Shown here: piece by piece, positions 1 through 64,000 of the stretch
Layout of the letters: each line of letters starts with the position of its first letter
Position numbering within the stretch: the stretch's first letter is position 1
Origin: Pyrenophora tritici-repentis
Taxonomy: Eukaryota; Ascomycota; Dothideomycetes; Pleosporales; Pleosporaceae
Assembly (NCBI RefSeq): GCF_003171515.1
Contig: NC_089394.1
Coordinates: 186,001 to 250,000 of the forward strand
Direction: 5' to 3'
Length of the DNA stretch: 64,000 nucleotides
Translations under genes and position numbers: made by a program
The notes under the pieces: generated by a model
Seen by the model: the letters and a program-made list of their open reading frames with translations, nothing else
Databases searched by the model: none
Told to the model about the DNA's origin: nothing

Positions 1-1314
1 GACTCGAAAAATTGCGACTCAAACGTTGTGGCCTGGCTTACGGCGGCGCCAAGGGTTTCCTGAGGCGACAGCGATCGCTGAGATAGGACAGAGGGCCTTG
101 ATAGGCGCGCCCGTTTGGCGGCGGCGGCGGCGGCAGCAGTATTGGTGGGAACTCGAGAGCGTTTGGCCATCGTGGGCGATACTAAACACTAAAGAAAAAT
201 GTCTGTATAGGTAGCTAGGCAACTAGTGTTGTGTGTAAGGGATTATTAGGGAACTGAGTGAGCGAAATCGTTGTTGTATTAAGAACAGCGAAGGACTAGC
301 TATATAGGTGCGGGGTGAAGCCTAGAAGAGGCTAGCCCCTAAGCAGAAGGAGCTAGTCCTATAAGAGGAGAGCTAGCTGGTGAGAAGTGAATGCATAGAG
401 ACTGGCTTGCCCGGCCGACAGGGATCACAAGCTAAGCGAGATAGGGGTCCAAGATAACTATCTTCAACACCAAAAACCTTCTCTTAATACGACACTACTC
501 GCCTTACAACTCGTTAATAATAAATCAATCTAACTAATCAAATCAATCAATCTGACCTTCGCAAGTTGATTTGATTAGCTATTTTGAAAAGCTTAGATTG
601 AGTTGATTGAGTTGGTAAAAACTCCAAATGACCAATCAAATCAATCAATCTGACCAATCTGGATTGATTGTTGCGGAGTCTGGCGGAACCGCCCCTACCT
701 CCTCCCAATGGGCGTTCCTCCAAATCCATAGAGCTATGGAGGCCTACAACGTGAAAACGCGGTGGGCGCCAGGACACATGAAGATTGTTGGAAACGAACT
801 CGCCGACCAGCTGGCTGACAACGAGGCCAAAGACCCGCACCAGCCATACGGCATGGCCGCCTCCCCCACAAGATCTGGTATACGAACAGTAGGCCGCCGC
901 CTCCTCGAACATACAAGGGACACTTGGTGGAAGGATAAGAGTAGTAGGCTATCAGCATAGTACACGCAATGGCAGCTGCTATACGATACTAGGCGCACGC
1001 CCGCAGCGCTATGGCTACCCTAAAGGATACTCGCGAAAGTCCTTATGATACGCTCAACGCATGGCGACTTTGAATGGTACCACCGAAAATTCAACCACGA
1101 GGATACCTCGAAATGCCTATGCGGCAGGCCCAAGACGCCAGAACACCTAGTGTTCTGCAAGAGAGCCACAACACACTTCAAGAAGTGGCCTCTACGCCCC
1201 ATCGTGCCCCCTCGCACAAGACAGGAAGGCCTAGCGTACCTCGCGCAATTAATAGACCAGCCACAAGAGTTCGAGACCTTCGTGAAGGTAACGAACTCCT
1301 TCTATAACGAGTGA
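1..1314 (+). mobile_element. Decayed 3' end of a Tad-like LINE (RNase H and zinc-knuckle tail)
   Basis: Two separate frames keep recognisable pieces of a non-LTR retrotransposon. Frame 628-960 holds the end of an RNase H domain (RWAPGHMKIVGNELAD, compare LQWAPGHNDVKGNEKAD in the better copy at 50.3 kb). Frame 1045-1314 holds the C-terminal cysteine/histidine motif (CLCGRPKTPEHLVFC), equivalent to CNLCICYKPQTPQHLLLDC near 50.8 kb. Stops and frameshifts separate the pieces, so it is dead. The first 500 bases hold no recognisable protein; they are rich in CTAG. The element borders the biosynthetic cluster on its left side, as other LINEs do on its right side. Confidence 0.7.
510..682. repeat. 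MITE-like remnant inside the LINE fragment
   Basis: The stretch repeats AATCAATCAATCTGACC-type words in both orientations. It ends in GATTGATTGTTGCGGAGTCTG (end at 682), the same terminal sequence as the two complete MITEs at 45858-46019 and 50522-50649. No matching left terminal repeat or target duplication is visible, so this is a partial or rearranged copy. Confidence 0.45.
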
Positions 1315-2234
1315 TTTCTATTTTTGAATTTCACAAAGACCCGCTGAATTCCTTGGCATTATTCAGTGTAGGATTCGCGGCAAAACGCCGCATAGATGCC
1401 ACAACCCACACGCTCTCTTTTAAAACTTTCATTGTATCTTAAATTGCCTCTTGTTACTTTTTCGTTTCTCTCTCTAAAAAGCAGTTATTGTACTGCATCG
1501 ATCAAAGGCGCAAGCCACGAAATACTAGAATATTGTAGGAAAACGGCTTCAAATGGCGGGAGTCCTTTTCACGAATATGTATATAGGCAGGACATCATTC
1601 CCCTTAGATACAAAACACCTAGGAATAGGTTCCACGAGGCAAGTGCGACAGCACTATAAGACCACGGCGGGACCCGCCCAAATACCCTATGGGAGGTTAC
1701 AGATAGGGCGTTAAACCACAATCAACATCAACATCAACAACCAAAGCTCACATCACGTGGCCGCAACGTCAACCTCCTATTAAAATATAGATAGTACAAG
1801 TTGATCGCAAGCATCTAATTACTCCCCCTCTATAAATTCTTATAATAACAGCTTATATACGTGGCTTAATAGCTTCATTTTTGAAGTAGTGGATATGGTG
1901 TTCCCCACGCATCACGCGAATCCGCGCATCACGCGCACGGACACGTTAACCGTCATGTTATGCGCAGTCATTTTGCCGCATAGCAACGCTCACGTCAGCG
2001 AACTTCACTACTTACATCCAGCAAAAATGATAACAGGAGCCACTTTGTGGCATGTGCGGTCTTAGTCCAAAGAGCGCGATTGGTATTTTTACCAAGTTTC
2101 ATCACTTTCTGCAGCGAGGTGCGATCGTTACGACATTCTGTTGCAGGTAATACCAAAGTACAGATTCGTTTACCGTTTCCGATATCCAGTTTACCGGGAC
2201 ACACTAACAAGTTTAAAGTCTTCGGACAACCATA
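1315..2234. other. Intergenic region upstream of the FAD-oxidase gene
   Basis: No gene seen. It contains a short tandem CATCAA run near 1720-1740 and two copies of CGCATCACGCG near 1906-1930. It also has one TCACGTCA box, listed separately. The last 250 bases are the likely promoter of the FAD-oxidase gene. Confidence 0.5.
1990..1997. promoter_or_regulatory. TCACGTCA box, candidate site of the cluster bZIP regulator
   Basis: TCACGTCA lies 238 bp before the ATG of the FAD-oxidase gene. Read on the other strand it is TGACGTGA, which I recall as the Api-box reported for the apicidin F regulator. A second copy sits midway between the divergent P450 genes at 42249. An 8-mer is expected about twice in 64 kb by chance on both strands, so position is the main support. 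Confidence 0.4.
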
Positions 2235-4194
2235 ATGAGCATGGGTGCAGCATGGCGTAGTCAAATACTCCACATCCTGCTGCTAGTCTATGTGCCGTTG
2301 GCAGCGTGCCAATGCAAATGTGTGAGTTTATCATAAGGCAAAAAACAGTCATAATCCCGGATCAGATCACTCACCAATCATACAGACTCCCAGTCAAGCA
2401 TGTTGGCCGACCGCGGACGAATGGTCGCAATTCAATCAGACAATCAGTGGCAAACTGATCAAGACAGCCCCAGTCATGCTCCCTTGCTATGTGGGACCTA
2501 GCTACGACGCGGAGCAATGCGCACAGCTGAACGACACGTTGTTCTATGATCCCAAGTTCGAGGCTCAGCATCCTGTCGGTTATGACTACCCACTCAACGA
2601 GACATGCCCACCACCAACTGTAACCGACGCCCCGGCCAGCGAGTGTCAGCTTGGCAACTCACCCGTTTACGCCATCAACGCAACGATGGAAGCGGACATC
2701 CAGAATGGCATCCGCTTTGCCAAAGAAAAGAACCTTCGGGTAGTCATCAAATCCTCCGGCCATGACTTCGTCCAAAGGTAAGTCGTGTGTAGGTGTTGGC
2801 CATCACATGACTGAGCATGCATAGATCCAAAGGTTTTTATGGTCTATCCATATGGCTATATCACTTCAGAGGCGGCTTCACCTTCAACGAGCCTGTGTCC
2901 ATCTCGGGCGGGCGTCACGCACAGACCTGGAATGGTACTAGCCTCACAATCAACGGCGCCTACGCCTGGTCTGACATCTACCCCAATGCCTGGGAGAAAG
3001 GCGTTATCGTCGTTGGAGGCAACCAAAATGTTTGTACTTTTCTGGCAGCACATAAAAAGACCAACGAGACTAACGTATCCCCAGGGACCTTGCAGTACCG
3101 GAGGCTGGACGCAGGGAGGAGGTCACAGCCCCGTGACCCGCAACTTTGGCATGGGCGGCGACCAAGTTTTGTCTGCAAAGGTCATCCTTGCATCGGGCGA
3201 GCTCGTCGAGGCCAGCCCAGATATCAACCCGGATCTTTTCTTCGCCATCCGCGGCGGAGGGCCCGGCACATATGGTGTCGTAACACAGTTGACTGTCAAG
3301 ACGTATCCAAACCGGAACGTCAATCTGTTCTACATTGTGCTCGGCGCGCAAGGCACTGAAACAGTCAGTAAATTCCTAGATGCCATGACCGGCGTTTACT
3401 CTTCCTTCCCCAGCCTGTCCCAGAAAGGATTCGCCGGGTACGGATACTGGGTTGCCAATTCGGCCAACGGCCTACACGAACACAAATTCACCAATGTCTG
3501 GTACCAGGCATTCACAATCACCGGAAAAACAGCCGAACAATCACAAAAGCTCTTCCAGTCCTTTGAGGATAAAGTGCTATCTTACAACTCAACCCAACTC
3601 GGCATTCAGGTCAACATCACCAAATCAAGCTATGTTGACTACGGCAAGTACTTTGCCAACAAGACAGGGACCAATGCAGGCGTAGGCGGCATCTCGGCCC
3701 TCTCTTCCCGATTCCTCGACACCAATGCGCTGAGTGGTGACAAGAAGCGTCTCCGCGCCGCTATGGATGTCATGGGCGGCGAGCCGGGCAAACCCGTCTA
3801 TCACACGCTCGTGCACCACGGTCTCGAGACCACACACGGCCTGCAGATCAACGACTCCGCCGTTCAGCCCGGCTGGTACCGTTCCGTTGTGCTTGACATC
3901 TTCGAGCGTGACGTGGTCGACTTTAGCTACATCAACAACATTGAGCCGTTCACCTACATCCGCTCAAAGGTGGAGCCTGTCTACCGCATCCTCTCGCCCT
4001 CAGTGGGTACGTACATGAACGAGGCCGACTGGGGCAATGTGCAATGGAAAGAAGACTTCTACGGCGTGCACTTTGACCGCCTTAGTATGGTGAAGCAAAA
4101 GTACGATCCTGACGGTGTTTTCTACTGTATTACTTGTGTCGGAAGTGAGAACTGGGTGGTGAAGGAGGACGGGACTTTGTGCAAGAGCATCTGA
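2235..4194 (+). CDS. Secreted FAD-linked oxidoreductase, BBE-type (APS9-like)
   Basis: Four exons fit by phase: 2235-2321, 2386-2777, 2825-3029, 3085-4194, giving 597 aa. The first exon encodes a hydrophobic signal peptide, so the enzyme probably acts in the secretory path or outside the cell. The FAD-binding PCMH domain shows IKSSGHDF, where the His is the usual covalent flavin attachment site. It is followed by GPCSTGGWTQGGGHS, whose Cys could be a second attachment site. The C-terminus is a classic BBE domain (YMNEADWGN, then FYGVHFDRLSMVKQKYDPDG). Such enzymes oxidise alcohols or amines with oxygen; the apicidin cluster has one (APS9). It is the leftmost cluster gene and convergent with the next dehydrogenase gene. 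A TCACGTCA box lies 238 bp upstream. The precise substrate cannot be told. Confidence 0.85.
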
Positions 4195-4557
4195 ACAGTA
4201 CAGTGGTCCCATAACCAGTGATATATACACAATATTCGTAATGAGGAGAGTATGCTCCGTGGTGCCTTACTTTCTCATTGTCTCCTTCATTTTAAGGAGG
4301 AAGAACTATGCTAATATGTATTCTGATTCCACTTCGGCTTGACCAGACATGGGGCAAAGCATTGGTGTTCCTTGTTTGTAGCACGATGCTCAACAAAAGC
4401 GAAGCCACGTTTGAGCAGTTCACGGGTCAAAATCTTTCATATGAGAACGACATGGCTGCATGGCTAACACTAAAGATTGGAATTGGTCCCTAGCCGAGGC
4501 TTTGAAAGGATACTGTGATGTAGCTCGCCTTCGGGAGTGACGAATGCCTGAAAAACG
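4195..4557. other. Convergent intergenic region
   Basis: 3' ends of the FAD-oxidase gene (+) and the first dehydrogenase gene (-) face each other here. No gene or repeat is recognised; it should hold both polyadenylation regions. Confidence 0.4.
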
Positions 4558-5549
4558 TTAGCAATCCAATCGGCAAAAATCACGGGATGAAAGGCTTGCC
4601 TTGGTCAACCCGCCGTCGACCACCAGCTCAGTCGAGTTTACAAAAGAGCTGGCATCACTGGCCAGGAAGACTGCTGCGCCCGCAACCTCCAGCGGCGCAC
4701 CCCAACGCCCCTGTGGGAGGTGTACTTCCCTCCGTAGTCTTCGGGATGTTTGACCCTTTGCAGGCTCAAAAACGCTGGCAGATGAGCCTTTGCTATCGTC
4801 TTCGCCTTCCAGGAAGTCTTGTAGCATGGGGCTATCCAGTGGCCCCGGGCACAACGAGTTGAAGCGGAAGCCTTCTCTCGCATGGACGATGCCCAACTCT
4901 CTAGTCATGGCGATGACGGCGCCTTTGCTGGCGGTATACGCCAGCTGCGACGTTGCGCTGCCAATGAGCCCTGCCACGGAGCTCAGGTTGATTACGCTAC
5001 CGCTCTGCTTGCGGAATCGGCGCATGCTCAAAATCGCATGCTTGCAGCCCAGCCATGTACCCAGCACGTTGATATTGTGCGTCAACTCCCATGCACGAGC
5101 CGTCACCGTCACAGCATCTCCGTCAAGATCTGTAGGGAAGACACCGGCGTTGTTGACCATAATGTCTAGGCCGCCATGCTCATCAAGTTTGGCAAGTAAC
5201 TCCGCAACCCGCTCGTCAATGGAGACGTCGCAGACTTGATACAGGAAGCACGTAGCCGAACATGATGGTTTGGAATCCAAGAGCTTCTGAAGCCGGTCCA
5301 GGGCTTCTTTGGAAACGTCGGACAGGAGAATGGTACTCGCACCAGCTTCGGCAAAGCTAACTGCTGTTTGTGTGCCGATGGCCCTGCGCATAGCTTTCAG
5401 TTATAATTCAGCAGCGTTTCACTGATTGCCACCTTGTGGAGCATAGCTTCATGGCACTATCATCATACTGGATTGTAAAGGAAGGATACGCACCCTCCGG
5501 CACCAGTGATAGCCGCGTTTTTGCCCTTCAGAGAAAACATGGTGCTCAT
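4558..5549 (-). CDS. Short-chain dehydrogenase/reductase (classical SDR)
   Basis: Two exons on the minus strand, 5549-5494 and 5383-4558, give 293 aa; the intron is GTGCGT...GCAG. Without the first exon the protein would lack its start of the Rossmann fold. The join gives the cofactor motif TGAGGAIG (about residues 15-22). NNAG is at 96-99, the catalytic Ser in NLSSVAG near 153-154, and Tyr168/Lys172 in YTASK. The C-terminus has the family ending (ASSFVNSTELVVDGG). All catalytic residues are present, so it should be an active NAD(P)H-dependent oxidoreductase, probably cytosolic. A role on an oxo/hydroxy group of the cluster's fatty amino acid is inferred from position only. An upstream in-frame ATG pair (5549 and 5540) leaves the start slightly uncertain. 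Confidence 0.85.
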
Positions 5550-6050
5550 TTTGGTCTGACAATTGTTGCATATAAAAGGTAGATCGCGTGCCGATGTGTG
5601 ATTGCGACTTTTCACGCGACGGGCCTTGCGTTGAGCCGCACAGGCATGCAATGAAGCTCGCCATAAACATGGGTTCCGCACTATACCTAATCGAATGCAC
5701 CTGACCATCCATGCCTAAGATCCAGCAACTTGTCAGGGTTATGCAGAGGCTGCATGGGTGGCTGAGAGCATCACGCTATGTGTGGTGAGATATGGTAAGC
5801 AGACTGCTGAGGATGCGCGGCTTAGTGACTGGTCTAGCCATTTCAGTACTTCGTAGATCACAGGGTAATGGAAAGCATATGCAAGGGCCTAGCTATCCTT
5901 TAGAACACAGCACGCATAGATGTACGCATAGTAGTGTATTCTTTCATTCGCTGACGGCTGACGACTGACACCTATTGAGCTCTTGGCGGCCTCCTCTACG
6001 CTGAATGGGCGCGCTTGGCGCGCAAACGCTCAACCACCACGAACAATAAC
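5550..6050. other. Intergenic region, promoter side of the first dehydrogenase
   Basis: Upstream of the first SDR gene and downstream of the second, which runs the same way. GCATATAAAAGG at 5567-5578 is a TATA-like run about 20 bp upstream of the ATG on the plus strand only. No gene or repeat is seen. Confidence 0.35.
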
Positions 6051-6851
6051 TCACCACGGCAAGGTCTTGCCTTCATAGGTCAGAAATTGCCCTGAATGCT
6101 CCGCCGTCGCATCGTCAATGACTTTGATCATGCCGGAAATGCTCTCCTCGAGCGTAGTCGGGGGCTTCTCAATGTTGTAGTCGATGGCCTTGAGCGCTGA
6201 CTGCCACTGATCGACGACGTATTGCCCCGCTCGCGTCTGTACCCATCCCGGATGCAGGGGAATGGCAATCAGATGCGTGTTTCCCTTTGTGCCGTTGAAT
6301 TCGAGATGGATGGAGCGCGCTAGCCAGTTCTGTGCCGCTCGGCTTGGACCGTAGGCGCCGCCGCCAAACGGGTCCATGTCGGCGATGCTTCCGACTGAAG
6401 AGGTGACCCAGATGAGTTTGGGGGTGGATTTGGCTTGTAGCAGATATGACTTCAGGCCCTGGAAGACGAGCAGAGGCGCGATGGTGTTGGTCTCGAAAGC
6501 TGCGCGTAGGTCCTCGGCTGTGGTTTCGCTTGGCGGGACCATTGGCTGTGCCCCTCCAGCGTTGAGCACCAGAACGTCAATGTGCTGGATGTTCAATTTG
6601 GCGAATGTACTTTCCACCTGCTTCGGAGAGATGGCCGTGGAGAAGTCGTATTGTATGATTTCAAGCGTGCTGCCAGTTCCTTTCGTGACGCTCTTGACCT
6701 CGTCTTCTAGCAACTGTTTGGCTTGCTCGCTACGGACCGTGGCGACTACCGTGTGTTGGGGACGCGCAAGGAGTGATTGCACAAGGCCAAGACCGAGGCC
6801 TCGATTGGCACCGGTGACGACGTACACTTTGTTTTCTGTGGTGGCCGACAT
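6051..6851 (-). CDS. SDR-family dehydrogenase with YxxxR in place of YxxxK
   Basis: A single-exon gene of 266 aa with an ATG start. The cofactor motif is TGANRGLG (13-20), the structural motif is LNAGG (96-100), and the catalytic Ser lies in WVTSSVGS (148-155). The overall pattern resembles fungal C-factor/norsolorinate-ketoreductase-like SDRs. The active-site segment reads AYGPSRAAQ, so Tyr167 is followed by Arg171 (codon CGA) where nearly all SDRs have Lys. Arg may still hold the nicotinamide ribose, or the enzyme may be weakened. It lies between the other SDR and the exporter, all on the minus strand. Cluster membership is inferred from position. Near-match TGATGTGA lies 15 bp before the ATG (6866-6873). 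Confidence 0.8.
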   Translation of the reverse strand: MSATTENKVYVVTGANRGLGLGLVQSLLARPQHTVVATVRSEQAKQLLEDEVKSVTKGTGSTLEIIQYDFSTAISPKQVESTFAKLNIQHIDVLVLNAGGAQPMVPPSETTAEDLRAAFETNTIAPLLVFQGLKSYLLQAKSTPKLIWVTSSVGSIADMDPFGGGAYGPSRAAQNWLARSIHLEFNGTKGNTHLIAIPLHPGWVQTRAGQYVVDQWQSALKAIDYNIEKPPTTLEESISGMIKVIDDATAEHSGQFLTYEGKTLPW

Positions 6852-7411
6852 TAGTGAAATTGGTGTGATGTGAAAGTGGGTGGCAGGAACAGAGTAGGGA
6901 GGAATACTGAGAAGGGGCTATGCGGCACAGGCGGAGGCTTCCAGGATTTAAATACTTTGATCCTGGTGCCTGGAGAAAACCTGCACAACGGCTCCCTCAC
7001 CTAATGATGAGCGCGGCGTGCAAATTGCGACACCTTACCTGCCTATTTGGTCAGGTTATCACCTCTCATGGATGCTCATTGAGGGTCAGCCAAGCTGATC
7101 GGCATCACTCAGTGTGAGCACTCCGGCACGAACGAAACTACCTCTAAGCTTCAAAATTCAGGTTGCCGCAGAATTTCTGAAAATTCGAGCTCATGTAGAT
7201 CTTCCAAGTGTTGGAGCACACATTTGAACCCTCGATCAGTGCACACACGACTCCAGTTTAGGAGAGTGGGTGCAAAACCATGACTCCTTTCTAGTCTTCA
7301 TTTAGAACATGCTACGCTAGAATATCAATTCAAAATATGTCTGCTATATATTCTATTCTCTCGCATTCACCTTCTCTTCGCTCACGTTCACCTTCGCCTG
7401 GCTTGCATCTG
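6852..7411. other. Intergenic region between second SDR and MFS exporter
   Basis: Promoter of the second SDR gene and 3' region of the exporter gene, both minus strand. A pyrimidine-rich stretch (about 7345-7400) precedes the exporter stop. No gene recognised. Confidence 0.35.
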
Positions 7412-9285
7412 TCAGTCCCTCGAAGAAACATCCTTCTCATTCTTGACGTCCCTTCCTACTGTTTCTGTCATGCTCTCCACATTTTGATCCTTTTTCTCTT
7501 TGGTCTTGAGCGAGCGCCAGGGAATGAAGGGCCAGGCCAATACGGATAGTGTGCACAACGCTGCCGCCATCAGGAATACCTTTCGCAAACCCGAGTTGTA
7601 GACATCCAAAGCTGTTGCCAGATCCAGTGGCGAGACAACATCTCGCAGCGAGCGAAAGTCGTTAATCAATGTATCACGCGACACTCCGGAAAACTGGCCC
7701 TCGAGTTTCAGAACCTCGCCAAGGAAGACGGCTTGCGCGATGCTAATGAAAATGGAGCCTCCGAGAATGTTGCCCAAGAGCACGGCAGATGTCCCGTATC
7801 CAACGTCTGCTGCTTCTACTGACGCTTGGGCGTTGACGAGAGATTGCTGAATTCCGATACCGTAGCCGGCACCTAGTATCACTTGGTATCCTATCCACTG
7901 AGCCCTGGAGCTGCCGGGATGCAGCGAAGACAACAGACCAGCGCCAATGGATGACAGCGTTGTGGCTGAAAAGACAAAGGGAGGCAAATACCCGACGACT
8001 GGAACTAGCGCTGCCGCTACGGTCGCAACGGAAACTTCGGATATTACCATTGGTAAGACACGGACTCCAGATCCCTCGGCCGTCACTCCCATAATCGCCT
8101 GAAACCATACTGGAAGCTAGTTGCTGTCAGTTCACTGTTCCCGCGATCTGTGGAGTACTAAATGCGGGTGACTTACATAATAGAGGATGATCCACATGCC
8201 GCTGGAGATGCAGAAGCCGAACCAAAGGGATGCCACAAAGGCCTTCCTCTTCAGCAAGCGCATTGGAAACAACGCTGCATCACCAAGTCTAGTTTCCCAA
8301 ATCGCGAATAAGACAAAGGAGATGAAGAAAATGACGAAAAGCGCAATGATTCGACCGCTAGCCCATGGATACGTAGCGCCTCCCCATTGCAAAGCCAGAA
8401 GCAAGCATGTGAGTGAACCTATTATGATGCAACCTCCAGCAAAGTCCAGTTGACGCAGTTTTTCGAGCGGTGATTTTGTTGCGTTGGTCTCATTGCCTGG
8501 CGTCCTGATGGGCTTCCGAAAGGCAAGGAGTAAGACGCCGAAAAGGAGACCGCCGCAGGGAAGGTTGATCCAAAATCCCCAACGCCATCCTATCGTATTC
8601 GTGAGGACACCACCAATGACGGGCCCTATGATACTGGAAACACCTTCTAAGCCACCAATGATGCCGATGAACATGGCTCTATACCGTAGTGGCGTAATCA
8701 ACGCAGTAATGCTACGAAACTGTGTTAGCTAGATGTTCGTCATACGCTCCCGTTTCTCCTTTTCGACAACGTACGTTAACCCGCCGGAAAGGACGCCAGC
8801 ACATCCGAGTCCAGCGATCGCTCGACCAACAATGAATGTTGGCGAATTTTGAGCAAGAGCGCACATCAAGCACCCAATCTCCAAGATGGTCAAGGACGCC
8901 AGGAAAACATTTCTTGGCAGGAAGATGGTGATCAGCTTGCCAAAGAAAGGCAAAGTAGCTCCAACTACTAAGAGGAAGACGGCACCATACCATCCAATGT
9001 CCCCGCCTGATTTGAATACTGCAACTAGGGTTGGATTGATGGTGGCCACGATGGTAGAATCCTACTTATCAACACATTTAGTCAAGACTACCACTAGAGA
9101 AGCTGCGGACGTCTTACCAAAGCGCCCATAAGAACCACCAGGCCAATCGAGCCGATGGTTAGCACGCATTCCATGGTGGTCAGCGCAGGAGCTTCTGTGG
9201 CTGAAACCATAGATGGAGATGGCACGTCTGCATCCTCCTGAAGTCTCTTGTCGTCGGCTGGCATCGTAGCATCTGCGTTAGCCAT
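7412..9285 (-). CDS. MFS drug:H+ antiporter (DHA2/14-TM type), TOXA/APS11-like exporter
   Basis: Four exons on the minus strand, 9285-9118, 9061-8775, 8711-8177 and 8116-7412, sum in phase to 564 aa. After an acidic cytosolic N-terminus (about 40 aa) come many hydrophobic segments, consistent with about 14 membrane spans. Signature pieces are ALDSTIVATINPTL after the first span, GRAIAGLGCAGVLSGG (motif near TM4), TPLRYRAMFIGIIGG, and GPVIGGVLTNTIGWRWGFW (motif C and the following loop). A basic/acidic tail rich in Lys and Glu ends the protein. This is the family of TOXA and APS11, which export the cyclic peptide and protect the producer. It is transcribed divergently from the NRPS, with a shared 622-bp promoter region. 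Confidence 0.88.
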
Positions 9286-9907
9286 GATTGAACTTTTTCG
9301 AAAATCGTGGAGAGTTCAACGCATCGGGAGGTACATTCGGCGTGATGATAGAGCAGGAACTATGCCGCAAAACATGTCCACATAGCGCTACGAGCACGAC
9401 ATCTGGCAAAAGGGAAGGGCTGCGGGAGGCGTTGCGCCATTCTGCACGTTATGTGGAAGCGTGCTTTGTCTCACCTCATGCTGAGCTCATGCTGGGGTAT
9501 GTCAGCGCTTACTCCATATTGGGCGTATGTGGCACGGGTAACGCTGGACACTATTACACGCAGCGCCTTTCTTGCGCGTCTTGGGCGAAGATGCCAATAA
9601 TTTCTGTGATGCAAGTCGATAATAATGTAATAATGTGATTCCGCATCAATAGGAGTGCGCGCTCTTGAGATCAATCGCATACTGATAGAGAATCGTTCAA
9701 GCTTGCTTGAAACAACCACTGCAAGCCTCCTCAACTTCTGTCTATTGCGATCCTGACTTTGTTTTGCTTGGGACAGATTGCTGCCTGTGGTGTGAAACTT
9801 GACCGTCTGTCGTTGTCCCCAGCGCAGCCGTCGAACCCCCATTGTGCCTCCTATTTGCTGCATGTGATTGCGCAAGTAACCATATCACAGAGGATAACAT
9901 CGAAGTC
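9286..9907. promoter_or_regulatory. Shared divergent promoter region of exporter and NRPS
   Basis: The 622 bp separate the ATGs of the exporter (-) and the NRPS (+). No exact TCACGTCA/TGACGTGA box is seen here. The reading frame of the NRPS stays open upstream to 9842 but has no ATG before 9908. An extra upstream exon cannot be ruled out. Confidence 0.45.
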
Positions 9908-12900
9908 ATGAGACGAACTTCATTGCCGACGTCCAGAAAGGCGGTGATTTGCAAACTGCCTGCGTTCCCTGGAAGAAATGAACATTCCAAGGCTGTCGAA
10001 AGCGAGGAGCTAAGATTGAGCGCGCCATCTACACCATCTCTGTCGGCAGCAACACTTGAAGCTGGATGGTCTGCAACACTCTGCTTGTACACCAACTTGT
10101 CGCAGATCTGCTTCCAGAGCAAAGCCGACAACGCGAAGATAGCGAGCAGATCATGCGACATACTGGAAACCACCGAGTTGCGATCTATCTCGACCAATCT
10201 TCGCAGCCATGACAATGGGTCGGATTCGGTTGAGCAGAATCAAAGCAATACGGCCATTATATACACCGATGGCGAAGATCTTGTCTCCGCCGAAAAAAAT
10301 CCAATTCACGAGTCCGGGGGTCTAAACAAATTTCTATGGCAAGATATTGATGTTGCCTTGCTTGTTGAGCCGTCGGCATACACGCTGATTTTCCGCCACA
10401 ACTTCATGTCCAACCTCGAGGCCAGAAATTTTGGCGCAACGCTTTCTTCGACACTCGATGCTCTCCTGGAAACGAAGAGCACCAAGCTCTTTAAAGACCT
10501 CAACATTAGTCAACAGGACTTGCAAAACATCATAGCATGGAACAAGATAGATTTCATCCCCAAGAAGTCTTTGGTTCATGCCGAATTCTCCAAAGTGGCC
10601 GACTCACAGCCTGATGCCGAGGCTATCGATGCTTGGGACGGTCGAATGACTTATAGAGAGCTTGATGATGCCTCAACAGACATATCAAGGGAGCTGCGAC
10701 GCCGCGGAGTCGGCGTCGGATCATGGGTTCTGGTTTGCTTCCACAAATCACGCTGGTCGATCGCCTCTATGCTGGCTGTGCTCAAGGCGGGTGCAGCTTT
10801 CGTGCCTGTTGATCCCAGATTCCCAGAATCGCGCATACGACAGATCATTGACGTCACAAATGCGACCCATGCGGTGGTCGCTGAAGGTGATCTTGCTGTG
10901 CTGTTGAAGAGATCATCCCCAGAACTTCAGGTCGTCCAAGCCACTCGGCTCAGTGTTCAGGGGCTATCGACTGACAAGCAAGTCGAGGATCTTTTACCAC
11001 AACCCCATGATCCTGCAATATGCTTGTTCACATCTGGAAGCACTGGAATTCCCAAAGGCATCATTGCCTCACATGCTGCAGTCTGCACTGGGGCTTGGGA
11101 GTTTGGGAGGATTGGTAACGCGAACCCCGCAGATCGGATGCTTCAGTTCGCATCATACACCTTCGACATGTCCTATGCAGATATAGTCACTGCCCTGCTC
11201 CATGGTTCGACACTATGTATTCCATCTGAGGATGACCGTATGGGAAACCTGCAGGAGTTTATCCAACGCTCACGCCCAACATGGGCAAACTTGACGCCAA
11301 CAGTGGCTCGACTTCTCGATCCTGCTGTCTGCTCCAGAACAATCAAAAAGCTGCTTCTCGCGGGTGAGCTAGTCAAGGAGTCAGACATCGCTGGCTGGAT
11401 AGATGGCGGCGCAGAGATTTATAATGTTTACGGTCCAGCCGAGAATGTTCTCATCCTCAATTTTGGGCGGATATTCAGAGGAGCCGCTTATAACACGACT
11501 CGACCAAGGAATACCCGTGTTTGGGTTGCTGAAATGGACAAGCGTCGCCTGATGCCAGTTGGCGCCATTGGCGAACTTATATCTGAAGGTCCGCAGGTGG
11601 CTGACGGGTATTTAAACGACCCAACTCGGACGGCTGCCAGCTTTCTGCTTGACGTGGACTTTTTCCCCAATCCAACGCCGGAGCAATCGTCTCCACGGCG
11701 GTTCTACCGGACTGGCGACTTAGCACGACAATTCGCCGATGGCTCGTTTGAGGTGATCGGTAGAGCAGACTCACAGGTCAAGGTTGGTGGACAGCGCATA
11801 GAACTCAGTGATATCGAGGCACATATCAAGTCATGCAGGGCGGCCGTAGTCCTTCCCAAAAAGGGCCCGCTTGCTAACCGACTGACTGCAATCCTCCAAA
11901 CTCAAAGAACGTCAGACGCAGATGATTCTTACTTCACACCCCTCAACTCAGCGTTCGTCGAAGAAACTCGTAAGAAGCTAATCGAAAGCCTTCCTCCGTA
12001 TATGATTCCATCCCACTGGCTAGGAATCGACAAATTCCCGTACTCAACCTCATCAAAGCTCGACAGAAAACTTCTGCTGAATGAGGTCGAGATCTTGTCG
12101 CAGGAACAGTCAATGCACCTCACACATATAGATGGAGATTCGCAAGCCCACCAGACAGTCTCCCTCAATGAACGGCAAGAGCTTCTTCAGGAAATCTGCA
12201 GTCAGGTGTTCAACCTGCCAAAGGATAGAGTCATCATGACCCATTCGTTTACCAAACTCGGAGGTGATTCGATCACGGCTATGCAGATTTCTTCCGCAAC
12301 AAGAAGGGCCGGTCTTGGGTTCCTCTCTGTCAAGCATATATTAACATCAAAATCACTTCTGGATGTTGCCGATCAGATAAGCGAGCAAACATCTTCGCAG
12401 TTGGAGATTCCTGTGATCGAGGAGCAACAGCTCTTTCGTCTTTCACCCATGCAGCAGTTCTTCGTAGAGACAGCGCATTCATCTTCAGCCTGGCATCACT
12501 ACAACCAGAATGTTCTCCTTCGGTTAACGGTGGCTGTGCAGCCAAAGCTTGTCGAACAAGCGCTCGCAGATATCATCCAGCGGCACCCAATGCTGCGTGC
12601 GCGGTTCCGAGCCTCCTCAGATGGGGAATGGATGCAATATATTGCTACTGCGACAGACTCTGATTTCCAATTGGAACTTATCTCGGATGACTTATCAAGA
12701 GATGAGCAAAAACGAAGAATGCTCCAAGCGCGACAGTCCCTCAACCTCTTCGATGGCCCGATCGTGCGTGCGCAACTGTTCGAAAAGCCTGCCGAAAAAG
12801 ACTCGTTGCTGTTTATCGTTTCTCACCATATCGTAATCGACTTGGTCTCCTGGAGGATCATCGTGGAAGAACTAGAAGCATCAATTGCTGCTCTGACTGA

Positions 12901-15900
12901 GGTAGACAGTCAGGCAATTGCGCCGGTCTTACCAGACCGATCGCAATCAATTCCGTTCTCTGCTTGGGCTGAGCTACAAAGGCACCACAGCCGACGACTC
13001 ATTCCCGCACAAACAATCCCATATGGTCTATCAGTACCTGATACAGACTTCTCTTTTTGGGGGATCTCGTCATCTCAAAATGTGTACAGCGATGTGCAGG
13101 AAATCCGCATAGCTCTCGATCCAACGCTCACGTCCCAGTTCCTTTACGATTGCCATCGAGCGCTTCGCACAGAGCCTATAGATATCCTCTTGGCAAGTAT
13201 CTTTGTATCATTCAGCAAAGTTTTCCCAGAATACGCTTTACCTCCAATCTTTAACGAATCTCACGGAAGGGAGCCATGGAACGATTGGATTGACATTTCG
13301 CAGACCGTGGGATGGTTCACTGTTGTATCACCTATTCTCCTAGAGAACGTCAATACCGACGATACTGTGGACGTAGTTCGGCGCGTGAAGGACTGGCGAA
13401 GAGCGATGCCTGCCAAGGGATTCCAGTACTTCTCGTCCAAGTATCTGACTGAGGAGGGGCGGTCTGCTTACAAGAATCATCTGCCAGCCGAAATTCTCTT
13501 CAATTACGAGGGACGCTACCAATCCCTGGAAAAGGAAGATGCGATTCTCAAGCCTGAATCGTGGACAGCAGGCGAGGAGTTGGCTGATATGGGCCCTAAT
13601 CTCCAAAGGTTCTGCTTGTTCGAATTATCGGCTGCTGTGCTTTCTGATGGAAAGCTGCATCTGACAAGTGCATGGAACTCAAAAACACGGCATCAAAGTC
13701 GAATATCTTCTTGGCTGGAATCTGTTCTACCTTCGGTTCTACAGGATGTCGTGGGATCACTGCTCAACGAAAGGGAGCAATTGACTCTCGATAACATCGG
13801 AAAACGCAGCACCATGGATTATTTCGAGATTGATTCTCTTGCCCAAACGATACTGGCCATTCCAGAAGTCGAAAATCTCGGTGACGTCGAGGCAATCTTG
13901 GACGGCTCTCCGATGCAAGATTCTTTGGCACTGAGCCAATTGAAAACGACCAATCTAGACGCTTATGAGATTGACTTTACGTGGGAGGTTACGACAGATC
14001 ACACCGAAGGAGCAGGCGGATCTATCGACCCAGATCAGCTCTTAGCAGCTTGGCATGAAACAGTCGCAGCCCACTCCACACTCCGGACGGTTTTCCTGGA
14101 ATCTGCAAGTGCCACTGGATCAGAAATGATTTACCAAATCGTTCTGAAGGAACATATGCCATGTTCTGTCCTTCTGAAAGCGGAGGACTCACAAGATGCA
14201 CTACAGCAGTTGAACAGCTACACGTCGTACAGAGATCAAGGCCTGTTCCCTGACAGGAAGCCCCCGCATAGGCTTCTCATTTGCTCAACTTCTGACAAAA
14301 GAACGTTTGTCAGGCTTCAGGTGAATCATATCCTCTTTGATGGCATGTCACAGAAGCCATTACTACAAAGTCTTGCAAGAGCATACGGCCAAGGTGTACT
14401 AGTTTCAGATAGCACGCGAAACACCTTCGGTGACTTCATCCGTTACATTCGCGACCCGGAGCGCCGGAACAGCAGTCTGTTATACTGGAAGGACCACCTC
14501 AATGGTGTTGAGCCATGCCTTTTTCCCCATCTGTTGGACGCCAGGATGGACAAGGAATCACCCAAGTCTCAGAAGCCACAGAGATGCCATGCCCCGGTAC
14601 CTTTAGAGGTGAAGCTGTCGGAACTTCAACGTGTCTCGGGCAATTTGCAGGTTACCATACCAACTCTAGTCCATTTGGCATGGGCGCTAGTGCTGCAGCT
14701 GTATACCGGCGAGAATCATGCTGTATTTGGATATCTTGCTTCAGGACGTGACGCACCACTTGACGGAATTGAAGATGCAATTGGCCCATTCATCGCTATG
14801 TTGGTCTGTTTCGTGGACTTCGGTCAGGACGTAAACTCGTCTTTGGTGGAATTGATGAACTGGATGCAGGAGTGCTCAGCCGATGCCATCGCCCATCAGG
14901 GAACCTCTCTCGCCGAGATCCAAAGTGCCATAGGATTGCCGGGAAACTCATTGCTGTTCAATAGCGGTATCTCATTTCTCCCTAAGCTTTCGCGACAATC
15001 TCAGATCGATCGCGGCCAGGACCTGATCTTTGAAACGATCACGGAGAAGGATCCCACAGAATTCGACTTGTCTCTATTCGTTGAAGTCGACGATATTGAC
15101 GGGAAAATGGAGATGCACTTTGACTTCTTGGGTTCGGCATTCGGGAGCGAGCATATCAAGCATGTGGCTGGTTCACTCAGCCATATGCTCTCAGAATTGG
15201 TACGCGATCCGCATCAAAGTCTTCGCGATATTTTGAAGCCGAGCAAACGCGACATGACTTCGATCCTCCAGTGGAACAGTCCCTTGATTACTCCCGTGGA
15301 AAAATGCGCACACGAGATCTTTGCCGAACGGGTGCGAGCGTTCCCAGACAGGGAGGCGATTTACAGCTGGGATGGGATCATGACATACAAGCAACTCGAT
15401 GATGCATCCACCTGCATTGGCCGACACCTCTTGCAGTATGGCATTGGCCCAGAGACATTGGTTCCTGTGTGCTTCGAGAAATCGCTATGGACAGTCGTCG
15501 CTATACTGGGTATTCTCAAAGCTGGGGGAGCATTTGTGCTACTTGATCCAGCGCACCCAGAAGCACGCTTGTGGAACCTTATCAACGAACTAGAAGCCTC
15601 TGTCGTGGTATGCTCGCCATTGACAGCAGAGTCGCGAGGCTTCAGGCTCCGTGCAGCCACCGAAACTAAGACAATCTCCATAGTTGAGATTGGCCAAGGG
15701 CTTGTTGATCAACTGCTTTCTTCTAGACAACACGAACTGGACAACGCACCGATCTGCGATTCAGTGAAGCCAGAGAACCTTATGTACGCGGTGTTCACTT
15801 CTGGCACCACGGGAAAGCCAAAGGGTACCCTAATAACTCACCGCGCATTGGCCACGGGATTGAGAGAACATGCGGTCGCTACAGGTATGACGCTTATGGG

Positions 15901-18900
15901 ACCTGATACACGGTCCTTACAATTTGCGTCATACAGTTTCGATGCATCAATAGGTGATATCTTCACCACCATTGAAGTTGGTGGCTGCCTTTGTATTCCG
16001 AGAGAAGAAGACCGTAGCCCTGTCGAGGTCACAACCTTCGTGGCACGCAGCAGGGCTACTTGGGCAGGTATAACTCCGTCTTTTGCTGCCCTACTTGACC
16101 CGCTATCGGTATCCACCCTGAAAGCCCTCTGCCTGGCAGGCGAGCCCCTTTCCGTACAGCAAGTGAACGCATGGGCTAGCCGTCTTCAGTTGATCAACAT
16201 GTACGGTCCTACTGAATGCACCATAGCATGCGTATCGCACTCAGCTGTGACTCGGGAGATTGGTGCGTCGAACATTGGGCGTGGATACCGCTGTGCTACG
16301 TGGGTTGTTGATGAGAATAATCACGATATTCTTCGGCCAGTAGGTGTCATCGGTGAGCTACTCATAGAAGGACCTATACTGGCCAGAGGATACCTCAAAA
16401 GGCCCGAGACGACGGCGGCAGTGTTCATTGACAGTCCTGAATGGCTTAAGGGCGTTCGGCCGGACAGCAAACTCTACAAAACAGGCGATCTTGTCCGCTA
16501 CAATTCTGATGGAACGTTGAATTTCATTGGAAGGAAAGATACACAAATCAAGATCAATGGCCAGCGTGTTGAGGTTGGCGAGATTGAGACTGTACTGAGC
16601 ACCAGTCTTGATCGAGACGATGGTCCCATCATCGTCGATTTGCTCAAGCGGGCTAGCCTCGGAGAGAGCGACATGCTAGTTTGTTTTGTCTGCGTAAGGC
16701 CTGATTCGGAGTCGTCAAAAGAGTCGTTTGCGAGTGAGGAACTCATTCCTACAGATGCAGATTCGATCGAGAAATTACGTTCTGTGGTGGCCAAGATACT
16801 GCGTCAACCATCTACAACATCATCGCTCCCACGGTATATGCTTCCTCAAGCATATATTCCGATCAAGAAGATCCCACTATCAACTTCTGGAAAAACCAAC
16901 AGACGTGCCCTTCAGGTAGCAACCTCAGCGCTGGCCCGTGTCCAGCTGGTTGGGTACACAGCGGCACTTACCATATCGACTAATGGCGACGATCTCGAAA
17001 CAGACGAAGAGTTGCTCCTTGGCGAACTATGGGAGAAGGTCCTGAACGTCCAAGTGACCAGCAAGAGAAGTAACTTCTATAACCTTGGAGCAGATTCAGT
17101 GATTGCCATGCGACTGAGGGCGGAATGCCGACGCGTTGGAATTGATCTTTCTATTGCAGAAATCTTCGCCAATCCGGATCTGATCGATATGGCAAGTCTT
17201 CTGACCAGTACCTCAACAACCATCTCTTCCACTGCGTCATCGAATCTAGTCTCATCAAGTGCATCTACGATAAGCGAAGGCTCTTGCAGTGAGCCATTCT
17301 CGCTGGTGCGTCATCTCGACATCAAATTTGATGACGAGTCACTCCAAGAGATATCGGCAGAATGCTCCCTATCTGTCGAAGACATCGAAGACATATATCC
17401 CTGCAGTCCTATGCAGGAAGCTTTGATGGCCATATCCTCCTCAGACCCCAAACAACAAGCATATTGTCTCCATGCTGCGTTCACCTTACCTCTGGAAATG
17501 GATGTCTCTCGTTTCCTTCTGGCATGGGAGCAAACCAGTGTTCGCTTCGCAATGATGAGGAGTCGAATTATCTTGAGACCTCACGGCAGCTTCATCGTCG
17601 TCGCTCGATCTGCTCCTGCAGCTTATTCGGTCACCGGAAAATCATGCGCGGAACAAATGGCATCACAACGGACTCAAGCATTTTCCTACGGATCTCCACT
17701 GTTGCGCCTAGGTGTGGTTTCAGGAGAACAGGGTGGTCCGAGTTCCTTCATCATTGGCGTTCACCACGCAGCCTATGATGGCTGGTCAATGAAACTGATC
17801 TGGGATACTGTGATTGGGTTCTTTCGCGGGGATCCGGGTCCAACTCATCCCAGTCCATCATTCCAATCTTTCATCAGAGAGCTCAATTTGAAGAGCACTC
17901 TGCCTTCTGAAGATTATTGGAAGAACCAGCTAATTGGCCAAGACGAGAACGGTTTTAAGTGGCCACCGGTGGCGAGTTCTCATAAGCCGTCTGCAAGCTC
18001 GAGCAAGAAATTTCGATTCAACTACATTGCACAGGCCAGTCGAAACCTCTCAGTAACTACAGCCGATCTTGTCAACGCCGTGTGGGCTATGACTCTGGCT
18101 AGGTATTCGGATAGTACTTTGGTCTCGTATGGCGTAACACTATCCGGCCGAGACATCGCACTTCCCCATATCGAGGAAATTGTTGGGCCGACCATCGCTA
18201 CAGTCCCGAGACAAGTAGAGGTCCGACATGATATGAGCTTGGCGGACTACTTGCGAACATTGCAACAAGTCATTAATTCGGCACTACCTCATCAGCACCT
18301 TGGCCTCCAAAAGATCCAAAGCTTGAGTCCAGCTGCACGGGAGGCTTGCGACTTCAATACACTACTGGTTATTACTCCGGGCTCGCTTACGGACAACTCT
18401 CTTCTCAACGAGCTCGGCATTGTTCCCCTACCTATCGATTCAGCTGACTTCCATCCATACCCTCTTGTCCTCGAGTGTAGCATCGAAGACGATTCTCTGA
18501 ACATTGAAGCCGCCTTTGATCCTCACTGCATCGATGAATCGACTCTTACCCTTGCGATGCAGCAATTTGATCACATTCTGCAAAACGTCAGCCAATGCAC
18601 CTCGGATTCGTCACTCAGTGACATTGGTAGCCTCATGGATACAGCTCCCAGCCATATCGATGCCATTCTCGACTTCAACTCGAGCCAGCCGAAGGGGTTT
18701 GTTCCAAGACTTGTGCATGAAATAGTGGAACAGACCGCTCATGAGCAACCATCTGACATGGCCGTAATGTCTCATGATGGAACTCTGACATATCAGCAAC
18801 TGGACAAACTCGCCAACATCCTGGCGCAAGACATACTCGAGCACAAACCTCACAATAGCGAATCTTGTTTCGTCGGTCTATATATCGATAAGTCAGCGGC

Positions 18901-21900
18901 CGCACTGGTGTCGATGCTTGCAATACTCAAAGCCGGCTGTGCTTTTGTACCTCTTGATCCTACCCAGCCAGCATCGCGCCTTGAAGCTCTCGTCGACACA
19001 GCTAGGGTGGAGATCATCTTAACCTCCCCAAGTCATGCCAACCGTTTGTCGGATTTATTCACAGATCATTATGTATTACTAGTCGAGTTATCTGCGCTGT
19101 CGCAATCATCACCAAGACCCAGCGCTTCAAGCCAATGCCATACCCAAGCTTCCCCAAGAGCTCAGCTCGCATACCTCCTTTACACATCTGGAACCACAGG
19201 TAGGCCAAAAGGGGTGGAAATTGATCATGCAGCTTGGTCGAGTGCCATAGCCTTCCAGAAGGATTACTTCAAACTGAGTCGGACGACGCGCATGCTACAA
19301 TTCAGTAACTTCACCTTCGACGTCAGTCTTTTCGAGATATTTACCACACTCGCTGCCGGAGGTTGTGTATGCGTCCCATCCGAACAGGCACGCATGGATG
19401 ATTTGACCGCGTCTATCCTCGAGATGAAAGTCAATGTGCTATCTTTGACACCAACGGTTGCACGAATTTTGGATGGCGGCAAGCTCGTGGACGTAGAACT
19501 CGTGGTTTTCGCTGGAGAAGCTTTGGCACAGTCAGACATCGATGCTTGGGTGCAGCCCGGACGTCGCATTGTCAATGCGTATGGTCCCACCGAGGCATGC
19601 ATCTATGCGACCGCCAGAGATGTCGTGCAGGGCGGCCATCAGAAAAGCAGTCGCAACATCGGAAAGGGACTCGGCGTGGGCGTATGGGTGATGAGGCCCG
19701 AATCAAATACTCTCGCGCCAATCGGTGCGGTTGGCGAGCTTTGTCTTAGTGGTCAACAGTTGGCGCGTGGCTATCTTAGCATGGAAGAGGCTACGTTACG
19801 CTCTTTCAGCACACAGACTTTTGGTACTGCGCCTGGATCAATGCGTACAGCACGGGTTTATCGTACTGGAGACCTGGTCCGATATGAATCAGATGGGAGT
19901 CTTGAATTCCTCGGCCGACGAGATGGCCAAGTCAAGATTCGTGGTCAGCGCATCGATGTTGGCGAGGTGCAGCACCACATTCAGAAATCAATGGCCGCTG
20001 ACACGCTTTTCCGCCATTGCACTGTCCAGCTCTGCTATCCATCATCTGGTGATTCTCAGCAAGGGTCAGCTAAGACAGACCCCGTATTGGTAGCATTCCT
20101 TGTCATGGAGCTGGACTTTGTGGACGCGCTATCGGGTGTGCGATTCTCTCATTTGCGCACTGAAAGTGCCGACTATCCCAACACGATAGCCACCAAGTTA
20201 CAGCACAGTCTTCGGGCGGTACTTCCCTCGTTCATGGTACCCTCAATATTCATTGCGCTGAATAGGCTACCGAATACTGCATCAGGCAAGCTGGACCGTG
20301 GTTTCATAGCAACATATCTCGGCTCCCTGAATCTCGAAAGTTCAAACAGCGATAACACGGAAATTCTTCGCCCGCTGAACGCCAAGGAGGATATGCTAGG
20401 GGACTGGTGGGAGCGCCTATTAGGAGTCCACAAGAGTCTTGTGACTGTGAACAGCGACTTCTTTTCTTTGGGAGGCAACTCACTCTCTGCAATCAAACTG
20501 GTCAGCTTGGCTCGGTCTCTTGGCTACAAAACGACCTTTTCCTCCATATTCTCAAACCCTCTACTTTCAGATATGGCAAACCACATTGAGCCAACGTCGG
20601 AAGACGCTGTCACCTCCGAGCTTCCCCTCAGTGCACCGACATCAGCGCAATTCGATTTGATATCCGAAACCGAAGCACAGAGCGTGATTCACTATACGCT
20701 CCCGAAGTACGGCATTGACTTTGAAGATGTTGAAGACATATATCCAGCTACGCCTTTCCAGGAGGATTCCATGGCCTCAACCGCGAGAACCCCTTATGTA
20801 TACCTCATGATTGCTCACATGGACATACCCACATCCGATCTGACGATGCTCAAGAGGTCTTGGGAACTTGCATTCCAGAGGTTCGAGCTATTGCGAACCC
20901 GGATGATTCCAGGCCATGACGGTAGTGCTTTGCAGGTCGTCACGAAAAGTTCTGCTCTGACGTGGGAAGAAGTGCCAGATATTGAGACGTTCGCTGAATA
21001 TGTGTACGACAACCACGATTACGGCCAGCCGCTGGCTCGTGTCGGATTTGTGAAGGCAGCCTCCTCGCTGCAAGACGCCGAGGATACGAGCGGAACAGTC
21101 ACCGTTCTTTTCAGTGCTTCACATGGACTTTACGATGGATGGTCTTTGTATATGATCTGGTCTAGGCTGTTTTCCAGTCCATCAACCGAAAATGATGATG
21201 ATAGCGGCGACAGAGCCACACCATTCAAAGAGTTTATACGATACCAAGCAGCATTGGATCCAGCGGATGCCATCACATTTTGGCAGAAGAAGCTCGAAGG
21301 CGCATCCGGAGCAGAGTTTCCGGAGAAACCGGCAGACATTGCTGCAAACTATATGCCCATGGCCTCGTGGTCGATCAAGCAAAAGCTGCCTCTTCCAACT
21401 CCAGATGATATTCGCCAGTCTGGCGCGACGGTAGCTACCATTGCACAAGCAGCGTGGGCACTCACCGTGAGCCATTTCGGGGGAAGCAGCGATGTCATCT
21501 TTAAAACCGTCCTGTCTGGTCGCGCTACTGCTGCTGCCGGTGTTCCAGGCATAGAGGAGATGGCGGGACCCACGGCTGTCCTTATCCCCTGCCGCACGCG
21601 TATCGATCATAGTCTCAGTGTCTCATCTTTCCTGGCCCAGTGCCAGAATGATCACCTTGAAGCTATACCACATGCTCACATTGGATGGGAAAGAATATCA
21701 CGGATCGATGAAGATTGTAACAAGGCATGCAAACTGCATAGCTTGTTCAACTTCCAAGCCGTTGCTTTTGATGACCTTAACGCTCAAGCGGCCGGTGTTT
21801 ATTCTCCAAGAGTGTATGAGAATCCCAAAGGCTTTTCTCCCAATGCCTTGTGTGTTGATCTGGTGACATTGGTTGGTGGAAAAGAGATCCTGGTTACGTT

Positions 21901-23908
21901 CCATTACGACCCCGTCATCCTGCACAGTTCGCAGGTCGAGAGCATCATGGCGACTTTCATCACGCTTTTTGAACAGATGTTCCACAAGCCACCTTCGACA
22001 CCAGTGGGAGACCTGAGTGCACTTTCAAAATCTCATATGGAGACACGGCAGCCTCAACAGGTCGGGTTCAACGGTGGATCCGACACAAACGCTGCATCGA
22101 GCGGATCGTACATACAGCATCTCGTACGACAGCACGTCGATCGCAACCCATTTCATCATGCTGTTGAGTCCTGGCATGACAGCATGACATATATGCAGCT
22201 CGAAGATTACTCCAACTCATTGGCGGAGCGACTGGTCCGCCAAGGCGTGCGATCGAACCAAGCCATCGGTCTAGTTCTTGATAAGTCTCCATGGGTCATT
22301 GTCGCCATCCTGGGCGTCTTAAAAGCCGGGGGTTACCTTATGCCCTTCGATCCCAGCACAGACAGTAGCTCATTGCCTGACTTGCTACACCACGCCAAAA
22401 CGTCCACCGTTCTGGTCTCGCCAGCCTATGCCTCATTTTTCTCCGACGTCTCCGGCTGCCGATGCATTGTTGTCGCCGCGGATACTTTGCCGATACCCAC
22501 TACGGCTTTCCTTAAGCCGGCTTATCGCTCACCCCTACCTCCAACAGCATCAGACTACGCTTTTGCGTTCCCACCGTTCTCTGCAGATGCCGGATCAGCT
22601 CCAAGTTTCGTCACTCAAGGAGAACTATGCGCTGCATTATTTCAGGTAGGGGAACGGATGGCCATGGACACAGAAACTCGGTCACTGCTGTACAATGAAT
22701 CATGGTCTACTACCATGCTGGTCGATATCCTCGCTCCGCTTGCATACGGTGGCACAATCTGCTGTCCGCCGCTAAGTAGCAGCATCTCCAATGTTGGCGA
22801 AAGTATCAAATCCTTTGGCGTCAACGCCGTCACCATTCCTGTGGCTGTATCCAGGATACTTGAGCCCAACAATATGCCGGCCTTGCGACAGGTATGTTTG
22901 TACGGCGACATTCCGACACGTCATGATGTGGCTCGATGGAGCCAACGTGCCAGATTGTTCCTGGCCTGGGGTGTGGGGGAGATGGGCACCATTGCATTTT
23001 TGGGATCCCCTTCGCAAAGCCAACATAGAGAGTTTGTCGGCGCTGCAACTGGGACCTGCGCTTCCGTCGTGAACCCACACAACTTTTCCGAGCGTGTGCC
23101 ACCAGGAGCAATTGGTATCCTTAAGCTTCACCATTTCAACCTCTCGAGCGCTCATGCTGGGCAAATTAAGACCGAGGGGCTGCAGCGGTTCAGAGCTAAT
23201 GCAGACAGAACGCTGACTTTAATCGAGCCAGCAGCTGAACGCAAGTTGACAGTCAATGGTCATAGAATCAAGATCAGAGATATTGAAGATGCAATCCGAC
23301 AGCACCTACCTAGCTCCTCGGACGTAGTGGTGGATCTGTACGCTCCCCAAATACTGGGAGACGATCTCCGACTTGGAGCCGTTGTGACGGCGAGCAGCAC
23401 AGCACCGTGGACGAGCGAGCAGGGAGCAGCAGCCAATCTAGCTGGTCAACTAGCCACAGCTCTCCAGCCCAAACTCAACGCATCGCTGTCGCCCACGAGC
23501 ATCCCGTCCTTTTTCACAGCGCTCCCCGCATTCCCACTGACAACGGCCGGCCAGCTCGATCGAAGCCGCCTCCAGGAGCTCGTGCGAAACGCACCCGCCG
23601 ACTCGCTAGCCATCTGCCCCGAGATACACGGCTACGACGCTCCACTCTCGTCGAGCGAACGCCTGCTGGCCTCTCTCTGGATCAAGACGCTGAATCTTGA
23701 CCAATCAACGGAGCTGAGCAGGCATGACCAATTCTTCGATGATTGGAGCGGCAACGAGCTGCGGGCGCTGCGGCTCGGCGCCGAGCTGAAGCGCCACAAC
23801 TGGCTGCTCCATGTGCCGACCATGTTCGACCATCCCACGCTCGGAGCCATGGCTGCCGCCATGCAGCCGGACGGCTCATTCTCGCAGCTGCCCGGCAATG
23901 AACATTAG
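9908..23908 (+). CDS. Non-ribosomal peptide synthetase, HTS1/APS1-type, degenerate fourth module
   Basis: One intronless frame of 4666 codons from the first ATG. Domains by motif: C remnant (1-220); A1 (LFTSGSTGIPKG near 373); T1 (LGGDS, Ser788); epimerase (HHIVID 973-978, SWRI; FNYEGR near 1198); C1 (NHILFDG 1473-1479); A2 (VFTSGTTGKPKG near 1962; NMYGPTE near 2097); T2 (LGADS, Ser2397); C2 (HHAAYDG 2619-2625); A3 (YTSGTTGRPKG near 3092; NAYGPTE near 3223); T3 (LGGNS, Ser3525); C3 (SHGLYDG 3738-3744); A4-like (LKAGGYLMPFDP near 4138); T4-like. A4 has lost the ATP-binding TSGTTG loop, YGPTE and TGD motifs, and its A10 Lys is Gln (TTAGQLDR). T4 reads WSGNELRAL, with Glu4617 at the Ser position. 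No condensation domain follows, unlike the about 5.2-kaa HTS1. The early A-T-E order matches synthetases that place a D-imino acid first. It acts in the cytosol and needs a phosphopantetheinyl transferase. Confidence 0.93.
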   Translation: MRRTSLPTSRKAVICKLPAFPGRNEHSKAVESEELRLSAPSTPSLSAATLEAGWSATLCLYTNLSQICFQSKADNAKIASRSCDILETTELRSISTNLRSHDNGSDSVEQNQSNTAIIYTDGEDLVSAEKNPIHESGGLNKFLWQDIDVALLVEPSAYTLIFRHNFMSNLEARNFGATLSSTLDALLETKSTKLFKDLNISQQDLQNIIAWNKIDFIPKKSLVHAEFSKVADSQPDAEAIDAWDGRMTYRELDDASTDISRELRRRGVGVGSWVLVCFHKSRWSIASMLAVLKAGAAFVPVDPRFPESRIRQIIDVTNATHAVVAEGDLAVLLKRSSPELQVVQATRLSVQGLSTDKQVEDLLPQPHDPAICLFTSGSTGIPKGIIASHAAVCTGAWEFGRIGNANPADRMLQFASYTFDMSYADIVTALLHGSTLCIPSEDDRMGNLQEFIQRSRPTWANLTPTVARLLDPAVCSRTIKKLLLAGELVKESDIAGWIDGGAEIYNVYGPAENVLILNFGRIFRGAAYNTTRPRNTRVWVAEMDKRRLMPVGAIGELISEGPQVADGYLNDPTRTAASFLLDVDFFPNPTPEQSSPRRFYRTGDLARQFADGSFEVIGRADSQVKVGGQRIELSDIEAHIKSCRAAVVLPKKGPLANRLTAILQTQRTSDADDSYFTPLNSAFVEETRKKLIESLPPYMIPSHWLGIDKFPYSTSSKLDRKLLLNEVEILSQEQSMHLTHIDGDSQAHQTVSLNERQELLQEICSQVFNLPKDRVIMTHSFTKLGGDSITAMQISSATRRAGLGFLSVKHILTSKSLLDVADQISEQTSSQLEIPVIEEQQLFRLSPMQQFFVETAHSSSAWHHYNQNVLLRLTVAVQPKLVEQALADIIQRHPMLRARFRASSDGEWMQYIATATDSDFQLELISDDLSRDEQKRRMLQARQSLNLFDGPIVRAQLFEKPAEKDSLLFIVSHHIVIDLVSWRIIVEELEASIAALTEVDSQAIAPVLPDRSQSIPFSAWAELQRHHSRRLIPAQTIPYGLSVPDTDFSFWGISSSQNVYSDVQEIRIALDPTLTSQFLYDCHRALRTEPIDILLASIFVSFSKVFPEYALPPIFNESHGREPWNDWIDISQTVGWFTVVSPILLENVNTDDTVDVVRRVKDWRRAMPAKGFQYFSSKYLTEEGRSAYKNHLPAEILFNYEGRYQSLEKEDAILKPESWTAGEELADMGPNLQRFCLFELSAAVLSDGKLHLTSAWNSKTRHQSRISSWLESVLPSVLQDVVGSLLNEREQLTLDNIGKRSTMDYFEIDSLAQTILAIPEVENLGDVEAILDGSPMQDSLALSQLKTTNLDAYEIDFTWEVTTDHTEGAGGSIDPDQLLAAWHETVAAHSTLRTVFLESASATGSEMIYQIVLKEHMPCSVLLKAEDSQDALQQLNSYTSYRDQGLFPDRKPPHRLLICSTSDKRTFVRLQVNHILFDGMSQKPLLQSLARAYGQGVLVSDSTRNTFGDFIRYIRDPERRNSSLLYWKDHLNGVEPCLFPHLLDARMDKESPKSQKPQRCHAPVPLEVKLSELQRVSGNLQVTIPTLVHLAWALVLQLYTGENHAVFGYLASGRDAPLDGIEDAIGPFIAMLVCFVDFGQDVNSSLVELMNWMQECSADAIAHQGTSLAEIQSAIGLPGNSLLFNSGISFLPKLSRQSQIDRGQDLIFETITEKDPTEFDLSLFVEVDDIDGKMEMHFDFLGSAFGSEHIKHVAGSLSHMLSELVRDPHQSLRDILKPSKRDMTSILQWNSPLITPVEKCAHEIFAERVRAFPDREAIYSWDGIMTYKQLDDASTCIGRHLLQYGIGPETLVPVCFEKSLWTVVAILGILKAGGAFVLLDPAHPEARLWNLINELEASVVVCSPLTAESRGFRLRAATETKTISIVEIGQGLVDQLLSSRQHELDNAPICDSVKPENLMYAVFTSGTTGKPKGTLITHRALATGLREHAVATGMTLMGPDTRSLQFASYSFDASIGDIFTTIEVGGCLCIPREEDRSPVEVTTFVARSRATWAGITPSFAALLDPLSVSTLKALCLAGEPLSVQQVNAWASRLQLINMYGPTECTIACVSHSAVTREIGASNIGRGYRCATWVVDENNHDILRPVGVIGELLIEGPILARGYLKRPETTAAVFIDSPEWLKGVRPDSKLYKTGDLVRYNSDGTLNFIGRKDTQIKINGQRVEVGEIETVLSTSLDRDDGPIIVDLLKRASLGESDMLVCFVCVRPDSESSKESFASEELIPTDADSIEKLRSVVAKILRQPSTTSSLPRYMLPQAYIPIKKIPLSTSGKTNRRALQVATSALARVQLVGYTAALTISTNGDDLETDEELLLGELWEKVLNVQVTSKRSNFYNLGADSVIAMRLRAECRRVGIDLSIAEIFANPDLIDMASLLTSTSTTISSTASSNLVSSSASTISEGSCSEPFSLVRHLDIKFDDESLQEISAECSLSVEDIEDIYPCSPMQEALMAISSSDPKQQAYCLHAAFTLPLEMDVSRFLLAWEQTSVRFAMMRSRIILRPHGSFIVVARSAPAAYSVTGKSCAEQMASQRTQAFSYGSPLLRLGVVSGEQGGPSSFIIGVHHAAYDGWSMKLIWDTVIGFFRGDPGPTHPSPSFQSFIRELNLKSTLPSEDYWKNQLIGQDENGFKWPPVASSHKPSASSSKKFRFNYIAQASRNLSVTTADLVNAVWAMTLARYSDSTLVSYGVTLSGRDIALPHIEEIVGPTIATVPRQVEVRHDMSLADYLRTLQQVINSALPHQHLGLQKIQSLSPAAREACDFNTLLVITPGSLTDNSLLNELGIVPLPIDSADFHPYPLVLECSIEDDSLNIEAAFDPHCIDESTLTLAMQQFDHILQNVSQCTSDSSLSDIGSLMDTAPSHIDAILDFNSSQPKGFVPRLVHEIVEQTAHEQPSDMAVMSHDGTLTYQQLDKLANILAQDILEHKPHNSESCFVGLYIDKSAAALVSMLAILKAGCAFVPLDPTQPASRLEALVDTARVEIILTSPSHANRLSDLFTDHYVLLVELSALSQSSPRPSASSQCHTQASPRAQLAYLLYTSGTTGRPKGVEIDHAAWSSAIAFQKDYFKLSRTTRMLQFSNFTFDVSLFEIFTTLAAGGCVCVPSEQARMDDLTASILEMKVNVLSLTPTVARILDGGKLVDVELVVFAGEALAQSDIDAWVQPGRRIVNAYGPTEACIYATARDVVQGGHQKSSRNIGKGLGVGVWVMRPESNTLAPIGAVGELCLSGQQLARGYLSMEEATLRSFSTQTFGTAPGSMRTARVYRTGDLVRYESDGSLEFLGRRDGQVKIRGQRIDVGEVQHHIQKSMAADTLFRHCTVQLCYPSSGDSQQGSAKTDPVLVAFLVMELDFVDALSGVRFSHLRTESADYPNTIATKLQHSLRAVLPSFMVPSIFIALNRLPNTASGKLDRGFIATYLGSLNLESSNSDNTEILRPLNAKEDMLGDWWERLLGVHKSLVTVNSDFFSLGGNSLSAIKLVSLARSLGYKTTFSSIFSNPLLSDMANHIEPTSEDAVTSELPLSAPTSAQFDLISETEAQSVIHYTLPKYGIDFEDVEDIYPATPFQEDSMASTARTPYVYLMIAHMDIPTSDLTMLKRSWELAFQRFELLRTRMIPGHDGSALQVVTKSSALTWEEVPDIETFAEYVYDNHDYGQPLARVGFVKAASSLQDAEDTSGTVTVLFSASHGLYDGWSLYMIWSRLFSSPSTENDDDSGDRATPFKEFIRYQAALDPADAITFWQKKLEGASGAEFPEKPADIAANYMPMASWSIKQKLPLPTPDDIRQSGATVATIAQAAWALTVSHFGGSSDVIFKTVLSGRATAAAGVPGIEEMAGPTAVLIPCRTRIDHSLSVSSFLAQCQNDHLEAIPHAHIGWERISRIDEDCNKACKLHSLFNFQAVAFDDLNAQAAGVYSPRVYENPKGFSPNALCVDLVTLVGGKEILVTFHYDPVILHSSQVESIMATFITLFEQMFHKPPSTPVGDLSALSKSHMETRQPQQVGFNGGSDTNAASSGSYIQHLVRQHVDRNPFHHAVESWHDSMTYMQLEDYSNSLAERLVRQGVRSNQAIGLVLDKSPWVIVAILGVLKAGGYLMPFDPSTDSSSLPDLLHHAKTSTVLVSPAYASFFSDVSGCRCIVVAADTLPIPTTAFLKPAYRSPLPPTASDYAFAFPPFSADAGSAPSFVTQGELCAALFQVGERMAMDTETRSLLYNESWSTTMLVDILAPLAYGGTICCPPLSSSISNVGESIKSFGVNAVTIPVAVSRILEPNNMPALRQVCLYGDIPTRHDVARWSQRARLFLAWGVGEMGTIAFLGSPSQSQHREFVGAATGTCASVVNPHNFSERVPPGAIGILKLHHFNLSSAHAGQIKTEGLQRFRANADRTLTLIEPAAERKLTVNGHRIKIRDIEDAIRQHLPSSSDVVVDLYAPQILGDDLRLGAVVTASSTAPWTSEQGAAANLAGQLATALQPKLNASLSPTSIPSFFTALPAFPLTTAGQLDRSRLQELVRNAPADSLAICPEIHGYDAPLSSSERLLASLWIKTLNLDQSTELSRHDQFFDDWSGNELRALRLGAELKRHNWLLHVPTMFDHPTLGAMAAAMQPDGSFSQLPGNEH

Positions 23909-24662
23909 TTTCTGCGATGGCAGGTTGTTTCTTCAGAGTTCGATGTGATGATAGGATTTCTATTGTCAAAATTGGGGCTTTTTGTCACGCTTGGTGAGAA
24001 AGCCTGCGAAGCACAGGGCATGTGATCGGAGCAATGAAGGAATCTTTTGAGCCTTCTTATTGAGAAGCTGGCACTATTAGTAGTAGTATGACTACCTAAT
24101 AGAGCGCTCTCTAAGGCACAACGGTAGTGGTGGTACGACTCGTATTGTATTGACTAAGGAGCTATTCACACGTTCGTAGATCCGTGTTGCGTGCAGCTGC
24201 GTCCAAGCTCCCCGCTAGGACCCACCTGCACGTGTCACCAATCATGTGACTACTCCTCCGCTTGATACCACCAAGTCACTTACGGACTGTATTCTCAACA
24301 CTTCTTTTATTTTAATTCTTGGCGATATCTTGTTTTCTGATAGTTCAAGGCATACGGGGCGTTATGGAGAACAATTCCTGTTTCTGCTTAGATAAAATAC
24401 GAGGGTTGTGAGATAGCCGATGTCTTAGTAGTAGCTATCACGTAAGGTCTCTATGGAGTAGTTTATTCTCTATTCGCCAATTCATATGCTGCGTTTCATC
24501 GTAAGACTCCTCGCATGCTATAGATATGAAAGAAAGAAAGAGCCTTTGACCATTTTCAACCCACCCATGTGCCGTGCAATGTATGCGAAGATGAAGTAAC
24601 CAGAGACAAAGAAAATAACTGAAGGTAGAAGAATACCAATACAAAAGACAAGAGCCGACAAG
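23909..24662. other. Convergent 3' region of NRPS and regulator
   Basis: The NRPS stop is at 23906-23908 and the regulator stop at 24663. No gene seen. It contains TGCACGTGTCACC near 24228, of unknown meaning in a 3' region. Confidence 0.35.
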
Positions 24663-26185
24663 CTAATGGCAACCTAGATTGACATTAGCGCCGTACTCGA
24701 GTAGGACCTTGAGGACGTCGATGCGCTGCAGCTTGACGGCGAGATGGAGGGCCGTCATGTTGTGGGCGTCGCAGGCGTCTATGAAGTGGCCTAGCAGACT
24801 GATTTTGCGACCTGAAGACGTTGGAACGGCCGTGTTCTGCTTGGTTGTTGTTGTTGTGACGGTGGTGGTAGGCATAGTAGCAGCAGCGGCCGCCTCAAAA
24901 GGCGGATTCTTGTCATTCGCGCACCAATCAAGCAGCATGGTAACCATGGCCTCGTTACCCGTGGTGACGGCCAGATGCAGCGGCGTTCTGCCACCGGCGG
25001 TAGTATGCAGGACATTTGCACCGAGGTCAAGCAGCGCACTGCTCGTCGTGACGTCACCGCGCTGGATGCAGTGGTGCAGCAAAGTGTCGCCATTGCGGTC
25101 GGGTAGGTCTAGCTTTGCGCCAGAGCGGACGAGGAGACGAGCCATGTCCATATTGCCAAGTGAGATGGCAGTGTAGAGCGGGCTCGAGGTTTCGTCGAGG
25201 AGTGCCGTGGAGCTGCTGCTGCTGCTGCTGCTGCTGTTGTTGGGACAGCTAGCGTGGTCGTCTGTGCCTTCCGGGTGGGGGCGGTTGCAGCAGCTCTTGA
25301 GTAGCGAGGGGTTTGAAGAGTTGCTGAGGGGGGTGTCGGCGACGACGGATGTCGACCAGTCTGAGACGGGCGTGGTCAGACTGCCGAGCGTGAGTGCCGT
25401 TGATGATGATGATGATGTTGACGACGAAGAAGCTGACGAAGAAGACGAAGAAGACGAGGATGATAAGGATGGTAGATGATGCGATGCAGGACTCATCATA
25501 TACTTGTCGATATCACTGGACGAGAGCGGGGAGGTGCCGGATGATGGCAGCGCTTCGTTAGAAGTTGTTTCGCCGTTGCTGTGTATCCAGTCGAGGCGGG
25601 CGAGCGACGGGTCCAGACAACTGACGTCGCCCATTGCTGTTGTCGAGTCGGCGGAATTCATGTTGTGGGTGCTGCCGCCATCAAGATCAAAGGGCATGCC
25701 GTACTGCTCGAGAGCGGCGGCCAGGGCGTCACTGTCGCGCAGCAGCCTCGTGGATCGGCCATTATCTGTTTGTAGAAGATGTCTGACAGCTAGAGATTGA
25801 AGTGTATCAATGGGGGATGGGGATATTTGTCTGTTGGGAGAAGTGGTATTGTTGTTGTTGTTGCTGTGGTGCCGGCTAGCGACAGTGTGATAGCCGTCGT
25901 CGCAATCGCTAACCGAGGAGATCCAGTCGCGCCTGTCCGTCGCCGTGTCGGTCTGCTGGTGTGGTTTATCGCACAGGATAGCTCTGGCGAGTTCGATGCG
26001 CAGTTTCTGTCGTGTTCCTAGGGCAGGACAGTTAGCAGCATGGTCACATGATTCCGCTGCTTCTTGGGGCCTGGCTTGAGCTGCGGCACCAAGGGCTCAG
26101 TCTCTGGCCAGGCGTCGACCAACTCACGGTATTTTTTCTGGGCAGTCCTATTCTGTGCCTTGCGGCGCTCATTGACATCGGCCAT
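24663..26185 (-). CDS. bZIP-ankyrin transcription factor, TOXE/APS2-like cluster regulator
   Basis: Two exons, 26185-26128 and 26017-24663, give 470 aa. The first exon encodes the basic region (ERRKAQNRTAQKKYR, residues 6-20), and its last codon is completed in exon 2 (TRQKLRIELARAIL). This is the bZIP basic motif without a full leucine zipper, as in TOXE. The middle is Ser-rich low complexity (long Ser runs, encoded in part by a CTG/CAG microsatellite at 25213-25240). The C-terminus has about four ankyrin repeats (297-470: SPLYTAISLGNMDMARLL, GDTLLHHCIQRGD, GRTPLHLAVTTGNEA, MTALHLAVKLQRID) and stops right at a repeat end. Proteins with this rare pairing are pathway regulators of HC-toxin and apicidin clusters. 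It is probably nuclear and the activator of the genes here. Confidence 0.9.
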
Positions 26186-27844
26186 GGCGAGGTGCGGCAG
26201 GAAAAAGCTTTGTTACTGGGCGCGTTCATGATATGCGCATTCGCTGAGCGGAACTAGCGTTGAAAGCAAAAAGAGCTAACGGCTTGGAACAGGGAATGCA
26301 TGCATGCAACGGGAAGGCGCTGAACGGGGAAGCCACGAATGGGATACATAGTGGCTCGGCCCTTCCGCAGGGAACCACTTCTTATGCACGTGTGCCTGTG
26401 CGGTCTATCTACTGACGCCTGGACACGGGATGGCGGCCGCGCCGCAAGATTACCTGCCCTCAAGCGTAGATCCGTGACACCCCAGGGGCCTCGGGGTCCA
26501 CTGTACGAAGGGGCTCGTTTTTAGTGAGTCCCCGCTCGGGCCACCTACTATCATTAAATGTGATTCGCATGTAAACATGATGAAAACGAGAGCAACAACT
26601 TCCACGGGTGATTGCAACACCAGAGAAGTCACTATATCGATAGATTATTACACAATTGAATAGCCTCATCTTTTTTCAGCTCCTCGAATGATGCCGTTGG
26701 CGTGCTGCTACACTTTTTTGTATGGCTGTACGCATGGGGACTTACTAAAAATGAGCTCCTTCGTAGGGCGCCTAAAGGACGCCTGAAGAATAAGTTTTCC
26801 AGTATGCAGGCCCAACACAAATCAGCCTAACTTTCAACCTCACACAACGCTACCAGTATAGGTTCGATTGAAGCTGCGCTTACAAGCAATAGAATCGCTG
26901 GAGCCTGGAGAACGTTTTTATACTTAGCAATAGCACGGAAGTATGGCTGTTACAACGTCACGTGCAGCTGGGGGACTTGACCAACACAGACTAAGCCCAC
27001 AACGAAATGTGGAACTTGTGTAGCATACTGAGAGGCTTACAATGCAAGGCCGGCCCCACCTAAACGAAATATGAGACAAATTTCGCGTCATACATAGCCA
27101 AGGCAACTGTGAGCGAGAGCTGAGTTACCTGCTTCATTGACTTGACGAGTATAAGAGTGATTAGTTAGGAATTGATCAAGAGAAGGGTCTGTACGAGTAT
27201 AAGCGGGGCTCAGGCGAGTGAAAGAGCAGATGAGTAAGAGCGACGGATAAATCAGCCAAGCCGCGGAGTCCAACAGCGGCGATCCCGTTGATTTGAACTT
27301 CCTAGCTCCGCCTGTCTGTCAGCACTAGCCAGACATGTGTAAGATGCAATCTGGCGGATCTATAATCCGTATCAGGAGATGGTATTACGAGTATCCATAA
27401 CATTGAAGCTGGTATGCGCGGGCTCAGCACTAGCCAAGACAGACTAGCTCCGCACTAGCCCCTAGAAGAGGACACGAATCACGATATTTGTGCGACTTGT
27501 TGCCCATCGCCATCGAATAGCATGCATCGATACCCGACGACACTAGCATGGAGTAGACACCACATATATGCTTACGTAAACATGCTGACGACGACTTCAC
27601 GAGGCCAACCACCGCATGAATGAGCGTCAAATCCGATGGAGAAGGAGTTGGTAGAGTTCAAAAACACCCAAACAGCACTTGCCTCCCAGGATTACTCCTC
27701 GAACAACGAGGCATTTCTTTGCTTGCGTTGATGACTTACAGCAACGTCTCTTGAACAATCTACTCGACGACTCTTTCTCACCAACATCAGACCGCCACCG
27801 GAGCCCTGCCTAGATGAACTTTATTTCAGATACCAACCAGAACA
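26186..27844. other. Divergent intergenic region between regulator and hot-dog gene
   Basis: About 1.66 kb separate two divergent genes. I see no convincing coding sequence on either strand. ACGTCACGTG occurs at 26956-26965, a near match to the TCACGTCA box. Confidence 0.4.
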
Positions 27845-28657
27845 ATGGCTGACCAAGTCTTCGATATCATCCGACAGATGCCATACCATTATTTGTTCAC
27901 CGGAACTCTGCTCGTCTGTTTCTTAGCAGCCAATGCCAAATCTTTGCCACTAGCCCATACGTTACGACTGGCCCCTTCGTTATATAGACTATTGAGGGCA
28001 AAGTTTGGGTCGAAACGCAGTAAAAGCGCATCGGCGCGTCAAGCAACCTCTACAACGACAACATCCTATGCTGCACAGCCCGCTCTGTTCAAGCATTGCA
28101 CCTTACAATCTCGGGCCATCGCATTCGATCTGGACATAAACATTCACAAGTCGAACAGCACGTTTTTCGCAGACGCCGACATCAACCGCGCCGAGCTCAT
28201 AACGAGTCTTTTGAGTCAAGCGTTGGCGAATCTTGGATCGCCTGCCTTCATTTTGGCCGGGGTGCAATGCAAGTTCCAAAGGGAGATCCGCCCCTACCAA
28301 AGCTATGTCGTGTCGTCGCGCATCCTGGCTTGGAGCGACAAGGCCATGTACGTAGTCACCTACTTCACAAAGCCTGGCACGAAGCTTGCGAGGGAGTTGG
28401 ACCTGCTGGGTGGACCTGAAGCCCTGGCCAAGGACAGCCAGGTGCGCAAGATCCTTTTTGGGACAATGGTCTCAAAGTATGTCTTCAAGGCGGGAAGGGC
28501 TACCGTGGCGCCCGAGCACGTCTTTCAAGAAGCAGGTTTGCTCATCGAGGCTGACAGTAAGAACGGCGTATCTGGGGGGAATGAATTGATTAGTAGAGAA
28601 GACGTTGCTGCGAGCGTGCAGGCTGGTTTGAGATACATTACGCGTTGTATGGATTAG
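27845..28657 (+). CDS. THEM6-like hot-dog fold protein with N-terminal membrane anchor
   Basis: A single exon with an ATG start, 270 aa. Residues about 15-32 are hydrophobic and could anchor the protein in a membrane. Residues 93-120 (FDLDINIHKSN, then FFADADINRAEL) fit the hot-dog/4HBT-like pattern of the THEM6 or acyl-CoA thioesterase-like family, in which an Asp and His follow a D-x-N-x-H type turn. The rest (YVVSSRILAWSDKAMYVVTYF) continues the fold. Fungal members are often annotated only as capsule-biosynthesis-like or hypothetical. The apicidin cluster has an unassigned gene that may correspond, but I cannot confirm it. A plausible role is hydrolysis or handling of the acyl thioester made by the FAS alpha subunit; this is inference from fold and context. 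Confidence 0.75.
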   Translation: MADQVFDIIRQMPYHYLFTGTLLVCFLAANAKSLPLAHTLRLAPSLYRLLRAKFGSKRSKSASARQATSTTTTSYAAQPALFKHCTLQSRAIAFDLDINIHKSNSTFFADADINRAELITSLLSQALANLGSPAFILAGVQCKFQREIRPYQSYVVSSRILAWSDKAMYVVTYFTKPGTKLARELDLLGGPEALAKDSQVRKILFGTMVSKYVFKAGRATVAPEHVFQEAGLLIEADSKNGVSGGNELISREDVAASVQAGLRYITRCMD

Positions 28658-29128
28658 GCAAATGCCAAATTTACACCCTGCATGCTTGGGAGATACATTA
28701 CACAGTGTATGGATTAGGTAAATGCTAAGCTTATACGCTGCAGGCTTGGCAGATATATGAGAGAGAGAGGGACTACTACGCGCCCGACATGCAATGTTAC
28801 TGTGTGTGCCCCACCCCGCTGACACCTTCCGCAAAAAGATGGACGCCTTACGGCAGGCTAAAAGATTAATGTAGTATCGATGGTATGTGACGCTGCAGCT
28901 GTGAGTCATTGTGCGTGAGACCTACTATTTAGTATAAATTTTCTATTATGAAAATAGATCTAGCTGTGACTGTGACGAGTCACGAAATGAAATGGTCTAC
29001 ATGCTTTCTTGCTTTGGGTCACAACTATGACCACAACATCATCAACACAGACGTAAGCACTAGCATTGAAGCAGCTGCACATCTTGAATCACTACTACGA
29101 CACGCTCTCCTGCTCAGCCTCAACCGTC
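28658..29128. other. Convergent intergenic region with a short duplicated 3' segment
   Basis: 3' ends of the hot-dog gene and the aminotransferase gene. The words GAGATACATTACRCRKTGTATGGATTAG (28630-28657 region) and its imperfect copy at 28690-28717 make a tandem duplication of about 59 bp that includes the last codons and stop of the hot-dog gene. Confidence 0.55.
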
Positions 29129-30619
29129 CTATGTAGCTACAAATTCCTCAAACCGAAGAGGCGCGCACCACCCAAAGGTATCCGCTACCCTGCCATGCTG
29201 AATGTCCTTCAGCGTGCTCGATAGCTTTTGGTAGCAGGGCCCGTTTTCAACGAAGCTAAAATCGCGATCTGTGGACTGGTGCCGGATCGCTGAAACCGAC
29301 ACCAGCCCGGCAGCCGTACCCACTGCAAGCACCTCGCTAAAGCTCGCGAGCTCGTCCAGTCTCACCTATACTGCGGTATCAGTCTCCAAGAGAAAATATT
29401 CGTTGGCAATTCAAGGCCGTATGCTCACCTGCCGCTTGACGACTTCCCACCCAAATGATGATGCCAGCTCCGAAACCGTCACGGCCGTGATGCTCTCAAT
29501 GGCAGCCGGGCTATCCGCCACCACCACCGTCGTGCGTTCGAGCTGGGTGCTCTCATCTATCGCGCGCTCGAAGGCAATGAAGCCCGAGGTGCTAAACTCA
29601 TCAATAAACGTCTGCGTCTTGCTGTCAACATGCAGCAGCACGCCCCAGCCGCCGTTCTCTGGCTTCCGCGCTTCCCTCGACCACTTCATGACAGGCGCGT
29701 AGTTGCCGCCGACCTTGACGGCTCCTGTGCCGCGCGTGGCCGCCCGGTCAAAGTCTTCGGATACCAGTGCCCGCAGCGTCCCATGGCCGTGGAAGGCAAT
29801 GTGCGGCTGCACGAAGACGCAGAATATGAACTCGTCTGGCGGCTCCAGCCCAATTTGGCAACCTGACCCGAACTGAAAGGGCCTGATGTACAGGCTTCCT
29901 GCGAAGTCGGCAGGTGGGACGAACTCGGCGTTCCGTGCTACAGCCAGGTGGACAGCCTTGAGGAAAAGCTCTTCTGACACGCTGGGCATGGAGACGGCTT
30001 CCGCCGACCGCTGCATGCGCTTCGCGTTCGCTTCGGCGCGGAAAATGAGTATGTTGTTGTCCTGCGTTCGCCGTGCTGTTTCCACGCAGCAATCGCCGTC
30101 AGCACCGAGATGGAAAACTCGCCTCATGCCTCCCGGGGCTAAGTTTCAACCACAAACGCACCTTGTAGTCCCTCATAGACTTGCTGACCTGCTCACGCGG
30201 TTAGTATCTCTCGGGAAATGAAAATCTGGGGTTTGCCTTAGATTGAGAGACGCTATGCTTACCATAATGCAGCCCAGGCGCCAAACCGTGCACCTGCAGG
30301 TAGGGATTTTGGACAAACTCAGGCTCGGACCAGCCTGTCTCTGCGGTCCATTTACATATACAATGCCCGTTGACTGTTTTGTAGCTCAAAAATGTCCTAA
30401 TCAGCCTCTGTTTCTCCGTCGATTTTGGTCATGAAAGTGGACCAGGAGGGAGGCTATGTGTCGATTTGGCTCACCATTGTTCTTCTTGCTACTGTACACG
30501 CCCCATTCTATGTAAATAAAAAATCAGCTTGGCTTCTCGCTACTTGCTAGGGCAACACACTACCTACGATAATCGGAGTTTGGTGCCGGGATCGTCATGT
30601 TGCTTTGCTTTGAACCCAT
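29129..30619 (-). CDS. Branched-chain amino acid aminotransferase, TOXF/APS4-like
   Basis: Five exons on the minus strand fit by phase: 30619-30568, 30373-30263, 30188-30162 (a 27-nt micro-exon), 30129-29429 and 29365-29129, giving 375 aa. This is a fold-type IV PLP enzyme: [12 protein letters not shown] spans three exons, and [13 protein letters not shown] has the Schiff-base Lys (about residue 202). It also shows SGFIAFERA and, near the end, [19 protein letters not shown]. It transfers an amino group to branched or long 2-oxo acids. In HC-toxin and apicidin clusters the homologue is thought to aminate the 2-oxo form of the decanoate side-chain residue. The first exon is the least certain part: it was chosen because it gives an ATG, a GT-AG intron and correct phase, while the frame downstream has no ATG. 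Confidence 0.85.
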
Positions 30620-31955
30620 GTTCACGTTGCTAGCATTCGTTAGCGCTTGATGGAGAGCAGAGGTCGTGGAAGTATAGAGTCGAGTATTTGAACGGCGAGC
30701 GAACGGAAACCCTTGACTATGTAATCATACGCTGAGGCAGGCGCAACTTTATAGCGTCATTTTTTAAAACCCGAGTGCACTCCATAAGCCAGTAGATAGA
30801 GCCATATTTTTTCCTTTCTACAGATAGCTATCGACCGTTTGTTTACGTTCCATGATGACTACACTTGAATAGAAAAGTCGACACAGTTGCCTCCCCCCCC
30901 CATACCACACTTCGAGGTCAGTGACTTCTTCAAGATATATCCGGCTAATAGTTCGGGTCCCGTAAGATGGCCAAGCTCTCGCAGGCTGAGGAGAATCTAC
31001 TTGGATGGAGGCTGTGCGAACAGTAGCCATATACCGAGTCACACTCGCTTAATCAAGGTAGCCACGTGAGCATCTCGCTAATGAGCAATCTCCATCTCAT
31101 GCTCACTCCCACACTGATCCAATCTATCAATTTGATCTCTCATCGACTGCTCCGCTCCAACATGATGTGGGGAGATTGCACTCATGTATCCAGCGGGCGA
31201 TAATCACACCATCTAAGTATCTAAGTATCAGCAGCTCTGTGCGTATCATCCCCACAGTGGTCATCATCTCCCATCATCATGGAGTTTGGGTACCCGGAGA
31301 TCTTGCTTCCGTCATCAGTCTTGGCGGCTGATTACGTGATGATTCCATGTCTCACATGTATAGGATTATGTGCATGCATGTGGTCTGCTTATGTCAGATC
31401 ACGTCAGCATGGCGCACGGACTATGTGCAGTAGCGCCATCTGAGATGATCACGCACGAGGCGGTGGTAAGCTTTTTTCTTCCGGAAGCTTTTGTTCGCTG
31501 CTGTATGCCAAGGCGTTGGACCGCCATGTCTCTCTGGGTATTCTATTGTAGATGGAACTCATCTCGCGTTTTGAGGTGTACCTCAAGAGCTCTACAGGGC
31601 TGTTACGATAGGAGCATGTCTTTTCGGGTAATGCAAGTTATGCATCGTGAATCTATTACACTTCCCTACCAAGGCAAAAGTCATTCGTTGGTAGCTCAGT
31701 CTCGAGTAACGTAATTCATGAAATTGTATACATTGTTTGTCTAGTCTAGATGTTTACCATGATTTTTGTACGACTTGTCAAACATTTGCCGATGCTTGCA
31801 AAGCCTGTTGCTGCTGTACCCAGAAGCCAAGAAGAGATTGATCATTGCTTCCCTTAATATACCATTATTCAAATAGAAGGAAGATAAACTCGGCGACAGA
31901 CCCGGCATGGGAATGATCAAGTCACTCTTCAAGCCTTCTCGGACACAAGTGTCGC
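30620..31955. other. Intergenic region between aminotransferase and first P450
   Basis: About 1.3 kb upstream of the aminotransferase and downstream of the first P450 gene. No gene found. It contains a run of nine C at 30893-30901 and a TCACGTCA box at 31399-31406, about 780 bp from the aminotransferase ATG. Confidence 0.4.
31399..31406. promoter_or_regulatory. TCACGTCA box (distal)
   Basis: Same 8-mer as at 1990 and 42249, and like the first followed by GC. It is 780 bp upstream of the aminotransferase gene, farther than the other two copies, so its role is doubtful. Confidence 0.25.
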
Positions 31956-33776
31956 TTACTCCACTTGTCGGGCCTTGAACTCAACCAATGGACCGTTCTT
32001 CCATGAAGTGAAGATATCCTCGAGCTCATACTTAATGGTAGGATCTGGGCCAAGACCGCTGCGGTGCCCATTCGCCCACCTCTCGCGGCACAGACGCATG
32101 TCGTACTGGAATAACATGGTCGCGTAGAGAATCGAGATGCCAAGGTAGGCCAGCGGCTTGCCGATGCAGCCTCTTGTCCCCGCGCTGAAGGGCAGGAACG
32201 CGCCATAGGCACGCTTGACGAACTCATGCGTGACTTCTGTGCCGTCTGCGAGCACAGAGCCGGGGATCCACCGCTCGGGCTGGAACTTCAATGGCGACGG
32301 GAAGTAGGCTGCGTCGTGGTGCATGGCAGATACAGGGACGCCAACGTTTGTGCCTCTTGGAATGTACAAGCCGTCGACGTGCACGCCGCCCACCTCGACC
32401 TCGCGCCGTAGTACCGAGCCAGCAGGCGGGGCTATGCGTAGAGCCTCTTCGATGCACGCCCTCAAGTACGTGCAAGAGTTCAGCGCACTGCCCAGTCTTA
32501 TGTCCTCTACGCTGGAAAAGGTCTGGCGGATCTCGGCTTGCAGTTTTTGCAGTTTCTCGGGGTCGTGGAGAAGGTAGTACATGGCGGCTGAGATGGTCGT
32601 AGAGGTGGTGTCGCCGCCTGCGAAACGAATTCAAGTCAGTTCTGGTTGGTCCTGCTCGCGCACAGAGGAGAGTCATTGCTTACCGGCAGTGATTAGCAAT
32701 ATGGCTTCTTCCTTGATCTCGTCCATTGAAACGTCCTTGTTTGGATCAGCGTCGTTTGTGAGCCAGGTCATGAAATCCTTCTTGCCCAGTTCGACTCCTG
32801 TGGTTGTCTGTTCGATGCGTGCGGCAGCTGCACGTTCGACAAAGTCGTCGAACGGCTTGCTGGTTCGCACCCATCGTGACAGTAACGTATTACGCAGTCC
32901 TAGGCTGTGCAGAAGCGTGAGTGCGGAGCCAGTCTGTACAGAGTGAGCTTTTCTGAAGCAACGGTTGCAGGTCTTATTGGATATTCTTACCACATTCTCG
33001 GCCCACATGTTCTCGTGGATCAAATCCGCGAAATGTCTTCTTTCGCCAAGACGCATCATATTGAAAGATTCGCTCAAGGAAAGCTCGGTCGATAGATCGA
33101 ACGAATACCTGTTGATCCATTCCGCCCAGTTCTTTGGAGTGCTCCATTGTCCAGTTGATTTCTTCTCGTCGACAGTCCAGCCATGTTGATCGTCGTCGGC
33201 AAGGTGCTCCAGACAGCGCAAGAGAATGGCTACATGTTTTTTGATAGTCACTTCCGCCTCTTTCAAGGCACTGTCCGAAAAGCCGTAGCGCAAAACACGA
33301 CGCTTGCGAGCGTGCACTTCTTTGTTGATGCTTGAGAAGAGACTAGCATTTGCTGGATCCCGGGGAAAAGCAAGATAGCTATCTGCCTTACGTGTGTAGC
33401 GACTGTTGGTATAAAGCATCCTCACGGCGCCAGGTGTAGCGATGCTGAGTCTGTTAGGCCCGTACCGAACAACGGGTCCATAGCACTCATGCAGCTTGTG
33501 GAAATTTTGTGCTTCATCCTTGACGAAGATGTGGAATGTGTTGTAAAAGTCACTGATGCGTGCAAAAAAAGGCCCTGGGTACGACTTCAGAGGGTGGAAG
33601 TACAGGCGATGTATGGCCAAGGTAATGTTCCAGACCTTGATCAGTGTCAGTACAAGTCATGAAAAAGCTAATAGGGACTATCTTGCCGCAAATACCGCTA
33701 CCCATAATAATAATATAGTCAAACATGCAGATACGCTTGCTGAACTTAAAGTGCTGGGAAATTTGAGTCTGTCCAT
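31956..33776 (-). CDS. Cytochrome P450 (first of three), ER-anchored
   Basis: Four exons, 33776-33696, 33635-32991, 32933-32684 and 32617-31956, give 545 aa. The N-terminus is a membrane anchor (LTILLLWVAVWNITLAI) followed by HRLYFHPLKSYPGP. The I-helix oxygen motif is ITAGGDTTS (spans an intron), the K-helix EEALR has E383 and R386, and the heme loop FSAGTRGCIG carries Cys476. All key residues are present. Fungal P450s of this kind in apicidin-type clusters (APS7, APS8) oxidise the fatty-acid-derived side chain or other residues. It is divergent from the FAS alpha gene, with 405 bp between ATGs. The substrate is unknown. Confidence 0.88.
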
Positions 33777-34181
33777 TGTCGTCTGATGCTGGCAAGCAGG
33801 TGTTTGAACTTCTAGGTAATTATTGAGTCACAGCCAGCATCCATATCTACAGTGCATCACCCCAGAGGCTGCTTCAGTTTCAGTTTTCTTAGATTCTGGG
33901 CTGCCATGTGTTCAGCAGCGTAATTGTGGGTCACGTAACGATAACACACAGTAGCCCCAAAACCATGCTGATGTCATGCAGTCTGACACCCCTTCGTAAC
34001 CGCCTCATCCAAATCAGCAAATGTCTGGCCAGAGGAATTATGCTCGGTTTACAAGCTTTTCTGACGCCGATAGAGCGTGCGACAGGCCAAACAAAGTCAC
34101 TGGGCTCTGGCTCGAGTTATCGGGTTGCATCCAAGATACCACCGGTACTAGGTGCCCAGCACCTTCTTCGACCAAGGAATC
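33777..34181. promoter_or_regulatory. Shared divergent promoter of P450-1 and FAS alpha
   Basis: A 405-bp region between divergent start codons. TCACGTAA at 33931-33938 is a one-base variant of the TCACGTCA box, 155 bp from the P450 ATG and 244 bp from the FAS ATG. Confidence 0.4.
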
Positions 34182-37100
34182 ATGCATCCCGACGTAGAGC
34201 GTGAACTCACACACACGCTCCTAATTGAATTGTTAGCGTATGTATTTATTTGGGCATTTTGGGTATGGTTGATACTGATTTGAAATAGACATCAATTTAC
34301 ATTCCCCGTGAAATGGTAAGTTCTTCCAGTGCAACACTGGATGTAAAGGCGAGATACCAGAATGCAAAGACGAACGTGGAAACTGAATTTTGTGCTTTTG
34401 CTGATTGGTTTACGTGCAAAGGATTGATACGCAAGATGTCATCTTGGGCCAATTCGGCACCGAGCGCATCGTGGAGGTGGGGCCATCCAATGTCCTCACT
34501 AATATGATGAAGAGAACGTGGAGCGCAGATTTCAAAGAGCAGGACGAATCACAAGGCGTTCAACGGCGTATTCTTGGACCACAAAGTGATCAAGACGAAA
34601 TCTATTACCGCGAGCTACCGGAGGAAAGTATAGATGAACACCCATCGCTAGCCGATATCCAGGCCAGATTACCAACAGGATCAGTAAAGCCAGACGCGCA
34701 GCCAGTGCCGATACCAACGAGTACAGAAAGTGCAAAACAGCCGCTAGAATCTGTGAAAGATGTTGAAACGCCGACTTCAGCCATTGTACTTGCCATTGTC
34801 GCAGGAAAGTTGAAGAAGGGTAGTCAAGAAATTCCGTTAAGCGCTTCGATAAGTAGTCTTGCGGCAGGTAAGTTGATATTCCCTCACAAACGAGCTTTCA
34901 ACTCATGCTCAATACAGGCCGCTCAACTCTTACGAACGAAATTGTGGGAGATCTACATGCCGAGTTCAAGGGCAAGCTACCTGAGCGACCCGAAGAGTTA
35001 TCTCTAGAGGAACTCTGCCGTTTGCTGAGCGTCAACCACACCGGGAGACTCGGTAAACAGACGGAGTCGATGGTAAGCAGACTTATCTCTGCCAAGTTTC
35101 CGCCTGAATTCGCACAATCCACTATTCGCCAGACTCTAAAACACCAGTGGGGCCTTGGTCCTATGAGGCAGGATTCTGTCTTACTATTAATGGTATCTGA
35201 TCCGCCAGATGCACGTCTTTCAACTGAGGAGGCCCACCAACGTCTCACAAGCTGGGTGACTAGCTATTTCCAAAAAGAAGGAATCTCGATGTCAAAGGCC
35301 GAGCCAGCAAACGATCAAGCTGTCATGATTGATTCGAAAGCAATGCAAATGATTACAGAAAAGTCATCGGCGCTTATCAAAGATATTCGAGACGTACTAG
35401 ACTCTCATGTTCAAGACACGTCTCTTGCGAGCCTTGATTCAGATAGCCGAAGCCAAGCAGCCAATGAAGCCATTGAAAAGTTGGATGTTTGGGTATCTGA
35501 GCATGGTGAAGTGTATGGCGAAGGCATCTTACCAAAGTTTGATGTTAACAAGGAGCGCACATATGACTCTTTCTGGAACTGGAACACCCAAGATATTACG
35601 CTTCTGGCGCAACTGCTGGGCACTCAACATTCAGAAAGCCAATCGACCCTGATCGAGGATCTGTCATTCCATGTCATCAACAGAGCTTGCAACCGTTCCA
35701 TCTCGCAGATTAAATATCTGATGTCAACAGCCAACAGAGCGGTAAAAGAAGGAGCAACATTATACAAGTCGCTACACTTTCTTCTTGAAGCCTGTACCAT
35801 GTCAAAGAACCGTAATTCCGTCTTCATCGACAGATCTGTGAGCATGATACCTCTCACTATGGTTGACGATCTTGGAAAGGTTCTATTCCGAGAGATACCG
35901 CGAATCTCCATCGATTCGAAAGGGATGAAACCGCCTTCGATATCCTACACCGTGAGCCAGTTCAGCAATGGCGTTGCCAATTTCTCGGAGGAACTCAGCT
36001 CTGCCTTCGCTTCTGACCTTCAGTCTATCAGGCGAACAGGCTTTTCTTTCAGGGGAAAGAACGTTCTACTCAATGGAGCCGGGAGGAGGTCGATAGGGTT
36101 CCACATACTCCGCTCCTTACTTGAAGGCGGAGCCAGGATAACATTGACGACAAGCAGCTATTCTCCAGAAACCACCCAGATGTACCAAGATCTATATAGG
36201 AGATACGGCTCACGGCATTCACTCCTTCGGGTGCTTCCATTCAACCAAGGAAGTCAGCGTGACGTCAAGAGTCTGGTCGAGTATCTGGAGTCCGATCCAG
36301 ATTGGGATCTCGATTATATTGTACCATTTGCGGCCATCTCTGAGAATGGCCGTAGCGTTGAGGACATTGACTCAAAGTCGGAGCTTGCGCACCGCCTCAT
36401 GCTCACCAACCTCGTTCGACTCCTAGGAGCTATCGCTAGGAGCAAGAAGAACAGGAATATCAGAACGCGCCCTGCCACTGTCATCCTTCCGCTATCTCCA
36501 AATCATGGACTGATGGGAGGCGACGGGCTTTATTCAGAGTCAAAGAGATCACTCGAGATTCTCATGGCTAAGTGGTCTTCTGAAGCATGGTCGCAGTATC
36601 TCGCCCTTTTTGGCGTCGTCATTGGCTGGACAAGAGGTACCGGGCTCATGGACGACAACGACGTGGTCGCCCAGGCGGTCGAAGCGTTGGGTGTTCGGAC
36701 ATTTGCTGGCGACGAAATGGCAAGCAACATTGTGTGTCTTATGGGTGGTCGTCTTAATGCCGAATGCCAGTCCATTCCATTGTTTGTCGATCTAGGCGGA
36801 GGTCTCAATTCGGTCAAGGGCTTTAAAGATCGACTTGCAGCCATCCGCCGAGACTTGTCTGCATATACTCATACTAAGAAAGCGATCTACGAAGATATGG
36901 CAATGGAGGCTTCTCTTATTGCTGGCCCTGAAGTTAAGAGCAAGGCTGCTAAATTGGAACGGACTATAGACATCAAAAGCAACATGCGAATTCCTTTCCC
37001 GGCCCTACCTGATTACGACAATGAGCTCGCTCATTTGTCAACGGGCTTGAAGGAGATGATTGATCTGAGTCGTACTGTTGTCGTCACTGGCTTCGCTGAG

Positions 37101-39245
37101 CTCGGCCCTCACGGCAACAGTCGGACTAGATGGGAAATGGAGTCGGATGGTTCATTGTCACTCGAGGGCTGTATTGAGATGGCCTGGATAATGGGTCTGA
37201 TAAAACATCAAACAGCTAACCCAATGGACGATGACGGTGTGGTTGGATGGGTCGACGCTGCTACACAAAAACCCGTCAAGGACAGCGAAATCCCTGCCCA
37301 ATATCTGTCTCGGATACTGGAACATAGCGGTATCCGCACAATCGAGCCTGAAATCTGCGATAATGGATACGATCCTGATTTCAAGGAGTCCTTGCAAGAG
37401 TTGGTCCTCAAGCGTGATTTACCACCTTTTGAAACATCGGCCGAGTCAGCAGAAGATCTACGACGCAAACATGGCGACAAGGCAGTGGTATCCACCGATA
37501 ATACTGGGACGTACCACGTGCAACTGAAGGCTGGCGCTACTCTCATGGTTCCACGGACATCCCGTTTCAATCGGACGGTTGCTGGTCAGATCCCCACTGG
37601 CTGGTCGCCCAAGAAATATGGCATCTCTGACGACATCATCCATCAAGTAGACCCGGTAACGCTGTTCTCTCTCGTTTGCACCGTTGAGGCATTCTTATCA
37701 TCTGGTATCTTGGATCCTTACGAGCTCTACCAGCACATTCATGTCTCGGAGGTCGGAAACTGCATTGGCTCTAGCATGGGTGGACTTTCTTCACTCAGAA
37801 GCATGCATCGAGACAGATTCATCGACAAGCAGGTCAAGAGCGATGTACTCCAAGAAACCTTCATTAACACAACGGGTGCTTGGATCAACATGCTTTTGAC
37901 TTCATCATCAGGCCCAATTAGGACACCTGTTGGGGCCTGTGCCACCTCACTTGAGTCCCTGGATACGGCATATGATCTCATCGTGGCACAGAAAGCTAAA
38001 GTGTGCATAGTTGGTGGTGTCGAGGATTTTGTAGAAGATGTGTCGTATGAATTCGGTAGCATGAAAGCCACCTGCAATACCGATGCCGAGTTCGCCGCTG
38101 GGCGTAGCGCACCAGAGATGTCAAGGCCGATGGCATCTAGCAGAAGCGGATTTGTCGAGTCTCAAGGATGTGGCGTGCAAATTGTCACCTCGGCAGAGCT
38201 GGCTCTCAAGATGGGCCTGCCGATATACGGTGTCGTGGCTCATACAAGTATGTCGGCCGATAAGGCAAGCCGTTCTGTACCAGCGCCAGGCAAGGGCGTG
38301 TTGACTAACGCACGCGAGCGACACAGTACAGTAAAGGAGCTCCCCCGACCACTATTGGACCTCAAGCTCGACCTCAAGTACCGGCGAAAGCAGCTCGACC
38401 AACGACGAAACCAGATAGCTTCATGGCGCGAAGAAAGCATTGCATTCATGGAAGCAGAAATCGACATGTTTTCACATCTCAGCGAAGAGGAGCGACTTCA
38501 ATACCGTCGGCAAAACACCATTGACATAGAAAACGAAGCACTCAAACAGCAGGCAGATGCTAGATTTAACATCAATCACCAATTCTGGCAGAAAGATGAA
38601 GCACAACGTATATCCCCTATCCGAGGCTCCTTGGCAACATGGGGCCTTGGTATCGATGATATCTCCGTCGCGTCGCTTCACGGAACCTCTACAGTTCTCA
38701 ATGATTTGAACGAGACGCTCGTCATTGAACAACAGATGAGACATCTGGGCCGCAAAGAAGGAAACCTGTTACCTTGTGTCAGCCAAAAATGGCTGACTGG
38801 CCATTCCAAGGGTGCCGCGGGCGCGTGGATGTTGAATGGTTGCCTGCAGATGATGGACTCTGGCCTAGTCACGGGAAACAGAAACGCCGACAACATTGAC
38901 ATCAAATTACGTGAACGAGGCTATTTGTACTTCCCCAATGTCACGTTAGAGCCCGACAAGGTGGATGGCATCAAGGCATGCTCAATCACCTCGTTCGGCT
39001 TCGGCCAAAAGGGTTGCCAGGCGCTTATGGTCCACCCTCGCTATCTCCTCTCCACGATTTCGAAGGAGGCCTTCGAACAGTATGCGAGGAAAAGGCAGAA
39101 GAGATGGCAGCTGGCTTGCTCTTCGTTCTCAGACGCCATGGTCAATGAAAACATGGTTTCAAGATGCATCAAAGATCAGGCACCGTACGAGTCAAGTGAA
39201 GAGATGGCTGCGCTACTTGATCCGTTGATGAGATTCAACGACTAG
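34182..39245 (+). CDS. Fatty acid synthase alpha subunit without PPT domain (APS5-like)
   Basis: Four exons, 34182-34237, 34289-34315 (27-nt micro-exon), 34422-34867 and 34918-39245, give 1618 aa. The N-terminus MHPDVERELTHTLL, then VKWIDTQDVIL and ERIVEVGPS, is typical of FAS alpha. The ACP has AAGRSTLTNEI with Ser179 as the pantetheine site; the splice join falls in this motif. The KR domain has NGAGRRSIG (about 562). The KS domain has TPVGACATSLES (Cys1184), LHGTSTVLND and LTGHSKGAAGAW. The protein ends at RFND soon after the KS domain, about 240 aa short of primary FAS alpha (about 1860 aa). It therefore lacks the C-terminal phosphopantetheinyl transferase domain, as HexA/StcJ-type subunits do. 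It should pair with a beta subunit, not present here, to make a medium-chain acyl precursor. Confidence 0.9.
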
Positions 39246-40068
39246 TGAATTGGGTGTTGAAAAGGGACAAATTGTTTTGAGAAACTTCCTTTTAAATTTC
39301 AATATGGCTGTGTAAAACATGCTAAGGAGTTGTAGGTCAGTTTAACTACTTCATTATATCAGCGACATAAATAGAATTTCAAATTGTAAAAGATTTTGCT
39401 TCCGCACAATCCAGCCAATTTACATTTCAACATTTATAACTAGTTCTTGAGACTTTCAATCTGAAGTCGAGTAATGTGACTGATTTATAGCTCTTGCCTT
39501 TCACTAAAATCTCATTTTATGAAGGTATATAAGTGATATCTGTTGCCATTCAGGACTACCCTTCTTGGAATCGGCCCGATGCTTCTTGGTCGAATGTTCT
39601 ACAACCTTCACTTTCACTCCTTTGCCGTCATGTGCTTACGCACATCTCATGTATATAACCTTGTGTATCTACTCCGTAGGACAATCAACGCAGTTCTCAT
39701 ATGCAGTTGTTGACGTCTTGTCTACTGCGATAATATCGACAGTATGTAGTAGATATTCACAATTTAGTACTGTTCCAAAAGCAATGTGAAAAGGCAATTA
39801 AGGTGCTATTCCAGCACCTCAAAATTCTATAAGATACAGTTTTCACCTAGTAAGTATATATGAAAGCAGGGCAGCCCTGGGCATACAACGAATGAACTTG
39901 TCCAAATTTGGTCTCGCCGCAATATTCACTGTGGTTAGTGACGCAATGATTCTAAATGTGATCATGACATCTCATTTAACAACTGTACAGCTAACTGACT
40001 GCATCTATCTACTAGCTCCATTGCAAGGCCCATCCAAGACACAGCTACTCATTGCAGATACGGCACTA
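39246..40068. other. Convergent AT-rich intergenic region
   Basis: Between the stops of FAS alpha (+) and the second P450 (-). It is AT-rich and free of recognisable genes; it should contain both polyadenylation signals. Confidence 0.4.
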
Positions 40069-42011
40069 TCAAGCACCGATTGATGGAACCGGCTTGAACT
40101 GGATATATGGACCCTGTTTCAGACTTGTGAAAGCCCAAAGTGTTTGATACACTCCCTTCTGTGTGCCTGTGCCGTCTCCCACCTGGCCCAACGACGACTC
40201 TGCCTGGCGGAAATCGTACTGCCTTATAACAGCCGCCGCAGCCAGACTGATTTCGATCATGGCCAAGTTCTTGCCGACGCAGTTGCGTGGGCCGACTGAG
40301 AACGTAGCAAACGCAGCTTTGGCCTTTGCTACCGAGTCTTCGCCAGACTCACTTGCAATCCAGCGCTCCGGCTTATATACGAACGGCTCTGGGAAGTAGG
40401 CCTTGTTGTGGTTGAGCGAGAAGATGCCTGTGCCGACTTCACAGCCTGCTGGAATATGGAGATTCTCGGAGGCAATGTCGAGGCCGCCGGGTAGCGCTTC
40501 TCTCCACATGGCGCCACTAGCAGCCGGGTTGAGTCGCAGTGCTTCTTGGATACATGCGCGAAGATAGGTGCATGATGAGAGCTTCGGTCCTTGCGATATG
40601 TCTTGGTTGGAGGTGAATGTTTCACGGACTTCTCGGGCGACTCTAGAATAGGCTTCAGGATTACGTGAAAGGTAGAAGAACAACGCCGCGATACCAGTGG
40701 ACGAGGTATCGGATCCTAGACAAGTATGTTTAGTCATGTAGTAGTATAAGTAAAGTAGACATTTGGAGCGCTTACCCGCTATGATCAACAGATTACTCTC
40801 TGCCCATAGTTGGGCTTGAGACAAGCTTTCGCCCGTTTCGGGGTCCTTGGCAGTCAAGAGCTTGGAGAAAAGGTCGTTTTTGAGGCCATCAGTATCGGTC
40901 TTGTCGCGTGCACGTCTTGCTTCCAGGATTTCTCGACTCTTCCCAGAAAAGCTAATAGCTTTCTTACGAGCTTCCGGGAATAGTATGTGATGAAAACGCA
41001 TGTCTTGCAATTCTGGGAGCGTCGTCAGGAAGCTGATGCGCCGCATTTGTCCGAGTACACCGTCGATGATCCAATGATTGGTAGGATCGGTGAGAAGGTG
41101 GTATGAGGTGCCAAAGACCAATTGTGACATGACATCGAAAGTGAAAAAGTCGCCTGGAAGCGCGGTTAGCAGGCAATAAGTTCAATTTTCACAGATCAGG
41201 AATCTGTGCAGGACTCGTCACTTACTCCATTCAGCAAGATTCTTAGGAGCACTCCATTGGCCTTCGCCTGGTTTAAGACTTGAATCAAATGTGTCCTGAG
41301 TCTTACCAAGATTAGAAGCAAAGAGCAAAGCCAATCGACTAATCTCCGAGTCAATCGTGCGAAAATGCGAGTCTGAGAGTCCCTGATTGAGAAGCCTTCT
41401 CAGCTTGCCATGCTCCTTGTCGTCCATCGTACCCAATGTAGGGTGTACTCCTGGCACAAGCGAGATACGCAGATAACCCTTTGACTTGCGAACATTCTTT
41501 CCATGTCCATAGATGCCTTTCTATGCGTATTAGTTCAATCTTCAAAACGGCAAACAGGTAGTAATCCGTAGTCTCCATACCTTTGAACCCCTCTTCTGTA
41601 TTGATGAGGAGTCTGTTTGGTCCATAGCGGACTCGATCGCCTAGCTCTGAGATTAGCGACTACATATTCTCGCTTCGTCGCTAACAGGTAGTGAATGCGA
41701 CCTAGTTCAGCCTACCATATTTTTCGTGGCATCGGAAGATGTCCGTGTGTAGATCTCCAATGTACACGTGATAGATAGAGTACCAACTCGTCAATTTGGC
41801 CAGAAAAGGCCCAGGATACTTGGCATAAGGGTGGAAATACAGGCGATAGATGCTCAAGATGAGCTATTCATTTCCAAATGTTAATTAGCGTTCCTGTTCC
41901 CCTCATTCGCAGTTTGAATGCTGTTCAACATACCAATGCGCCAATTCCCGTACCAAGCAGGCCGACGGCGATGGCCTGTATGCCAGGCACTTGAGCGTAT
42001 GTGACGAACAT
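40069..42011 (-). CDS. Cytochrome P450 (second), ER-anchored
   Basis: Six exons, 42011-41934, 41863-41716, 41640-41581, 41516-41226, 41153-40776 and 40715-40069, sum to 533 aa in phase. The anchor is AIAVGLLGTGIGALLIL, followed by YRLYFHPYAKYPGP. The intron-spanning I-helix motif is LLIIAGSDTSS, the K-helix is CIQEALR, PERW is kept, and the heme loop FSVGPRNCVG has Cys464. The acceptor of the fourth exon is taken as AAAG/GC because the nearer TAG would shift the frame. It is related to the next gene in exon pattern (WSDFFTFDVMS vs [10 protein letters not shown]), suggesting a duplicated pair. It is divergent from the third P450 and convergent with FAS alpha. Confidence 0.87.
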
Positions 42012-42486
42012 CGCCAATCTTTATCACAATGGGTGATCTATCAGGGCCGTACTGAATTGTGATTTTGGCTATCAACCATAAGGTGAAACCTGGTAGAGCC
42101 TCTGCAATAGAATCTTTCAAAGCAGCGAAACGTCCAACAATATCTCCGTCAAGCTGACTCTGCTAGGAAAAACATGCATTGGGCGCTAAGAATTCTGGCA
42201 TGTGACAATAAACGTAGTGTAGCGCGTGTGTGCGTTGCTGACGAAATCTCACGTCAGGTACCACCGAACCCTAGCAGACAAACATTCGCACACAAATATT
42301 CATTCATTAGGCCACATGCACCAACGGTGTAAATCTTCTTCGATAGAGTAATTTGGTGAGGAATGCTTCGTACAGTAGCGTCGCTCCACCTGTGAAAATC
42401 ACTGTCGGCCGCGATGCTCTCCTAGCATATTTATAATTTGAACGAGTAAAGCCTGGCGAATTGTCCTACATTTGTAAGCCGCAACG
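42012..42486. promoter_or_regulatory. Divergent promoter of the P450 pair
   Basis: 475 bp between the two P450 ATGs. TCACGTCA at 42249-42256 lies almost exactly in the middle (238 and 231 bp from the two starts). It is within AATCTCACGTC, which also resembles the TOXE box I recall as ATCTCNCGNA (one mismatch at the last base). Confidence 0.5.
42249..42256. promoter_or_regulatory. TCACGTCA box between divergent P450 genes
   Basis: Its distance to each P450 start (238 and 231 bp) equals that of the box before the FAD-oxidase gene (238 bp). This is the best-placed candidate binding site for the bZIP-ankyrin regulator. Confidence 0.5.
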
Positions 42487-44352
42487 ATGGGTGTATTAGT
42501 TACATTATCGGACAATCTGAAATTCTGCCTACTGGCGGGCGTCCCTTCGATACTGGTAATGTCTTTCCCTGCCTGTTATGCGTTTTATTTGCTTTGGATT
42601 TCTTCACCGCTGACACTACTGTGCGCATCAAGATTATCGCGTTTGCTCTGAGGATATTTGTCTTCCACCCACTTGCCTCGTATCCAGGGCCCTTTCTTGC
42701 GCGATGTACAGATTTATATGCCGGGTACTATGCGTGGAAGGGGACTCTTCATGTTGATATGTACAGATGTCACCAGAAATATGGTAAAGAACCATCCTGA
42801 CCACGTTTTCACTGCCCTTTGTGGTACTTACACAAATGCGCATAGGCCCAATAGTGAGATACGGTCCATCACGTCTGTTGATTGACACGCATACCGCGGC
42901 TCATGGTTCGTGGCAAGGGATACTGGCATGCCTAATTATCAAATAGACTAAAATCATGATAGATATACACTCACACAGGGCGAACACGATCAAATCAAGG
43001 GCTTACCAAGCCCTGGTTCATAGTGCACCAAACACTCTTACCATTCGCCACAAAGAGGTTCATGCGCGGAGACGACGCATTCTCAGTCTTGCATTCTCAG
43101 ACGCCCGAATGCTTAGCTACGAAAGTACCGTCAAAGGTTGCATCAAGGCGCTGTGCGACAATTTGAGGGAGAACGCGCTTGCACAAGACAATTCACCTAA
43201 AGAAACGTTAATCGACATGTCTCTTCAAAGTGAGTTGACATCCAAAGCCACATTTCATTCCGACTGATTAACGGAACCCGGAATAGGTGATTGGTTCACG
43301 TTTGACATCATGTCGGAAGTCATTTTCGGCATGAAGTATGAAGCGCTGAAAAAGTCAACATATCGACATGTAACCCAGGCAATTCAAGACTCGAATGTCC
43401 GAGTGAGCACCCTTGTACAGGCATATTCTCTCACCACTGGCCGACTGGACCGATATTTGTTTCCTGCGTCAATTCTAGCAAGGAACGCCTTTCTCAAGTT
43501 CATTACCTCTTTGTTGCGGGATCGATCCAAAATGCCCCCTTCCCAAGATAATGGCGATGTTTTCTCGTTCTTGGAGACGACCAAAGATCCAGACAATGAC
43601 AAGACGCTGACAAAGTCTGAGATACGAGCGGAGTGCGCTACTCTCGTGGTCGCTGGTAAGTCGTTCCATTGTAATTGGGGACGATATTGTGGCTCACGAG
43701 GTTAACCCATACGAAAGGTTCTGATACATCGTCTTCTACTCTCGCAGCAACGCTTTTCTATTTGAGTGAGAATCAAGGAACGTACAAGAGGGTGTGTCGG
43801 GAAATTCGCCAAAAGTTCGCATCACTCGACGATATCAAATTGGGTGCTCAGCTGAATTCTTGCACCTATCTTCGGGCGTGCATCGACGAAGCTCTTCGGA
43901 TGTCACCACCGGTGGGTGGCGCATTGTGGAGAGAGGTCGGTCCCGGTGGTATTACGATTGGTTCTACGCACCTACCGCAAGGCGTCGACGTTGGCACCGG
44001 TATCTACAGTTTGCACCACAATACCAGCTATTTCCACGAGCCTTTCCGCTTCAATCCCGAACGGTGGCTCACTGGCGAAAATGGGATCACGAAAGAGCAG
44101 GTTGAGCTGGCTCGAAGCGCCTTCCATCCATTCTCTAGTGGTCCAAGAGGCTGCATCGGCAAAGGTTTTGCTTATCATGAGATGACCTTGACGCTGTCTC
44201 ATATACTTTACCAGTTTGACTTTTATCGTGCTGAGCATCCTACTGTTGGCACTGGCAAAAGGCCTGTGATCCAGGGCCATGTCCAATTCCTCCTCAAAGA
44301 CCATATCACGGGTGCGAAGGAAGGACCAGAGCTCCTGTTTAGGTCACGATAG
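42487..44352 (+). CDS. Cytochrome P450 (third), ER-anchored
   Basis: Six exons, 42487-42555, 42633-42783, 42846-42905, 42963-43229, 43287-43655 and 43718-44352, give 516 aa. The N-terminal hydrophobic segment is followed by [17 protein letters not shown]. The I-helix [13 protein letters not shown] spans an intron, the K-helix is CIDEALR, PERW is kept, and the heme loop [10 protein letters not shown] has Cys451. The donor of the third intron is a weak GTTCGT, so that junction is the least certain. It is the last cluster gene on the right; repeats begin 400 bp further on. The apicidin cluster has two P450s, so one of the three here is an addition or a swap for another tailoring enzyme. Confidence 0.87.
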
Positions 44353-44736
44353 GGCGGATCATGTTTCTCTTTGATTATGTTTCTTCCATATTTTGATAAG
44401 TTGAAACTTATCGGAAGCATTGCTGTCTTTCATGGCGTTATGATAGCTTGCATGTCAACACACACAAATAACACATGTGTCTGCCAATATCTAACACTTT
44501 CAATGACGCCAATGTATCATTAATTTGTTAAGTCGACACACAGCATCTATCTCGCGTTGGGGAAGGTAGACGATGATGTATTTTGAGAGTTCAGGCGCGG
44601 GCTCGGGAAGAGAAGCCATGGGCGCGTGGCGACTTCAGTCTCGAAGGATTTACAGCAGTTGTAGAAGTTATTACTTTGAGTCGTGAAGCTGGAAGGGCAA
44701 CTGAGAGGCTAAAGCAGCGGAAGGTAGAGGCTGGTA
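44353..44736. other. Downstream region of the third P450
   Basis: No gene seen. It marks the right edge of the biosynthetic cluster before repeat sequence starts. Confidence 0.4.
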
Positions 44737-44820
44737 TATTATTATTATTATTATTATATTTCCATTAGAGTCCTGTATCAGTCTAAGACTACGTAGGACT
44801 TTGGCCGAGGCCGTTCTATC
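44737..44820 (-). mobile_element. Short inverted LINE 3' tail
   Basis: The segment starts with a TAT/ATT triplet run. Read on the minus strand it matches the 3' end of the LINE at 51220-51301 (ACTGATACAGGACTCTAATG then AAATATAATAATAATA). It is therefore a very short 5'-truncated LINE insertion in the opposite orientation. Confidence 0.75.
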
Positions 44821-45427
44821 TACTTATCGTACGTTTTTATGGGGGTTTCGGTGGTGATTGCACACTATGGTGTCTTGGCGTCTCGGCCGGGTTGCTAAAG
44901 AGCAAATATGTTAACAGGAAGAGATGTAGTATAGCTAGGTAGCTATCATCCAGCGAGCTCTATAGGGGCTGGTAAAGGAAAGTAGTAACACAGGAGAGTG
45001 TGTAAGGCGTCTAGTTTTCTTGTAGTAGGTACCACTTTCTAGTCCCTACTTTAGTGCTAGTAATAAAGGCTATAGTAGCCTCGATACCCAACTTAGTGTG
45101 GAGTAGAAGGGGTAGTGTGATGGGTGAGTGGTTTATAGTGTCTTCAAGCTAGCGTCTCTCTTTCTTATAGAATCTACAAGATAGTAGTCAATACACACAC
45201 ACACAAACACACACAACTTCGAGTTTTTTCCGAACACGTGAAACTCCATCAGAAACCAACTATATCCATCGAAAGAAATAGATTCCGACTACTCCCAAGC
45301 CGTGCAGCCGCGTGGTTGTGGAGATACAAGGAGTCTAGTACCCCAAACGCGACGCGTCCGAACTTTCAGAAGCAAACGCACAGACCAAGCCAAGAAACAA
45401 CAACAACAAGACAACAGAGAGGCTAAA
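44821..45427. other. Probable LINE 5' untranslated region, CTAG-rich
   Basis: No gene. It is rich in CTAG and ends in an AC-repeat at 45190-45220 just before the LINE coding part. The true 5' edge of the LINE could not be fixed. Confidence 0.35.
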
Positions 45428-47049
45428 ATGGCCCCAGATAGCGACACTATCGTAGTCCAGCTACCAGAAGACCTCCGGACCTCAAGCACACTGGACGACG
45501 AAATGGAGACCGACGAAAGGCACCAAGACAACCCAACAACACCCATCGAGCAGACCACCCAAGAAACACCAAGGTTAATTATTCAGCCACCACTAAATAA
45601 AAGACCAGCGGCATTCTCCCCAGAGATAACTACAAGAGAGAGAAACCCATTCCAGAACAGCCAAGAAAAGAAACCAAGAGCAAAGGACTCAACCCAAGCA
45701 ATCTTCTGGGCAAGGGACCTAATTCTACAAGCATCTACTATGGCCGAATCCCATCTATCCCAAAACAAACTACTACAACTACTGGACGTCTTTAGAGACT
45801 TTACGGAACTAGGCAGGGTTACGCAGCAAATGACTGAGAAGTTTACAGCACAGCTTGCACAGTCCGCAACAATCAATTAAGTGGGTCCTAGAAGGTTCAG
45901 ATTGGATTGATTGATTACCGCTTTAAGCCTAGTAGTTACCTATAGGAGTTTAAGCCCTACCTAGATAGGTAAGTGGGTCTAGGAGAGTGACCGGATTGAA
46001 TTGATTGTTGCGGAGTCTAACAGCTTGCGTACCAGACTGCAACGCTTACAAGCGCCTCCCAACAAGCTACAAAGACACTAAAGAAAGCTGTTAATGCCGC
46101 AACTGGACCACAAAACCCAAACAACCAAGAAAAACCAAACAACCAGAACACCCAGAACATCCAAAACACCCAAAACACCCAAAACACCCAACAAAACAAG
46201 ACATCATACGCTAGCGTAGCCGCCCAGAACAACGGAAACACATGGACTACAGTGTCTACAAAAAAGAAGACAAACAAAAAGCCAGCAAGCTACTACCAAG
46301 CAGTCCTTACGCTTACCCAGCCTACGTCTCACACACCACTCCAGATTAGAGACCTAATCAACGAAGAGTTCACAAAGGGCGGCATCAAAGACCCAGTAGT
46401 GAAGGAAGTAACAACAAGTAGAAAGAACAATATTATTCTAACAACCACTCCAACCTACTCAGGAGAATACCTAGTCCAACACAAGCATATATGGCATCAA
46501 AAGTTTGAGCTAAAGAATGTACAACTACTAGAATCATGGACGAAAGTAGTAGTACATAATGTGCCAACAGAATGGGAGGGAGCAGAGACACTAGAGATAC
46601 TCCACACAGAAATCCCAGCATACAACAACGGACTACAAATTACTGGCAACCCATACTGGATATCAAGAGAATGGCAAAACAAGAAGAACAGCTCTATTGT
46701 AATAGCATTCAAAACAGCCGAAGACGCAGCCAGACTTGGTGGTAGAATTACAATCCTTGGACAAACTCTCTTCACCGAAAAGTTTAAGCCTATAGCAGCA
46801 TCTACCCAATGCCTAAACTGCCAACAATTTGGCCACCCAGCCACTAGATGCCGAAACCAACCAGCATGCAATTTGTGCGGAGAAGAACATGCAACTACAA
46901 CACACAAATGCTCAGTGTGTAACACAAAAGGAAAACCCTGCAACCATACACTCCCCCACTGTAGTAACTGCAAAGAGCCCCACTTTGCAAACAGCAAAGA
47001 GTGCGAACTCTACCAAGCAGTAACAAAGAGCATCCCCGCAGGATTTTAA
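45428..47049 (+). pseudogene. LINE ORF1 (gag-like, CCHC zinc knuckles), split by a MITE
   Basis: The frame begins with MAPDSD at 45428 and is cut by the MITE at 45858-46019. It continues after the second target duplication at 46028 in the matching phase (430 nt before, frame resumes two nt after). The N-terminal half is polar and Gln/Asn-rich, with NTQN repeats after the insertion. The C-terminal part has CLNCQQFGHPATRC, CNLCGEEHATTTHKC and CSNCKEPHFANSKEC zinc knuckles. It should bind LINE RNA. The stop TAA overlaps the ATG of ORF2 as TAATG at 47047-47051. Confidence 0.8.
45858..46019. mobile_element. hAT-type MITE in LINE ORF1, 162 bp, TSD ACAGCTTG
   Basis: Terminal inverted repeats are CACAGTCCGCAACAATCAATT at the left and the complement of TAGACTCCGCAACAATCAATT at the right, with three mismatches in 21. 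The 8-bp direct repeat ACAGCTTG flanks it at 45850-45857 and 46020-46027. An 8-bp duplication and CA-rich ends point to the hAT superfamily. No coding capacity. Confidence 0.85.
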
Positions 47050-50000
47050 TGTTGAACAACATTAGGATCCTCCAAGTCAATCTCAACAAGAGCATTACAG
47101 CGACTGAGTCTACACTGCAACTTGCAGTTGAACTTAAAGCTGATATAATTGCAATTCAAGAGCCATGGCTAACTACCAACGACAACTACGCAACAGCAAG
47201 ATCCATAAATCACACTGCGTTTATCCAGATCTTACCAGTAACAAACCTACCCGTCCGCCCTAGGGTTCTATTTTATATATCTAGAACACTAGAAGCAGAG
47301 ACATTCACCCAAAACGACTTCAAAATAGACCCAGACGCAATGGCTATTACAATAAAAGGTTCTAATTTCCAATTTAACCTATTTAACGTATACAACCAAA
47401 CAAACGCCGAAGGGGAAAAAACACTGCCCAGAGCTATACTTAACACTAAGCTTCCGCCAAGTTCTATTTTAGTACTAGATAGCAACGAGCACCATCCATT
47501 GTGGGACCCGCTATGCCCAACGACGAGCCAAGGAGCACAGCCATTTATTGACTGGATTGAAGAACAAGATCTAGAGCTCCTAAACACACCAGGAGTAGGC
47601 ACATTCTTCAGACCACACCTATCTAGAGAAACAGTCCTAGACCTCTCACTTGTCACTCCAGACTTGGCTAGCAAAGCTACGGACTGGCAGACTATACCTG
47701 AAACTGGATCAGATCACTACGGCCTCCTATTCTCCATCCAAACAAACGCAGACCTTGTAGAAAACCCGACAAACCAACCCAGATTTAATACTGCAAAGGC
47801 TAACTGGGACACCTTCAACAAAGAACTAGAAACGGCAATCCAAAACAGTCAAACCTTGCAAGATATGGACCAGATCAGTGATCCAAGAAAGGCAGACTTA
47901 ATGGACCTCCTCCTCGGCAACAATACAGAGCTAGAGCAACAGCTAGAAGAGATTGGTAAAGCAATAACTCAAGCAATCCAAACTGCAGCAAACAAAGCTA
48001 TCCCTATCACTAGACTTGGTCCAAAACCAAAAGCTTGGTGGAACAAAGAGCTGACAAAGCTACGACAAGACACTTCCCACTATAGAAGGATTTTTAAAGA
48101 AAAGCTCGAAACTACTGCGATACACGACGCCTACCTAGAGAAAAGAGACTTCCTACGTGCACGAAACACCTACAACAAGGCAATCAAAGACGCTAAAAGG
48201 AAACACTGGAATGAATTCCTAGAGAAGGAAGACCCGCAGTCAATCTACAAAGCCGTGGCATATACAAAGGATAACAAAGTCGAAAGAATTCCACCTATAC
48301 AAGGAGAAACATCATTCGACAAGAAATGCCAAGCGTTCCGCAACACGCTATTCCCACCACCGCCCATAACCGAAGCGCCCACATTCACCAACTACCAGGA
48401 AAAGAGATGGGATTGGCCAGCACTATCCACGACTGAACTAGAACGAGCATGCTCAAGTCAAGTCAAAAGTAGCACCCCAGGACCAGATGCAATAACACAA
48501 GACATAATCACAGCCGCGTACAAAGCTCAACCGCAAACAATGTTTAGAGCTTTCTCACTCCTATTCAACTATGGATACCACCCAAAATGCTGGAAACAAG
48601 CTACAGGAGCTGTTCTTAAAAAGGCATCAAAACCAGACTATTCAATCCCAAAAGCCTACAGAGTTATCACTCTATTAAGCTGTTTAGGAAAGATTAACGA
48701 GAGGATCACCGCAAGTAGGCTGAGCAATCTAGCAGAAATCACAGAGCTACTACACCCAACCCAAATTGGGGTAGACTCAAGAAATCTGCAATAGATGCAG
48801 CTATGCTACTCATCGACCAAATTCAGCACCAGAAACAGAAAGGCCAAATAACATCAACTATCTTCCTAGACGTAAAGGGAGCATTTGACCACGTCTCACA
48901 CAATCAATTCCTGCGAACGCTTAAGAAGCTAGGCCTTCCAATTAGTCTTATCGCTTGGACAAAATCCTTCTTCTCAAACAGATCGCTAAGACTCTCCTTC
49001 GACAATAAGACACAAGAATTCTCCGAGATAATAGCTGGGATACCTCAAGGCAGCCCAGTGTCTCCAATCTTCTTTCTTATCTACACCAGAGACCTCTTCC
49101 CAGGACTACAAAGCTTCAACCTATCCTATATTGACGACCTATCTCTATCGACATCCTCAACATCGCTAAAGAAAAATGTCAAAATACTAGAACAGCAAGT
49201 CCGCCTACTATCTCACCGAGGGAAAAACTTAGCGATTATGTTCGATATAGCTAAGACAGAGCTCATCCACTTTACCGCCAAGAAAGAGAGAAAAGAGAGA
49301 AGCCTACAGCTTCCAGACAACACCATTGTAGAACCGAAAGACACAATCAAATGGCTAGGTATCCACATAGACAATAGACTGTCCTTCAAGGAACATATTG
49401 CTACACGCGTAAGCCAAGCAAGGAAAGCATTCTATAGACTAGGGAGACTAGCCAACATCGAAAGAGGACTCTCCCCAAAAGCAGTACGACAACTATACCT
49501 AGCATGCGTCACAAGCGTTGCAGACTACGGATCACAAATATACTGGAAGAACCAAAGCTACGCCACTAGCCTCCTACAATCACTGCACAACCTGGCGTGT
49601 AGAAAGATAATTGGAGTGTTTAGAACGTCACCATCCCTACCAACAAGCATTGAATCCGGACTTACGTCACCTGCAATTAGACTCAACACCAACAACCGAA
49701 AGTATGCGTCTAGAGCACACCAGCTATCCAGCAACCACCCAATCCAGAAAGCAATTACAAGGATCACAAATACAGACAAAGCTAGCTACAAAAAGCCAAA
49801 CCAGCATAGACAACTATACACTATTGTTAAGTCAATCCCAGAGAGAGACAACAATAGCGTAGAAAAGATAATCCCATATAGGTTCAGACCATGGGAAAGT
49901 CTTAACTACAAGGTTACTGTATCAAAAAAGAGCAAAGAGGAAGAGGCAATTGCACACACGGATTATATCCTATCAAGGAGCGGAGATAACTTCACCGCAA

Positions 50001-51050
50001 TCTACTCAGATGCCTCACAACACGACAAGGGAATAGGGATCGGCGTAGGTGTAGTAGCGTACAGCTCCACCCACGAAGAAACCTTTTCTCAAAAGACAAA
50101 CATTGGATGCTCCCAACTAGTCTACAACGGTGAACTAGAGGGGATAGCACAGGCATTTGAACACGCGGCTACAGTGGCACAAGAAGGCCAAGAGATCTAC
50201 GTATACGCAGACAACCAAGCAGCAATCCATAGGCTTAACAACCTATCGGACAACCCGGGACAACAGTGGCTACTAAGATGCATCAGAGCTGCAAAGAGAA
50301 TAACGACAAAGAAAGCATCGATCCACCTGCAGTGGGCCCCAGGACATAACGACGTCAAGGGCAACGAAAAAGCCGACACGCTAGCAAAGGAAGCAGCTAA
50401 AGAGAGACCAACAACATCGACCACAGCGAGCCTAGCCTACTTAGGCACAGAAATCAACAAAATACAAAAAACAGAACAACTGATGGAGTACAAGAGGTAT
50501 ACCGACAGGCCCACCAAAAACCAGACTCCGCAACAATCAATCGGATCGGCATGATTGATTCCTATCTAGGTTAAAGGCTGCCTAATGAAGTAATTCTTTA
50601 ACCTATATAGGAATCAATCATGTCAATCGATTGATTGTTGCGGAGTCTGCCAAAAACAGAAGCTCCTACTCAAGGATCTTCAAGCTCAACACACATACAA
50701 CAATCAAAGTCCCGAAGAGAACACCAAGAGAAATCTCGAGCGCGTTCTACTCACTCAAGCTAGGACATGGATACTTCAACTCCTACCTTAAGAGATTCAA
50801 CAAGAGAGACTGCAATCTATGTATATGCTACAAACCACAAACACCACAGCATCTACTTCTAGATTGCAAACAGTACAAAACACATCGAAATACACTCAAA
50901 GAAGCAATACCACACAGACCCATCACCCTCCCACTCCTCCTCCAAACAAAGACAGGCATCAAAGCTACTCTAGCCTTTATTGCAAGTACTAGGATTGGCA
51001 CGAGAAAATGGCACCTTGGGCAAACCACCGAACAGACAGACACTGTATAA
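47049..51050 (+). pseudogene. LINE ORF2 (endonuclease-RT-RNase H), one frameshift and one MITE
   Basis: The frame from ATG 47049 encodes an APE-like endonuclease (LQVNLNKS, AIQEPWL, LDSNEHHPLW, GSDHYGLLF). It then enters the RT but hits a stop at 48792-48794. The cause is a one-base deletion near 48768, since the sister copy reads AATTGGAGGTAG where this reads AATTGGGGTAG. The frame resumes with RT motifs (FLDVKGAFDHVSH, GIPQGSPVSPIFF, SYIDDLSL), followed by RNase H (IYSDASQHD, YNGELEGI, VYADNQAAI, WAPGHNDVKGNE). The MITE at 50522-50649 then interrupts it, after which the Cys-His tail follows in the same phase to 51050. The uninterrupted length would be about 1290 codons. Confidence 0.85.
50522..50649. 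mobile_element. hAT-type MITE in LINE ORF2, 128 bp near-perfect palindrome, TSD CCAAAAAC
   Basis: It begins CAGACTCCGCAACAATCAAT and ends in the exact complement. The inner part is also a long inverted repeat around GATTGATTCCTATATAGG-like arms. CCAAAAAC at 50514-50521 and 50650-50657 is the 8-bp target duplication. Same family as the MITE at 45858. Confidence 0.9.
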
Positions 51051-51837
51051 AACTACAAAAACAATATTTCCTTATCTAAAAGAGCCCGCTGCTACATCTC
51101 TTTCTATTCACCACACTGCTCTTTAGCACCCGCGCCAATGGAAGACTAGCTCTGAAATTGGAGTACGCAAAACACCACCCAAATTGTACAAGACCCATAG
51201 AAACTCCACAACGACCATTATACATAGAACGGCTTAGCCAAAGTCCTACATAGTCACCGACTGATACAGGACTCTAATGGAAATATAATAATAATAATAA
51301 TAGAGGAAAACTAAACCATTAACCCGCTCTAAGCACGAAACAAAATCAACGAGGCATTCCAAAAAGCTGGCATTGCAGGACCTATTATCCAACTAGCAGC
51401 TCTTAGTAAGAGAAACAACCTTATACTTACTACTACAAGCGGATACTCTAGAGAATTCCTTCTCCAGCAATCCAACATCTAGATAGACATCTTTAACATC
51501 AAACACGCTTAACCACTAGAATCTTGGACAAAAGTCATAGTCCACAACGTCCCTACAACTACGCTGGCAAATGGGTTGGGTATACCCAGTCTTGGGTTGG
51601 GGTTGGGTTGGGGTCGCACAGACCATGGGTTAGGGTTGGGTTGGGGTCGCACAGACCATGGGTTAGGGCTGGGCTGGGGTCGCACAGACCAAGTGGTAGG
51701 GTTGGGCTTGGGTTGGGTTGGGTTGGGTTGGGGTTGGGTTATATTTTTTGGGTACTTTAACGGAACAACACTTAATTAAGATAATGTGTACACGTTGATG
51801 ATATATTAGATACATAAAACGAGATATATTAACACAG

Positions 51838-52221
51838 CTAATTATCACGGTAGCGCTGAGGACGCTGGCGCTTTCGAGGTGGCAATTGACGCTCCTCCTG
51901 GACCTCTTCCTCCGACTCTTCTTCTGTAGTCTGGTTCTCCTCATCTATATCGAAGGTATGCTCTAACGAGGCTGGAAGCTCAAAAAGATCATTAACCTCG
52001 TCAATTGGCTCTCCATCCTCCCCTAATTGAGCAACTAGGTAGTCTAGACCCTGTTCTTCCTCTTGAGATATTGTATCCTTAAGAACCATTATCTGCTGTA
52101 TTGTCCGGGCAGATAGTCGGTGCCTCCGACTACCAATAACATCCTTAGCAACATTGAAAACTCTTTCAACCCCAACCTGAGCAATTGGTATTGCTAGTAT
52201 ATCCTTCGCCACTTGGGATAG
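51838..52221 (-). pseudogene. hAT transposase, C-terminal dimerisation domain only
   Basis: The frame reads AKDILAIPIAQVGVERVFN, RRHRLSARTIQQIMVLKD, the hallmark of the hAT C-terminal dimerisation region, then an acidic and Arg-rich tail ending in QRYRDN. No DDE catalytic core or BED zinc finger is seen upstream. The preceding exon of the unknown gene joins it only with a one-base frame conflict. It is either a remnant or the 3' exon of a diverged, shortened transposase gene. Confidence 0.75.
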
Positions 52222-52236
52222 TCTATTAGCAGATGT

Positions 52237-52258
52237 CTATGATAAACAGCTGTGATAA
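52237..52258 (-). repeat. Shared intron core, copy 1
   Basis: The minus-strand intron 52263-52223 reads GTAAG, then TTATCACAG CTG TTTATCATAG, then a CTAAT branch-like site and TAG. Its core matches two other introns in the same element. Confidence 0.7.
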
Positions 52259-52263
52259 CTTAC

Positions 52264-52759
52264 CAGACTTTTTCTGGGTAAACCGCTTCTCTGAAAGTAT
52301 ATCCCACTCTTTCTCTAGCAGCTTAGCCTGTCTAGCACTATTTGCTAATTTATACTTAGGCTGTTGCAAAAGCGATTTCTTCAGTTGGTACTTCGCGGAG
52401 CGGTCGGCTGTTCTAACGCTTTCAAGTACCTTCTCCTCTTTATCGAAAAGAGCTTTGCGTTCACGTTGAGCAATAGCACGGGCGCTACCACTCAGAGAGC
52501 CAGTATAGGGGACGCTCAAATTGATAGGTCGGCCTTTTCGTGAACCCCCACTACCTCTTTGATCTAAGATACCGTCAATCTCGTCAGCTTCACACGCAAA
52601 TCCCTGCTTATATTAGCATAAGCTGTGATAAATGGCTGTGATTATTACATCGGTAAGCTGCTCCCACTCATCTTGTTCGAACCCAGGCGGAGGTTCAAGT
52701 TTGATGGCTGGAACTAGGCCTTCAGGTACGTCGCCGACTTGCTCTTTCGCGACAGGCAT
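52264..52759 (-). CDS. Unknown cargo gene of the hAT element (basic, helical)
   Basis: Two exons, 52759-52649 and 52606-52264, are joined by a 42-bp intron of the shared type. The start ATG at 52759 gives MPVAKEQVGDVPEGL. The product has an acidic, Pro-rich start (EPPPGFEQDEWEQLTD), a GSRKGRP stretch, and a long Lys/Glu-rich probable helix (QRERKALFDKEEKVLESV, ARQAKLLEKEWDILSEK). A further intron of the same type follows at 52263-52223, after which the frame closes within ten codons or, with a one-base shift, would enter the transposase piece. I do not recognise a family. It could be a captured host gene or an odd N-terminal part of the transposase. Confidence 0.45.
52623..52644 (-). repeat. 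Shared intron core, copy 2
   Basis: The minus-strand intron 52648-52607 contains TAATCACAG CCA TTTATCACAG, followed by GCTAAT and AAG. Phase is kept between the flanking exons (TD/QG). Confidence 0.7.
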
Positions 52760-53269
52760 GGCGGGGACTGTGATAATGCGCTGTTGTAAATGGGGTGTTT
52801 TCAATGTAGTAAAGAGAGTTATTAGGTGTTGGGAGTTACTGGGCGTCAGGGGCTGGAGAAATGGGTAGACAGCATTATGCTCACCTAGAAATGGTCCGTG
52901 CGCTGCTGCCTGCGCTAGCGCGAAAACGCGGAAATTACCCAAAATGATCAACACATCGATGATTCCTTCATTTTTGGGCTGTACGCATGCGCGAGCTCGG
53001 CGTTTATCACAGCAGTTTAACACGTTTGTATGATATGCTCGCTACTGATTTTGCAACAGAAATGGTTGTATGCGATCGTGAAACAGCAAATTACGTCATG
53101 CAGTCCGTGCGCTGCTGCCTTTACTAGTGCGGAAATCGGGAAATTGCCGTCGCCCAAACTTTCCAGCTACCTAACTCTTTCAGCCTACTACTTTCTTAAT
53201 TGTCGACCACATTTATCACAGTAATTAATCACATACGTCGCCTACGTTCATCATCTACTCTACTACGCA

Positions 53270-53842
53270 ATGGCAAGGACAAAACCACGGCCTAAGGTCA
53301 CCGGTAAAGCCGGCCGGGGTGGTCCTGATGGCAAGACAGTTACTGGCGGCAAGCCGGCTCAGAAGGCCCTTGCTAGTAAGGCTAGACGTCAAGTAGCAGG
53401 AAAGTCTACGCGAAAGGCACCTGTAGCTGTTAAGAAGAAGCGCAAGTTTAAGGCAGGCAGTAGGTTATCACAGTCGTTTATCACAGCTATTTTCTAATTT
53501 AGCTTAGCTGTCGCATTACGGGAAATCAAGAGATACCAGAGAGGTTTTGAACTACTCTTGCGAAAACTCCCCTTTTCCCGCGTAGTGCGCGAATTTGCAC
53601 AGGTGCACAAGGCCGATATCCGCTTTCAACGATCTGCAATCGAAGCTCTTCAGGAAGCTACAGAAGCTTTCTTAGTTGGTTATTTTGAGGGTATAGTCTA
53701 TCTACCCTATACTATTTTTCATTTAATAACTTTTATAGACTGCAACATCAATGCTATTCACGCAAAGAGGGTTACTATTCAAGAGAAGGATTCTCAATTG
53801 GCTAGGCGCTACTTTGCGCGCGAGTTACTAGCTTTTCTCTAG
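53270..53842 (+). CDS. Histone H3 variant carried by a hAT element
   Basis: Three exons, 53270-53459, 53508-53690 and 53739-53842, give 158 aa, against 135-136 for canonical H3. The tail starts MARTK like H3, but residues up to about 62 are rewritten (KPRPKVTGK, then KKKRKFKAG), with about 18 extra residues and no ARKS at Lys9. From [11 protein letters not shown] the histone fold follows: [56 protein letters not shown]. It then has an unusual end, [16 protein letters not shown], in place of LARRIRGERA. No internal stop, phases fit, and conserved fold residues are kept, so it may be expressed. If made, it would be nuclear and might enter nucleosomes. The first intron belongs to the shared intron family; the second (GTATAG...ATAG) does not. 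Confidence 0.85.
53465..53486 (+). repeat. Shared intron core, copy 3 (histone H3 intron 1)
   Basis: Intron 53460-53507 reads GTAGG, then TTATCACAG TCG TTTATCACAG, then TTCTAATTTAGCTTAG. Single TTTATCACAG words also occur at 53003-53012 and 53212-53221 between the cargo genes. Confidence 0.75.
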
Positions 53843-56800
53843 ATTATAAGATATATCTAGATACACGTGCTTAAATGCTAGCTGGCGAAGCCTCTGTATA
53901 TTATAAATGAAACTAGTTAATGCTACACTGTGTTAATCTACTGTGATACTATATAAACTTTTCTTTTATTGAAATCTATATTATACATCTTGCAATTTTT
54001 TTACTATAACCCAACCCTAACCCATGGTCCGTGCGACCCCAACCCAACCCCAACCCAACCCCAACCCAACCCTAAGCTTGGCGCTGACAAATGGGTTGGG
54101 GTTGGGTTGGGGTCGCAAAATTTCTAACCCAACCCCAACCACACCCCGACCCATTTGCCAGCGTACCTACAACCTTTGAAGGAGCAGACACGCTAGAAAT
54201 CCTTCAAACTGAAATCCCTATATACAACAAAGGACTACAAATAGTTAGTAACTCCTACTAGCTTACAAAAGACTAGAAGAACAAGCAAAACAGCTCTATT
54301 GTTATTGCTTTTAAAACAAAAGCTGAAGCAAAGAAACTAGGATCGAGGATTATCATCCTTGGAGAGAGCCTCCGTACTAAAAAGTATAGAAGTATTCCAG
54401 CTACTACCTAATGCGACAACTGCCAAGGCTTTGGCTATACAAAGCTTAAATGCCGGAACTAAACAGCATGCTAGCTATGTGCGGGGACCCACCCTACATC
54501 GCAGCATAAATGCTCCACCTGCACGACAAGTGGGAAGCCTTGTATCCATACACTTCCAAAATGCTCAAACTGCAAAGAACCTCACTTTGCTAATAGCAGA
54601 GACTGTGAAGTCCTCGCAGCTATAATAAACAAGGAGAACCAATATACAACAGAATGTTAGACAGCATTAAGATTCTCTAAGCGAATCTGAATAAGAGTAT
54701 CTAGGCTACAGAGTCTACTCTTTAACTAGCTGTCGAACTAAGGGTTGATATAATTGCAGTCCAAGAGCCTTAGCTCACACTAACAAGAAACAACGACTAC
54801 GCTGATACTAGGTCCACTAGCCACGCAGCATACCTCCAAATTCTCCCACAATCCGAACCAAAACTCCGCCCTAGAGTGCTATTCTATATCTCTAGAACGC
54901 TATTAGCAGAAACCTACCTACTACAAGGTTTCACGTCAGATCTAGACGCTATAGCACTAGTAGTACAGAAAGGAAACTATAAGTTTAATATCTTTAACCT
55001 ATACAACGAGAGAGGTATAGGAGATATAAAGACTATCCTAAGAGTTCTTCTAAACACAAACACAAGACTACTAGAGTTATCTATTCTACTCCTAGACGCA
55101 AATGAGCACCACCCGTAGTGGGACCCACTATGCACATCGACGAGCCCAGGAGCACCCCGATTTGTAGAATGGATAGAAAGCCAAAACCTTAGCCTTCTAA
55201 ACACACCAGGAACGGGCACTTTCTTTAGGCCGCACCTATCAAGAGAATCAGTTTTAGACCTATCCCTAGTTACCCCAGACCTAGCTGACAAAGCTATTGA
55301 CTGGCAAGTCACTACAGAGACTGGATCTAACCACTACGGCCTACTCTTCTCAATTCGATCAGACACCGACTAAGTAGACAATCTAATAAACCAACGCAAG
55401 TTTAACACAAAAAAGGCGGATTAGCCACTATTTCAAAAAACCCTAAACGAGGCTATTCAAAACAACATCACGCTACAGCACATAAGCGAGATAAACGACC
55501 CTAGAAAACAAGATTGCAAGAATCTAATTCTAGAAGAGGACCAGGAGCTTCAAAGCATACTAGAGGAGATAGGGGAAGCAATTACGTAAGTTATCTAACT
55601 AGCAGCTGACAAAGCAATCCTAAAAGTCAAACTAGGTCCTAAACTAAAACCCTGGTGGAACTAGGAGCTTACTAAGCTAAGAAGAGAGCTTACTTACTGC
55701 TAAAGAGTCTACACACAACAATTGCAACAGTTGTCCATCCAAGAGGCATATCTATTCAAGAAAGACTTCTTAATAGCGCGGAACACCTACGCAAGAGCAA
55801 TCAAGGATGCCAAGAAGAGACATTGGAATAGCTTTCTAGAACAAGAAACCCCACAGTCTATCTACAAAGCTATGGCATACACAAAGGATCAAAAGGTCGA
55901 AAAGATCCCACCTATCCATGGAGAGATACTAGAGAAAACATTCAAAGGAAAGTGCAAGGCCTTTAGAAAAGCACTTTTCCCTCCTCCTCCAACAGCAGAA
56001 CTACCAAGCTTTCTAAACTATCAAGAGAGCATTTGGGACTGGCCGCAACTATCAATTTCTGAACTAGAACAAGCCTGTTCTAGTAAAGTTAAAAGTAGTA
56101 CACCAGGGCCTAACGCCATTACTCAAGATATTATAACTGCTACGTTTAAGTTCAACCCAGAGATCCTCTTCATCGCCTACTCAATCTTGTTCAATTACGG
56201 ATACCACCCTCGGTGCTGGAAAGCAGCTACAGGAGCAATTCTCAAAAAACCATCCAAACTAGACTACTCTCTCCCGAAAGCTTATAGAGTAATTACTCTC
56301 TTAAACAGCCTAGGGAAGGTACTAGAGAGAATTATCGCCAAAAGACTAGCTAGTCTAGCAGAAACCACAAACCTCCTACACTCCTCACAAATTGGAGGTA
56401 GAAACAAGAAATCTGCAATAGACGCCGCTCTCCTCCTAGTAGACCAGATTCAACACAAAAAACAGCAAGGCCAAATTACTTCCACAGTGTTTGTGGACGT
56501 CAAAGGAGCTTTTAACCACGTCATACACAACCAATTTCTAGACCAACTTAAGAAACTTGGACTCCCAATTAGCTTAATTTGCTAGGCGAAATCCTTTCTC
56601 TCTAACAGGACCCTAAGACTAGCATTCGATAATAAGATTGAAGAATTTAGCAAGATTAGAGCAGGCATCCCACAAGGCAGCCCAGTATCACTAATCTTCT
56701 TCCTTATCTATATCCGAGACCTATTCCTAGCCTTACAAAGCTTTCAACTATCGTATATCAACGACCTATCTCTTACTACCTCATCAACCTCTCTAAAGAA

Positions 56801-57143
56801 AAACATAAGAGCACTGCAAAAAGAGATAGCTACACTCTTTGCCAAGGGAGAGCAGCTAGACATTATCTTCGACACATCTAAAACAGAGCTAATCCACTTC
56901 ACCGCTAAGAAGGAGAGGATAGAAAGAGCCCTCATACTCCCAAACAACGACCGGATAGAACACAAAGACACTGTCAAGTGGCTAGGTATCTATCTAGACA
57001 ACCGACTATTATTCAAATCACATGTGTCTATACGTGTAAGCCAAGCTAGACAAGCTTTCTACAGACTAGGAAGACTAGCAAACATTAAACTCGGCCTATC
57101 AACACACGCTATCCAGCAACTATATCTAGCATGTGTAACTAGC

Positions 57144-57521
57144 TGTGAAGGTCGTCCGAAGATGATCTTGGGTTGGTTCTCGGGGATGGAGTGATGCGAT
57201 GGACACGAGGATGTATAGCACGATTGGTAGATCGATGTAATATACGGGGAGTTGAGAATCAAGTACTAATCCTTAGATTTCGAAGTTGAACACAATGAAC
57301 CGTAAGGGCTCATTGCCTACTGTTATATAATAAGCGTGCCCTCCATTGTGGCCTTTCCCTCCATGGAGGTCGCACCCTCCGTGGAGGTCGTGCCCTCCAT
57401 GGCGGTCATGCCAAGGTTGGAGGGCAGGTCACGTGACTGCGCGGCACAAGCTTACCCGCTGTGCCCCGCCTTCAACGTTGTCCTGCCGTTGTTGCTTGTC
57501 CTCCTCCTTGCAATCGTAACA
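57144..57521. mobile_element. Solo LTR, 378 bp, TSD CTAGC
   Basis: It starts TGTGAAGG and ends CGTAACA, so TG...CA. The 5-bp CTAGC flanks it at 57139-57143 and 57522-57526, and removing it joins the LINE sequence (compare 49500-49530 of the good copy). Inside, a CCCTCCATGGAGGTCGTG-like unit is repeated about four times near 57340-57410. Its sequence differs from the LTR of the copia element at 59305. Confidence 0.8.
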
Positions 57522-58070
57522 CTAGCATGTCAGACTACGGAGCGCAAATCTACTAGTAAAACTAACTATACGCTACATTAATACTACAATCACTACACAA
57601 CCTAGTATACCGAAAGATTCTAGGAGTGTTTAGAACTGCACCAGCCGTTCCAACAAGCATAGAAGCTAGCCTACCACCACTAGCAATTAGACTCAACACA
57701 ACTATCTAGAACTACGCAAGAAGAGCAAACCTGCTCGCTAGTACCCACCCAATTGCTAATGCAATAACCTAGATACAATTAACAAACCCCTAACAAACAA
57801 AAAAGCTAGACCAACACCAACAGCTATAAGCTATTATCGAATTAATTCCTAAAAATAACAAAAGAGATACAGAACAGAATATCCTATACTAGTTTAGACC
57901 ATAGGATACGCCTAACTACAAAATAACAATCTCACAAAAACGCAAGGAAGAGGAAGCAATTAAGCATAAGGCCTACATTAAAACTAGGCTAGATAACTGC
58001 ACTACAATCTACTCAGACGCCTCACAAATAAAAGATAGAAATAGTATAGGTATTAGCATCGTAGCCTACA

Positions 58071-58204
58071 TACGCTGGTAAATGGGTCGGGGTTGGGTTG
58101 GGGTTGGGTTACCTTAATAGGTAATGACTAGTTCCAAGTTAGCCTAGTCATTACCTATTAAGGTAACCCAACCCCAACCCAACCCCGACCCATTTACCAG
58201 CGTA
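58071..58204. mobile_element. MITE of the H3-carrying hAT family, 134 bp, TSD AGCCTACA
   Basis: Terminal repeats TACGCTGGTAAATGGG match those of the 2.6-kb hAT at 51560 with one change. The element is an almost perfect hairpin with a centre near 58135. AGCCTACA at 58063-58070 and 58205-58212 is the target duplication. Confidence 0.9.
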
Positions 58205-59304
58205 AGCCTACAACTCAACCCAGCAAGAGATCTACTCAGAAAAGACTAATATAGGGGAATACTAACTAGTTTACAACGGTGAACTAGAAGGCATTACTCT
58301 AGCTTTTAAATACGCAGCAAAGACAGCTACAAGAGACCAAGAATTCGAGATCTACGCAGACAATTAGGCAGCAATCTATAGGCTTAAAAACCTATTAGAT
58401 AACCCAGGGCAACAATAGCAACTACGATGCCTAAAAGCAGCAAAAATAATCCGACAAAAACAGGCTACTATCCACTTACTGTGGGCACCCGGACACACAG
58501 ACATAGTAGGGAATGAAAGAGCAGACTATCTTGCAAAAGAAGCTGCTAAAGAAGTCCCACAATCATCAACAAAAAGCATTGCCTACCTAGGCACTGTTAT
58601 TAAAAAGATCGAATAAACTAAACAACGCCAAGAGTACCAAAAATACAAAACAAGAGCAACCACTCTAAACAAAAAGACCTACTCAGCAAAATTCCCACTC
58701 AAAATCCAAAAAATAATCCAAATACCACGCAGCACTAATCGAGAAATCTCTAGCGCCTTCTATGCTCTTAAAATAAGACACGGATACTTTAGGTCCTATT
58801 TAAAGAGATTCAAGAAAATAGAATCTGATCTCCGCAGCTGCTCGCACACCTAAACACTAGAGCACCTACTTTTACAATGCTCTCTATACAAAACAGAAAG
58901 AAAAACTCTCATACAAGCAATCAATCACCAACTAGCTACTCTACTACTACTTCTCTATACTAGCGCTGGTATAGAAGCCACTTTAGCTTTTATTACTAGC
59001 ACTAGAATAGGAACAAGAAAATGGTACTAAGGACAGCTGCTAGACGACACACAGAGAGACACTGTATAAAACTAAAAACACTGCCTTCTCCTTTGCCATA
59101 AGAGCCCGCTGATACATCTCTTTCTATTCACCAAACTGCTCTTTAGCACCAGGCACCAGCTAGACACCGAGTCTAGCTAGAAGCAAGCCTAAACTGCCAT
59201 AGCCAAACAAACACCCAAAATGTACGATAAACAAAACCAGATAGAACGGCCTCCGGCCCAGTCCTACATAGTCTCTGACTGAAAAAGGTCTTAAATGGAA
59301 TAAT

Positions 59305-62300
59305 TGTCGGATCGTGAGTATCGGTAGAGACGTCGGCTGCTGGACACTTCGGCCCGACTTCGGCCCACCTTGCGCAGAGCTTAGGTATACCTTCGTAGCA
59401 GCTGTGTTCGTAATAAATCAATCACCATCACCGAACAGAATGCATTCCTAGTTATCGTTATTTCCTTTCAGCACTAGTGCTATAGACCTTCCAACACTGA
59501 TCAGTGATTGCTTAAGGCGATCACAGACAGCAAGGTAGAAGAGACAGACCGCATCTTCGACGAACTCCCTGACGCACGACGTTATACTCCCGGGAGAAGA
59601 TTCTGTGCTAAGAACAGAGCGAGGCAGAGATAACACAAAGCACTCTTAACCTCCCTCTACAGCTGCTGGTTTAGCTTAATCCGCGAACACAGAGCGCGTC
59701 AGCAACGCAATACAACTCAACCGTACGAGCGTCTCCGGACGATCCGATCACGTACAACAACAAGCGCTGGCACGACCAACCAGCGAGACAACAACACCGA
59801 CAACGCGTCAACACCCGCTAGCAAGATGGCGGATAACCAAAGCGAAATAAGCTCTGCAGACTCTGCTGAAGCTCAGAATCAACTACAGAATGAGCAATCA
59901 GAACACCTCTTAGACTCACCATGGGCCAAATTTACCGCGGAACAACTTATGGAAAACTGTCCATACACAGTTGCACTCAAGGTCATCAATACAGCTCTCT
60001 GGGGTGTACCCGCACCGGCGGACGCAAATGAGACACACGCAACAACGTGGGTCGCTAAAGCTATCCACGACTACAATGTGTCAATGGCCTGGGACGATGA
60101 CCTCTTCATTGACTACAAATGGGACTTTGAAGGATGGACGAAGGAGCTATTTAGCAAGGTTGAGCGTGGTACACTAAGGTCTCTTAAGAGTGTGCTACGA
60201 CACCGGGGAGTATACACTGGCAACAATCACGCCAGGGTGGCGGACTCTCTCTACAACATTCTAGGTATAGAGAATACTCTTGAATGGGAACCAGCAGAGT
60301 TTCGAGCCATGAAATTCGACCAACAGTCCGAAGCGTACCAGCGCCAGCAGAGCAATAAACGCCAACAGGACACTCAGCACACAGTCTATCCAGCTGTACA
60401 ACAACCACCGCAAGTACAACAACCGCCGCAATTACAACAACCGCCGCAATTACAACAGCCACCGCAAGTACCACAGCCGTCGCAATTACAACGACCGTCG
60501 CAGGGCGAGCAACAAGAGCAGTATAGAGTGAGACAAGGCGTCCAGAGCCGTTCCCAAACAATAGAGCCACAACAGCCGCTACACATGAGCGGTACGCTGG
60601 AAGGGCCTCAGCATCGACAACTGTGGGAGCAGGCCGCGCAGCCGCAACAAGGGCGTGCGCAACTACAGACACGGCCGCCAGCGACTGCATATCGCGAAGT
60701 CACGCCATTTCCGCAACAGCCAACGAACCGCGTCCCTAACAGACCACCCGAACTACCATACGACCCGTACAAGACGCTACCGCCGCGATGGTCCCGCAAC
60801 GATCGACTCGACGCTAATACGATCACGCAGTTCTCTAAGCTATGGGACAATAGCAACAAGTATACAGGGAATGCGTACGATCTCCTAGACGATAAGATCA
60901 AGATCTTCTTCAGCATCTGCTGGCAGGTAGATATCCAAGAAGAGCAGTTTCACGCAGTGTTTCCCCGTATCCTTACCGGACGTGCAGAGACATTCTACAT
61001 ACAGGTTGTAGAGAGAGATGACAGCTTTGCTGATGCGTACATGGCAATCAAAAACCACTTCGACCATGACGTCCATCACCAGCACTACTACACAGACTGG
61101 ACGACTACAACCTTCGCTCGCACCCGCACAGAGAACCCCGACAAGGGACTACACGAGGTTCTGCAGATCCTGCTTGACAAGCTGCAGCTATGCCAGCGTG
61201 CCCTTGGCAAGAACTTTGAGGGCGAGGATGCCCTACGTACCACTGTCATCAATGCCTGCCGAGGAGTACCAGAGCTTGAGATGGCACTGTTCAAACCAGC
61301 CACAATCTGTGAAGGACTCTTCTCAGACCTACGTTCTGCAGTTGAGACACACCTTGCACGGCAACACACTACCCAGATGGTCACAGAGGACCAATACTAC
61401 TTAGATCGCCGATACAACGGCAATGGAAGAATCCGAGGTAGATCTCGAGGTGGAGGAGGATTCAGAGGCGGATCTAGAGGAGCATATCGAGGAGGCGAGC
61501 AGCGCGACGACAACGGACGAGGATTTAAGCCTCGCTGGAGGAAGAAATGCTTTGTTTGCCAGAAGGAAGGATGCTGGTCTACCAACCACACAGACGAAGA
61601 GCGCAAGGCTGCCCGTACACAGTTCTTCTCTACGCTATACTTTACAGGTACACAGCCCCCCAAGGACTTCTCCGTACATCTTGCAGAATACGAAGGGATC
61701 GAGCACACTAGCCAGTACAATCAGAGAGGATGGAGAGAGGAGGAAGACTGCGAGGATGACGACGATGACGACGTCGCGGAAGCATACCTTGAACAGCAGT
61801 TTTTCACGGAGCAATGCCTTGCAGATCAGGCGTTCTTGCACCACATCTCTGGCGACGACGTATACCGCCAAGACGCGCCATCAGCGCCAGCGTCACAGTT
61901 CCTGCTTGAAGACCGCTACACAAGATCTGTGTACCAAGGGATCCTACCGGATACAGGCGCTGCCAACGTATCCACAGTTGGCAAGGAGCAGTACCTTGCA
62001 CTCACAAGGGAAGATCCTACAGTTAGGATGGATACGTCTACAGCAGGAAAGGCATCTATCAAATTCGGCAAGGGCGAGGCTACATCATCTATTGGCACTG
62101 CACAGGTCTCTACAGACATTGGGACGATCAACTTTGAGGTGCTTGACGCACCTACACCATTCTTATTGTGCCTTGCAGACATGGACAGGTTAAAGGTCTA
62201 CTTTAACAACACCACAGATGAGCTAGTCCAGGGTGACGTACACATCCCGGTGATTCGCAAATGGGGACATCCTTGGTTCCATCTGAACAAAAGAGAGAGA

Positions 62301-64000
62301 GCAACTGTGTTCCTGACAGAGACAGAGTTGCGACGGCTCCATCGACGATTTGGACACCCAGCTGTCACGCGACTTGTTAAGCTCTTAAAGGATGCTGGCT
62401 ATAACGACTTCGAAGAAAGAACCCTAGAAGAAGTCACTAAGTTCTGCCACCACTGCCAGCTCCACAGCTCCGCACCGCGCCGATTCAAATTCACTCTCAA
62501 GGATGATCACCACTTCAACTATGAGATCCTGGTGGATGTGATGTACCTGAGCAACAAACCTGTACTGCATGTGGTCGATTCCTCAACAGCGTTTCAAGGC
62601 GCGAGGTTCCTTAGCGCTATCTCAGCTAAAGAAACATGGCAAGCACTGCGGATACTATGGATCGACACGTATCAAGGACCACCAGACATTATCACGCATG
62701 ACGCAGGCACTAACTTTGCAAGCACAGAGTTCCGCGCAGAAGCAAAGATCATGGGAGTCACATGCAAGCAAGTACCTACGGAGGCGCACTGGTCTATCGG
62801 CAAAACTGAGAGGTACCATGCACCTCTACGCCGCGCATGGGACATACTCTATGCAGAACTCACTGACACTATGTCCGACGACGCGATTCTCCAGATGGCT
62901 GTGAAGGCTGTCAACGATACTGCTGGCCCCGATGGACTAGTCCCGACGCTACTGGTCTTTGGAGCGTACCCACGAATGACTGCAGAGTCACCGCCATCCC
63001 CGTCAATGGTCAAGCGCAGCGAGGCTATTCAAAAGGCGACGAAAGCCCTACGCAAGATCACGGCAGAGCACCAAGTTGCAGACGCCTTGAACACCCGCAA
63101 TGGACCAGCCACTGCAGACATGCTCGCGCTCCCACTCCAGAGCGAAGTCTTAGTATGGAGAGAGAGTGATGGCTGGAATGGCCCGTACAAGATCGCCAGT
63201 ACAGATGGCCACAACGTCACTGTTGACATGGTCAATGGTCCAACGACATTCAGATCCACTGTCGTCAAGCCATACTACAGACCGGACCACCTTTGGAGCG
63301 ACCCCGATGCGCCACACGCGCCGAATGAGCCGCATGAGCCGGTAGCAGTACCACCGGCAGTGCAACCACGCAGGAGAGGCCGCCCTCCAGGGTCAAAGAA
63401 CAAGCGGAAGGCGCACGCGTACATCACCAAGAAGGAGCAGGACGATCTTGAGCTAGCTATCAAGCTACGTAACGATGGAGTGATCACAACCTCAGGCGCC
63501 CCCTTTGAAGCGTCTGATGACCAAGAGATCAGCGACCTCGTAGGTCGTGGAGTCTTTAAATTTGAGCAATACGACGAGAGGCTACACAGCAAGATCCGGA
63601 TCTTCAAGTCACGCCTAGTACGTGAGGTCAAGGGAAAGACAACCAAGCCCTATGAGAAATCCCGCCTAGTTATCCAAGGCTACCAGGACCACGGCAAGGA
63701 GACTATTCTGACGCAATCTCCAACCATACAGCGATGTAGCCAGCGCCTGATTATGTCGCTGGCGCCCGAGATGGTACAACGCGGAATGAACATCGAGCTC
63801 CGTGACATTACGCAGGCGTATCCCCAGGCGCAGACAGCCCTGAAGAGGACGATACTCGCACATCTTCCTACTGAGCTAGTCCATCGATATCCAGAAGGCA
63901 CGCTACTCCATGTGATCAAGCCGCTGTATGGAATCGCTGAGGCAGGAGTCCACTGGTGGACAACGTATCACGGACACCATTGCAAGGAACTGGACATGGC
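59305..64000 (+). mobile_element. Ty1/copia LTR retrotransposon, runs off the window
   Basis: The probable 5' LTR starts TGTCGG at 59305, right after ATAAT, and may end in CCTTTCA at 59470; the LTR end and primer site are uncertain. A leader of about 350 bp precedes the gag-pol frame. The 3' LTR lies beyond the window, so the boundaries could not be confirmed. Confidence 0.8.
59826..64000 (+). CDS. Ty1/copia Gag-Pol polyprotein, 3' end outside window
   Basis: The frame from ATG 59826 (MADNQSEISS) stays open for 1391 codons to the end of the window. Gag includes a PPQxQQ repeat tract (60400-60490), the capsid region (61000-61400), an RG-rich stretch (RGRSRGGGGFRGG) and a zinc knuckle (CFVCQKEGCWSTNH). 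The protease motif is LPDTGA near residue 709. Integrase has an HHCC-like finger (HRRFGHP, CHHCQLH) and D-D-E pieces (ILVDVMY, ITHDAGTNF, EAHWSIGKTE), then GRPPGSKNK. RT begins with VFKFEQYDERLHSK and LRDITQAYPQA, which holds the first catalytic Asp region, then LYGIAEAGVHWW. The order integrase before RT defines copia. The uninterrupted frame suggests a young copy. Confidence 0.88.
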   Translation, partial: MADNQSEISSADSAEAQNQLQNEQSEHLLDSPWAKFTAEQLMENCPYTVALKVINTALWGVPAPADANETHATTWVAKAIHDYNVSMAWDDDLFIDYKWDFEGWTKELFSKVERGTLRSLKSVLRHRGVYTGNNHARVADSLYNILGIENTLEWEPAEFRAMKFDQQSEAYQRQQSNKRQQDTQHTVYPAVQQPPQVQQPPQLQQPPQLQQPPQVPQPSQLQRPSQGEQQEQYRVRQGVQSRSQTIEPQQPLHMSGTLEGPQHRQLWEQAAQPQQGRAQLQTRPPATAYREVTPFPQQPTNRVPNRPPELPYDPYKTLPPRWSRNDRLDANTITQFSKLWDNSNKYTGNAYDLLDDKIKIFFSICWQVDIQEEQFHAVFPRILTGRAETFYIQVVERDDSFADAYMAIKNHFDHDVHHQHYYTDWTTTTFARTRTENPDKGLHEVLQILLDKLQLCQRALGKNFEGEDALRTTVINACRGVPELEMALFKPATICEGLFSDLRSAVETHLARQHTTQMVTEDQYYLDRRYNGNGRIRGRSRGGGGFRGGSRGAYRGGEQRDDNGRGFKPRWRKKCFVCQKEGCWSTNHTDEERKAARTQFFSTLYFTGTQPPKDFSVHLAEYEGIEHTSQYNQRGWREEEDCEDDDDDDVAEAYLEQQFFTEQCLADQAFLHHISGDDVYRQDAPSAPASQFLLEDRYTRSVYQGILPDTGAANVSTVGKEQYLALTREDPTVRMDTSTAGKASIKFGKGEATSSIGTAQVSTDIGTINFEVLDAPTPFLLCLADMDRLKVYFNNTTDELVQGDVHIPVIRKWGHPWFHLNKRERATVFLTETELRRLHRRFGHPAVTRLVKLLKDAGYNDFEERTLEEVTKFCHHCQLHSSAPRRFKFTLKDDHHFNYEILVDVMYLSNKPVLHVVDSSTAFQGARFLSAISAKETWQALRILWIDTYQGPPDIITHDAGTNFASTEFRAEAKIMGVTCKQVPTEAHWSIGKTERYHAPLRRAWDILYAELTDTMSDDAILQMAVKAVNDTAGPDGLVPTLLVFGAYPRMTAESPPSPSMVKRSEAIQKATKALRKITAEHQVADALNTRNGPATADMLALPLQSEVLVWRESDGWNGPYKIASTDGHNVTVDMVNGPTTFRSTVVKPYYRPDHLWSDPDAPHAPNEPHEPVAVPPAVQPRRRGRPPGSKNKRKAHAYITKKEQDDLELAIKLRNDGVITTSGAPFEASDDQEISDLVGRGVFKFEQYDERLHSKIRIFKSRLVREVKGKTTKPYEKSRLVIQGYQDHGKETILTQSPTIQRCSQRLIMSLAPEMVQRGMNIELRDITQAYPQAQTALKRTILAHLPTELVHRYPEGTLLHVIKPLYGIAEAGVHWWTTYHGHHCKELDM

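Follow-up and report, generated by a model that had tools for sequence, protein, structure and literature searches.

The window, a 64,000-nucleotide stretch of the Pyrenophora tritici-repentis genome, holds at 51560-54165 a short, internally deleted copy of a hAT element (2606 bp) that carries a histone H3-like gene, H3L. The copy is bounded by a perfect 17-bp terminal inverted repeat (51560-51576 on the plus strand and 54149-54165 on the minus strand), both ends of which start with TACGCTGGCAAATGGGT, and is flanked by the 8-mer CCTACAAC on the left (51552-51559) and on the right (54166-54173), an 8-bp target-site duplication. The perfect terminal repeats and 8-bp duplications around a 2606-bp element were thus correctly described in the initial annotation, and the copy displays two features of the hAT superfamily, the 8-bp duplication and short terminal inverted repeats. 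When the flanks were joined with one CCTACAAC, an uninterrupted, insert-free match was obtained at no fewer than 34 of the 42 listed places, at least 19 at 94-96% identity and at least 15 at 70-71%; these counts of paralogous empty sites are lower bounds, with 40 of the 60 candidates scored. Since the flanks match many insert-free places, the element was inserted into a multi-copy repeat.

Genes and noncoding parts of the element

H3L is predicted to occupy 53270-53842 on the plus strand, with three exons and two 48-bp GT-AG introns, and to encode 158 aa in 477 nt. Exon 1 (53270-53459) encodes a rewritten N-terminal tail, exon 2 (53508-53690) the histone fold and exon 3 (53739-53842) a derived C-terminus; intron 1 (53460-53507) holds a TTATCACAG dyad at 53465-53486, and intron 2 spans 53691-53738. 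With the exon structure read from the sequence, the frame has no internal stop, and PF00125 exceeded its cut-off both in the database copy P0002 and in a window frame that crosses intron 2 to connect exon 2 with exon 3, which bears out the earlier description of an intact-looking, three-exon H3 variant of 158 aa. The protein is 99% identical to P0001 and P0002, both annotated P. tritici-repentis proteins, and lacks the ARTKQTARKS tail and the conserved C-terminal end of canonical H3. Its predicted model is weak (pLDDT 56.5). A derivation of the introns from the host H3 gene, L027, was considered and rejected: the host intron lies after about residue 19, where H3L has none, and the two introns of H3L sit at other positions.

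H3L and the gene of the central ORF are divergently oriented, and the intergenic region between them (52760-53269) contains modules repeated at a spacing of 209 bp (52894-52939 and 53103-53148; 53003-53023 and 53212-53232). On the minus strand, 51838-52759 encodes an in-frame chimera of 275 aa, composed of the N-terminal part of the central ORF and the C-terminus of the transposase, with exons at 52759-52649, 52606-52264 and 52211-51838. Dyads of the TTATCACAG type lie in its intron 1 (52623-52644, minus strand) and, with a 13-bp period, in its intron 2 (52237-52258, minus strand). The deletion joint, GACTAT, is located at 52218-52223 on the minus strand, where the window copy, being a short form, lacks ~3.27 kb present in the long copies. 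Three proteins are encoded by the long form: a hAT transposase, a central protein whose C-terminus is strongly acidic, and H3L. On the spliced 848-aa transposase of long copy L010, PF05699 (hAT dimerisation, Dimer_Tnp_hAT) gave an E value of 2.4e-20, and the RNase H-type core PF14372 an E value of 0.042 with 14.5 bits, below its cut-off of 27; the short form retains only the C-terminal part of this protein. The central protein has a GRP motif like that of an AT-hook, and a structure search with its weak model (pLDDT 66.2) returned no convincing solved relative.

In its two forms, its three genes, its gactat joint and its H3L protein, the element agrees with the available text of Manning et al. 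2013 (PMC3538342), which describes a P. tritici-repentis hAT element with H3L. The element is therefore the published one, already known, and the window almost certainly contains a short, non-autonomous copy of it. The transduplication in Pyrenophora mentioned in the initial annotation was a sound lead, and it concerns this very element, not merely a related one. As here, the long form in that text comprises the transposase, the central ORF and H3L, the short form has the gactat joint and the in-frame chimera, and the H3L genes are near-identical. The lengths given there are ~5.6 and 2.3 kb, compared with ~5.87 and 2.6 kb in our analysis, and the reference isolate had 10 long and 16 short copies with H3L, compared with 11 and 22. 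The same text reports ESTs for H3L, suggests that the H3L genes may have undergone drift, and raises the question of selection on the captured H3 and of the reason for it.

Copies of the element in this genome

The genome contains no fewer than 33 H3L genes, of which 22 belong to short and 11 to long copies, and the whole 2606 bp is matched at 19 places, the window copy counted. With 33 copies of the gene, the H3-like frame is not due to chance, and confinement of the H3 piece to a single copy is ruled out; random decay of the other copies is likewise ruled out by the 30 genes that are intact. A matching 8-bp duplication was found in 17 of 26 rows, corresponding to 16 of 25 distinct copies (L005 also lies within L024). 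Among the nine rows without one, L020 is truncated, L015 is mis-ended and four belong to paired copies (L023, L024 and L026 twice), and in L009, L011 and L017 both ends are present with unlike 8-mers.

Ten long copies are each 1-6 sites off the majority base. The only old copy, L016, is decayed: of its 265 changes, 221 are C>T or G>A (180 at CpA), and in its H3L the start is missing and stops have appeared. Among the 30 intact genes only three sites vary, one silent and two missense. A measurement of selection among the copies of this genome was discarded as powerless, and with three variable sites selection is not demonstrable from them. It could be argued that the captured H3 drifted as a passenger and owes its intactness solely to a recent spread of the element. 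The closeness of the ten long copies means that intactness within this genome needs no selection, and the decayed H3L of L016 is also in keeping with such a history; the evidence against it comes from other fungi.

H3L as a protein family

H3L relatives were found among annotated open proteins, where decayed relatives could not appear, in P. teres, P. seminiperda, Alternaria, Paraphoma and Massariosphaeria, and in metagenomes. In the tree, nine H3L rows are placed apart from 11 canonical H3 rows and two CENP-A rows, one of them partial, with support 100/97; inside the H3L group the branching order is weakly supported, and several of the rows are long. Judged by sequence, H3L is a separate H3 family, split from canonical H3 and CENP-A. 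CENP-A (CenH3) is likewise a diverged H3 with an altered tail, but the tree divides H3L from it as from canonical H3, and L028 is read as a separate CENP-A gene in the same genome.

The derived residues N110 and Y130 occur in 10 of 10 H3L rows, as does Y or F at 131, and S124 occurs in nine of ten; all four states are absent from the canonical H3 rows (12 of 12). Across nine H3L rows, 38 of the 88 globular columns are invariant, and the site rates are unequal (lnL -938.7 with equal rates versus -900.9 with gamma). In the metagenome relatives P0123 and P0124, a 16-residue (48-nt) read-through was seen by eye at the site of H3L intron 2; the position and length of this intron appear to be common to all three. 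Comparison of H3L with the host H3 over 88 codons by NG86 gave a dN of 0.32 with dS beyond estimation, and the differences fell at 28, 19 and 62 of 88 first, second and third codon positions; these counts mix the host and H3L lineages, and we do not use them as proof of selection.

H3L and a homologue of the central ORF occur together, according to the protein records, in three Pyrenophora species. In P. teres they are P0094 (CFE70_001393) and P0129 (CFE70_001394), whose longest contigs are equally long, and in P. seminiperda P0122 and P0132, each listed with a 675,226-bp contig. The recurrence of this pair, the derived residues and invariant columns common across genera, and the strong rate variation among sites all argue against the drifting passenger, which we consider unlikely. 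Instead, the protein family suggests that H3L is probably an old H3 variant under amino-acid constraint. The selection "at least for a time" proposed in the initial annotation is thus backed by the wider family, although not by the copies of this genome.

Another possibility would be that H3L is a normal Pleosporales variant that was taken up by Pyrenophora elements and is a host gene outside Pyrenophora. The central-ORF homologues would allow this, as none of the 18 listed came from Alternaria, Paraphoma or Massariosphaeria, all of which have H3L; among the H3L matches listed (the best 120 of 7917; 9/9), in turn, none came from Bipolaris, Exserohilum or Parastagonospora, which have the central-ORF homologue. 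The pair may therefore not be obligatory. However, all 33 H3L genes found by the PF00125 search of this genome lie inside element copies, only the host H3 gene L027 carried canonical-H3 words among the seven further PF00125 loci scanned, and the central ORF is linked to H3L in P. teres and P. seminiperda, so that a host gene as the source seems quite unlikely.

Besides Dhillon et al. 2019 (PMC6710886) on Mycosphaerellaceae, the papers listed by a search of mainly open-access literature included none on H3L outside P. tritici-repentis. The element in that paper is also a hAT with a captured H3 and 8-bp duplications. According to its available text, the Mycosphaerellaceae copies are RIP-decayed and their H3 was captured without introns, whereas in our genome the gene has two introns and is intact in 30 of 33 cases; its authors reported no DNA similarity between the two elements.

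Possible role of H3L in the chromatin of the element

The TTATCACA dyad is present in six of the seven introns of the long element. Exact TTATCACA (n=15) was counted nine times in 332 intronic bases and four times in other noncoding sequence, versus twice in 4092 coding bases. As a general feature of host introns the dyad found no support: with the exact pattern TTATCACAGN{3,5}TTATCA, 74 of the 77 genome matches lie inside the 33 H3L-bearing copies. Of the remaining matches, the one at C2:4952395 belongs to a long copy that is truncated, and those at C2:251201 and C8:2032541 are outside the family.

K9 and S10 of the H3 tail are the seat of heterochromatin methylation. K9 is kept in one of eight H3L rows and S10 in none of the eight; K14, K18 and K37 are kept in all eight, and K23 and K27 in seven. 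The member with K9 is P0069, which rules out an absence of K9 from all H3L, so that K9 loss does not characterise the family throughout.

H3L could be a maintained, element-borne H3 variant that perhaps resists H3K9 silencing, a reading to which we accord somewhat less than an even chance. As its likeliest role, proposed more tentatively, H3L may form pairs with H4, either inside nucleosomes or as free dimers, and so help the element to stay open. The tail without K9/S10 and the changes in residues of the H3-H3' interface would underlie this openness, and H3L may be brought to the noncoding TTATCACA dyads with the aid of the central protein. Taken furthest, the transposon would possess its own chromatin kit, in which a K9-unmethylatable H3 (in the Pyrenophora members) and the acidic central protein would act on the TTATCACA dyads of introns and promoters, producing nucleosomes that heterochromatin could not mark; this complete scheme is improbable. 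Very improbable is a function of H3L in or near the transpososome (DNA binding, target choice) instead of in silencing: H3L is kept in both long and short forms, the latter with the transposase core deleted, but we know of no hAT system that requires a histone.

The family provides a first, protein-level answer to the 2013 question of selection on the captured H3, and the loss of K9 together with the dyads offers a concrete hypothesis for why it would be selected. If true, a silencing-resistant histone supplied by a transposon would be a new route by which selfish DNA escapes chromatin defence. VANDAL/VANC of Arabidopsis (PMC10398659) may serve as an analogy, since there an element-borne protein acts on the element's own repeated noncoding parts; in the available text that system involves no histone, and anti-silencing, reported there, is only a candidate function here.

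K9 is not the sole weakly kept lysine of the tail. K4 is retained in three of six H3L rows, and K36 in one of eight, in a gapped part of the alignment where P. tritici-repentis is represented by the database variant P0002, which has M; the window copy has K at this position.

An intact H3-like gene on a known element

The hAT-type element at window positions 51560-54165 bears a 17-bp perfect terminal inverted repeat at its ends, and CCTACAAC borders it on left and right alike, in agreement with the initial annotation of a mobile element with perfect terminal repeats and flanking duplications. Its H3-like gene, H3L, was likewise annotated as an intact-looking three-exon frame of 158 aa, and its predicted exons, taken from the sequence with GT-AG limits, do give 158 codons with zero internal stops. 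On the opposite strand, the exons predicted from the sequence encode a 275-aa in-frame chimera of the central ORF, another gene of the element, and the transposase C-terminus.

The case of transduplication in Pyrenophora tritici-repentis to which the initial annotation pointed proved to be this very element, which is already known. The accessible text of Manning et al. 2013 (PMC3538342) describes forms of ~5.6 kb and ~2.3 kb in 10 and 16 copies, the gactat joint of the short form, a chimera with the hAT dimerisation domain, a central ORF of unknown function and 26 very similar H3L genes; it records ESTs for H3L, and raises drift of the H3L genes as a possibility. What we add, from sequence comparison, is the case for H3L as a maintained variant that recurs with the central gene.

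The window insertion is hosted by a multi-copy repeat (flanks 51310-51559 and 54174-54423). The flanks fused at one copy of the duplication, without the insert, matched at least 34 of 42 listed places, at least 19 of them at 94-96% identity and at least 15 at 70-71%. Both element ends (51560-51740 and 54010-54165) hold G-rich or C-rich, TTGGG-type arrays that include CATGGGTTAGGG and GTCGCACAGACC units and are perhaps candidate subterminal binding sites or quadruplex formers.

Copies in the genome

The whole-element search scored 40 of 57 candidates, and its copy counts are therefore lower bounds: at least 19 full-length short copies (query 1-2606, the window's own counted), at least three shorter copies that also span the joint, and at least 11 long copies, in which query parts 1-664 (matched partially in L015 and L016) and 659-2606 lie ~3.27 kb apart. 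A Pfam search with 47/47 candidates scored recovered the same 33 H3L places, and hence the gene is not confined to the window copy. General decay of the other copies was not borne out, as H3L is intact in 30 of the 33 genes; the same 1-base deletion is found in two, one of which lies in the interrupted short copy, and the gene of the long copy L016 is decayed. Five of the 11 long copies have an open transposase frame, and eight have a full-length, stop-free central frame. Substitutions set L016 apart from the other long copies at 265 of the 5580 sites compared. C>T and G>A account for 221 of them, 180 of which fall at CpA, the pattern expected from repeat-induced point mutation (RIP). The remaining ten long copies have just 1-6 differing sites each.

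A separate H3 case in Mycosphaerellaceae (Dhillon et al. 2019, PMC6710886) is RIP-inactivated and intron-less, whereas the Pyrenophora gene has three exons and is mostly intact. That event is stated to be absent from species outside the authors' clade; the accessible text makes no mention of teres, seminiperda, Paraphoma or Massariosphaeria, and names Alternaria once, in a list of genomes supplying protein sets.

At L060 (C6:2874000-2883999), one of the three shorter joint-crossing copies, a nested insertion of ~6 kb of other DNA interrupts H3L. L064 (C2:4949500-4955500) holds a truncated long copy of 2128 bp (long-element positions 3162-5289), with H3L absent from the 6 kb around it. The flanking 8-mers of two oppositely oriented short copies at L026 (C4:2928300-2937200) would fit an inversion of the interval between them by inter-copy recombination. 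Reverse-complementing the 8-mers around the L023 pair (C18:6000-12900, on a small contig) gives those around the L024 pair (C7:1128200-1135000); the C18 pair may be a segmental or an assembly duplicate of the C7 pair, and independent insertions may thus number two fewer.

A distinct H3-like family

Of 7992 candidates scored with the H3L protein as query, 7917 matched; the 120 listed include many canonical H3 proteins. Nine proteins matched in a further search, whose query was the C-terminal portion of the Paraphoma protein P0058. Derived C-terminal motifs occur in 13 of the 143 proteins gathered by these and the central-protein searches, including three P. tritici-repentis proteins and the window's own fragment. 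The relatives come from P. teres (P0054, P0094), P. seminiperda (P0122), Paraphoma (P0058), Alternaria alternata (P0065), Massariosphaeria (P0066) and metagenomes (P0069, P0123, P0124). In a 22-row tree, which excludes P0124 (gaps) and one yeast H3 (odd duplication), nine H3L rows separate at 100/97 from the 11 rows of canonical H3 and the two of CENP-A, on an unrooted branch with mostly unresolved inner forks and four long rows; the Massariosphaeria row joins closest to canonical H3. N110 and Y130 are present in 10/10 H3L rows vs 0/12 canonical rows, residue 131 is Y or F in 10/10, and S124, C107 and Y103 are found in 9/10, 8/10 and 8/9, respectively. These derived residues would lie at the H3-H3' four-helix bundle. 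Across the nine H3L rows, drawn solely from annotated open proteins and so subject to selection bias, the globular part shows no variation at 38 of its 88 columns, and allowing gamma rates raises the likelihood by 37.8 units.

Among the eight rows that include the tail, K14, K18 and K37 are kept in 8/8 and K23 and K27 in 7/8, K9 in one of eight (P0069) and S10 in none; gene starts are uncertain for P. seminiperda and for the partial Paraphoma H3L. K4 is kept in 3/6 rows, S28 in 2/8 and K36 in 1/8, the last within a gapped part of the alignment where P. tritici-repentis is represented by P0002, with M, and the window copy has K. This weak retention of K36, K4 and S28 counts against an account of the tail by K9 only. 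From the loss of K9 in most members, the scant RIP-like change in 10/11 long copies and the analogy to the VANC anti-silencing proteins of Arabidopsis VANDAL elements, as set out in the accessible text of PMC10398659, we infer that H3L may serve escape from silencing.

The central protein and noncoding motifs

The central protein (355 aa) had 18 matches, in P. tritici-repentis (several being the chimera), P. teres, P. seminiperda, Bipolaris sorokiniana, Exserohilum turcica, Parastagonospora nodorum and one metagenome. Among the matches listed, a central homologue was seen for 3/6 named H3L-bearing species, and H3L for 3/6 species with a central homologue. According to the protein records, H3L and the central homologue of P. 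teres are CFE70_001393 and CFE70_001394, with the longest contig equal in size, and both P. seminiperda genes are assigned to a 675,226-bp contig. The eight-row alignment conserves an acidic stretch, DSDECEEEVDDDS, an EFEGF terminus (5/8 rows) and a basic GRP motif reminiscent of an AT-hook. The protein had no Pfam match above its cut-off, and its predicted structure, helical with a pLDDT of 66.2, found no convincing relative among solved structures.

All seven occurrences of TTATCACAG in the 64-kb window lie within the element (0.54 expected), as do all 11 in the 6.5-kb locus L012 within its long copy (0.08 expected). Inspection by eye revealed paired TTATCACA-like units, 13 bp apart and several with one mismatch, in six of the seven introns of the element's three genes, H3L intron 2 being the sole one without them. 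The pairs could reflect a shared recent origin of the introns, but the six sequences differ outside the paired units, which fits better with candidate binding sites that were kept. In the divergent intergenic region between H3L and the central ORF, two modules, one of them TTTATCACAG, are repeated at 209-bp spacing, with an alignment score of 123.5 vs a maximum of 86.5 in 200 single-base shuffles.
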